From the NCBI RefSeq assembly GCF_964204645.1, contig NC_134030.1, forward strand, positions 4,503,855-4,567,854: a stretch of 64,000 nucleotides of DNA. Reading direction: 5' to 3'. Position 1 is the first letter of the stretch, and each line of letters begins with the position of its first letter. Below, one piece after another: positions 1 through 64,000 of this stretch. The position numbers were made by a program, and so were the translations under genes. Under the pieces are notes generated by a model. It did no database searches and was not told the DNA's origin. It worked only from the letters and a program-made list of their open reading frames with translations. The stretch comes from Tubulanus polymorphus (Eukaryota; Nemertea; Palaeonemertea; Tubulaniformes; Tubulanidae).

Positions 1-2337
1 CGCATTTCGACGGAGACTTTTCTGGAAAACATTCGAAATCTGAAATACCGTAAAAATACGTCGTAATCTACGTAGGTTGATTGATTAATGACGAAGTACT
101 TTTCCGCGATTTGACGACGACGTATTCAAATCAAGTAGAGTCTAATCTATGTGACCTCTTTCCGTAACATTCATTACGTACATCATCACGACATCATCTC
201 GACTACTCATAAACGAAGAGAATAATTGTGAAAATAGAATTCACGCAAAAGCGACTATTTCGTGATAAACGTTGATTATGCATAGGGCCTATGACCCAGT
301 GAATTATAAATGTAAAGCGACCAATATGCCACAAGCTCCCGCAGATGATCGGCGAGGCTTATACCAAGCCATTATTGCGCGGAGAATTAAGACCCACTTC
401 TCCCGCGACTGTCTCACACATTCTACCGGTGCATGCTGTGTAATCGGATTGTTACCCCGTGGAGGGTACCGGAATAAGATACTCACCGATAAGATGACTT
501 AGTATATGACTGATGCGAGCAATAATTTTTTTTATCAACTTCGCGAAAGGCCTTGGCTTCGGTGCCTGATTATTTCCGGTTTGATTTATATTCTTGGTTT
601 GACTACATAAAATACCACAAGACACGTTTCACTAGTGAACCGGTTCCGACCCGAGAATACAACCCTCTCAATCAACAACAAAAATCTGTAGACGATTGTG
701 ACGTTTCAGCTCAAATCCTAATGAGGCTTTTTCTAGATAGTAGCTTGTCTATGAAACCCAACTGAGCCACCTCGTTCTTAAAAAAGCGGTTAATCGGTGC
801 CAAATCACACTTTGAGAGATAGCTGTATATTAGACCGTTCAAGATGTTGTTATCTAGCTACATCAAGTGATCATCGAGTCGCACGAATGATATCAATTCT
901 CCGTCGGAAACATGCAACTTTTCCCATCGGATCGCATTTAAAATTCACGACGAACGCGCGTGATTTTATTTATTTGCGCATCTCGAATTGAATAAGATCT
1001 CCAGAAAGGCATTTGACTATTTGCCGGATAATGCCGGCTGGGGATACGGGCATCTGTCAACGAGGATGGCTCCGTTTAGCCGACAAGACTCAATTTTCTC
1101 ACGTCGTTCTCGCGGGGCTCGTGAACTTTGTCGACGTTTCGTGCAATCGTTGGGTAATGAATCCTCGTCTACAGAATAACAGTTGCTTATCCGTCACCGG
1201 GTTGCGATAGCTTATAAGCTATTGTATGTCTAGAGGAAATTTTGTAAAACACAATAGATTTTGCAGAAATACACAGAATTTTGTAACAATTTACTTGTAA
1301 AACTGTACAGGGTACCCCGGATTGGAGGGTGGACGAAGTATTTGATAACGTCAGCCTGAGGACAGTAATGAAGTTTGTGTCGAGGTCCCCATTGTCGCGG
1401 TGATTTTCGAAACAAAAGTTTTGATTGGACATTAATTAGCTCTAGAGTCCCTTGCTTAAAACATAATTTATACTCTATATTTCATTCTAAAGAAGATGAG
1501 CTGTAGATATCGGCTGGTCTTTGCAGCGATTGAGAGCATTCGGAGATGACTGACTGCAATGCCTAATCAACTGATGCGTTCGAGCTAATTTCATCGACGC
1601 CTTTCATATGTCAAATCAATTGAGTAAACATTCACAACAAATGAAGAAAACTTCTGAAAATATAAATCTGTAGTTCTATCTTTCCCGCGTCGTGGTGAAG
1701 CCATGTGAGCGTGTCGAAATGCGAAAAAAACCTTATCAACTCGACTATACGTAACTACGTAATCTCTCGTTGCAAAAACGACCATGTAAATCGAGCTGTA
1801 TTTGCCAATTCGAGTTACGGGCTTTCTTTACGACCTATTCGCATGATTACCTACGATTAAGTCAAGTGTACTCACGATTGAAATACGCCGCACCGATACA
1901 CCGTGATTTCTGTACGGGTTTTGATTAAGACGCATGCGGGATTCTGATACGGCGCATTCTAAATGCGACGGAGACTGAGGATGACGACTTCGGATACTGA
2001 ATAATTTAAAACTATTATCTATCACCGATTTCAGATATGAGGAATCCGTTGACGAGCTATGAATCCGAGATTTCTTTAAAATATCCGGACTTGCATTTTT
2101 ACTTCTGAAATGCCACTAATGACTTCACTTCGTTAGACTACTTCGTATTTGCATATGAGCCTAATTAATGTCGAATCTCAGGTCAATACCTCGTCGATGA
2201 CTACTCAGCACTGATTGCTAACAATCGAATGGCCACAAATTCTCATTAGATGTATCTCGATGTCTAATCTAATTGATTGTCATCCTCTCTTAGTACGAAC
2301 GCATATGTTCCGCGTATAACAGCAGTTGTCGTGGCCA
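1..2337. other. Intergenic, no gene seen
   Basis: Only short chance open frames occur on both strands. None has a recognisable domain, signal peptide or convincing splice context. No tRNA, rRNA or repeat was recognised. Confidence 0.5.
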
Positions 2338-2555
2338 ACTTCGGTTTTCGTAGCTAGTCGGCTATAGTGGTCGGAACTAATAACCGAACGTACTATAGTT
2401 CGGTCGTAACGTATATCACAGTGTCGGCCATCTTGGACATGGGCCCGAACTACAGCGACCGTGCGTGGTCGACCATTTTCGGACCATAGTTCCGACTAAC
2501 GGACATTCGGTTTCGTTCAGTTCGACTATAGTCGACTAACTCCGATAACCGAAGT
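2338..2555 (+). mobile_element. MITE-like element, copy 1
   Basis: This is a 218-bp element whose two ends are inverted copies of each other. The left end reads ACTTCGGTTTTCGTAG and the reverse complement of the right end reads ACTTCGGTTATCGGAG. The similarity continues through a TAGTCG-CTATAGT block, giving an imperfect terminal inverted repeat of about 33 bp. The interior has several more CTATAGT motifs and no open frame. A second copy lies in reverse orientation at 25870-26076 and matches over most of its length, including the segment from the left end to GGTCGTAACG. Short length, terminal inverted repeats and lack of coding capacity fit a non-autonomous DNA transposon. I see no certain target-site duplication, so the superfamily is not assigned. 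Confidence 0.75.
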
Positions 2556-5500
2556 ACGCCCAAGGTGTTTGGAGTCTGAATGAAAATATTCACGCGTTAA
2601 TTCCTGTACAGCGATTACATCAGAATTTATAGGTATTAGTCTAGTGCTCTGCCTCGTCCGACTTGTTAATTTGAAAAGTTACCGCAAACTATACTAATTC
2701 CCGCGCTAACTTTATTATTCATCGACCGATCATGGACGTTACTGAAGTGGTAATTGACAAATGCGAACCGGGAAATGAAAACAATACTCTCGTTGCGTTC
2801 GTCCAGATTGGTTTGATAATGATTTAGTAGACGGGATGATTTCGCCAGCGTCCAGTGGAGTAATTGTCTGGTGTCTGCCGACGCTTACGCATTTGGTTAC
2901 ACACGCGCGGCGCGGCGGTGTCGACGAAAACGGGCGATTTTTTTCATAAACGAGAACAGCGCCGTGAAAAATGACCGCTGTTATTTCAGCGTTTTGCGCC
3001 GGCAAATACAACTGTCATTCTCTTCGTAGCTGACGGGAAATGGGTTTCTGCCGGCCGCACAATGTCAATAATTGGATTGTTTTCCTACACTGGGTGCCTA
3101 GCGTATAGACTTGCAAATGAGCGTTTCACCAAAATCTATCACCTGGTAGCTCATAGCACGCCATATAGTAATCCATAAACGCTACAAGACGATCGCCGCC
3201 TTGAAAGCGCTCGTTGTCCGCGATGGCTTCATTTGCATAATGAATAGTGCTTCAGACCAGACATTATTTTCGCCGATTAGCCATTCCATCGACTGTCGAA
3301 ACGTTATCCCGCGTGCGATTTGCAAAAGATTTACACGATTTGCGTGCGAACTGTAATTAACTGTTTGCCTTCGCTGCCCACTGACACCCTCGGGGAACAG
3401 AGAATCGGAATCTGCAGGATAGGATACGGAGCTTGTCGTTTACCTCTGTTCAACAAACAGCAGTCAAAGTTCTTATCATCTTACCCCGTTATTATTTGCC
3501 TTGCTTGACAAAGGTTTTCCACGATGCGGTCTCACACGAACGTCATTCCTATTTTTTCTATATCTTACCCGAAGAAATAGACCAGTTATATTTCGGCCAT
3601 CAGATTATTTCTATTTGAGATATTACTTTAGACAATCAATACAATGAGTATAGAGTTATGAATTGTCATATATTATGACGTTCTAATGAGTATTTAAGAG
3701 AGTGTAAAAAACGATGATTCTAATATAGCTGCAAACTGACGCTAACAATGATTTATTATCCACGAAAGACATCGAGCAGAATTTGGAAAGAAAAAAATCG
3801 AATTCAAGCCTAGGGAACAAAAATTACGGATTATAGCAGAAATATCTTATTACAGGAGAAAATAATGCTTTTATCGTTTTCTCTTTCTGCCGATGTTGAT
3901 AATGGAATACGCGCACGTCGTTCGACATGCTCGCACGACTGAATGAGCTCAATCCATTTCAAGATTCAATTCTTAGGTGAGTTAGCCGAATTTCCTTTTT
4001 AAAACTTCAACTCTGGAGCTCGCAACAGTGGAACCGCGTGTCGTTGTGTAAACTTCACTGAACTGTGTAGTGTATACACGCGCGTCGTTTCGCTAAAAAT
4101 GCTGAACCGAACGAATTGATGACCAATCCAATCACTAATCCCTGGCGTCGTGTATATCGAGCGATGGGTAATTGCGTAAGCTGTTTTGATGTCCGGGACA
4201 CTTGGTTCGTGTGTTAGCACGTATCCTATTCGCCTGCGTTTTACCGATAGCATTTTACCGCTCTGTGTAGGCATTTCTGACAGAATATATGTATCAACGA
4301 TGAACGTCGACAATAATTGAACTTCAACTCCATTGATCTTGACTAACTGATTCATATTGATCGGGTACCTCGATCCATCATCAATTGAGTCTATAATAGA
4401 CAGACAATTAATGTAGCAATATAGCCGGAGCATGTATAATTATTCGGCGTGCTCGTCGCGAGAACACATGCTATTACTGAGGTAAACAGTAACACAGGCC
4501 ACTGCCACTTGATGTCGTTATAAAGGAGTCAATAGTCGGTCATTACCACCTTATACACCGTTGAGATAGTACCGAGCGAGTTCATATATGGTATATCATA
4601 TTCCAGAGTGGATAATCTTAGGTAGAATATATACCATTACACCCAGTAATTCGTATTACAGCAAGTCTCGCCTTCGATTGTCTCGGACAAAAACGAAATC
4701 GTTTGTCTGACCTCTCAACGTTTCCGAACTGGGACGGATTACCTCGGACCAATTTTGCCAGTCCCAGTTTGTACAGTTTTGAGTTGGGTTAGGTGTACTG
4801 AAGTATATCGCGCGATGACGATTTTGCTTTTTCGCATGTCGTAAGGCTTTGTAATTCAAGGCTTACGAGATACTTCATCATTATTTTCGTCCCACGCATG
4901 TCCGGTTATTTTGACGAAGTTGGGATTGCCACGGCGTCGAGCAGACGATATCGATGTAGCGCCATCTGCGAGATCCGTCTCGAATCGACCGGCAACGAAC
5001 GCGAACAAATGATCAAATGATATTCTTTTTTCTCGAATAAAAACATCAATCACTGTTATGATTTTTCATGTTGAATATCAGCATTGATCGATCGAGCGTC
5101 TGCGCTGATTGAATTTCAGGTCACCGGAGTTTAAAATTAATTTCGATTTATCACGATTTGTTTCTATCGCGCTCACGGATTAGACGCATCGGAAAAGCCG
5201 ACTACGCCACGCTTTTCGGGCGGGTTTTCGGGTCGGAAATTACCGAATATACTAGAGCACACGCCGGCGGAAATAAAACGAAATGCCCATACATTGTTCA
5301 CCTGCCTCCCGCCGGAAATAAGCCCAGTATAAAGACCCAAAGATTTTCGTATGATTAAGACGCTGCGCCGTGTTTTTTTCTCCATCCTGACTAATTCTTA
5401 TTTTTCTGGTGGATGTCAGTGACGCAGAATAGTTACGGATAGAACGGCTTTAGGAAGGATTTAATCAAGATTTAACTTTGTTTACTAGTTCATTGAATTG

Positions 5501-8500
5501 AAAAAACGCAAAGGATTTACATGGTTGTAGAAACAACACGGCATAATGCACCCAATCCAAGTTCGGATATTAATAATTTACAGTATGGGATTGCACGCCT
5601 CCCTAAAAATGTCAAGTTGCCCTCAATTTTTACGGGAAATCCAACTGATATCTAAAAAGTTATGCTTGTTGTCTGTATTTCCTAAAATGAGTAAATATTT
5701 TTCGATGAGTTTTTTTCTGGTGCCCTATGATTATATGATGTACCTTATTTTAGGGATACACCCTCCCAGAATCAGACCATAGATCCACCCAGCCATATTA
5801 ACCATAATTATATAGAGAATAATTACAGTAGCTATTAATTCTTAATGAAGTTTAGTATAGTCTCAGTAAGGACGCGACATCTGGAAGAATTAATTTACGT
5901 ATCTTGTCTAATGATTGTATAATTTAGCAAATGATTTAAACAATGAATCGCCCCGGCTCAGTCTTTCATGTAAAGTAAATGAAAAGATGATGAATTTTTT
6001 ATGAGGTTTGTTCACTATGGCTGTCACGATGGTGCGGATGATGGCCCCCTTGCTCTCACATATCTTTGATAAGGATTTCATATGCACTTCGAATAGCTTA
6101 GTGGACTTACACACGCAACATAGGCATCTCGAAATAACGAACGATGGTGGATAAATCATTTACGTTGTTCTTTAGTTTAATGCATCCATTTCAAGTGGAC
6201 TCTTGAAATATTGCTTTCAGATAAATGAAAAAAGTGAATATTATTTTGAGCAAAGATAACACCTCCATCACGATATATGTATATATCCATGTACGTATCA
6301 AAGTATTCTCTTATGCTGAGATATGCAATCGTATTATGCATATATACCTGTCGAGTGTATTTTGAACGGATAACGACGGCCGCTGCGGTGGGTATGAACA
6401 CTGACTGCCGCATCACGCGCGCAATCCGGTGTCGCCCGACACGCTGCGCCGCGAACCGAACAGTTCGTCACATCACGTCAATCTACGACAAACGAGCGAA
6501 CGTTACCAGATACGGTATCACATTACCTGGTCTTGTACAAGTACACCGTTCACATCTCACATAATCATCTCGAAGAAGATCTGAACAAATCACTGGGCAT
6601 AAGCATTATTCGAATTACAAAATGTCATCAGCCACCCGTAGAAATTAAATATTCTCAATTCGAATGCAGCCTCGAGATGAAGAACAATGAATGACCATTA
6701 GACTGCAACTTTTTCAGGTATTTGCAGCAAACACAATCATGCAAGTCTTGGAATTTACCATACGTTTCGGATAGATAGCGTGTAACGGCGATACGGTAAG
6801 ATAATCTTTTATATTTTCTTCCTTAGAATTTGCAAGATACGTAAATAATAGATTTACCTCCGTACAACAAGGACACGGTAAAATCATAATGTTTTTTCAC
6901 TTGCGAAATTGTAGATGCAAAATTTGGAACCGTGTATTTTTCCGAATATAAGCATTAGTTAAAAACGCTATAATTTACTTGAAGTTTCCGCGATGTAAAA
7001 CTCCTTAACTCTGATGTTATATATGACATTTCAATGCAGTGTTTTTTTATTCTTCGCATTAAAGTCGAAAACTATGCCATAGAAAACGTCAGAATGAGGG
7101 TTATCGACAATGTCTATGTGAAGCAACATATAGAATACATAACGGAATATGCAACTTACAGTAAAATTCATCGTGTTCAATTTATTTATAAATATTTCAT
7201 CCTTAAAGTACATTTTAATGCACCATTCAGCCTATTTTTCAACATTTTTGCAAATCCATCGAATCATCAATATTTTCTATAGATTACAATAGGAATTGGC
7301 TCGTCGATGATTCAAAAATATTTGCATCACTTGATGAGTATATGCCACGATTTCTCACTATTCTCATCTTGATTACGATTTATCCATGGGAATTTCAATA
7401 TGATCATTTTCCATTCGTTATCGCGACATACGTTGGCAATATGACCGTAAGTGAACTGAGAATCGCGTCGGTTCAATGTTTGATAATTAACCTCCTTGAC
7501 GGATTTGACCGCAATTAACGACACGCAATCAGACCATTCTAACGTCTAGCAGATGCTCTGTAACCCGACTACACGGTAACCCTTCATCGTAATCCGCAAC
7601 GCTAGAAATTCACTTATAGTCATAAATTGCCAGTAATTGTCACGATTGGAATTTTCATGTATCGCATTAATGTCAATTTAGATTGACTTCATAATTTGAA
7701 TCCACGCTTGTATCGATGGTGTACAAGGCGCACTGATGCACGATAAGATATGACGTAAGAATAGGAATACGTAATTAGGTCCGATATACGTAAGACTGGA
7801 TAGATTGACGAAATGCGATACGAAGGTAAATCGCAGTTCGACAAATATGTGTACATTTGCCTTCATTGCCTCGAGCGAGATCTAATAAATCTCATCAATA
7901 TCTCAAAATGAAGTGCTTTAATATGGGAAACACTTCATCAAGGAGTTATACCAATTCACGAAAATCAGTCATATTACAGAATGATATTTAGATTCAGCCG
8001 GGTATAAAGAAAACACGTTTTAGGAGCTCCTGATTTTTAATCGGTATGATATTCATTCATTAAGATGATGATTATTTTCATTGATGTGCTATTTGAAATA
8101 TACAACTATCCAATAAAAGTTCTGATGTAATCTGATCAGATGTATCAACATTAAATAAACATCTAACGTATTATCAATTCGAAAAGGCAATAAAGGCAAT
8201 GATGGCAGGTATATTTCCAAACTCCGCGAAGTAGTTTTCAATGAATCTGACTTGTTTGGAAACAGATTAAGGGTATTTGAATAAAAACCAGCGTAGAAAA
8301 TCCGTCCAGTAATGAGTGAAGCTTAGAATCTACGGAAAGATTACGTTGGTTGGAACGCGATCCGATTTGCCTAATACTGTATATAGTTTTAATTATTTAA
8401 AAACTACCTTTCCGTACGAAATTCGATCACAAGCTTTGTATACGTGAAATAATATCGACGGTGATTGAAATTTTAATTTAGCGAGAGCGTGACTTCTAAT

Positions 8501-11500
8501 GGAATCGTTATCCCCGACTGTCAGATACCGTCACAATTTTAATGATTTATGTTTCCAGCCGATATACATGGTCAATATGCGAGCGGCGACTGAATGGAAA
8601 ATGAACATAAAATCGAGACTACGAAGCACTGATTGTGCGCGCGCGAAAATTGATTGTTTCAATCAAAAGCAAAGTCTCTCGCCTTCAGTATATGATAAAG
8701 ATAAAATATCCGAACAACGCGATATTCAATAACGTTATTAAACGAATTCTTTGATGCCGGATTCGAACATAGTACGTTGGAATGAATCGGAGATATTGCG
8801 ATGACGATTAGACCGATGTCTCGTCGTTACGATTGGGTGTTTCTAGTTTTATCGTCATATCGCATTTAGTTTACGAGAAATAATCGTTCGTTTGCTACAC
8901 ATTCGATGAATCATTATATCTGACTCAGGTTTTTTACTTTGAATTATTTCTGTAGTAGGTATAGAAGTATCTCGGGTCTTATTTATCAACATATCTGGCG
9001 ACGGTTTTATTGACTTAGTTTCGCCGAAGACTACCATAGAAATACTATTTTGATAACCAGAATAGCGGTAGTCTTTTTATCAATCGATATACCTAATATG
9101 GTTTTCCGTACTTGTCTTCGAAACAAACGTGGCTAGACGATAGATTATCTTAGATATATGCGCATTTATTTTTTGCAAGTGTTTTTGAGACTATATGATA
9201 CGTTCGCTTTGTCTTGCGCTTATGCACCCGATGTATGATCGTAAAAGCCTCATTGAGACTCGATTCGTCTCGAGATTGACGCGTCGAACGATTTATTCTT
9301 TAATAACCGGCGTGCGACAACATTGAGTACGTCAATTACTGAAACGCGTTCGGTATTATCGGAATAAGAAACCAAAATAAAACACAAGCGCTCGGCGTAT
9401 TGCGATGATGGATCAAACGAGGGCTTTTACACACTCAAAAAATGAATCTAGTGCATATTAGAGCACCTGAGATTATGCGTCAATAGCTATATGCCGAAAG
9501 CACAAGTACACTTATAACAAGCGTAGGATGTTCCATTTGAAGACTTTAAGAAAGGCTTGCCGAGATGCTCGGGTATCGATCACCCATACGCAAATCCTGA
9601 TTTTCATGACAACTTTAAAACGATACGCAGATTTATTCCTTCGTGGTAGTAGCGCCATCGAATCGCTTCTTAAACGATCCACTAAGAAAGCACTTACCAC
9701 GACTCAAACCAATTCACAAAGCCAACACCTGTACGGAGTATTATCGACGGTTTTCTGGTAATCTTTTACGAATCGGAAATTGATAGACATTTTGTTCTAC
9801 CGCCGCTTCGACAAAGGCGCGGTTGACGTTTGAAACTTGTACACCGTCGATTTCTCAAAAGTCGTGATCAAACATGTTTCTGTCGTGTTTTTGGTATCAC
9901 TATCTTAAGGGTTACACCTTCGATTAGAGAACAAAAAATCATCGCAACAATTCCAGTTCAAAAGCAAGAAAAAGCTGACGATACATTTTGCTCGATACTT
10001 TGTGTACGATATTTGTTTTTAGTCAGCCTTCGAATTCATAGACACAGCTGGTTGTGGACTAAACTAGAATTGGTAGACTCTTACAACTTACAATCCGTGG
10101 TGAAACAATGAAATATTCCCAGGGTCTAAACTAACATTACTTTTTTTTAAATTTTTAGCGATTTTTATTTGTCGTTTCCAATGACTTGAACTTGCAATAC
10201 AGATGATAACTGATAAATAGATAATGAAATTCGATACATGATCGTATATATTTATATATACATAGGCACAGTCCCTAGAGAGAAATAGAAGATAACACAA
10301 TTCGTGTTGCGATGTATAAAGCCTACATGATATTGATGCACCGGTTTGTGATACGAATCAAAATGTGACCGATATATGGTCACGGTCATTATTTCACATA
10401 ACACTGTGCCATACCACCAGACACATTGAAAATAAGGTTGACACGTTCGGATTGACTTTCAGCAATCTCATCAATGAGTTCCATGGCGATTTTGAAGAAC
10501 GAAGAATTATATGATACAGAATAGATATTTCACTATTGAACTAATTTTTGGATACGTAGTATTATTACGAAGAAACTTACGAGAAATGTATTTTTCAATC
10601 GGAAAATTTAGAAAATCTGAAGTGAAATCCATCGATTGATATATGTATCTCAACATTGGATATTCAAGAAAAGAAACCAGTGTTAAGGTTTAATATGAGA
10701 TGACCTTTTCGATAGAACGGAATGAAGTGAACAGCTTTTGCGAGGAGATTGAAAATTCCAATGTCGCTATTTCGAGTTCAAACGAACGCAAATTGATACC
10801 AAAGACGGCTTCTGAGCTAAGCACGATTTGATAAATAAGACTTCATACATGTTTAATGGAAGAATCATGCGATTTTCTGTCGCTAGGACATGTCGGATTG
10901 AAAAACTGCAATTAATTTACGATTTGCTTCCGATGGAATATGCCCGAAGTTATCGGCAGCATATCTGAGCGTTAAATAGCGTCTTTATCGTCGTGCCTGG
11001 CACCAGCTGGTATCTTATCATTTTTATATCGTTTGTCAAAATTGGAGCATCAATTTTTCGTCTCACTCGACTGGTATCGAGGGATTTCGAATGGCGGGAT
11101 ACATCTGATTGCTCGAGGAATGCGTGAATAAAATAATACGATTTTCGCGCGGCTGTAAAGGTTTTTTTCAGGTGATTGCTCTCATCGCGCTTGGCGTTTG
11201 AGTAAGTCGACTGAAAAGTGGAAAATCGAGAAGTATTATACATGAAGAATAAGCGAGATGGGGGTAACGCAGCCTACTTAGCGATCTAGGAATCATGGGT
11301 TCTGTTGGCACTTTTGGCCTCAGGTCCACGTTGTGAGTCAATATCAACCCTCGAGTAAAGATATAAGTCTATTTACTTACTGTGGAAGTGGCTTCAGTGG
11401 TGCTTGCTTACGGGTGGAAGTCAAAGTGAACATAAAAATAAATATCTTTCTATCTATCTTACATTGTTACTTAAAAGCGACAATGTACATAGTTATAAGA

Positions 11501-13143
11501 CAATGCGTATACACAAACTTTTATCGGGTTTGATAAATAAACGTTTTAACTATTTTATCTTCGCGTTCGGAGGGGAATCTCGACGCGATAAAAGTTATCA
11601 TTCGTAATTGAATATCGATGCGTGTTTTACAAGAATAACTACTGCAATAAAACGTACACTTGTTTAATGATCGGAAAACATCTTTAGATGTCGTTTTCAT
11701 GCCTAAGAACAGCCCGGGGGTGAATTCGCAGATACACTGCGCGGGTAAGCGCAGGTTCACAATACCACTCATAAGACGGATAGACACCGAGTCTATTTCG
11801 GTATATTTAAATATAGAAGCCGCAATGTAATGAAAAAACAATAATTGAAAACATCAACGTTGAAATATATATTTAAGTGACTCTCGTGGGCATATGTCAC
11901 CAGCAGTAGCAGCGGTACCAGGCATTAAATAAACTGTAAGATTCTATCGATTCTATCATAGAAAAGACAGCACGTCAATACAGCGAATATCTTATGTATA
12001 CTTTGAAAAAAAAGTAACTGCAGGTTTTTGTGTACTCCAGTAAATATCTGATTCTCTTCATAGTTTTTGCTCGCTTATCACTTCCACTTTTCTTTTATCC
12101 AATTCTCCGTCAGCCCGAGGTAAATTCTGAGCGTCGAGGATCGTATTAAAAGTGAAAGTGTAGTCACTTCTGGGTCCGATTTGAAATACAATCATTGTCG
12201 ACTCGATCAAAATATTCACATCTCACGATTCTTCACCAATACGTGCAGTATATACCTTAACAGCCACCGCCACGTCTTGCCTGAATTTCACGGCATTTTC
12301 TACTACTAATCATGATGAAACACTGCATTGTTTATTTTGACGTATCGACTATATCCTAATCACCACCTTCGTATGCCCGTATTGATGACTAGAGTAGAAC
12401 CGTCGAAATAAACTACAGCCTAGGGAGACCTTCCGGATTTCTTCTTCGTTTTTCTTTTCTCGTTTTTTTTATGTCGTGGGATTTTATCGTACATTTTCTG
12501 CTACGTGTACTCAGGTGTCGATTTCGATGCGCACCATATATACCAACGCATATCCGACTTCAGGTTACGAGTGTATATCAAGAATGTATATATGGACACC
12601 GCATCCGATGGGATAACGACACACGACCCGCTGGTGCAAGCAGTCAGTTTACTAATCGAATGATGGGTTTGAGTAGTGGCGTGATAAGGATATTCTCAAT
12701 GAGTAGTAATTGTCAGCAGTATTGGAGCCGAACTAGTCGCCTTCTCAGCGCCGCTGAATAATTAGGCGCATTTATACCGTATAAATGCCATCAAGGTAAA
12801 TTGGTCGGTTTCACCTTGACACGTAGTTGAAATTCATAAATGCTTCTCCGTGTACTTAATCGAATAACATTCCGTATAGTGGGTATAATTTGGTGCACGA
12901 TGGATTTTCGCATTTCGCAGTCACTTAAGAGAACGCATTATATTCGAAATGATATAACTAGAAATATTGCGTTCGAAAGAAGCGGTTGACATTCTTTTTC
13001 TACATTTTGCGGATTACCTTTTTCGTATATTAGAAACTTCGACTTTTTTCTCTCTATTTCCCGCTAATGCAAGGCAGTTCCGACAACAAAACATGTCATT
13101 GATCACATTCATCTGATCGGTCATTTCCGTCAGCAAATCGTAA
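2556..13143. other. Intergenic, no supported gene
   Basis: AT-rich sequence with scattered open frames of up to about 144 codons (the longest at 3999-4433, minus). None resembles a protein family I know or has clear exon boundaries. The only structural feature noted is the hairpin pair at 12768-12819. No RNA gene was recognised. Confidence 0.45.
12768..12819. repeat. Two adjacent inverted repeats (hairpins)
   Basis: A palindrome at 12768-12788 has arms GCATTTATAC and GTATAAATGC around a single base. Three bases later a second inverted repeat at 12791-12819 has arms TCAAGGT and ACCTTGA around a short loop. They may be the core of a decayed inverted-repeat transposon or simply cruciform-prone DNA. 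No coding sequence overlaps convincingly. Confidence 0.55.
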
Positions 13144-13401
13144 AACAAATATTTACAAAATAACATCTATATCCATCAGAATCAAACCATTTTCAAGGTA
13201 ACGATGTGTTTGTTTCAAATCCACAGTCACAATACTCGGCGACGTCAAGATTTACAAACACTTTCTTTCAATAGTCTAAGAAGAAAATTTTCAGTAAAAG
13301 TATCCGGCCCTTTACTTTGGAATAACATCAGTGAAAATCTAAAAAACATGGAAAATTCTAAACTGTTCCTAAGAAATTATAGAAAGCAACTTTGTGCTTG
13401 A
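13144..13401 (+). pseudogene. Reverse transcriptase C-terminal fragment
   Basis: The open frame follows an in-frame TAA at 13141 and runs to a TGA. It encodes the motif order seen at the C-terminus of many LINE reverse transcriptases: a His-x-His-Asn-Thr-Arg block (IHSHNTRRR), then a Gly-Pro-x-x-Leu-Trp-Asn block (GPLLWNNI), then a basic segment with Phe-Leu-Arg-Asn-Tyr (FLRNYRKQL). The polymerase core with its catalytic aspartates and any endonuclease domain are missing. It is a remnant and cannot encode an active enzyme. The family assignment rests on recalled motif order and was not checked by search. Confidence 0.7.
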
Positions 13402-13734
13402 TTTTATCATACAGTTATTCGAACTAAAATTATTGTTTTTGGAATATTTCAGAAAATAACTGGCTTATTAAATGATTATATCTTAATCAAGTTGTTATCA
13501 TAGTTTACTTTGATTGCATTTTGTGTGTTAAGGGTTGACTGTGAGCATATTATTTTCTTTATTGCATTTCTCTTTTTTTCTTTTCTCTTTTGAGGGACCT
13601 GTTTTATACAAACTATTCCTTAGTTTCTACAGGCCCCTCCAGGTCTAATTTACTGTATTTTGTATTATGCTTTGTACACTATGCAGTAAATTATATTTGA
13701 AAAATAAAGTGTTCAAATCAAATCAAAATCAAAT
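13144..13734 (+). mobile_element. 5'-truncated LINE, 3' end only
   Basis: This is the tail of a non-LTR retrotransposon. It has the last part of a reverse-transcriptase ORF (13144-13401), then a 3' UTR of about 300 bp with a pyrimidine-rich stretch near 13555-13590. An AATAAA signal follows at 13703-13708, and a short tandem AAATC-type tail ends near 13734. This layout of RT C-terminus, UTR and simple repeated tail without an upstream RT core is typical of 5'-truncated insertions of the CR1/jockey-like LINE groups. The exact clade cannot be told from this piece. No target-site duplication was defined. Confidence 0.7.
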
Positions 13735-16700
13735 AGCTATAGCCGACCAGTGCACTTCAAGAATATATGCTTGCTAATCGCATTTATAGCTATTATATGG
13801 CTGTCTTAGATTATTCTAATACTTGTTGGCATAACATTGTCTCTAAAAACCGATAAACAGCCTTCGTATCTACGGTGACATATTCATAAATCACGAAGAG
13901 ATTTGCCTTTTTGACCAGGCGAGTGGGATAACCATGGAAGCGCGCACTCATCCCCGAGTGTAGATGAATCAGAAATGATCCATGCTTCACATCTATCCCA
14001 TATATAGCTTTATCCCCCATAGAGCTTCCGAGCTGACATGTTATGTTATCAAAATGCGATCTGGTTGTGTCATCATTAGTTTCCCTGGTGCCGAGACTCT
14101 GGGCTGTTAGCATAATCCCCGATACCGGTACATCGCTCTCGCCAACACCCCATTAACGTTATGGCCCCATCGTCGATATTTTATCCTAAAACAACAGCAT
14201 AGTTACGTGCGAAAAAACACCCGGTAACATTATCCAACCGTATAACCCTATCATAATGGCTAATACCAGGCACTGTTGACTATATGTCCATCCCAACTAA
14301 CCAAAAACCACTAAGAAAATAACGCACTAAAGAATCGGCTCACATGAAACATAAACCGCCTAACGACACTCATTCATATACGACTAAAATACGCAGCAGA
14401 CCAAATAGATACGGAGGTCCCGGAGGTTTATAGATGGGACAATTCGAAAGAATGGCTTTTTTCGCTCGCTCGGGGCAACTCCTTAATACTACTCGATATA
14501 AGTCAAATTTGCCTTGAATATTTATGTTGCGTCTTCATCGTGGTTACGATCAACGTCCCTAGCTACCCGATATATTTACGGACTACAACACCGGAATACT
14601 TCACTATTCACTATATACAGAGATAGACGTTTGAGTGACGGGTCTATTAAACGGTTATTACTCGAACGTCGTGGATTTCTCTGGCTAGATTTGTCGTTTG
14701 GGAGAAGTTATGCGCATGTGTTCTTTCCGCCAGTAAATTTCTTCCCACGGGGCCGTACGCTCAGAAAGAGGCCGCGCGCACTGGGCACAAACACTATAGA
14801 ACCGATGACCAATACACCTTCCACGTATCGTATTAAGTCATAACTGCGAATAATGACTGTCGCAACTGAGTTCGATTTTCCTTTACCCAAGAGCGATTCG
14901 ATTCGTTTGATGGATAAAAAAGCATTTCTTTTCTTGCCGAAGAAAGCTTATCACCGCACACCACCACAGATATTTAGCGCTCTATCAAAATGAGTTCGTC
15001 TAAGGGAGCGTATCGGTTGTGTTCGTCAAGTTGAGACCTGGGTTCAAAAGTGGTTTCATACGTTCGTACTATCTTATTGCTATAGCCAACATGTTTATTA
15101 ATATCCAGAGCATTTTTGAACCTAAGTCATGACCTGTGAAACACTGTCATTCCAATCTAAATATGCTCCAGCCGCGGTGCATCCCACAACACTGAGAAAG
15201 GGAAAAGTGCCCAAAGAGGTTTCCTTTGGTTAATGACTTGAGAATTGTTCAGTAAGACTATTCCATTCTGGATTGAATTGAATTATGTATCTCGTAATTT
15301 TTGTAATAATGTTATTATTCGTAAAGATGACGATTAGGATTCAGTCGAAACGTCGAAAATGAACCATTATCGTTACAATGCGGACACATAGTGTTTCATC
15401 AATGGTTAATAAACCCGTAGCATCGTGTATGCTACACGAATCATACAGTGTTGACCGCAACGTGCTCTGCCGGGCGCATTGATTTGAAGATTCAATTTCG
15501 TAATTAGTAGAGATTTTAACTGTTAACCTTAAATTACCTCATCGACGACTGGACAATAACGCTAATGTCGTCGCATACATAGGGCTGGTGACAGTGATGA
15601 TTGTCATGAATGTTGCCGGTTAGCCTGACCGTACTCCGGAAATATCTAAAAACGTACGTCATTTGGGACATATTCGTAAACATGATACTCGCGGTAATGG
15701 AAACTAAATAATTATGTCGAAAGCATCCATCTGATGGAAAAAAGAAATAACGAAATTCTGGTTATTGGCCGTCAAAAAACTTTGAATCACGCCCACCCTT
15801 TCTGTATTTGGAATCGATGCCCCGTAATTTGACTTAGCTTAACCGCGGAAGCGTGGTAGTAACTACCCGAAATATTTCTACTTCTTCGTAAATGTTTTAG
15901 TTCAATAACAATTGCGGATTTTACATTTCGATTCAGTATAAGAATTGATTCTTCATAAACATGATGATATGTTGTGATTTATTGTCAAGTCAAATTTTTA
16001 CAGAATTAATGAATAAGCAAAATACATTAAGAATGTAATAATATTAAAACATAACAAATTATCAGAATCGAAATGACAATAACGATACGAATGAACTGCG
16101 TAATACGTTTCAAGTCGAATATTTAACTCGATTTCAAACATTCGCCGTTCAGAATAAACCTTGAGACGTGTAGGTAATACAAAAACCTAATCACGCGTAA
16201 AACCATCAGATTAATTCGATAAAAGGTTTCTCGGGTAACATTCCGTCTGCTCAGTTGAGTTTGTTCATTTTTTTGCGAAGATTAATAGACACACGGATCA
16301 AATTGACACCACGCGGATACAAATTTATATATCCAGGTGACGGAAGTGCTTTTTAGTATCATTCAAAGTGAACATATTATATGGACACTAATGTACGCCG
16401 CAATCTGTGCTGTTTTTGGGACGGTATCAATCTCTACTGCTGAATCTTCATCCCATCCGTTTGTATAATTATGCGCGTGTTGTAGTCGTAGTTTTATCGA
16501 CTCGACGTCCATTCATTTCGTTCGATATATCCGTGTACACGACGACGATATACGGTAAATTGTTTTTGCGCAGATAAGAAACGAGATCGCTAAACGACGT
16601 GGCGACCAATGATGGATGTCGGCGTGACTCTTCGTTTTATGCTTCGATTCTCAAATAATGATTAAAAGCCGGCTGGCTAATTAAAAACCAGTCGAGATTC

Positions 16701-18990
16701 GATCGGTCTCGGTCGTTCCCTACGAGACGCTGGCGCTCGGAATCAGAAAAACATTTTTCTCCTGTCGATGACGTTTAATAGCAGATATGCACATGTATAA
16801 AGATGTTATTTTCCTGGTGGAAAGTATAGGAACACTGCACGATGGAAGACGGCCGTTCGAAATAATGATTTCCGAAGGTAGACAGACGGAAACTGACTCG
16901 TAATGCTTACCGAGCTCCGAAATGGCCGCAGTTGATGTCTCATGAATAATTCAGATAAATCCCGACAACAAATTGTTAAACTTGAAATAACCTTTCGATA
17001 AGTGACCGACGGAACCATCTTCAGCTCGGGCCAAATAGATACCGCTAAAAGATGTCAACAAGTCGGTACAGAACGTGTTATTATCATTACGACGTAATTA
17101 TTCTTAATCGTTTTGATTTTTAGAAAATATATTCTCAAAGAAACAAATCGGTTTGTTGGTGACGTGTGTAACCTATTAGAAATATTGGAAGATTAAGTTT
17201 TCGATTTTCTTTTATTTTTTATTCCAAGTTCTCACGAATGAAGCTTGAAGAGGCCGTTCCTTCCTGATCCGCTGTTCGATCGAAATTCACCGATGCGTTC
17301 CGTCATTTCCTATTTTCATTTATCATCTTAGATTGTGGCGGCGCGAAGGCGGAACGCGAAACGTATATTATTCTATTGTTTTTTTTCATCCGATATTTTT
17401 TCCACGAACGCCAAACGACGACGACGACGAGTGATAACAAGATAATAATGACCGTCAATATAAGAATGTCGAGTCGTTCGAGCGAAAATCCTCTGTATCC
17501 CGACAGGAAGCGTCAGTACGCGCCGAACGTGCGGTTTCAACACCCGTTTATCTTATTGTACGGTTAGGTATGTGTCTACGCTCGTGATGAAGAGAAAGGA
17601 AATATAGAAAAAAAAAATCCTGGAGAAAACAGCACCATCAACACGAAGGATGTGATTAGCATCGCGGGGTGTGTATTTTACGATTGCATGACAAACGCCT
17701 GATTACATAAGCGTTTATTTTTATGCACTCGCAATGTACGTCACCAGTTTTATTTCTGTGAAGTTGCACTTTTTTCGTTCCGCGCTGACGTGCCGGTTTT
17801 GGCTGGTTTGAGGATCGCCCATATGTGTAATTATTCAACTTGATAAATACATAGTCGACTGAATCCAACTTCCTGCTTCAAATTCAGATTAAAAACAACT
17901 TGAAGTAGTTTTTCTAATTGCCCACAATTCAATCGGAGAGATACTTATGATTATAGAAAAAAAAACTAAGGAAGTAATCGAATGGTACGATCAATGTATA
18001 CTGAATATTCAATTCCCATGATGATAAACAATCGTTGTCATTCTTACTTCAATATATTTGTGAGTTATCGAGCAAAATATTGGGAATACTAAGAATATTT
18101 CAAGTTTTCAAGCATTATTCCATAATTTCCGTGCGTCATATAAACCTATCGAATATTCCTGAGTGAAATGAACAAATGCAGGTCGTATAAGAACATCAGT
18201 TAATTGGATAGACGTTTTCGACTTTTGTTGTTCTCTGTTTAATTATTTCGGAGATAGATAAAAGCAACCGCTACGACGGATGAGCACATTGTCGCTCAGA
18301 TGAAGTCATCATCGTAGGTAATTCGCCCAGTAATTAGATCTTTACGACGGCGTTTAATGCGTAAGTCGTGCATGTGTCGTGTATATGAGCGAGCTGCGTG
18401 GATTTAGCAAAATTCCTCGCCATTATTACTGTACATTCTCCTTCAGTCCAGTGCCCTTCGCGGATTTCATATTTCGTTCGTGACTCAAATGCTATTTGAC
18501 AACACGGAACAAGCAAAAATATGACATGAATCGAATCATGCATTGCTTTCTGAACGTACCTAGATGTAGTGCTCGACTCTTATGCAATCACCTGTCGTTC
18601 TATCACGGTAGCGTTTGTACAATACGAACCCGCAGATGCGGCTCTTCAAACAAATGAATAATCGTCTGCCAAACCCTATTGCGAATACATATTTACAGAA
18701 AAGGTCGAGCATGTTTTATTTTTTACTGATGAATGAATGTATATCTCAGCAGCGAGAAAAATCGCGTGTTTATCATTTATATGGAAAAATATCGGATTTC
18801 GGATATTACCGGATGATGACGTCATTAATTTGTAGGGTCGCTAATCGTTATAGATTATTTAATCCGGATATTTATAGTCTAAGCAGCGTGCATTAGACAT
18901 TCTCATCTTCGTTTCGATTTTTATGTGTTTAGGTATATATTTATAGACTAGTATAGTATATTCACCACTATTTTTACGTCTAAATCAGAG
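13735..18990. other. Intergenic, no supported gene
   Basis: No recognisable gene. Open frames at 13811-14113 (minus) and 14514-14843 (plus) reach about 100 codons but match nothing I know and lack clear splice context. AT-rich homeodomain-like cores (TAATTA) near 16670-16690 sit in a more GC-rich block that could be regulatory, but this is weak. Confidence 0.4.
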
Positions 18991-19393
18991 TTTGACGCCG
19001 TAAAAACCGTTACAATAATGTTTGTAAATGGTGACTGCGGGGTTCTGCCTGTCGATGTGCACTACGTCATCAAAATCGGAGTTTCGAAATAATGATGAAA
19101 AATGTGAATATTGGGCGTTCGTTTTGTAATTCAAAAAAGTTCATTACTCTAATTGTATATTTAATGAATTCTCATGTTTTTTAAGCATGCATTTTTGAAA
19201 AGATGTGGACGGGACTGCATCATCAATATTAGGGCTAGACTGGTTGCCGGTCGATTTAATTCAATTTCCGATATATTCAAATTCAAAATAACTTCATTGA
19301 TCTTTGATATTTTATCATTAATTCATCGCTGACATTACCGAGCATTGTATTTTTCAAGGCATCAATAAACCTTCTTGGTAGCTTTCAAGTTTA
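18991..19393 (+). repeat. Dispersed repeat, copy A
   Basis: About 400 bp that aligns by eye to 46633-47013 in the same orientation. Shared blocks include GTAAAAACCGTTACAATAAT near the left end, a GATGTGCAC-ACGTCATCAA segment, a GTGAATTTGGGCG-like segment, a GGTTGCCGGTC-like segment and CTTTCAAGTT at the right end, with small insertions and deletions between them. No terminal repeats or coding frame were found, so the class is unknown. Confidence 0.7.
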
Positions 19394-22300
19394 CGTTTAA
19401 AACAACTGAAGTGATTTTTCTATCCATTATATCAATACATAATCATGAATCGCGAACGTTTCACTTCCAAAAAGATTTTTAAATTAGGTTTTAGAATTTC
19501 GTTTTGCAAATTCATTTTCTCATAGTGGGTGCGACAGCATGTGCGGTCGAAATGCATATAATTGTTAATGAAATATAGTTATTCTTATAAAGGAATAAAA
19601 TGTTAAATACACATGTTACAAGTCTGTTTCACCATTGCACAAAAAAAGTCGAAAACACTTTTCTGTGCGACCTATTTTCGAGGTATTATTTGCGTAAACG
19701 TCTGTGTTTGATTCGAAATTATTGAAGTTAAGCCTACTAAATATCTATTGAATTGAAATAAACAGATCAATTAAAATCAGACCATTCGTATTCAAATGTG
19801 CGGTTCGAAATAATACGAAGAAAAAAATAACTGGTGCTCAATAATGTAACATTAACGAAAAAGATCAGAATTTTTTGGAAAAAGTATTAATTTTAGTGTT
19901 TAGATATACGACCAAAAGAGCGCGAGGGTAGAATGAATTCCAGATCAGGAAATCATCGGTTTTTATTTTTCAATTTATTCTACGTTGTTGTATTTCGCTA
20001 TTCCTTTTGAAATTTTACGATTCTTTTTTTCCTCAAACATTCACAAATTTCAAATAAAAACCCATACGATGTTCAACATGCGAATAAAAATCATCAAAAG
20101 CATCTGCCTTGCAAAATACATTTCATATTATCTTAAAAGGCACGTTGTAACTACAGTCTTTGATACTCTTACGCATATTGTGGATAAGCTATGTAACCAC
20201 TGCGTAAGTGGACTAGGTCTACTGGTTAGCACGCTTGCTTTCTAACCAGAAGCGTGCTTTCACCCCGGGAATGAGCGCGCGTAATTTCAACGTCACTTTC
20301 CTAATCGTTACAATGTTGGACTATAAACAAATCCAGAAGCCATAGCCACATATCGTTATTAGAAGGACGTTCTTAGCGCGAATGGCGATCAATTTCGGAT
20401 TTCGTTTAGAATTAATCTAATCTGATTCAGTGAAGCACTAGGTCACATTTAGTTGATGTTTCAATGATCGGCGATCGACTGGCGCTCTCTCGCCTGACTC
20501 GCGCGGATTCATTTATTACGAAATTTTTACATTAGTTCATTCAGCGCCGCAATGACGGATGTATTGTTCTACGCGCAGTCATTATTCGTCGGCATTAGAA
20601 CTAATAGCCACCGAGCGATAATTTATGGTTGGGCGAAAAACATAATTTGACGGTTTTATCATGAACGGCTGATGTATAACTTTCGCTTCGTACTATGAAT
20701 AGTTCGCTAACGATTTTTATTACGACGAACTCGACATGAGGAAAAAAAATTCCAGATACAACGATGAAACGCCGTAATTGACGTATGAACTGTCGCTGTT
20801 GGAGATATCTGAATTGATTGGACTAAAATTTCGCCGATTTATGCATCACGTAGATCATCACTAGTATCGCGACGAAGACCTTGTTTTTTTAAGTACGGCG
20901 TTACATCGTGCGTTGCGCATTTTGATATGAAAAAAAATGACTCCCAGTCTAATGCTAATAATCTGTGGTGACTTCGTTGGTTGTTGCTGAGAATTCATTT
21001 CTCAATTTTAAGAATATTCTAAGATATCAAAACGAAAATCGTCGTCGTTAGTTATTATCTTTCGTTCGTTCATTTCCGGCGCTATTCATTCGTATTTCCG
21101 GAGAAGCGCGCACTTTGACGCGACGTTCGTCGTCTATGAATGGCGGTTACGCAGACTATCTTCGACCGTCCCCCATAAATCACGCCGAAACCTATACGCT
21201 CGTCTGTAAATAATTCAATATGAGTAAAAGCAATCAGGTCCCCGGCTTTAAACGTCGCGAATAAACTCATTCCGGTAATGAAAATACATCATCGACGTTT
21301 AATTAAGAAATAGCGATTAAATTGAGATTAGTCTTTCGTTCTATGGAACTTTTTTCCACGGCGGACTTCAAGAGCGCAGAAACGACGAAAGATATCAATT
21401 CAATTGGAAAGCCACTCGCCTAATCGGATCTCACTAAATCTTTTTCAAACGAAATCGGATTTTTTCTACAAAAGGCGAGTTTATCTAATCACATTTCTCT
21501 TCTTGAAAGTGATCAAGTTAATTGAACCCGTTTCCCGACGAATAGCCACTCGACTGAAGAAAAAGGTTTCGCCGTTATTTCCCCCCTGGTAAAAACACCT
21601 TCTATTGAAGAACTGCTTTGACCATTTCGCACAAAACAACAAACAAATTCATCCGTGAACTTAATAATTATATATTTACGTATCGGCCGCCATAATAATC
21701 ACGTAGATAATAGAGTTCGTGGTATAAAGAACGCCGGTTGCTTAGAACCCTCAACACGATTTGTCCTTTCGTTATCATTTTGTCAAGAAGATTACGACGT
21801 TCAGCACTGTATGCAATATGTAATCTCCTTTTTTTCGTGACTGCAGTTTTAAATGATAGAAAAATTCACAAAACCCGCTATCAAGGTCATGTTGGCATTT
21901 TCAGAATGCCATTTTAGTTCCATTCAGAGTTTCGAGTCTCGCGATATCGTCAGGTTCGAATCCCTACGGAGGGAGGACATTTCCGTTTACAAATTTAGAT
22001 TCTTTGAGATTCATGGCGTCAAAATTTAAAATCGTATTTCATTATTGACTATTTGAAGACAAGTAAAACCACTCTGCTGGTGGTCGCACGGCGTTTAACG
22101 GCCTTTGCGCGTTTTATCGGCGGATTTAAACGGCATTAATAGGAACTTTCGAATTTGAATCGAGCCATTCGTTGGCTCTCCGCTGAATCATTTAAACTGA
22201 TTAAATTATCATACAACCGAATCGAGTAAATTGAAGTTGATGGTTCATTAAAGCAGAAAGAATTACTCCATTTGTAATGCGATACTTTATAGCTGACATC

Positions 22301-25300
22301 CGTCGTGCATAACTTACGTATTCATTGTGGAGGAGAAGGGTGGAGGGGGGGGGGTGAGTTACACGAAGCGTTTACTAGTTTAGCAATTAGGAATTCATTT
22401 AATCCAGTACGTTGAGCTCCAAATGTCTTCGTACAAATAGCACAGCAAATATTGGTATGAATGATGTCAAAAACTCCGAAATGTCGAAATCCATCAAATT
22501 CTAACACGATTCGAATGAATATTCATCACCGTTTTTCTAATCGTATGCAAATTCTGCAAATTCTGCATCTCGTTTACCGAAAAATTTTCGCAAACATATC
22601 GCAATTATCCGAGAAATGAACAAACCCGACATGTCAATTCTTCGACGAAACGCAAAAAGCAGCTGAATTGCCCAAGAGACCGCGCTGCGTTTGTGCAGTA
22701 ATCTAGAATTCTCACTTGTAGTTTAGTTCAAAGTTAATTACTAACCCCACGTTTCAGGCGTCGACAAACGCTTGTTCGACGAATGCGATATTCTTCGAAA
22801 AATATAAGTTCTCGATTAAAATTAATGACATTTTCCGCGTCGATGACAGCGTTACAAAATGAATGTTTATCAAGCAATCCATTCCCGTTAGGAGGAAACA
22901 TTTCTGTTACTTCACCGAGAAGTGACGTATGTCGAGCAGCTCGGTCGGTGATGAGTATGTTTTGTGTGATTTTACGTCATCAATCAACGAAGAAAAAACA
23001 CGTTCTCTTTCGTTTTCGTTTCGTTCGCTCACGATTCGCAGACACGTACAATTAATTGTAAGATCTCAGCAAAGATCTTTACGTTAGTTCAGGCGCATAA
23101 TCGCATGATTCATCGAATGAATTTAATGTTGACAAAATATTTTGTTTTTTCCGGGTACAAAAATGTTTATTCTTCAGAATTGTTTTTCAAAACCTATCTA
23201 TAGGATAGAATAGGATAGGATAGGATATTTGGATATGCATTTGTATAGCGCTGGCAAAAAGTAGAACTATTATCAAAAATGCCCTCCAGAAACTGGCGAT
23301 GGCTTGCATACAGGTTACATACAGGTTATTCACCCTAGTGTATATGTTGAAGTCTTACGGAAATCAGAGGTCGTAGCTTTAATCACTGTCCAAACAAAGT
23401 TTAGAGTTGATTATCTACAATGGAATGAATGATTTAATTAATGCCTGAGAGTAGTCGATATTTTGACCCTGTTCTCGCTATTAACGACCTTTTAATCCAC
23501 CCACAATCAACGCCGATTTCGACTAAGTACTTTCTCGTGTCTCTTGCGCGTCGAGGTTTGGATGGATTCAATGGTGGTTAAGTCCTGCCCTATGCGCAGT
23601 AAGCACGAGAAAACGACATCGTTTGGAGAACAGCTCGTTTAATAATTGCCACTAAGCGTAGCTAGAGCATTTGTAAATATTGATCTCGACTTCGATGGCA
23701 TTATGCAAATAAAAATCGATTACCGCCTGGACCTCCTGCATCGTATAAATAAAGGATAACGTTGAACCGTGACACATTTTGGGAGATATTATCCGTCGAA
23801 TTTGATGGTATCTATCTTTTCGTGTTTTTCGTCATCAACTTACGTAGTATATACTGTCTGTCTGAACACGAATGCTTTACCCCTATTTAACAAAGGTCAC
23901 GGTCGTAACGAACTAATCGCCATGGCCTCTAGGTGTAAGATCAACAAAGTCCAGTCGTGCAGACGCCCGCCCGAGCATCATTTCATGCGACGGAAGACCT
24001 TTCGAAAAGACGAGGGCAATATCAAAATTAGCGTAGTTAGGACGATCACTATAATGAGTGCGCCAGGAAGATAAATCATCCGTGTGCACAAGCGTATGAA
24101 ATGTTGCTTGTTACCGGGAAAAGATGAGATTCGGCTCCTTGGGGTTCACGGAGGGAAATTGAACTGTCGTCTACGACGAATATATCGCCGCTGTGTCCCC
24201 CGGAGGCTCTGTATTGTAATGAGTAACGCTCCGGAATTCGGAACGTAAACAGGTAAACGTCAGACGCTGTAACAAAACGTTTACGTGATCGGTAGCGATG
24301 AGAGTAAACGGAAGTCTTTTAAAACCAAGAGCATCAAAAGGAATAGAAATGATACGGCTATGCGAGGGAATTACACGACTCGAATCGAACGGTATCAAAA
24401 GCGTTGATATGATCTACATTTTTTCACTATACGAAAAAAAATCATCTCATCCTGAAATCGAATGAATCGATCGTAATAAGAGACTCGGCCTTTCTGAACG
24501 GTGACAGGGGGTCTCGCAGTCTGAACAATATTGACGACATGATAACTATGAAATCTTTTTTCCTGGAATTTTTGAAGAATTTCTTCTTTCCATCTTCAGA
24601 GAAGAAATCCTTAATCCTTCCAAAAAAGTCAGAACAACGAATTGATACGAAGTGTTTATTTCGTTGATATTGTGGGTTTTTATATGCAGCAGAGGGTACA
24701 ATATGCATCTATGTTTTTTTCTCTTTCTGTCTGGTCAGTCTGAAGTTCCCTGATGGGAATTCATTTCTTTTTCGGTTAACATTCATCGCCCATTGTCTGC
24801 CCGGTTAATAGACTCTCTCGCATTGCCGTCCTCAGGAATAACGAGATGATGGCAAACAGCAGTAGATCGAACAGGACAGGGCGGTAAGCTATTGAACAAA
24901 CGCTCACGTGCTGCAATCACGAAAGGATTATAGCGCCATTAACCTGGCAGTGCACAGTCCTTCCGTCACCGTACCGGCGTGTCTGACAGATTGGTTTACC
25001 ATGGGCTTACTGTCGACAACCTCCGTCAGTTTCACTAACAGTCCACGCGAAGAATCTAGTAAAACTTGCGTCCAAATTGACAGGTCAGTAATACCGATGT
25101 GTTTATAAAACTCTGAGTCACCGTAGAAAACAGTATCAATCGCAGATAACAAGTTGATTATTACATCATTTCTAAGTGCATCTCCGTTGAAGGGTGTTTT
25201 TTTTAGGAATTAATGTTCAATTAAGACAGCAATGCTTTAACTGATGGATCCATTAACAATACGCATAAGTGAATTAAGTCTCACGCGTCGGCGCCTGGCT

Positions 25301-25869
25301 ACTCCAAAAAACATATGCTGTTTCTTCTTCCACATGTTGAATTACTTTTTTCTTCTTAAAGTAAACGAATTTGGCGCCAGGAATCAGACCTTCATTTCCG
25401 ACGCATTTCTTTCGTACATCTTAATTCTTTAAAAACTAACTGTCATTTGGGAATTAAGAAAAAACGTTGTTGTCTATGATAATCAAGAATCGGAAATTTA
25501 AACCGCGTTCTCGCGTTGTTTCGGGAAGTGCATCGCGTGTCAAAAGTAACTCGAGGTAGTATCTGTCAATTAAAGTATTGTTCTGTAGTTGGTGTAATGA
25601 TGTGTACCTGGATAACCTGGACATAACTCCGGACGTTTATTGAACGATAATCTCGAACCCCGACGGCGCTCAGCACGCAGACGGTTCGATCACGAACTTT
25701 GTATACCGATACGTCATCACAGGTCTGTAGTCACTGAGTTTGGCTTGCTCCATAGAGTAAAGAGGTTATGCACGGTATTGTACACGTGCGTCATACCGGA
25801 CGTCAAATGGCCGTCTTTAACTTCTACTAGCCGCTTACGCGTGACGGACATTATTGACGATCAAGGCGA
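19394..25869. other. Intergenic, no supported gene
   Basis: Contains a run of ten G near 22346, a GGATA tandem tract at 23201-23236, and a weak tRNA-like B box near 21953 whose T stem does not pair. The minus-strand frame at 24928-25152 reads smoothly and ends next to a possible splice donor, but I recognise no domain in it. Confidence 0.4.
23201..23236. repeat. GGATA-type microsatellite
   Basis: Short tandem array of TAGGA/GGATA pentamers with one interruption, followed by degenerate GGATATT and GGATATG units. Confidence 0.8.
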
Positions 25870-26076
25870 ACTTCGGTTATCGCAGTTAGTCGACTACAGT
25901 CGAACTATACGTGAAACCGAATGTCAGTTAGTTGAAACTATAGTCAACCACGAGATTGAGTACCGAGGTCGCTGTAGTTCGGACCTCTGACACAGTAAAA
26001 TGCGTTACGACCGAACTATAGTGCGTTCGGTTATTAGTTCCGACCACTATAGTCGGCTAACTACGAAAACTGAAGT
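25870..26076 (-). mobile_element. MITE-like element, copy 2
   Basis: This is a reverse-oriented relative of 2338-2555, 207 bp between the conserved terminal blocks. The reverse complement of its right end matches the left end of copy 1 closely for more than 70 bases. Its own ends are inverted repeats (GCGAACTTCGG on the left, GCGAACTTCAG as reverse complement of the right), so the terminal repeat may extend three bases further out to 25867 and 26079. It is a few bases shorter in the middle than copy 1. A chance open frame at 25640-25990 overlaps it and is not considered a gene. Confidence 0.75.
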
Positions 26077-29000
26077 TCGCTAATTATGACGCGCTGTGAC
26101 GTCGTGGCCTCTATACAGTCTATGCTATGTTATAGGGTTTGTTTTTTTTTCTACTAGAGATTGTAGCACGTAAGACAAACTGAAATAAGACATTAGGTAA
26201 AACCGTCCATTTTGGAAAAGGTTTTCTAAGATTCTTCCATATTTCAGATATCTGTGTTTTGTATCAACTGATACACCGGTGCGGGACTTATCGTAAGAGG
26301 TAGAAGGGTTGCATAAGGTCGGACTTGAAATTTGAACATCTTCATTTTGAATTTTCACGAATTCACAGCACCATCTCGTAAATTGAGTCAACTGCAAATA
26401 TTATCCCCGAGTTGATGCGGGTAACTCGTATATGTAATATAGTCGTGCTTGTAATTCAATCAAAATCATATCCATTTAAAGTGATGGATCGCGAGGTAAT
26501 TTAGCAGGCTGTTGAGGGTTTGATGCACAGCGTCCAGTAAACAGGGTCCATGCGCTGCGATGATGGACATACATGCATTAGATTATTAGATTTTCAGTTG
26601 GCACTTATTCAAGTATTTGCGGGTAAATATGGCAGCTATGTTTGCGCGTAAAAAGTCTTCTAACGAGTTTAAGCAGTTTTAATGAACTGAAGGCAGTGAG
26701 GGTAAAATGATCTCAAACATTTCTAATTCTCTTCGTTGGTTTCTTACTGAATGAAACCACACGTATAAAATCTTCACCCCACACGTACATAAATCAATGT
26801 TCGTTTTCTAGCTCGGGTTGGTTTATTAGATTGACTGCCATATTAGTTTTACTAGACAGACGGAGTTTATTATCATCTCGGCAAATTCACAGGTTTTTGA
26901 TTGTTAGATAAACAGCGGTGCTGATTCGTGGTGCAGTTTTGCAATCTTTCGTTGCGTTATTAACCAGCGTTCCGGTTGTAATAGAGTTGTCCCTCGACAA
27001 CGGTGGTCTCAGCCAATCAATCAACGGTGCCTTGACACGTCATGAATGGCCGACTGCCTCAGCATCGACGTATAAGTTTGTATGACAACGTTATTACGAT
27101 ACGTCTTGAAAAAGGACGCGTTTAATATGCACTAATGCCGATGTCGACGCTATATTACAAACCATTTCTAACCTGACCGACGAACTGCGCCTCAACTAAG
27201 CCCCACGAAGGCGCATTTTCTATAGGTGATAATCGACCCAATCCCCGAGATCTAATGGAAAAAATATGTCCACTCAGTGGGACCTACTTAATAAATTCTG
27301 CATACGTGTTCGTCGTGTTTTAACGCGTTAATTTGTCCCCCCGCGCTGAAGTTATTATTAGCTTTCCATTCGAAAGCGAAACCCGAAAAGGGGAACGAGG
27401 TTCACGCGTGACGCGAGATTCGGTGAGACAGTCCGAGAGTATGGCGTCATGAACGAATAGATAGACGATTTTAAACTGGCAACGGATCGAAATCATGGCT
27501 TCCGATTCAAAGTTGTTTGTTCGGATTAGTCTCATCAGATCGGTAGTTTATATCAGGGTTCTCGGGAGCCACAGTTGCCTCTGTCAAAATCTCGTCTTAG
27601 TAAGACAGTATCACTTCAATAAGCGTGGCACACGCGTGCTGCGCACAATCTGATGATATATTGATACTTTGACGTTTTCAATTACAATCGTTGTCATTAT
27701 TGAAATGAATGTTGGGAATGAAATATTATTTTTCATTCGTTATGGTTTATTGCAGTAACGCGGTCTGGCTAAATTGAGTGAGAGGATTTCCGTGTTTAAG
27801 TAATATAGAAGAATCCCTAAATAACAATGAAAAATCGAGTCCGCAATGTCTTCTCGAGCTAGCTTCATTTATCTAAACATATCGTAATGGTCACCTTCAA
27901 GACTATTAATTTCATTCAAGCACGAGTTCTTCCTATGATTTCTCTCAAACACGATTCTCATTTTCTCTCCTCCCTTCTCTTTCCTTATTCTCTCTCCTCC
28001 ATCGGGCGTCTGTGTTAGCGGCATTTAAGGATTTGCAAGGCCCACACGGAAAAGCGCGCTTCAACATTTTCGAAATTACTTTTTTTCTCACTTAGTCAAT
28101 TTTGGCAAGAATAGCTTGTGGTTTTTCTGAAGTTGTCGAAATCCTTCCTTGGGCCAGTCTGCAATCTCAACGACAGGAGGTAAGATGATAGGTTCACCTT
28201 CAAAATGTTGAATTGTTCTGCTTTTCCGCGAAATAAACACTGAATGGAGGATATGGTGGAAAGGTTAGAAATAAACTGCTAGCTCAAGAAACATTAAACG
28301 ACTCCATTTTCGTTCTTATTTAGGGATTTTATCGTTGAAAGACAGAGTGTTTCATCAACGGTGTTAAAGCGAGTCAAATATGACGCTAGATTTAATGATA
28401 GAGATTCGAAAGATTTTAATCAAATTCATTCCCACTTAAGAATTATAGCAAACACGAAAAAAGTAAAATACCTGCAGACATGCACAAAACGATCCAGGTG
28501 GTTGGAGGTTGTTAATTCGAAAAAAATGTTCGATATTAGCCGATACCTTTCGCAGTCTAGATGTTAGAGACGACAGTCGCGGTCTAGGGGTCTAGACATC
28601 GAATGGTAATACGTAACCGTAGGCATTCTTATCGCATCACCCTCGCATGGATTCTCTCAAAACTTCTTCGATGGATACGTCAGATCTTTCGATAAGCGTC
28701 TCAAGGCCTACCGGAGTTATCCACGCGCACGATGGAAATTATATCTTACCGGGATTATAGCCGTATTTCGAGATGCGAGATATTTCACCGAAAGCCGCAT
28801 CACATTTTTGGTCCACGTAGAGCCTATTATCACGAAATCATGTTGAGTCAGACAGGAAAATTTCGAAATCGCGTTGAAAATTCTGATTAATCTAAATGAT
28901 ATTCAAATCTAATACTTTTTCTGCCCGTATAACGATATCTCGGGTCTCTAACGTAATACACGTATCTTACGTATTTTCTTTTAAACACAAACGAGCTCAG

Positions 29001-32000
29001 ATAGATCGGTAAATAATAAATGTTGATGTGTCATTTTCGAATTGGAATTCAACAGTGGTTTTCGAGGAATCTCTTTTCGCTGTGTTATATCTTCGCCGGT
29101 GCCATTTTGCGGAGATAAACCACCGCGCGACGACGCTGTTCCCGCTAACGTCACTGATTTCTTATTCATTACCCTTTGCTTAGCTAATTTAGCAATTTCG
29201 AGTTCAGAGAAAAAGGCTGTTGCAATTTCGCAGTTACTGTTTTTAGATTTTCTCGTTGTGTGCGCTGAATAACTAATTTAAGCCGGTGGGGACGGGCGAG
29301 CTGTTGTCTAACTATGTATATTGCGATGCACTCGTCGGGAGAGCAACCGCTTGAAAATGAAGTCAATGCCACGCGCCGCTGTACGAGGACGACTCGTGAA
29401 TCATCCATTTCATGACACGGGAGAAATATTATACCGATACAATTTTGATATAATTTATCTAAGGAAGATGTAGATCTATATATGTCTTTCAGTTCAGGGA
29501 CATATACCATCTTCACCTTCTACTGAATTACTTAAGAATCACAATATCCGTGATAAGACGATGAGTAAAAATCCATACCACCCTTTTTCAGGTTAAAAAT
29601 ACTTTTTTAGACTGAAGAAGGGTGGAAGCAACCATTCAAAATATTTTCAAAATAAACTTAGATTTTTGAATAAACGTTTTAGATTCATTCATTTATTGTG
29701 AGATTTTTTCTCTTCACCTTCTACCAAATTGTTTTGTTACTGACATTCCGGTTACTGATATTAGTGACTTCTTGATGTCGCAACATTGACACAATGTTTA
29801 AAACGGCTGGGAGGAGGGGAGGGGGCAGTGCAGTGCATTCGAAAGCTATTAAGATGAACGAATTTGTACACATTTTTAACACGGTGATTTGCGTGACGAA
29901 TATCATCGTTTGCTCGTTTGCCCTCAAAATACAGAGTTTCATACCGAACAAACGCTGGAAACGTCCAAACATCGTGAAATACGGCGAACTAGTGAATTGC
30001 GAAGACAAAATACGGTAACCGTATCTTAAAGATTTTCAGTAGTTGTGAAGCAATCGTCGAAAAATTGTGTATTCCACACTCTTTAAATGTATAATTTCAA
30101 TCGATGTATTCATATATTTGTAATCTGTTATTGAAATTTGTATACTTCCCGATTTACTCCTCCGTCAAGAGAATTAATCTATGTCTTATCTTAAAAGTTA
30201 TTAAATTCGTTAAGTAATGATCAGCCCTTTTAGATTACACGAATCAATCGAGATTGAGATATTAAGCGAATGTGTGGACATAGATTTTCTCGAGGGAAAC
30301 GCTAGCCATTTAAGCTTGACAAGCTCCCGATATGCCCCCGATGATCAGTTATTCGAAAATCTGTCTCTCGACTCGAAGTGCCTCTAAATCTGTCAGAATC
30401 CGTTAATACTAATCGGTGTATAGAAGCGCGATTTACTGAAACCGTGAATCGGAACGACGAACGGACCCGCCTTTCGTCGCCTTTATCCAGGACTGATTGA
30501 GATTTATTCGAAACCAGTTCGCGCCAGTTCAGTCGTAAAGTTAATTACATTGCCAGCATCAAATGTCGCGTGTTCACGTAAACAGAACTAAATATACAAC
30601 CCTGCCCCCTGCCGGGTTTATATTACTGGCAATCCCGCAGTGTTCGTTTTCTATCATGTCAGTTTTGTTTGATCTTCCGCATCCACGCGTGCTATTTAAT
30701 TGCCTACATTTCAAACGTGAAGTAAACTGCAGATTCGACACGATTATCAAGTCTTTGATGGTATAATATTTTTATTTCGTTCTGCGGTACGTGTCGCCCT
30801 CGTGACCTGGTTTAATACCGAACGCATACAAGTCTGCCCATGAAAAACTACTTGCCCACGAAAAACTACTAACTGAAAGGACTTATTTTCAGGCAATTGC
30901 TGGCGACGTTATAAAAACTAGCTCTTAATCCTTCTTCAAAATATTTTCGCTTATCTGGCTTCTAAGAATCGGCTGGACAGGAAGCCGCTAATTAAATCAT
31001 GTCTCTATATGATCGAGAACCTGTTATCATGTTATCATATTATCTATGAAATCCAATTTACAGAAGATCGGAAAGAAGAATATACTGATAAAATGAAATG
31101 AACACAGCGGATAACTGTCTGGGGTGTTTACGGGGATATCTCCGTCGTAACGATATTCGGCGCTCGCGTATCGTACGAGAAATCCCCTACAGAATTTCGA
31201 TATCAACCGAACGCGAGGCGGTTTTAATTGAGAAGGAAGCTCTTACAACCTAGACCAATTCATCGAGATATTTCCAACACTAAGCCGCGATTCGTTGATT
31301 AAATTCCGCGTTTAGATTCAGTCGAGAATAATTCACCTTTAATTCCGCTGACTCAACAATCCTATTTCTCTCGTCAGGAATTTCGTTCATTCATATATTG
31401 CGAAGTGAAATCATACGTGGTAGAAATATGAGTCAGTTTATGCACGGGCTCTAGCGAATACACACCCGTGGGCCACTAGCGATTTTGTGTTGAAAAATCC
31501 ATATTTTGTCATTAAAATTTTTTAGTGAAATTTTGACCTCTTATTAAACGACTCGCTTCCCTGTGGCTGCTAAGCACCATGGAGCACTCCTATTATTTGT
31601 GCGCGCTCACGGCGAACGTTTGTATACGATGGCGGTTTTGAGGTATGGGTATTAGAGTTTTTGAATTCATTCCTCCCAGATTTTTCGGAAATTCAATCGT
31701 TAAAAGGATTTAGTTTGGTGAGTAGAAAAATTGTTATAGAAATTCAGCAACATATGCATCTATTCCGAAGGATTTGACTAGAAAATCTAAATCTCAACTG
31801 TGGACCGTAAATACTTAGTTGCGCGCATAAGTTTAAGTACTTTCTTGGGGCCTTCGCATGGATTCATTTCAACTCTAATGTTTGTAGATAAATGCGCACG
31901 ATGATTAAAAATCAATGCAAGCATACTTGAAGTGGGCTACTTATTATAGTCAAGGAGATTTGATTGATTATACAACCGGTTATAATGGCCCGGGACTCGG

Positions 32001-32976
32001 GATAAACTTGAGACTTAATTTGGGTCGTTACGAGTTCCCCCGAGGGTTCGATTGAGTTACACATATCGCTAGATACTTCTATAGTCTCCCGGTGGTAAAT
32101 ATGGCACACGATACGGATTCAAATTGATCTAAAGCCGTGGAATGTACGCTTCGATTAGATATAAGTCAATTTAAATCCGATGCCACCGTTGCATTTCAGC
32201 GAGCAACTCGCATCCTCCTAATTAGCTTATTCGGATCATCGTCAATTTCTATTCACATTTCTAAGATACAGTTTTTATATGCGAGTGATAGCCTTCCTAG
32301 ACGATGATCGAGGCTCAAATGGGATATTCCCATTTTTATCGAACATCTCAATTTATCTATGTTTTATTGTTATCTTGGCGCAGTTTTGACGCTTTGCCCA
32401 TCCTGCAAAAAATCAGCTTTTCACATTTTCATAGCCTTGAGTATCATTACTCTATCGTTGTTTTTCTATCGTTCATCATTTTGAAATGTCGTCTGACGTT
32501 CAGAGCTATGCACAACAATCACCACCGCGGTGATCATCTAATAACACGCTTAATATCTCAGCGGTCTCGACGGACATCATCATCTGCGTCAAAACTCCAC
32601 AAGAGGAAGCGTTTCTCAACGGTATCACTTCTCCTTGTAGGGTAGTTTAATACGGCAATTAAAGCGGCAATTATAATCTTATATCGCGTGACCGTATTCT
32701 AACTGCAACCGTCATATCGCACCTAGACGGCCTCGTATAGCAAACCGAATATGCGCGCAGTCGCGTGATATTCGACTGGATGCGCCAGCGGAACACAGTG
32801 AACCGCCTCTCGAGGGATGTATAAACTCCTAAAGAAAATATACGGCATAATTTGGAATTTTATGAATGAATAACCGCGCGAACATATACATTTCACACGG
32901 CACATTTTGAAGAATGTTTTGTTTATGTAAGCCTTTGTGCAAATACATTTTTGCACTTCAGAAATGAAAACTATAA
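26077..32976. other. Intergenic, no supported gene
   Basis: No gene recognised. Open frames at 29184-29516 (minus), 29721-30008 (minus) and 32304-32645 (plus) are around 100 codons but resemble no family and lack exon signals. Nothing else structural was noted. Confidence 0.4.
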
Positions 32977-33209
32977 GCCGCGACCAGACGAGCGATTTTT
33001 ACCCGAGCCAAATTTGGCCCATGCCAGATTAGGCATAGTTGATGCTGTAAATGCCTGAAATCCCTTGCCATAGCAAGTTTGATGACATTTTAATTACGAG
33101 TGAATGATTTACGTGTGAACGCGCGTCTCATTAAGCCTGGGCTAGATTTGCCTCAGGCCTGTTCCGGGCTACTTTGACCCGGGCAAAATCGTTTCCGTGT
33201 GATTGCAGC
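32977..33209. mobile_element. Candidate MITE with degenerate TIRs
   Basis: The left end (GCCGCGACCAGACGAGCG, then ATTTTTACCCGAGCCAAA) and the reverse complement of the right end (GCTGCAATCACACGGAAACG, then ATTTTGCCCGGGTCAAA) are similar over roughly 45 bases, allowing mismatches. The 233-bp interior has no coding frame. It is probably an old hAT-like non-autonomous element, but the repeats are diverged and no second copy was found here. Confidence 0.45.
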
Positions 33210-35608
<2,399 letters not shown>

Positions 35609-37787
35609 TGTGTACCGTTGATATATGCGGAAATTAAAATCCCGAATTCGGTTTCATATACGACGACCGCAAGAGGAGGAGAAACGTGCTGCGCGAATTC
35701 GTACAAATCTTCTTACATTCGAATTAATATGAACGCTTCGTTTTTTTTCGGCAAGGCACTTTCCGGTGATGAGAAAGTTCTTACCTAAACATAAGACAAA
35801 TATAGATATCCGACTTCGTAATAAAATACTGAGAATTCATTGGAGCCACATCCTAATCTTATCGATAGATTTCTGGGACAATGTCAGCGTGTATAATTTT
35901 CATGAAATTGAAGTTAATTCCGATCATTACGAATCACGAATCGTTAATTCAAGTGCCCGAAATATGATTTTTTAAAAGACATGTTTTCTATTGAAAGTGA
36001 TAAAGGAACACTCATCGACTGATTACTATACTACATAGTCAATAAGAATTCATACAGCACAAAACGCTTGTTATATGTTCGTTTACATAAATGAAGTGCA
36101 CTCTCTGTCTAATAATTAAACTTAAAGCGATACAAGCGACGTTATGATTAAAGTTTTAATGAGACGTTCGCCAACTATGCCGGAAACGGGGCCAACCATC
36201 TCGCATTAACCCCGCAAACATCTTTATTAAAGAAAACAGCGGTCGGGGATTCGAGCGAACAGGCGCGAGGTGACTGAGCGCCTCGTTATTTATCATAGCG
36301 AGCCGCGAAAACCAGCATTCCCATGACGCCAAACTCCCGTGTAGGCTTTTCTGTAAGAAGCAACCCGCGGGTCCTATAAAATTCCGTTATTGTGACAAAT
36401 GCGTCTTTCCCTGGGCCGCGTTTTTGTCGTGGTTTACATGCATATTTGTTGAATAATTCAGCGTGGTACTGTGGGTTCCTGGTACATCAGTTACCGATGG
36501 CAAATCGCGAGTTAATTGGCTAACCGAATTACACCAATTCCGGTGCAGTGTATAACAACCATGTCCGATAAGACACTGTCTTTCGGTCGACATAATACTG
36601 ATTAAGCGTTTCACTTATCCAACCTGAAAGTTCGTTTCCCACAAGACATTCCTTGTACAATCATTAGATAATTTCCCAGTCAAGAACCGACATTTTTCAT
36701 TGACTGATGGTTACTTTAACTTCGTTAACCTTTCACTAAGATAGTAGGTTTTGCACTACGAGTTTACTGACTGTAGGTACCATAAAATAACCAAACTGAA
36801 CCAATCATAACTATTCCCACGAAATGATACAAAATTTAGCCCTTTTGCGAAAGATTCTAATATCATATATTTGGCTCATATCAAATATCATAGTTCATTT
36901 TGATTGTTGATCTTATTGAAAAAGAACGTCTTCATCAGCGCACTCATAATACCTGCCTCTTGAATTCGACCGATGATTTCTTTCAGGTCAAAAAGCTTTC
37001 ATTTTGCAGGCACAATCATGTGTTGTTCTTTCCCGATCCAATCCCATGGTTTCGGCAACTATTTACGCCAGTTTACGAAGACTCACATATACAACGCTGT
37101 ACCGAATCGACGGGATTAGTTTCACCATAAATCATTCTATAATTGAAGTCCAAGGTAGACTCATAATTCATGGCCAACATCTCTGCCGCACACGATATAA
37201 ACGTGAAAAGCAAATTGGCTTCGATATAAAATGGATGTTCACCTCTTTAGAACGCCATCGGTTTTTCGACTAAGGCAAAGTTTGTCACGTTCGGAAACGT
37301 TCTATTTGTTTGTAACGTTGATTATCATTATTGCCTCGTGTTTAACAACGAAGGACAAAATATGCAAGGTCAAGGTATATACATCATACATCGCTTCCAA
37401 CGCACAAAAAAGAAGAAAATTATGGCGGTGATTTCTGCCAATCTGTCTGCATGGGGAAATTAGAGTGGTTATCTCGGCGGTGCCTGTGTCCGAGTAACAG
37501 ATATTGAGCGCGTCGCTATAAATGATTAGACAGAACTATCGAAAGGTCGAACGAGGCTTTAAAACTAGTCGCTATCTGCATAGAACAACCGATTCGATTA
37601 CCTTCCACTATTCGTTTCAATTTTACCGACGGCCATTATCAAAATGAGCATCGGTGTCTGGCGCGGCCACCGGCATGAGAACGACCGCACAGTCTGCCGG
37701 CGGATAAGACCCTCGGATTACTGGCGGATTTACGGTATATCGAACGATCTATGATGGTCGGTCGTCGTCGCATATCTATTCAAATGG

Positions 37788-37860
37788 CAGGAAACTGCAC
37801 TTTGAAAGGCCGGCTTCCTGTTTGACTGGGTAAACCTCGTTTTCCCACCGAAACAGGAAA
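37788..37860. promoter_or_regulatory. Cluster of three ETS-like sites
   Basis: CAGGAAAC at 37788-37795, TTCCTG at 37815-37820 (same core on the other strand) and CAGGAAA at 37854-37860 lie within 73 bp, at the end of a block that is GC-richer than its surroundings. CAGGAA cores are bound by ETS-family factors. Whether this is an enhancer is an inference, since such cores also arise by chance. Confidence 0.25.
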
Positions 37861-39116
37861 CTTCAATCCACACGAACCGACGATGAAATTTTTCATCTCG
37901 ATTTACTCATAGCAAGCAATGTTGACGAAAGGGTTTGTGATTTCGTCTACTATGATATATTCATCTATTTATTTATCTATTACAATGATATTTGCGGTGT
38001 ATCAATTGCTATAACCTCTCCCAGTCCAAAGTTGGACTTACAAGTCACTCTAAACACAAATAGAGAAATTCAATTGGCTTATCAAAGGATTGCCAATAAT
38101 AACGATTCACTTAATATTAATATTATCATTAGTATTATCATCTTATTGTATATACGGTATACAGAAACTTCGGTACGATTTCAGTATCTCAGTTAGAATA
38201 TTAGACGAATAGTTTTGTCTGATGCGATGCAGACGAATAAAAGGTTAACAAGCGTGAACTCACATGATGTATTACGATACGAGATGGATTAATGAGGCTG
38301 GGTGATGTCTATCCTTTTTGGGCGAGTGATTTCAACCGGGGTAATCATCATCCTTACTTTGCGAACAATTTCGACTGTCTCGCGGTCAGGAGAACGCCTG
38401 ATAAACTCCAGAACTCAGATGATAGGATATCGTAAATTAAATTTAGCTCGTCGGCGCGCGCTTTATAAGCGGAGTTAAACGAAACATTAGTAAAACGTCA
38501 TACAGTGAGCGATACACGTCACGACATCGTTCCACACGGTATGTTTCTAACGAGCCGGGTATCCGCCGGAGCCACCCGCTAATTTCAGCGCACGAGGCGG
38601 GTTTAAAGTTCGCCGTCCGATGAAGAATCTCTCCTGCTCACGCGAATTCAACATCAGTCGTATGTGAAATGAAAATATCATTTTTCTCTTTCGATCTAGC
38701 TGCTGGTCTGTTTCTAATCTAATTAAAGAAACGCTTAATCACTAAGTCGGTCGTTCGCTACCTTTCAAAGTTTGTCGTATATAGAAGTTTCGAGAAAAAT
38801 CAATCATCTAATCTTAATCGCATCGTGAAATTCGGCATCGAAGGAAGGCCCATTTTCATTTATGAATTGCACTGAAAACATTCAGACGTTCTAAAGGTGA
38901 ATTCCAAGAAAGACAATTTCCCACCAAGGCTTCTCTTTCTTTTTTAATTAGTTTTAATTGCCAGAATTTTCTGATGACTACGCGACGTTGGGGGAGCAAT
39001 TGACGTCTTTGACACTGCGTGTTTCACATCACAAAAACAGGATTGGATCTTGATTGTTATCGTCGGATCGGCGACGAATGTCGGCTAATTTCTGTTGTCA
39101 CGATTGATCTAAAAGC

Positions 39117-39191
39117 CCCGCGCACACGGTGAGGTTTCTGCTCATTGTTAGTTCTCTCGAGCGGGTTCGAAGTGCTTAACCGTGTGCGCCG
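39117..39191. repeat. Inverted repeat / hairpin
   Basis: The arms GCGCACACGGT (39120-39130) and ACCGTGTGCGC (39179-39189) are perfect complements, with further partial pairing outside. They are separated by 48 bases. This could be the remains of an inverted-repeat transposon. Confidence 0.6.
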
Positions 39192-40669
39192 GATGGATGT
39201 GCCTTGTGAGAAATCAGCTCAGATACCTCACCTTCAGCGCATGGCCTAGAATTCCGACTCCGACAGCCGTCTAGCAACAACCAGATGCTTCTGTATCTAA
39301 AATGTATGTATATTTTGGACACTTGATATCTCAAATTAAGCCAGATCAACGCATCGCAGGTCCTGAGAGACATACCCTGTCTGCTGGCCAGAAGATCTAT
39401 TTCCAGAAAACTTGTTTTAAGTTTCAACGTATAGATGTATATTCATGTGGTCTCTCGGCATTTCAGTTTGATCTTCTCGTTTGGACCTTACAATAAAACG
39501 AGATAGATGAAGAGATATCAACTATTTGCTTATAGATCGAGATGAAATGGTCGTGTAATAATTTAGGAAATTGCACAATGCCATGTACGTCGTATTATTA
39601 TTCTAGACATTTATAATCCATCGATTCAATTTCTCTAATGCGGAATGAAATGAGAAAAACTGAACTCTTATTGAATCGATATTTTTGTTAACAGAAAACC
39701 GTTGATTAAATTTCAATTTCAAATCATTAAATTTACAAGACGGATTTTACCGATATTAAAACACATCACGCTAGAGTTTATTTTTAAAATTTCATTTCTA
39801 ATAAAACCGACCGATGACGACGTGTTCTGAATGCAGTCGAAATCGCACTGACTGCGATGACAATTCGGATCGTTTTCATCGACAGAATTATCGAAATTCC
39901 CTGCGAGTAAGAAAAATCAGTCTCAATAACATTATCAGTGTGATCAAAAATACATAAATCTTTATGTATTTTTGGTGTAATGTACCAGATGTAACGAATG
40001 AACGAAACCTGTCAGTTGTAAGACTATATTTCATTAACTGATCAAAAATACATCGAAGGTTGGTATTGTCACCTATGTAGTGCAGTGCGCTTGTTGTTTT
40101 TCGATATATCGGGTGAACTTGTTTTCGGAACATGAGGCTAATGTGGCGTGGCAACAAAAATGATTCTTTTACGTATATCTTTTGTGTTTTACCCACTTAG
40201 CAAATGTCCTTTGCCATCTCCCAAGTCCACGGGGAGAAAGGTATTTTCTGGCACTTTTCTCCTCTCTTTTCTATATCCGCCTGCTTTCTCAGCTGCTGGC
40301 CTAAGCTCGCCCCTTTTAGCCGTGAAGCGGTCTTTTGTTGGTTTTGTTATTTTCGATATCGAAAAGCAGGTGATGCGTTATTTTTGCGGTCGATGCTCGT
40401 TGGACGTTATCGGACGCGACGTCACCGACCAGCGGTTCACGTATATCCTGTCATATCCGATCATTCTCAACATTAACTATCGGGTGCCGATTTTTACGCG
40501 GAATCTAATAGCGACACCAGCCTGAAGGCGCTTTGTCATTTCCTAATGACTCCACGGAGGGAACTTGACTAGGTTAGAGGCAGAAATATTCCATTTGCTC
40601 CGGAGCAACGGGAGGGTGGCTCAACCCTTGAAATTAGGTTAATCGACGGCAATCGAATTTGGCCGAGTC

Positions 40670-40678
40670 TATATATAG
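40670..40678 (+). promoter_or_regulatory. Possible TATA box for receptor transcript
   Basis: TATATATAG lies about 100 bases upstream of a good splice donor (40773), which fits a short first exon starting near 40700. It is the nearest TATA-like element in a plausible position for the receptor's 5' UTR chain. No initiator motif was clearly identified. Confidence 0.25.
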
Positions 40679-40699
40679 AATATACAGGCGATTGATCGG

Positions 40700-40772
40700 G
40701 CGTAACTGAATCGCGCACGAAAATGACGAAATGGAAAATACTATTTGCAACGAAGCTCAAAGGGAAAACAAA
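40700..40772 (+). other. Candidate 5'-UTR first exon of the muscarinic receptor
   Basis: The segment ends at AAA followed by GTAAGTCC, a strong donor, and lies about 30 bases downstream of a TATA-like element. It contains an ATG at 40724. If spliced to 43762 this ATG would give an upstream ORF of 24 codons before a stop. The left boundary is a guess from TATA spacing. The link to the receptor is inferred only from strand and order. Confidence 0.25.
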
Positions 40773-42174
40773 GTAAGTCCTCGGGGCATCTATGATATTA
40801 AATCAAGTTGTCATCAGTAGTAATGGCTGACTGGTCGCCTTCCCTACACCGGCAGGAGGTAATTTCTGAATGACTGCCACTAATCTGCATCGCTCTAAGT
40901 ATTCACTGACCGTAGACTTTGTTTATACGTGTTCCAAATGTATGAATTCTTTTGCAGATGGGGGAAAATTTTGAAACGGCAAAACCGAACTAACTCGTTT
41001 GTAAATCGAGTCGGTAGAACACGCCGCGCACGGAGTGTGCGTTGAATATTCGGGTGTTCGTTACATGTTCCACTCCATCGAGTCGGATCTAAAGAGATAT
41101 AGATTAGATTTAAAGTGTTGCTCCTTTATATCAATCAACGCACGGAATCTTTTTCTTTCTATCGTTACCTTGCCAGACTTCAGCCATTAATCAGTTTTCT
41201 CCTCGTCACACGGAATGACAATATTAATGATAACTGAGCCATGATTGCACGTGTACCGCCGCCGAAATGAGAGTTTTGTCACTGCTCGTTTATTTCATTC
41301 TTTGATTGAAAATTCGTGCCCCCTTATACGACTGTCAACTGCTAGTTAGTCAACTGGCGTGTTGCAACTTTGTTACCGGGAATTCAGTCTGCTCGCGTTC
41401 AGGCCTTTAATCCCCATCGCCGAAAGCGATCGGATTTAGAATCTTGCCATCTCGTTTGTCGACTCGACGCGGAGAGCGATATTCACACACAGAGCCTGTG
41501 TATGATGTATGAGCCTAGATTTTCAAAACGACCATAAACTATCATAATCCCAATTCATCCTCTTGGTTGAGGTAGAAGAAATATCCCTCTCGGCCATAAC
41601 TACCGCGGAGCAGCGTAGGCAGTCTGATGTGAATACAGGATTTGCTCTACATTTCATCAACAGACATGTTCTTTGAAAGAAGTTTCATTTGAGGGAATTA
41701 AATGCTTTAAACTAGTGCAACAAAATATTTTTTTCTAAACATCATTTAATAACCAATTCTCCGCCTTTCTTTTTTTGGGAAAGGCTACACTATGATGCGT
41801 CGCGTCGCCTGATGAAAGGATTGTCTCTAATAAAACCATTACGTTCGTACCATAACTCTAGATTACTGAGTGAATTTTATGTACGGCGGTACTATTAAGC
41901 ATGATCTGTTCGCAATTAGACATCTGTCAGATCTCACATAAACATGATGCATGTAAACTCATAGTAACGATACAGCTTTGACTTAGATAGATCGATGAAT
42001 CAAATGGAAATATCTACAGCTAAGAATTTTTTTCGCAGATAAAAAAGAGGGAACACAATACATCGCACGATGCAGCTCGGCTACAAGCAACACTTATCGC
42101 AGACGAAAAAACACTAACAGCGGTCGTGACTGATTTTTGATATTTTTTTCTAAGTTAAATTCTATTCAACATGT

Positions 42175-42279
42175 ACTTAAACGGAATTCTTTTATACTTA
42201 AACGGAATTCTTCTATACTTAAACGGAATTCTTCTATACTTAAACGGAATTCTTCTATACTTAAATGGAATTCTTTTAA
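42175..42279 (+). repeat. Minisatellite, five 21-bp units
   Basis: Five consecutive copies of ACTTAAACGGAATTCTTCTAT, with one base change in the first unit and a few in the last. Each unit contains an EcoRI site (GAATTC). As the unit is a multiple of three it produces a repetitive open frame, which I do not consider a gene. A degenerate sixth unit may lie just upstream. Confidence 0.92.
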
Positions 42280-43640
42280 AAAGACATTTCTACTCGGTGA
42301 CTCACTAGCGATTGGATTTTGGCCGGAATGAAATAGATCAGTATCTCCATGAAGATTCTATTCTCTCTGATAGCTTATTTCACTGCCTTTTTAAGAGTGT
42401 GCATAAGGCGGACTGCTCCCTACGGTCAAAATTTATTCGATTCCGCTCAATGCGTCGCGACGCTGTTCAATTTCTACGCGACTGCGATTTAGCATAATTT
42501 GAAAACCAAATATCGAGCAAAAACTAGCCGCCAGCCATCGTAATTAACTTGGCTATGGTAAGTAAATGATGCGAAGTAGGGAATTAAGTCTTTATGCTAT
42601 ACAGCGGCCGGGTTTTGTGTCTGCTTCCAGAGAGCGCGTTACGGCAGTATGCAATGTCTTTATTTTCATACAAAATGATCTATTAAAAAGGAAAAGGAAT
42701 TTTCGCTGAAGTCTATACGTATGAGCACCTGATAACATAGTCGATACGAAACGGGGAAAAAACAACGCCGTTGACCTCAGCTTCAACGTTTATTGGGAAA
42801 ATGTCATGCATAAAAGATAACCATTAGGAGAAAATGATTGCGTTACCGCTTTCGCCGAGTCCCACGAGTGAGTTGTGTTTCAGACAGTTAAGCATTGTCG
42901 TTGCACAGCATTTTCGGCGATAAGAAATACCTATGAAACACCCACATGGTAGTACGCACGATCTAGTATGGTCGTGGCGCTACCGAAATGTAATCAGTAC
43001 CGTAGTTGCATCTGTGTTAAACGTGAATTCATTTGATAAATACGTAATTCACAATTGGATTCTGAGAAAGTCCAGACGTCATTGTCACCGGAATACTACA
43101 CCGGGTACGCCACCCCCTCAGACGTCCTGTACCCGATAAACTTATGTTAATTGCTCCTCCCATTAAAACTGTACTGAATAGCTTTCCGTCATCAAATACC
43201 GTAAAGCTTTCGTATAAAAATCGGACGTATGAATTTCCTCGGCGAGGATTTTCGAATTTGAAACACGTAAAATACACGGTCGGATAATTTCAATGTTTTA
43301 TCGCCGTAACCGTCGATAGCACGTGATCAATTTTCGAAATGACAAACCGGAAATTAATTTTTTTCTAAACACAGAATATATTCCTATATTCGTTTTATTT
43401 ATGTCAAGTTAAGTCAATTCGAGTTATAAATTTATGAATAAGAATCATAGGTTAAAATCCACAAAAATGTAGTTTGTCCACAGTTTGCCTACCTTGATCA
43501 TGCGATGATGCTGGTTTTTCAAAATTACATAGATTCTTATAATAAACATTTCTGCTGATATTTTCAATTCTTTTTATGCAACATCGCGTGATATCCTAAA
43601 ATGTAAACCGCTCTGAAATGCAGTGGGGTTTAGAGAATGA

Positions 43641-43684
43641 AATTATCATTATCACTGTTAAAATCATTATCATTATCACCATTA
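43641..43684. repeat. ATTATC-rich imperfect tandem repeat
   Basis: Repeated ATTATC/ATTATCACC units with interruptions, about 44 bp. Confidence 0.6.
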
Positions 43685-43761
43685 TACAAACTGGCCCTTA
43701 TTCCTCATCGTATTCATTTGCCGACAAGGTTTAAAATGTCTTCCCATATTTTTCTTTTCAG

Positions 43762-43888
43762 GTCTAATTACAAAGTGAGAGTATGATCATGACAAATGGA
43801 CCATATAGAATCCTAGATGTCGTGAAACGATATGACTTTCGGTTTTGTCGCGACCGAAACAAACGAAGCGCCTTGTTAGATTAGAAAA
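43762..43888 (+). other. Candidate 5'-UTR exon of the muscarinic receptor
   Basis: A 127-base segment is bounded by a pyrimidine-rich acceptor (ATTTTTCTTTTCAG ending at 43761) and a near-consensus donor (AAA then GTAAGTATG from 43889). All three frames contain stops, so it is not an internal coding exon. It lies on the receptor strand upstream of another candidate untranslated exon (47270-47352). It carries a self-contained upstream ORF, listed separately. Assignment to the receptor is inferred from position. Confidence 0.4.
43783..43884 (+). CDS. Upstream ORF (33 codons) inside candidate 5'-UTR exon
   Basis: Starts at the first ATG of the exon (ATGATCATG), with a second in-frame Met at codon 3, and ends with TAG four bases before the exon's donor. 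It therefore fits entirely inside the exon. The peptide is basic toward its C-terminus and has one cysteine. If the exon is real, this uORF would be expected to reduce translation of the receptor. It resembles no family I know. Confidence 0.25.
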   Translation: MIMTNGPYRILDVVKRYDFRFCRDRNKRSALLD

Positions 43889-46632
43889 GTAAGTATGATA
43901 CCGCGTATGAGGGATACATTTTCATGAAGTATCTATAATTGAAATAATCGGATGGTTTTTCGCATAGCTCCACACATTCAACAAAATGGGTATTCTCTCC
44001 AAGGCCAAGATTATCGAATGTAAACTACTCAGTGTAATCCATTACTTTAATGGGTATAAGCCTACTCACAACTCTCGAAACTCAGTCAACTTTTAATTAC
44101 GTGCTAATTCACAGTTATAGGTGATAATACTATGTTCCTGTGGTCTGTACGGTGTGATTCACACTCCTGATAGCAATGATGGTATGTAATCAAACATAGA
44201 TTTAACGGCATTCAAACTCAGTTCGTAATCGTCATGTTTGAACCAATTGGTATTAAATACCACTCGTCGAATAGTGACCATCTGAAATGATGCGAGTTAG
44301 AAAAAGAATTTATAATTCTAATTCCATTATTCAATTGCGGTTTTTGTACATATTTTCTGAAGTACTGACTCGGGCTGTTTAATTTCATTGTCTTAAGGAA
44401 ATCGAATTTGTAATTAAGTCGGTATCAATCGAGAAACATATCCCGGTCAACCAGTAAGCGTATCTTCTTCGCGCTACGTCATGCGATGCGAAGCAGGAAG
44501 CTGTTTGCCCGATACGGGAAATATGACAAAATGATCGATTGAACTGGTCGCGAACTTTTCATTCTACAAGAATCGTTACGACGCGAAAATACATCGGAAG
44601 AACCGTGAACTCTTAAACGACAATTCGTTTTAGAGTCCCTGGAAGAATCTAGCAGCGCATCGCACCGACACTGTAAAAATACTCGTAATGGATATCAGAC
44701 GAAACACTTTCCGCAAAATATATGCGTAAATCAAACCACAAATAGCATTCAATTCAACCTAGAAAATTTGACTTCACGTAAGATGATTCATAAAGCAGCC
44801 TAAGATAATCGAAATTTGATTTGATACGATTTTCAAACAGGTTTTATCAATGCATGCGACGCGTAAAGATAGCGCATGTGACGATATGGGGTAACAATAG
44901 AATTCATCATCAATCATATCTCAAGACGCCGACTGACAATACGATAAATACGCAATATGAGCTCTCATTAGTAATTGATACTATCTTATCAGCTCCACGC
45001 GCATAATTTAATCAATTCAGTGCGATATTAAGATTGATAGAAACAGAGATATGTGATCGCTTGGCCGTAATAACCGACATATTATTGTGTTCTGAAGACT
45101 ATCATCTCGACTAGGGCCAAACCCGCGCGTTCCCGTGATTCAAACGATTTCCATGATTCGTTAACAAGGCCAGATTTCTTGTTCGGTATTGCTTTAGGGA
45201 AAAATCATGATCCTGGTGTCATTGTCACGCGTGATGACATTATCCCAAGTGGTTTCTTATTTACAGGGAAATTATTTAACTATCTAATTAGAACTAACTC
45301 CAAAAGACACATGTGGTGTTTGGTTGCTCGGGTAATTGAGTAGCACTTCGCGTTACGTTCACAATACCGGCCACTGCAACGGCGCGTGCAACATTAATGT
45401 CTTCGACGAAGACGGATGGGTGTGTGCGTGGGTTATATGAATCTTAGCGCGTCCTTTTTCCTAGTAGACCTACCTGGCGAATACTATTAACACCTTACGT
45501 CACGATACCTGTACTTCCCTCTGAGCGATAGACTCATAGTTTAGATGAATTGACAAGACCCACTAGGAGACATGCACATCAGTGTTACAGACGTCCGATG
45601 CAACACACACGCAGACAATACAGTTGCGTCCGCTTTGCGTGAACTTAACTCGCGTTTTTGAGAGGTAAGCAAAATAATCCGGATATAGAGGGGACTGGTG
45701 TGAAGTCTTAATTAGTTAATGCAATATATCTAAATCTTTTCCTAAATCGATTCCAATTTTGTTATAGTAGTTTTCTACGACGTGAACTTGTGCACTTTGT
45801 GTTGACATTCCCTCAATATATTCGACATGATCGATATAATAAGACGTTACAACTGGTCGCCGACTGATATTGATAACCTCATTTTCGCGCTCTCGTTGAT
45901 AGCTTTCAATAATACGTTCATCATCTTCATTTAAGAAGCGCCATTGATTTTCCGAATCGGACCGGCATTATACAAATGTGAAACTTGCCACCCGAACCGC
46001 CGAGCCGAAACGATGATGACGCGAAATCCGCATTAATACAAATTTGCGCCGTAAACCTGATTTTCTTACGTCCAGGCCATCCTATTCGTTTCGTTGATTT
46101 GATTTGTGTTTCGTGTCGGCTGGTCTGGACGGTGCGCCTGATCTAAAGGATCTATACCGCGTTCTCGGATCCGCGCCACCGTGTATCGTAACTTCGTTTG
46201 CGGGAAGGATCGCCGCGCAATCACTACATAACAAAAAAATACCGCGCGGTCATAATAACAATATAGGCAGTCAATAAAGCGTTTTTTTCGTAATCATATA
46301 AACCAACTATAAACCAACTGTACATTAATTGTTTATCGGCAAAAAAATCGTTCGAATCGCGCTGTAAAATCTAAACGATTTTGCCAAGTAGTGGAGGATA
46401 TATCGGGGTTATTTTGTTTAGTGTGTATCTGTTTTTTACCTTGTATTACCCATTGTTTTTATCACATCTGATGATAAAGTCTCGTTTTGTGGGCTTTATT
46501 TCGCCATGTTGTTAATTTGGTATTTCTTAAGGCGACATATGGGGATATAGTTGAACCGTCGAATAACAAATCATTTACCAGGAATGGAACCTTTTCGGAC
46601 TCGTTTTTCTTCCTGAGTTTGAGATTCTATAT
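43889..46632. other. Presumed intron, no other gene seen
   Basis: Lies between candidate untranslated exons of the receptor. It holds no recognisable coding exon. A GC-richer block at about 46080-46230 could be regulatory but shows no specific motif array. Confidence 0.35.
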
Positions 46633-47013
46633 TTTGACCCGTAAAAACCGTTACAATAATGTTTATATATACATCGATATCTAGCATGCGTTATTTAAGG
46701 GGTTCTGTGTGAGTTGATGTGCACCACGTCATCAATATTGGCGTTTCAAAATATTAATCACAAGTGTGAATTTGGGCGTTTATTTTGTAACTAAATATAT
46801 TTCATGTTGATCATTTTTGATAATTATTTTTGAGGGGATATGTACTAACGTCATCAATATTTGGCTAGATTTGTTGCCAGTCAATTCAATTATATTCAAA
46901 TCCAAAATAACTTTATTGATCCTTTACATCATTCATATATATTATCTATCATTGTGGACAATATCAAGCAATAAATGCATAGTTTTTCAAAGTGTCAATT
47001 AACTTTCAAGTTA
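46633..47013 (+). repeat. Dispersed repeat, copy B
   Basis: Same-orientation relative of 18991-19393, sharing the left block GTAAAAACCGTTACAATAAT, the GTGCAC-ACGTCATCAA segment and the right block CTTTCAAGTT. It is a little shorter and more AT-rich than copy A. It sits about 250 bases before a candidate untranslated exon of the muscarinic receptor. Confidence 0.7.
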
Positions 47014-47269
47014 GTTTTCTTGTCTATGTTCTTGAACACCATCATTGGGGTCTTTGCCCTCTCTCCAGTCATAACGCTTAATATGATTAATCTCTATTTC
47101 AAATTATCACCTAAGGTAAGGTGAAATTACACTAAACGACACGTTCTCTGCGCCAACACATTAACAGCGCAAATGCTGGTTCATTCTTTCGAATGCATTT
47201 AAGTTCTTGATATTTGAAAACATCGACCGTTCGTTCGATGCGATATCGTAATTCGATTCTGTGTTTCAG

Positions 47270-47352
47270 TAGATAAGATAACGAATCGGGTTTGATATCG
47301 TGTAGTAAATTAAACTGAACCCAATGTAAAGGTTTTATTTCATGATGTACCG
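47270..47352 (+). other. Candidate 5'-UTR exon of the muscarinic receptor
   Basis: This is an 83-base segment between an acceptor (ATTCTGTGTTTCAG ending at 47269) and a strong donor (CCG then GTAAGTATG from 47353). The following intron would be only 240 bases, ending at the acceptor before the receptor coding exon. The exon contains tandem ATGs near its 3' end. After splicing to 47593 they open a six-codon upstream ORF that stops before the receptor start. Boundaries come from splice consensus only. Confidence 0.45.
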
Positions 47353-47575
47353 GTAAGTATGAAATGTCTGGATTGAATGGGTAATATTTTATATTGTAAC
47401 ATAAACTCTACATTACGCGTATGTACATTATTACAAACGGTGCGATTACAAAATTGCGTAATTTTCATAATGTGTCTAGCTTTTTAAGCCATGCACTCTG
47501 TGATGCGGCCACGGGGACTTATCAAGCCCTCGTCTGCGTTATCAAACGAAAAAAAAACTTGATTAAAGTTCCGTA

Positions 47576-47592
47576 TTTTCTTTTTCTTTCAG
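47576..47592 (+). other. 3' splice site before receptor start codon
   Basis: The pyrimidine-rich run TTTTCTTTTTCTTTCAG ends at 47592. It marks the start of the exon that carries the whole receptor coding sequence, with 22 untranslated bases before the ATG. It shows that the transcript has at least one spliced 5'-UTR exon upstream. Confidence 0.7.
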
Positions 47593-47614
47593 GTTGCATT
47601 AGAAACGACGAATT

Positions 47615-50002
47615 ATGGAGCGTAACATGACTTCTATACAGAACGTTACAGTCCAGTTTATTGGGATGGACGCCGGTCCGGGTCTGGCCGGTTTAGGTAA
47701 TACTACGGACGACTACATATTCGGCTATCCGGACAATGGTCGTTACATCGAAGCTTCTACTTTCGATTTCAATGACATGGAATTCAACGATACGCCAACT
47801 GGATTCCCGTGCTCGGTGTTTAACGATAGCGTTCTATGTAATATATCTTTAACCGGCATCAATGCTACAAACTCAACTTTAACGGGAAAAGGCGACGGTC
47901 TAGATCTTTGGTTGGATATCATTCTAGCCATTTCAGCCGGAATCGTCAGTATAATGACCATATTAGGAAATATATTAGTGTTAATGGCATTTGTCTTAGA
48001 GCGCGCAATTCGACAGCCAACGAACTACTTCATAGCCAGCTTAGCCGTTAGTGATCTGCTTATTGGAATATTTTCAATGAATCTTTATACGCTTTATTTG
48101 CTAATGGGTACATGGCCGCTCGGTGAGCTCATATGCGATCTATGGCTCTCGCTAGATTTCACCGTTTGTTTGACGTCACAGTACACGGTGTTCTTCATCA
48201 CCGTGGATAGATTCTGTTCGGTGAAGATTCCCGCCAAGTATCGCAATTGGCGAACCGAGAAAAAGGTTTTGGCCATGGTGGCGTTTACGTGGATCATACC
48301 GACGTTAGTGTTCTTTACCTCAATCATCGGTTACCAATATTTCGTTGGCGAACGTACGGTCAAACCTGGAGACTGTTACGTTCAATTCCAGGAAAATCCA
48401 CTTTTCAATTGCCTGCTTGTCATCGGCTACTATTGGACGACGTTGTTTGTAATGTGCGGTCTGTACACCGGAATTTACAAAGTCGCACTCGACTTGCAAA
48501 GAAAGTCCGAGGCAAAGCACAAAAAGATGACAAGTTTGGTATCAATGGCCGGGCAAACTATGTCGAAAATTGGTATCGGTATGTCCCGCGCACAAGAGAC
48601 GAACAAGGGAAACAAAAATAACAATATGTGTAACGATAAAAGGCAAGTAGCCGGTACTGAGGCATTGAATCCACCTGGAATGGATCGGACGAGAGCCACA
48701 TCGACAACGAGTTTCAGCTCACAGAAACCGAACAATAAAGATGACGAACGATCGAGTAGTCCGGCTTTCCCGTCAGATACAGACAACGATAGCCATTCAC
48801 CGAAACGCTGTAATTCAAACGAGACCAAGTGTCGCAAAGAGAAAAAACAATGCCAAGGTCACAAAGGACGGGAAAGCAAGAAGGAGAAAGAGAAACGTTT
48901 GAGCAGAGAAAAGAAAGATGCGAGGAAAGATAAAACGAACAGCGGTGAATCAAATCTTAAAGTTCCAGTGACAATCCCGGCGGTTCCGGGCTCGAACTCT
49001 AACACACCCCCGACCGATTCGGGTTACCATACCGTAAGTGTACATTCGTGCGATCCTCATGAATCGCAACAACAACAGCAACAACAACAACAACAACAAC
49101 AACGACGTTCATCTTCCATAGAGAATCCACAAGTACCTGTGGATGATAATAATAAACCCTCCTCTTTAGAGTTGCCAGGTACTTCCATGCCGAATGCCGT
49201 CGATACGCTGTCACCAAGCGCACCCGATATCAGCCTGGTTGCCACACCCGAGCGCATCGAAGGCGTCGGTTACATCGACCAGGAGAGTCTAAAATCTGCA
49301 CAATCATCCGATAATGTTAGGTTGTTAATTGATATTCTTCCAAAGCCGAACGGAAATCCTGTGCGTAGCGAGGAGCCCACAGAAACGTCCCCGATCTGGA
49401 AAAAACGCGAGTCGCTTAATTTCGAAAATACGGACGATCTGCGTAATCCAGCCATCCGAATTCAAGATCCGAGCTCGTGCAGCGGCAACAGCGTGAAGCC
49501 GATGTCGATGCAAGTCGACACAATAGACGATCACAGATCGGCCAGTAAAACGGTGACCAAACTGGCCACTAAAGACGAACTACAGCCGTTGAATGCCGGC
49601 AGCAGTTCGAAATCCGCCAAAAAGAACAAACGACACAAAATCGGCGGCCAACTGGTGTCCAACCTAGCAAAATCTGTCGGTTCCAGAAAACGAAATCGAT
49701 CGAAGAAGGAAAAACAAAAATCAAAATCGGAAAATCGGGCGCGCAAAGCCTTGAGGACAATAACATTCATTTTAGGTGCGTTTGTATTATGCTGGACTCC
49801 GTATCACGTATTGGTGATCGTAATGGGGCTTTGCCCGAACCAAGCTGACGTATATTCCTGTGTTAACAGGCGGCTATTTGAGTTCAGTTATTGGCTATGT
49901 TACTTGAACAGTCCGGTCAACCCGTTTTGTTACGCGTTGGCCAATGCGCAATTCAAAAAGACATTTTTACGTATTCTGAATCGAGATTTTCACCGCACTT
50001 GA
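47615..50002 (+). CDS. mAChR-B: Muscarinic acetylcholine receptor, B-type
   Basis: A 795-residue class A GPCR for acetylcholine encoded in one exon. The extracellular N-terminus has eight N-glycosylation sequons (N4, 10, 29, 58, 70, 76, 83, 86). TM1 spans about 99-125 and TM2 has D147 (2.50). C174 and C254 form the conserved disulfide. TM3 carries the amine-binding D181 (3.32) and a DRF motif at 198-200. TM5 is followed by the basic segment YKVALDLQRKSEAKHKKM, then a very long third loop (about 290-709) rich in Ser/Lys with a 12-Gln tract. TM6 has W727 and TPYH (728-731); TM7 has YWLCY and NPFCY (769-773). LWLSLDFTVCLTSQYT and IGYYWTT are characteristic of protostome B-type receptors, which couple to Gi/o and respond poorly to muscarine and atropine. 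The start is the first ATG after the splice acceptor, with an in-frame TAG 12 bases upstream. The short tail ends soon after helix 8. Confidence 0.93.
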   Translation: MERNMTSIQNVTVQFIGMDAGPGLAGLGNTTDDYIFGYPDNGRYIEASTFDFNDMEFNDTPTGFPCSVFNDSVLCNISLTGINATNSTLTGKGDGLDLWLDIILAISAGIVSIMTILGNILVLMAFVLERAIRQPTNYFIASLAVSDLLIGIFSMNLYTLYLLMGTWPLGELICDLWLSLDFTVCLTSQYTVFFITVDRFCSVKIPAKYRNWRTEKKVLAMVAFTWIIPTLVFFTSIIGYQYFVGERTVKPGDCYVQFQENPLFNCLLVIGYYWTTLFVMCGLYTGIYKVALDLQRKSEAKHKKMTSLVSMAGQTMSKIGIGMSRAQETNKGNKNNNMCNDKRQVAGTEALNPPGMDRTRATSTTSFSSQKPNNKDDERSSSPAFPSDTDNDSHSPKRCNSNETKCRKEKKQCQGHKGRESKKEKEKRLSREKKDARKDKTNSGESNLKVPVTIPAVPGSNSNTPPTDSGYHTVSVHSCDPHESQQQQQQQQQQQQRRSSSIENPQVPVDDNNKPSSLELPGTSMPNAVDTLSPSAPDISLVATPERIEGVGYIDQESLKSAQSSDNVRLLIDILPKPNGNPVRSEEPTETSPIWKKRESLNFENTDDLRNPAIRIQDPSSCSGNSVKPMSMQVDTIDDHRSASKTVTKLATKDELQPLNAGSSSKSAKKNKRHKIGGQLVSNLAKSVGSRKRNRSKKEKQKSKSENRARKALRTITFILGAFVLCWTPYHVLVIVMGLCPNQADVYSCVNRRLFEFSYWLCYLNSPVNPFCYALANAQFKKTFLRILNRDFHRT
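49067..49102 (+). repeat. CAA/CAG triplet tract encoding 12 Gln
   Basis: Eleven CAA and one CAG codon in a row within the third intracellular loop of the receptor, flanked by Ser-rich sequence. The tract is likely length-variable between individuals. Confidence 0.95.
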
Positions 50003-50396
50003 TGACCTGTCGTTTTCTTTTCGATTCAAAAAATTACGTAATTATGTATGAGAAAAGATGACGTTGAATGAGCCCACACTACACTGCGCATACACTGTGT
50101 GATATGTTTTAATCGGAAGAAAAGGGTAGCGCCGAAAATTTTCGATGTTATGATATATCAAATCCTGGGAAGAGATTGAGGGACATTTTATTCGTTAATT
50201 CTACACTGAGATTTACATCAGTTCACTGCAGTCAGATTGAGGGACATGTTTTTGTATGCCACTCTAGTTTCTTTGATTTATCATTGTTTGGACCGTAGTT
50301 ACTCAAAATAATGCAAATGAATTTTCGGTATTCGGCACACTACGTATACCCAACATACTCGAGTCTTCCAGTCGATGCGTCTATATATGCCATACA

Positions 50397-50402
50397 AATA
50401 AA
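50397..50402 (+). terminator. Poly(A) signal, muscarinic receptor
   Basis: First AATAAA downstream of the receptor stop, giving a 3' UTR of about 400 bases. A second AATAAA at 50565-50570 is an alternative. Confidence 0.5.
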
Positions 50403-53400
50403 AACATAGTTCCACGCGCTAGACGTGATTCTTAAAAGCCTTCTTTAATCATCCTCCGTCCGCAGGGATTCGGGTCTTGATGGAATCGAGACACTGTCAG
50501 ACAGTCTCGATGCCAGCCGGTCCGATCCCCGCCGAGGAAGAATGTATCTACAGCAACAATGATTAATAAATACTTTCTCAAATTGATAAATGTAACTTGT
50601 TGCGGCGTAGATCGTCCCAGCGCGATTCTCATAACATCGGAAATGTTCGGCAGTGCTCGGTGATTTCCGATTCGATCGCATTTGCCGCTTCTTGTCTCGT
50701 GTCAGCCCAATTCATATTTGTTTAAAAAGACAACGTTTTAAGTTATGTACATATTATATACATATCATTATAAAATGACCTATCATCATCGATAGCTATA
50801 TATGAACCGATATACCAAATTCATCACTCCAATCGCCATCTCAAACTTATTTAACTTATTCACCGCGCCTGTTTGTATTGGTTGTCAGTCTGTCGGCTGA
50901 ATAGATTTTTTATCATATATTGTGTATGAAGTACGTGTAGAATCGCACATGTATAATTGCAGGTATATTTCAGGAATCTGCCATGCAGCTATCTTTAGCG
51001 TGTATGCTTGGAAAAAGATCATCTTGACAAGATAGTTACTCCAAAGTGGATGTGTTTGTGTGTGTGTGAGTGTGTTTAATTTGTTTGCAACGTCATTTTC
51101 TGATAGTTTATCTCAAACTCAAGCCCTCTTGCACGACATCTGCGGGTATAATGAGGTCATTTCATTCCAACTAAAGCAAGTCACCCGAATTTGGTAAAAT
51201 TCCTAAGACCACGTAGTTTATAGTAACGTTCTCCATCGATCGATACGGATCACGAATACGCGTAAACGTATTTTGGACCATGAATGTAAGATCTAATGAC
51301 TGGTCGGTGCCGTCAGTTATAGTGAATGAGAGAACAGCGATTTCCTATCGTGTATACATTTCCAAACGCGCTCATTAATCACCCAGCCTTTAATGTACAC
51401 TCAAATCAACGATACATTACGACGAATATCCACATTTCATTAAGCCAGGCACATGTAAACACATTGTTTCGGTCCCCAGTCACGTATAGTCCTTCATCGG
51501 ATTTGAACAGAGCAAATGGTGAAAGCATTAACGCCGAGAAAACTGCGGTTTTACGGTGTTTGCTCAGCGAATTCCCCTCGTCTCTTTTTTCGTTTTTTTT
51601 TTCTCGTCTGAAAGCATTGCAAAATCCTATCGCCGATTCACCGGTCAATTTGTTGGCGTTTCACGTTTCACCGTCATAACAGTAAGTGTGCGTGTATGTG
51701 CGAGTGTGCGTGAGACGATGCATGTGCCTGATGTGTTGTGGCCGTGAGTGAAATGCACGAGTGCGTGTCCTTAAAACAAAATGTCTGTTTACAAAATGTC
51801 TGTTGTAAAAACAAAATTTTCGCTTCGATCATAAAATGAATAGCTCAGATTTTCGAAGTTTTAGCGGTGATTATAAGATTTAGGAAAGGAAAAATCGGCC
51901 TAAGACTAAGATTTACCATAGTGATCCATCCCCATAATGGTACAAAATAGCGGTGATGTCTATTGCAAATATGCGCACTGGCGCACCGCTATTCGGGTAG
52001 CGTTTTGTAGCGAGAGGTTCAAATCCCTGCCGAGTGATGATGGAACTATGGAATGCCAAGATACGTTATTGATTTGTACTTATTAGTGTACGTGGGGCGC
52101 GTACTTTAAGAAGAAAGCCCCTCGCTCGTCGTCTCGCTTCAGCCCTTTAGAATATCGTGGTTTTCAAAGCGAATAAGAATCGTCGACGGAATACCTGCGC
52201 TGGGCCCGAGTTGTTTATTATTCGCATTTACGGCTATATCGTTTAAAACGTGTGAGCGAGTCTTGAGTCCGTTTGAGATGATTGTTGAGCGTGATTCGTG
52301 TTAATTGTTGCGCTTTTTGTAGGTTTGTTAACGTTGATGTAGATCTATTCAAATTCAGCTAAAACTGTTCACTAAAACTTAATTTCTGACTCATACTGTT
52401 GTTGAAAAAATATTCGGGTTTTGATCCGTTGAACAGTTTTTTTTGTTATTGTTTTTACGTTGGGAACGTCTTTATATACATATGTTACTTAACAATAACT
52501 GTGATTGTATCGTCATGTAGATGCCAAATGAATGTTATGACGGAAGAATCGAAATATCAAAACGTGGATGTTTTTCCGGTGAAAAAAATTGAATCGGTTT
52601 TTTTCGGGGGAATGTTCGATTAAAACTCGTGCTTAACGATGTATGAACACATTTTGCGGGGCGTGTTTATTTTCTTGATGAGAGCGTTTTTGGTCATGAA
52701 ACGAACGGTGGAACGAATGAGACTGAACTGAATGTTGGTTCCGGGGTAATTTATCGAGTAGGTTCATTATACTTAAACGATTTGGATGAAATACGTTCAG
52801 ATGGACGGAGTGTGCGTTAGTTTTTCTGTTGGTGTGATTCATTCCTCTGAATGCGTGAAACGAATGACTGAAAACTCGACGTAATTTTTACAGTCGCTTC
52901 TATGCGATCGTGAATTCGCAAACGGCAAACACACATTCAAATTCAATGTTTGACTGAGTTTGGCTTCAGAAAACTTCGAAAAACATGCTTATAAGTGCAA
53001 AGCACCGCAACGTAGTAATTCGGACTTCGTTGACATTTATGGAAAAGTGGGCTTTTATCTTTTTGTTTCCACCCCGGGATTAACATTATAAATATGCTAG
53101 CGCATCCCCTCTTGTAACACCCGCAATATATTCCTAAATATACAAAATAAAAAAAAGACACCGAACTCGTAACGATGTGTTATGATTATGTACATTGATA
53201 TCCTGTATTCACTGTTCGTAACAATTCTTATGATGATTTATTGTATAAAACAGTGCAAGAAACTATATAGAACTACTTTTCCAACTCTGTCTTTTTTCCT
53301 TTCACATTTTTCTCCTTTTGTCCACTCAAAGACGATATGTCATCATCTTCCAGTGCCCTATAAATTGCCTCTTATCGCACGCTCTTCCATAAATAAGGCT

Positions 53401-53604
53401 TCTATTCCCCAAGAGGATTGATACCGAGCCTCCCAACATGATCTATTGGAAATAAGCGATTGAAAGCGGCTGACTCCACTAAAATACTGCTACTCACAAA
53501 CTGATGGTGCTAGTTTGACGGTCGTCTCATCAAGAGACGAGAAAAGATGATCGAAAGATGACGACGTTTAAGTTAGCTCATTTCAAAATGATGATAACGG
53601 CTGA
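50403..53604. other. Intergenic, no supported gene
   Basis: Between the receptor and the WSC gene. Contains a TG-rich tract at about 51054-51075 and a weak tRNA-like B box near 52018 without a pairing stem. Open frames at 51326-51679 and 52399-52623 have no recognisable domain. Confidence 0.45.
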
Positions 53605-53610
53605 TTTATT
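53605..53610 (-). terminator. Poly(A) signal, WSC gene
   Basis: AATAAA on the minus strand about 115 bases after the WSC stop codon. Another AT-rich TTTATT on the plus strand overlaps directly beside it. Confidence 0.55.
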
Positions 53611-53725
53611 TTATTTCTATAACTCTTGACATTTTGCTTAGACATCTTTCCAAAAACTGCAACACTACTCAGATCACACCAAATCCCTGACCAAAGTAAT
53701 TCTAATTTGATGCCGCATATATCTT

Positions 53726-55002
53726 TTAGGACGAGATCTTGTATATAGAATGATACGACTTTCCATTTGCTTGTTCACCGCCGCAACTTGCATCAGGTTC
53801 TAACACGCAAGGCAACGGGCACTTACTGGCGTCTACAGCGGTTTGGGTCGACTGTATCGCACTGCCGCAACTACAATAAAACCTACAAATACACAAACAT
53901 ATTGATATTATATCGATATAAACATCAAGGCGGGTCATAGCGAGTGCAGTGCTGATTTCACTGCAACCTGTCAATAGAATGATAACTATTTGTCCCATAA
54001 GCATTATGTATTTTCATAATCAGCAGGAATCGACAGCAACACAGGCATCCCCAACGTTACGCTCTGTTAGCACGAAATGGTTGGATGCGTCGTACACCTC
54101 TTGTTTTAACTATATACATGGTCAACAGCTGTGCGATTTTATCTGAACGAATGTATTCAAAAGATTCAGCATTCATCTGGATTTATACAACGTATAAACT
54201 AGTTTAAACGTCCATGAAACAACTAACGTTTTCGACGAAGTAGGTTTAGCGATATCCATATTCGAAGCATTGTCCCACTCCAGAGATAACTCAATAAATA
54301 TATGTCTAAACCTGGCAAATACGCTGAATATCAAAACCAGGGTTTTAGGCTTATGGTGTCAAATGCACTAGATTGGAAAACGATTTTCGTATTTTTGAAA
54401 ATCCCGGAATATCTCTAGAAAAACTTGCGTTAAATACTTAAATATTTACTTAAATGATTACTTACATATTTTGTATAGCCATGTAACTTAAACCTAAGTT
54501 TTTGCAGTTAGTTTCACATGCCGAAGTAGTATATACGCCTTGGACACCATAAGTGAAGGAACCAGTTGATACCGTATCTTCGTAGCAGCCGAGAAGAGTA
54601 GCTGAAATAAACGAAATGTATAAGACTGTTATAGACCCAATTTAAATATCATAACTTTTCAATTGAAGACCTTTCTACTTTAGGTAACGACGTACGATTA
54701 TATACTGTTTTATGTATTTAAGCACACGTTCTCTGTGTGAATAGCGAATAACGATTGAAATAATATGATAATCGTATTAATGTTGTTAGAAATATCGAAA
54801 AAAATTGAAATGACCAAATACAAAGATCGAATCGATTCCCTTGATGTACAAAATGCCCAGCGTCCCCAAAATTTCAATAAAGCAGAAATGATTGACAAAT
54901 AAAAATTTGTGTAATTTGTAAAAACTCACCCGCAGAAGTAAAACCGATGGCAAAAACCACGGACAAACAAACCACTGAATAAGTTCTCATCGTCATCTTC
55001 AT
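53726..55002 (-). CDS. Secreted single-WSC-domain protein (3 exons)
   Basis: I assembled the model complement(join(53726..53882,54466..54601,54930..55002)), 121 residues. Exon 1 encodes a signal peptide (MKMTMRTYSVVCLSVVFAIG, then FTSA) and ends at GTGAGT. Exon 2 follows TTTCAG and ends at GTAAGT; exon 3 follows TTTGTAG. Phases 1 and 2 join without frame breaks. The mature protein is one WSC domain: GCYED at the start, eight cysteines (30, 53, 57, 73, 75, 91, 95, 103), the CSCG block, CPLPC and CGGEQANG followed by SYHSIYKI. That is the usual WSC order and the usual ending (C-G-G, then S-x-Y). WSC domains are small carbohydrate-binding modules of yeast wall sensors, polycystin-related and other animal extracellular proteins. 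There is no transmembrane segment or second domain, so it is probably secreted and may bind glycans. Its biological role is unknown. Confidence 0.87.
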
Positions 55003-55970
55003 ACTACAGTGTCAGGAAATGTTATGACTTTTCTTGACCAACTCAACTGGGCTTTATCAATTATGTGATTGGACGCTGCCATTTAAACCTTTTGAAGTAT
55101 AATCATCAGGCTGTTGGCCTGAACATGTGTGTTTCTCGGTTCATTAATCAATCCCTTGTTTCAAGTCTGCCACGTTTACCGATTCGCGATCACCAATTTA
55201 ATCTGTATTTGTTTCCGAAATAAGTGATAATGAGTGCTCATGCTTGGCTACTACCAGACAATGAAACTGCAAACGCCAAAACAACAAAATGTTTGCGCAC
55301 ACGTTTGATATCGTGTCAAGCCTAAAATCCAGCCAAACAATAGGACATCCATTAAAGTACATTGTGCACTTTATAGCGAGAAATACTGCACCATTGATAT
55401 TTGTGATTTTCATCGGTGCTTTGTTCTAGTAGTTAAGTAGAATAACCGCACTGAGACGTGCAGAATAGACAATAAAGCCCACAAATATTGTATTATAAAA
55501 AGAGTCCAAAATATCGTGATTTTAATTTCTAACCAATGAATCGCGTTTTTAATATTTTAGATTCACTTGTAGCGGGTTTTGATTTCATCGTTTCTGTAGG
55601 ATATAGCACAAACAATTCTATAAACCAGAGTCATATGGGGCTATTGTACGAAGATATTTCTTAACGTTTCTCCTTGAAACATTACGAGGGTACTTCAGAA
55701 GTAAACATGGGATCGTATGAATTATTGCCATAATTCACTAAATAGCCGAGCAAACACGTTCTGATTATAATCAATACACGCAAGTGTACTAGTTCGCTTA
55801 TCAGTCCCGTTATCTGCCCTCTTTCAACCTGTAGGCAATACAATCCAACAACAAATCACCATTAGAGTGCTATTGGTCACGCGCGATTAATGCCTTCCAT
55901 TCAATTACAAAAACCTAGAAAATCTACTTAAATTCAATCGAATGAACGAGAATCTATTATTGCTTTGAAG
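55003..55970. promoter_or_regulatory. Head-to-head intergenic region, WSC and Ly6 genes
   Basis: 968 bases separate the two start codons, which point away from each other, so the promoters of both genes must lie here unless there are further 5' exons. On the WSC side there is a CCAAT-type motif (CCAATCA on the minus strand, 55066-55072) and a TATA-like GATAAAG (55052-55058), about 50 and 65 bases before the ATG. No clear TATA box was seen on the Ly6 side. Confidence 0.4.
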
Positions 55971-57001
55971 ATGGACTACAGGCCGTTGGTATTTCTGTCA
56001 TTGCTGTGCATTTTAGGTACGTACGATTTTACATCGAAACTATCAATTACGCAACCATCTCTCGAAATTACCTTACTTACTTACTTTACTGAGTCTTAAT
56101 ACAAAGACAATTTGAGTGATACAGTACATAAAAATAGATACATCGTACACGACGTACAGTAGCTATAGATAGCTACTAAAATATCGATTTAAATACGAGC
56201 TATTATTAGGGAATCAAGCGAAAAATCTCATAATTCTACCAATAAAAATACACAGTATACGAAGTTCGGCTCTGTCTTTGGTTTGCATTAATGATTTAAG
56301 TTTGAAAAGGTTGGGGTTCGTATAAAATCTCCTGTCGACGCTACGATTTGTTGAACTTCAAAATCGCGGATACGAACAAAATTATGGATTTTGGGAGAAA
56401 GGGGAACTACAACGTCAAAATGAGACTTAACTACTGCTAAATGATCCGTACATTCTGTATCAGTCAATAGTTATAAAATATACATCTTAAATTTTCAATT
56501 AATGAATGTTGTTCTGTAGGTTGTTCGGGTCTGAAATGTCAAAATAAGGTTGTCAATGTTAACGGCGAAACTAAGGCTGACTATGGCTTTTGTTACAGTC
56601 AATATTGCGTGGTAAGGATATTTTACTTTTACTATATAGTAATCTACTATCTTGTATCTGTTTGCGTAGCTTAATTCATTCAACATTGATTAAACTTAAA
56701 ATGGACGATTTCCCAATTTTAAGAAGAATTCGAATAACAGCGGATCGATTAAAGAAAGTTGTCGTCACTTGAGCTGTAACATAAACATTAAAAACGTTAA
56801 TTTCAGAAAACCACGTCGATGATGGATATTCGCTACAGCTGTTCAACTGACTGTCAGATGGGTCATTTCAACGACCGTATCGTTGAATGCTGCGATGAAT
56901 CGGACTTATGCAATTCGACGGCGAAACTTCGTTATTCGTCTTCGATGTTTCTCGTCTCGATTGTCGCGTTGATGTTGTTGTTGTTGATTCAGCGGGTTTA
57001 G
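55971..57001 (+). CDS. Ly6/uPAR three-finger GPI-anchored protein (3 exons)
   Basis: I assembled the model join(55971..56016,56520..56611,56807..57001), 110 residues. Splice sites are GTACGT/TTCTGTAG and GTAAGG/TTTCAG, in phases 1 and 0. Residues 1-19 are a signal peptide ending at GCSG, and the mature chain starts LKC, as is usual for the family. Cysteines are at 22, 40, 45, 58, 62, 74, 75 and 81, and the domain closes with the hallmark ECC-x5-CN (73-82). A Ser-rich stretch (90-92) and a hydrophobic C-terminus (93-110) form a GPI-attachment signal. There is an N-glycosylation site at N82. Eight cysteines instead of ten suggests one disulfide of the canonical fold is missing. Family members act at the cell surface as receptor modulators (Lynx, quiver/sleepless) or junction components. 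The specific role here is not evident. The start is the only Met giving a signal peptide. Confidence 0.88.
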
Positions 57002-57286
57002 ATGGTCGTTCGAGATACGCATTTTGTTCATCGGTGCCTGCTGATTTACAACTTTTCATTTTAACGTGTTTCTAACGACGAAGGAGATACCCCATTAGAA
57101 CGAAAAGTTGGTCGGAATTTCAGACCACATTCATATATTGCATATATATTCATCGTAATTTTTCTAAGGAATTTCTTTTAAATATCATTGAATTTTTCTA
57201 CTTTCGTAGAAAACATTTGATAATGTATAAATGATGATGGTTGGTGATCACAATGTAAATACGTTAAAGTGTAAATACGTAATACG

Positions 57287-57292
57287 ATTAAA
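57287..57292 (+). terminator. Poly(A) signal (ATTAAA), Ly6 gene
   Basis: The variant signal ATTAAA lies about 285 bases after the Ly6 stop, in AT-rich sequence. No canonical AATAAA occurs nearer. Confidence 0.4.
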
Positions 57293-57593
57293 GTACGATA
57301 GTTTTGCTTATTGATGAATTGTTTTTATGTATGTTTATATGCGCCTTTCTAATATTGTGCGAGCAGTATGATTTGAAACAATACCGATTTTCTATAAATT
57401 TGAAAAATTCAACGTGTATACGGCTAGAAAATTGATTCCTTATTTCGTATTTCTGTTGGGCTCAAGAGTTCACCTGACCGGCCGCCTATCGACCCAATAC
57501 TCAACTTTTGTTCAAATCAGGATCTAGCTAACCATAACCGACCCGGCAGCCATGAACTGATTATAAATGTAACCCGGCCGATCAGGAGAAACA

Positions 57594-57770
57594 TACGGTG
57601 GCTGATTAGGAAATCATGTAAATTATGGCGCAGAAACGAACTTCGTTTTAGCGCCCGTAAATTTCGTTTTTGCGCCACGCAGAAACGGACGCAGAAACGA
57701 AGCAATATATTTTTTGCATGGTATATTGCACGGAATTTTTTTTTTAACTTGGCCCTAATCGGCCACCATA
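57594..57770. mobile_element. MITE-like element with 17-bp TIRs
   Basis: The left end TACGGTGGCTGATTAGG and the reverse complement of the right end TATGGTGGCCGATTAGG differ at only two positions. The 177-bp element has an interior made of repeated and inverted CGCAGAAACGAA/TTCGTTTT/GCGCC units, so it is strongly foldable. The 135-codon minus-strand frame over it is a product of this structure. It lies just 3' of the Ly6 gene. Confidence 0.65.
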
Positions 57771-58173
57771 GAAACAAGGCCTGATAACTAATTTGAAAGC
57801 AACCGCGCGTGCTTTCTACATGTGCGTGCCACCACTGGTGCGGCGTCAGTTTAAGAGACGACTGTTTGATTATTTCGTCAGTCATTTTGCCCGAATTCGT
57901 CTCGTAGACTCGTCGAAGCGTCATTCGTTCAAATCAAATATAAATGAAGAACCCGTCCGTTCTCAAGTTGAAATCAAGACAACAAAGAAGCATACATGTT
58001 TGCACAGATGTTTTTCTTTTATTTTCCAGCCAGAATATAATCACAATTTGAGTATACGCGCCCCTGAAATGCCCGGTAAATAATACCAAATCTAAACAAA
58101 ACTCACAGAATTACGACGACATCAGGAATGATTCGCGCACGAAACTTGGATATCAGAAACGCACACATCCTCT

Positions 58174-58179
58174 TTTATT
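58174..58179 (-). terminator. Poly(A) signal, HFAamide-type gene
   Basis: AATAAA on the minus strand about 490 bases after the stop codon. A second one is at 58018-58023. Which is used cannot be told. Confidence 0.35.
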
Positions 58180-58668
58180 GAAAAAAGCCAAACAAACAGA
58201 ACTTCTTAATAACCTTACGAAACATAAGATGTGTTCAATCATTGATCGATGGTAATTCTGAATCATGTCTCCAAAGAACTAGAATATTGTTTGCATTAAT
58301 ACGCCAAGACGTTGAATTTATGTGTACATCATCATTTTTTTATGTCACTGAAGTTTGTGCAATCAACAAATGAACGGAAACGTGTTATACTTGAAAAGGA
58401 CTCGGTGTGAGAGGTGGGTGGGTATACACAATCTTATCAACACTGGCTACGTACTATTATTACGTACTACGCATTATTTGATCTTTTGCTCGATTGAATG
58501 GGACAAACATGCGTGTCTATGTTTTTTTTGGGTGATAGTGATACATTTTCATTGTGAAGACGACTTGAAAATATCCGTACAGTTTTGTTATTCTATGAAA
58601 GATTTCAGTGCCACAGGTTGCCCACAGCCCGCAACCGTGGCTTTAGGAGGTGGCTCGGCCGTCACGTT

Positions 58669-61600
58669 TCAAGAAACGACCGGCGTGTGTAGCAGGCTCC
58701 GGCGACGTCGTCGTTGTTTGAAGTCATCCTTGTCAAACACGTCGGATGATCGCTGCGCGTGCTTCGACCTCAGTTCCTCTAAGAGCAACCTGAAAAGAAC
58801 AAAATCGACCTTTATTTTTTCTGTGTGGACATACTATATTCGACTATATTTTCCTCATGTTCGACAGACGACTGGCTGCGCGAAAACGGAACCGAGGAAT
58901 CTGCGTAGGCTTGATAATAGTTAAAAGTATTTCTAAATAAATTCTACTCAGCTTAGTGCTGATTACTGTGACGTAGGTATGTAGGTGGAAGATCACACTT
59001 TGACAGCGCACATAACCCGAGCTCTTAATGGCATCATTACTATTCTATATATATATATTTATGTATTTTTGATGTAAATGTCAATTGATCTAAGTGATTA
59101 TTAACCTTGCACATTGCAGCAACTGATTTTCCCCCCAATAATACCTTGAAAATAGGATGTCTAATCAAACTAGTTTCGAGCCCAAGCATTTCGAAGCTCA
59201 AGAATGCCGTATAGATAATCCCCGTGAGCGATGAGACAAACCGAACTCCCAAAAGATTAGTTCGACATTCCAGGCGTAAGTGTATATTCAATTAGTTCGA
59301 CAACTTATCAAACGAAATTGTGTTCTCTATCTTCTCTTTTGAATCGTAATACTTTTTCCCTAACGTTAAAAAGTCCTGATTTTCTTCATTAACTTTTTCC
59401 TCCGAGGCGTCGATGGTTTTTTCTTCGTCGGCAGCGGACAAAAAGTTTTGCGATGGTTTTTCGAACACTCGATTCTTTCCTTATCTACAGTAAACGCATC
59501 ACAAACGACGCGGGAAATTTCCCATCGACGCATTTCCGGGTTCGCAGAGAAAATTACCAGACACTATCAGCCTGAATTGGTCCAAGCATTTGAACGTCGC
59601 GGATTCGATAAACTAAGGCCTTGCTTCCGAAAGCGTTGTAACCGCAAGACGATTGCGCTAGATAACCCCTCCAGATAATATACATTGTGTGCTAAAAGGC
59701 AAAACTAACTATAAAAGATGACTCCGTATCAAACTTGCAAATCATAATATTGTGGCTGATTTGGGCAACGTCCGATAATCATCCTCCACGAGAATGTGCA
59801 AAACCGATTTCAAACGTGCAAAAACAATTACACCGTTTTATAATTTTCCGTTTCAACACGTTCTCGTGGAATGAAACATATTTTTTTTTTGCGTTGTCGT
59901 AGTGGATGATTAAGATATAAGCATGTGGCCGCCATATAAATCCATACAACATCTTCAACGAGATGCGGTTTTAATAATCTTTTACGACCACTTAACCGTA
60001 GTACAAATCGCATGCGAACAGCGTTATCAATGCTAAGGTCAAACTATTCAATCCATCGTAGATATTTCAGAACTTATATTCAAACGTTCAGAACAACGTC
60101 TTAAGCTCACGCCTAATTGAAATAGATTCGCCGAATAAGATGATGACAATATTCAGCCCGAGTATCATGGTAGAGATGGGGTTTTAGATCTCAAAACTTA
60201 AGACGGGGCGAAAGTTGTTTGATTGTTATAGACTAAGGAAGATGGTTCTAGACTTGTCTAAGCTATGACGATGGAACCGGCACCATATTGCGCGTACCTC
60301 ATTGAAACCATCATCAGTTCGGTAGTTTAACAGATTTAAATGCACTACGTTGTAAGTGAAAGGTGGGGGTGTAATCGCTCCAATGATGACCATCACATTA
60401 GTCTTCATATACTTCACAATCGGTTGTTATAATTGACTGATAATCTGGCTAGAGTATAATTGACCGACGTCAAACAACTCCACCCGGGGACGTGTAGCCT
60501 TTGCGATAATTCTCCAAAGTGACGCTGACTTCGCAAGATTTGCAAGAACCTCGATAATTGGACAAACACAGCCCGGGTAACGAAAAATGGAAACAGTTTA
60601 AACTATCCTAAAACGATGATCTTGATGCTAATGTTGCTGAGTTTGGCTTTCTCTATTTCATATTTTACTTTCTTCCGAGAAGATTTCTTTTTTCTTTTTT
60701 TTTCAGACACGATATTTCCACGCAACGATCTTTGCATTGACGTGAGTGGGCAAATTGAAAAATAGTATCATTTTGCGTCTGGATTTTGTACCAGGGCTGA
60801 CGAAAATGAATATCCGTGTGCAATTGCCAAATAGACCAGCCGAAATGCTCGTTCGTGAGAATTTCGAAAATCAATTTCGCAATTTCTTGGAATTCAAATG
60901 CAGAATAGATAGTTAATGACTTGCACAATATTGCGTCAACAGGAATCAGTGAGTACATCCATATGCCCGCATCTGCTAGACAAGGAAACGCCATTATGCT
61001 CCATTGATGGTTAAGAATTTACAAAGGAGAAAGAAATTAATTTTTTTCCTTCTTTTTCCGTAGATCCGCAAGTGCGGTGGAGTCGGTGTGGTGGTGGGGG
61101 AATGTGAACTTTGAAAAGCTGCAGAGCTTGCTATATTTTCTAATAGATATTAGATCAGTTATGCGTTTAGCTAAGCATTTTTGTATCTAAAAACAGACAA
61201 AATTCTGAAATACGAACAAACTCCTGAGATATACATAACCTGTATTCAAATTAAATGATGTTTTCATTAGTTCTCGAAATATTCTCTATATCTAAAAAGT
61301 AGTTATATTCGTGTGCAATTTAGCGTATGATACTCACTTTTTGAGGCGACTGATTACTTTTGTATCAGACATAACACCATCGAGAAAATTCTTTAAGTCC
61401 TCGCTGTAATGTTCGGTTTGGCTGGCCAGACTAATCTGAGTCGGTTCGTCCCAAGACGAAGCCACGTCGTTCACCGTATCACTGGACCGAGTCCTAGAAC
61501 TGCGGAATGTATTTTGCTCGAACGCATCACCGTTTTCTTCCCGTCTAACGCCGCCGCCGCCGCCGCCACCACCGCCGAGTTTTGAGGACGACGACGATGG

Positions 61601-61780
61601 AAAATTGCGTTTCCCGGCGAAGTGTGTGTAGTTACATTTGCAGGCAGGCCCACCCATCTGTCGTAAACACTGGCGGGCGCACCACTTCACTTTATTGAAA
61701 CACGTCGAATACGGACACGCAAGCAGTATGATAAACGCGAACGTACAAAAAGTCGACGAAAACCGCCCCGTGAATTTCAT
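58669..61780 (-). CDS. HFAamide-type cysteine-rich neuropeptide precursor (2 exons)
   Basis: I assembled the model complement(join(58669..58789,61338..61780)), 187 residues. The signal peptide ends about residue 21 (CTFAFIILLA). Next comes a six-cysteine peptide (C22, C27, C34, C38, C47, C49; C-x4-C-x6-C-x3-C-x8-C-x-C) ending CKCNYTHFA-GKR (47-58). The Gly is an amidation donor and the Lys-Arg a convertase site, so the product is a peptide of about 34 residues with a C-terminal HFA-amide. A linker follows with a nine-Gly run (69-77), RR (79-80), a Leu/Lys/Glu-rich helix (about 143-161) and a pentabasic site RRRRR (174-178). The HFA-amide ending is how I recall lophotrochozoan HFAamide prohormones; no search was done. 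Exon 1 ends in phase 2 at AAA/GTGAGT. That donor contains an in-frame TGA, so unspliced reading stops at 148 residues. Exon 2 follows TTTTGTTCTTTTCAG. Confidence 0.75.
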
Positions 61781-61973
61781 CTTTCGATCGTACGCGTATA
61801 TAAATATTATATATTAAAAACAACAGCAAAAATACTATGGCTCAATCTTCTACGGGATGTCCTTCAGAGGAATTGACCGATATTTAGGAAACGTTATGCA
61901 CGCTTTTTGTATATGTTAACTTCCAAGTCACGATATTATCACTATCCAATACGAAATCGAATGAGAGAGCGTT

Positions 61974-62029
61974 ATATATCCTTCGCTGAATGTTGATGAT
62001 AATTGAAGCGGTCGTACGCTTATATATAT
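61974..62029 (-). promoter_or_regulatory. TATA-like boxes upstream of the neuropeptide gene
   Basis: On the minus strand, TATATATAAG at about 62020-62029 and GATATATAAC at 61971-61980 lie about 240 and 195 bases before the start codon. Either would give a 5' UTR of roughly 160-210 bases without an intron. No splice acceptor is evident between them and the ATG. Confidence 0.35.
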
Positions 62030-62737
62030 ACTATATATCGTACCACGCACCTTATCTTGTGAATATCAGAAAAACCGAGTCTATCTTTATATGGTCCTGA
62101 ACGCGTATCCGGATTCTTGGATATTGGGATCCCACGATTACCTTTTCTGGGTTAAATGTTGCCAAGACGCGATACGTGTGGTGAGTAATGTAAAAATGAT
62201 TTTCCACCGGGAATATTTTCCTCTTATCAACTATTATATGTTACATATAATATATGCGCACGTTTTGCAGTCGTTGTTTTAAGAAAATATATTGTCCCTC
62301 GTTGACTATACAGTATGGAATAGACACCAAGTTTGTGTCTGCCAGTCCCAACAACTTGAAATAGAAATATTCCTCCAGATGTAACCGATTATCTGTTGTC
62401 GGATGAAACAGTTTCCATGTATGTATTATCAAACTGGAACGGTGTGTCGAATTTTTATGCTGTTAAGTATTTTATCGGTTGCTTCTTCGTGTGGTGAATC
62501 TCATCTGTGTGAACGGCCGCACGTTAAGTAGCTTCGCAAAACACCGACGAACCTACCTAACTGGACAGGTATACTTTTAGAAGAATCTGTAAGAATATAT
62601 CCTCTTTAGTCTCGGAATCGGATAACTTGGTACGACTGCGTGATCGATTATTTCGAATAAATGTTTATGTCTCTTTGATATAACGTATCGATTTGACAAC
62701 GAGTTATCGTCGAAAATACGCGCTCCGACTCTTGAAT

Positions 62738-62770
62738 GAGAGAGAGAGAGAGACAGAGAGACAGAGAGAG
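62738..62770. repeat. (GA)n microsatellite
   Basis: About 33 bases of GA dinucleotides interrupted twice by GACA. Confidence 0.9.
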
Positions 62771-63653
62771 ATTGTCCCGATCGACACACCCTAACGTGCG
62801 TCGCTAACCGTAGTAACTGACATATCGCGCTCGTATGCGTGGTACGCGTTGTTATTACGTGAAATTAGTTCGCTTACACAACTAAAATGACCATGCAGAG
62901 AAACACGTGTTCAATTCTTATCTCATTTTTGGAAAAAATGACGGCTATCTCGGTCGGCCAAAATTCCGAACTTATTTGTCCAGATACGTCACAGGATTCG
63001 CCTCGAAGTCTTCTTTTAGAATCCTGAAATGAAAAAAAAAACAACGTTCGATTCAATGACTGCATAGTAACATTAAGTGTCCATTATGTGAAAAAGGTGA
63101 TGAAGTTTATTTCAATCGGAATAAAAACAAATCTTTCTTATATGAAATAGAACTTATTATTCTGCCGATCAACCTTTATCAATCTTTTAACTTCTCTATC
63201 ATCTACCTTTCCGAGATCGGGACAAACACAACCGTGTTGTCATCATACATCGTGACTTGACTTCGTTTCTGGACTCAAGTTTCTATCAGGCACGCTTCAA
63301 ACGCCATGCGCGCATTACTACGTCACGAATACATCTTGTTACAGTCAGGTTTACTTTATTCATTCAGGTTCCGGGTGAAAATGAAAGCTGAAACTATTTT
63401 TTTTCTACCTTCAATCTATTATGGATGTGGATTTTACGCTTATTTGTGTATTCTAATGCCAGATACTTAAGCAAATGATTGGTAATAATACCACTTGCTT
63501 TAAAAGGCAACAGAACTTAACATTGAACCAAAAGTTAGTATTTTTACTAATACTTTTAGGTCAACTTAACTGCCAAATTTATTTTGGGTAAATATACTAA
63601 TACTTTTACAGTGTATTGGAGGGAATGACCAAAAATGGTGAACCATCAGTTTC

Positions 63654-63733
63654 GCAGTCGCGGCTTAAGCCCATAATTGGTCTAGAACTAAGTTGTTTTT
63701 AGACTGGTCTTAGACTCTAAGCCGTGACTATGC
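63654..63733. repeat. Inverted repeat, possible decayed MITE
   Basis: The left arm GCAGTCGCGGCTTAAG and the reverse complement of the right arm GCATAGTCACGGCTTAGAG pair with few mismatches. The interior has further TCTAGA/AGTCTA inverted motifs. A region at about 60180-60280 shares some of these TCTAGA-GTCTAAG-TATGAC blocks but less clearly. Confidence 0.4.
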
Positions 63734-64000
63734 AACCGACCCATGGGGTATTCTATCTCTAGCTTTGCGATGATTGTTTCGCTAAGTTTAAGTGTTGATA
63801 TCGTATGGCGTTCCTGAGTTGATGATGACCTTTCCTGCCGTTCCTTTCAAAATCGATACAAATAGAAAGCGTTAAAAAGTTTCTTGGGTGAATCCCATAT
63901 ATTGTTCTCTATTCTCCGGGCTAAAATCATTAGATCCTTTGCAGACACATTATTTCTGTGGCGTCTAATTTCCTTTCGAAGTAAAAGAAACGGACAATTT

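Follow-up and report, generated by a model that had tools for sequence, protein, structure and literature searches.

A probable HFAamide-type prohormone gene and a candidate paralog with an MWL-amide ending

The window, that is, the whole stretch of 64,000 nucleotides analysed here, carries on its minus strand a gene for a probable HFAamide-type precursor (Table 1). An in-phase join of 61780-61338 to 58789-58669 gives 187 residues and a stop codon. The coding part of exon 1 provides 147 codons and two bases of a split codon, and the intron (GTGAGT...TTTTCAG) interrupts that codon after its second base. The original prediction of exons joining in phase at good splice sites is thereby confirmed, and the signal-like start, the HFA-GKR (residues 53-58), and the RRRRR (residues 174-178) that it described are all present in the product. 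THFA-GKR occupies 61607-61627, an HFAamide-type ending followed by Gly and a basic site. The window gave no match to Rfam at the gathering cut-off.

Several other features lie in the same window. An uninterrupted 795-residue open reading frame (ORF) on the plus strand (47615-50002) encodes a G protein-coupled receptor (GPCR; Pfam 7tm_1, E = 2.9e-56) with a very long third loop, which looks like a muscarinic acetylcholine receptor. A short plus-strand ORF without a Pfam match (56819-57001) looks similar to the terminal exon of a GPI-anchored protein of the Ly6/uPAR type. An AT dinucleotide array of 92 copies is found at 35421-35605, and at 42174-42275 a 21-base unit is repeated in tandem about five times.

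Table 1. Coordinates of the precursor gene in the window and of its candidate paralog elsewhere in the genome
Feature	Position	Strand	Remarks
Exon 1, coding part	61338..61780	-	ATG, signal peptide, mature peptide, GKR, poly-Gly spacer
Predicted signal peptide	61700..61780	-	Residues 1-27, with Cys12, Cys22, and Cys27
Predicted mature peptide, FNKVKWCARQCLRQMGGPACKCNYTHFA-NH2	61616..61699	-	Residues 28-55, four Cys; aligned with the paralog core
GKR, amide donor and dibasic convertase site	61607..61615	-	Residues 56-58; conserved in the paralog
Predicted intron	58790..61337	-	2548 bases, GTGAGT...TTTTGTTCTTTTCAG
Predicted exon 2, to stop codon	58669..58789	-	One split-codon base, then LLLEELRSKHAQRSSDVFDKDDFKQRRRRRSLLHTPVVS
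RRRRR, possible second convertase site	58699..58713	-	Residues 174-178
AATAAA, first poly(A)-signal-like hexamer past exon 2	58174..58179	-	Chance frequency in window, weak
Candidate paralog precursor, 104 residues	G000:C10:9992340-9992654 = L002:1450-1764	+	Four-Cys core, VMWL-GKR ending

Because the donor GTGAGT contains a TGA stop codon (61336-61334), the unspliced ORF of exon 1 (61780-61334) is complete in itself, at 148 residues. A single-exon gene that ends at this TGA and leaves exon 2 unused is a possible, if doubtful, reading. It is favored by the completeness of that ORF, by the paralog described below, which likewise runs in one exon from signal peptide through stop codon, and by the behavior of exon 2 itself, which has no match elsewhere in the genome, no significant match within the 19.8 kb of sequence that surrounds the paralog, and a codon score that is not unusual. 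Under a codon-usage model trained on one gene only, the long receptor gene of the window, the score of exon 2 was equaled by 86 of 703 noncoding open stretches and by 16 of the 38 with similar GC content; other frames of the same stretch, with stops or on the opposite strand, outscored it, and exon 1, in its signal-plus-core part, did not surpass it. Codon usage thus does not separate exon 2 from chance. The splice signals argue the other way, since the stop codon sits within a near-consensus donor. A survey listed 277 [CT]AG acceptor sites between 60 and 12,000 bases downstream of the donor. In five, including the proposed one, the pyrimidine tract equals or exceeds that of the proposed acceptor in richness, and among these five the proposed acceptor alone opens at least 40 codons, as do 41 of the 277, again including it, irrespective of the tract. 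Also against a single exon, the minus strand contains no AATAAA between 58817 and 61337; one lies within the intron at 58811-58816, and a second hexamer downstream of exon 2 is found at 58018. Since AATAAA occurs in the window at chance frequency (120 observed versus 118.7 expected), its pattern is weak evidence. On its splice signals, exon 2 is plausible and, on balance, probably genuine. Of the predicted two-exon structure, the in-phase join and the splice signals stand, and exon 2 has the backing of neither codon usage nor a genome match.

The precursor begins with a predicted signal peptide according to a von Heijne weight matrix (with a small added penalty), which scores cleavage after Cys27 at 5.63 versus 2.60 for the second-best site, after Ala21. 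Given these scores, and given that the paralog has no upstream Cys and has a KRRK site directly before the aligned Phe, Cys22 and Cys27 most likely belong to the signal peptide. The mature product is most likely a 28-residue peptide with four Cys and two disulfides, FNKVKWCARQCLRQMGGPACKCNYTHFA-amide. The original prediction of a 34-residue peptide with six Cys and three disulfides would need cleavage after Ala21, which would place Cys22 and Cys27 in the mature peptide; the second rank of that site speaks for such a product. Its lower score, together with the paralog, which has only the other four Cys and none ahead of them, makes it unlikely, and we replace it with the four-Cys form. The computed [M+H]+ is about 3255.52 for the 28-residue amide with two disulfides versus about 3907.71 for the 34-residue, six-Cys form; for the peptide of the paralog it is about 3355.60, or 2696.23 with an additional cut at its inner KR.

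The first 61 residues of the window precursor were used as a query against the assembly (268 Mb in 77 contigs) at E values of up to 10. Besides the gene itself, they led to two other places, C10:9992391-9992543 (E = 4.9e-4) and one in L003 (E = 0.044). The ORF on C10 likewise opens with a hydrophobic stretch and contains a KRRK site and a core, FDLKRFCSRVCLVNQGGHICRCNYVMWL-GKR. Both genes share the spacing C-x3-C-x8-C-x-C-N-Y-x4-G-K-R, and these four Cys are the only ones in the C10 protein. The 31-residue cores align without gaps, with 14 of 31 columns identical (F, the four Cys, R, L, GG, NY, and GKR). Of the 24 positions that belong to neither Cys nor GKR, 7 are identical, and a score this high was reached by only 2 of 200,000 shuffled versions of the paralog. 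In reciprocal searches, each 31-residue core retrieved the other (E = 0.0018 and 0.0017), and the other gene was the sole further match without an internal stop among the best candidates, which are all that the tool scores, so that further family members are possible. The KRRK of the C10 protein ends exactly before the Phe aligned with Phe28 of the window precursor, which independently suggests a peptide N terminus at Phe28. Three signal cleavage sites in the C10 protein, between residues 27 and 32, have nearly equal scores, and all precede KRRK. The two genes thus appear to be paralogs, with one scaffold and two tails, THFA and VMWL. The predicted amidated, Cys-rich prohormone is well supported by this architecture and by a paralog that shares the Cys spacing, GG, CNY, and GKR.

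Four further candidates were set aside. The L003 match has no GKR end and overlaps, on the same strand, an ORF with tetratricopeptide repeats; the match in L022 (E = 0.14) has a stop inside the matched stretch and no GKR. Those in L006 (E = 2.07, no Pfam match) and L007 (E = 5.18) were taken as chance. About 4.3 kb from the C10 gene, a 515-residue ORF lies on the minus strand (L008:4659-6206), and its first part weakly resembles amiloride-sensitive sodium channels (ASC; E = 1.6e-4, 21.3 bits, cut-off of 23.6).

The spacing of the four Cys also raises the question of whether the cores are fragments of an EGF-like domain rather than peptide hormones, a reading that we consider extremely improbable. 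The paralog core shows weak similarity, at the same C-x3-C-x8-C-x-C spacing, to FXa_inhibition (E = 0.047, 14.3 bits versus a cut-off of 33.4) and to one EGF repeat in the LDL receptor (best E = 0.56). Neither match is significant, a Pfam search with the window protein gave nothing at E values of up to 1, and the best match of its core in the PDB (E = 1) is at the level of chance. Furthermore, GKR is fixed four residues past CNY in both proteins, with no intervening Cys that could close an EGF fold. We therefore rejected kinship with EGF domains, for which neither a score at the Pfam cut-off nor six Cys were found.

We return to the peptide hormone reading. The predicted product would arise by signal peptidase cleavage after Cys27, a cut by a furin/PC2-type convertase after Lys57-Arg58, trimming of the basic residues by a carboxypeptidase, and use of Gly56 by an amidating enzyme, all steps proposed from the sequence, and would be FNKVKWCARQCLRQMGGPACKCNYTHFA-amide with two disulfides. 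A C-x3-C in a helix paired with a C-x-C in a strand is a clamp used by several known peptides. By analogy with such helix-strand clamps, Cys34 would likely pair with Cys47 and Cys38 with Cys49. Projecting from the disulfide clamp, the amidated tail would act on a receptor at the cell surface, most likely a GPCR, and the site of action may be neurons or secretory cells of larvae or juveniles. The receptors addressed may differ between the two tails. Overall, the window gene probably encodes a secreted, cleaved, and amidated HFAamide-type peptide with two disulfides and has a paralog that shares its core.

The amidating enzyme is present in animals generally, and its presence here is assumed on that ground. 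Its Pfam family has 29 exon-level matches in the genome. When four of them were compared with the PDB, dopamine beta-hydroxylase ranked first every time; for one of the four, the amidating enzyme was a further match (E = 0.037 versus 0.0045 for dopamine beta-hydroxylase). On these four matches, the enzyme is not separable from dopamine beta-hydroxylase relatives. Four sets of exon matches to the copper monooxygenase family are spaced 12 to 13 kb apart at G000:C3:23388139-23427735, suggesting a tandem array.

The nature of the host was approached through other genome searches. A 17-base pattern for RGWGKR gave 18 genome matches versus 9 for the reversed control, and 6 of the 18 fall within 140 bases (C2:11865407-11865546, minus strand) in runs of two and four. 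The ORF containing this cluster (L029:1359-1700) has 113 residues, a signal-like start, and a Cys past the last copy. We interpret it as a putative exon of an RGWamide-type prohormone with six RGWGKR copies. Section 11 of PMC8557429 describes RGWamide precursors with copies in direct succession in several brachiopods and nemerteans, and the clustered copies and trailing Cys of the ORF on C2 are much like the precursors in that section. Because of this RGWamide-type prohormone with its six clustered RGWGKR copies, the host is taken to be a trochozoan. A 20-base pattern for APGWGKR, a repeated mollusc peptide, had no match across the genome. The trochozoan is probably not a mollusc, and a brachiopod or a nemertean would be no more than a guess. 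Searches of the genome for cytochrome oxidase I, hemerythrin, annelid hemoglobin linker, and mollusc hemocyanin likewise gave no match; those for the hemoglobin linker and the hemocyanin were run without a positive control and are silent on absence.

The window gene is most probably a real peptide hormone gene of an already known kind and is a probable new member of the HFAamide family, in which it is placed by its HFA ending and its trochozoan host. We take the HFA ending to be the family-defining trait from the name HFAamide. The type proposed in the original prediction agrees with the host and with the ending after which the family is named, and the comparison with the published precursors is one of descriptions rather than of sequence letters. 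The second gene has the same core and precursor plan and ends in NY-VMWL-amide; for this reason the family would be better defined by the four-Cys core and CNY-x4-GKR than by HFA. A family defined by its core would let searches find members without an HFA ending. The paralog pair, in which one scaffold carries two distinct tails, offers a concrete test on orphan receptors, and it is the divergent MWL-amide paralog that is the more interesting and useful new point of this analysis.

HFAamides have been described in passages of the literature from annelids, oyster, nemerteans, brachiopods, and phoronids (PMC3890597, PMC8398477, PMC8557429). HFAa is listed among the lophotrochozoan families in one of these passages (PMC3890597), and HFAamide is given for nemerteans, brachiopods, and phoronids in another (PMC8557429). 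The oyster passage places HFA expression mainly in larvae, with a low level in the visceral ganglia (PMC8398477), which does not favor a neuronal role in adults. In Platynereis, in situ hybridization as described in a passage of PMC5747525 detected HFAa in 3-day larvae and not in 2-day larvae. Molluscs and nine further lophotrochozoan phyla are surveyed in PMC6425005, whose main text does not contain the term HFA. The suggestion that the HFAamide receptor is not well established fits the statement in PMC8557429 that the receptors of many lophotrochozoan peptides are unknown, a passage that does not name HFAamide itself.

Trissin-type receptors are named among the lophotrochozoan orphans in a passage of PMC8557429. 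It is conceivable, but in our view very unlikely, that both genes form a four-Cys family, with HFA as one variant, that supplies the missing ligands of these receptors and that represents a trissin lineage with one disulfide lost and an amide gained. As described in passages of PMC7179676 and PMC8449533, arthropod trissin is a 27- to 29-residue peptide directly after the signal peptide. Like the window peptide, it is short, lies directly behind the signal peptide, and has C-x3-C, two close Cys, N, and Y or F; unlike it, the trissin given there has six Cys, no amidation site, another loop length, and another position of the last Cys. In four comparisons with trissin sequences taken from two papers, the observed score was reached by 1015, 1414, 324, and 625 of 2000 shuffles with Cys fixed and by 694, 1213, 134, and 351 of 2000 free shuffles. 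Phoronids, for which the passage in PMC8557429 reports HFAamide and no trissin-type receptor, show a pattern contrary to such a pairing. Kinship with trissin was rejected on this lack of significant similarity, on a mature core with four Cys rather than six, and on the phoronid pattern.

The CCWamide and agatoxin-like peptides in the passage of PMC8557429 resemble the window peptide in being Cys rich, amidated, spiralian, and present once per precursor. The main-text passages on HFAamide give no second, non-HFA paralog, sequence letters, Cys count, or receptor, and the present genome differs from those accounts in having a second gene with an MWL-amide ending. The HFAamide proneuropeptides they describe and the window gene are alike in their amidated HFA ending, their signal peptide, and their trochozoan host.
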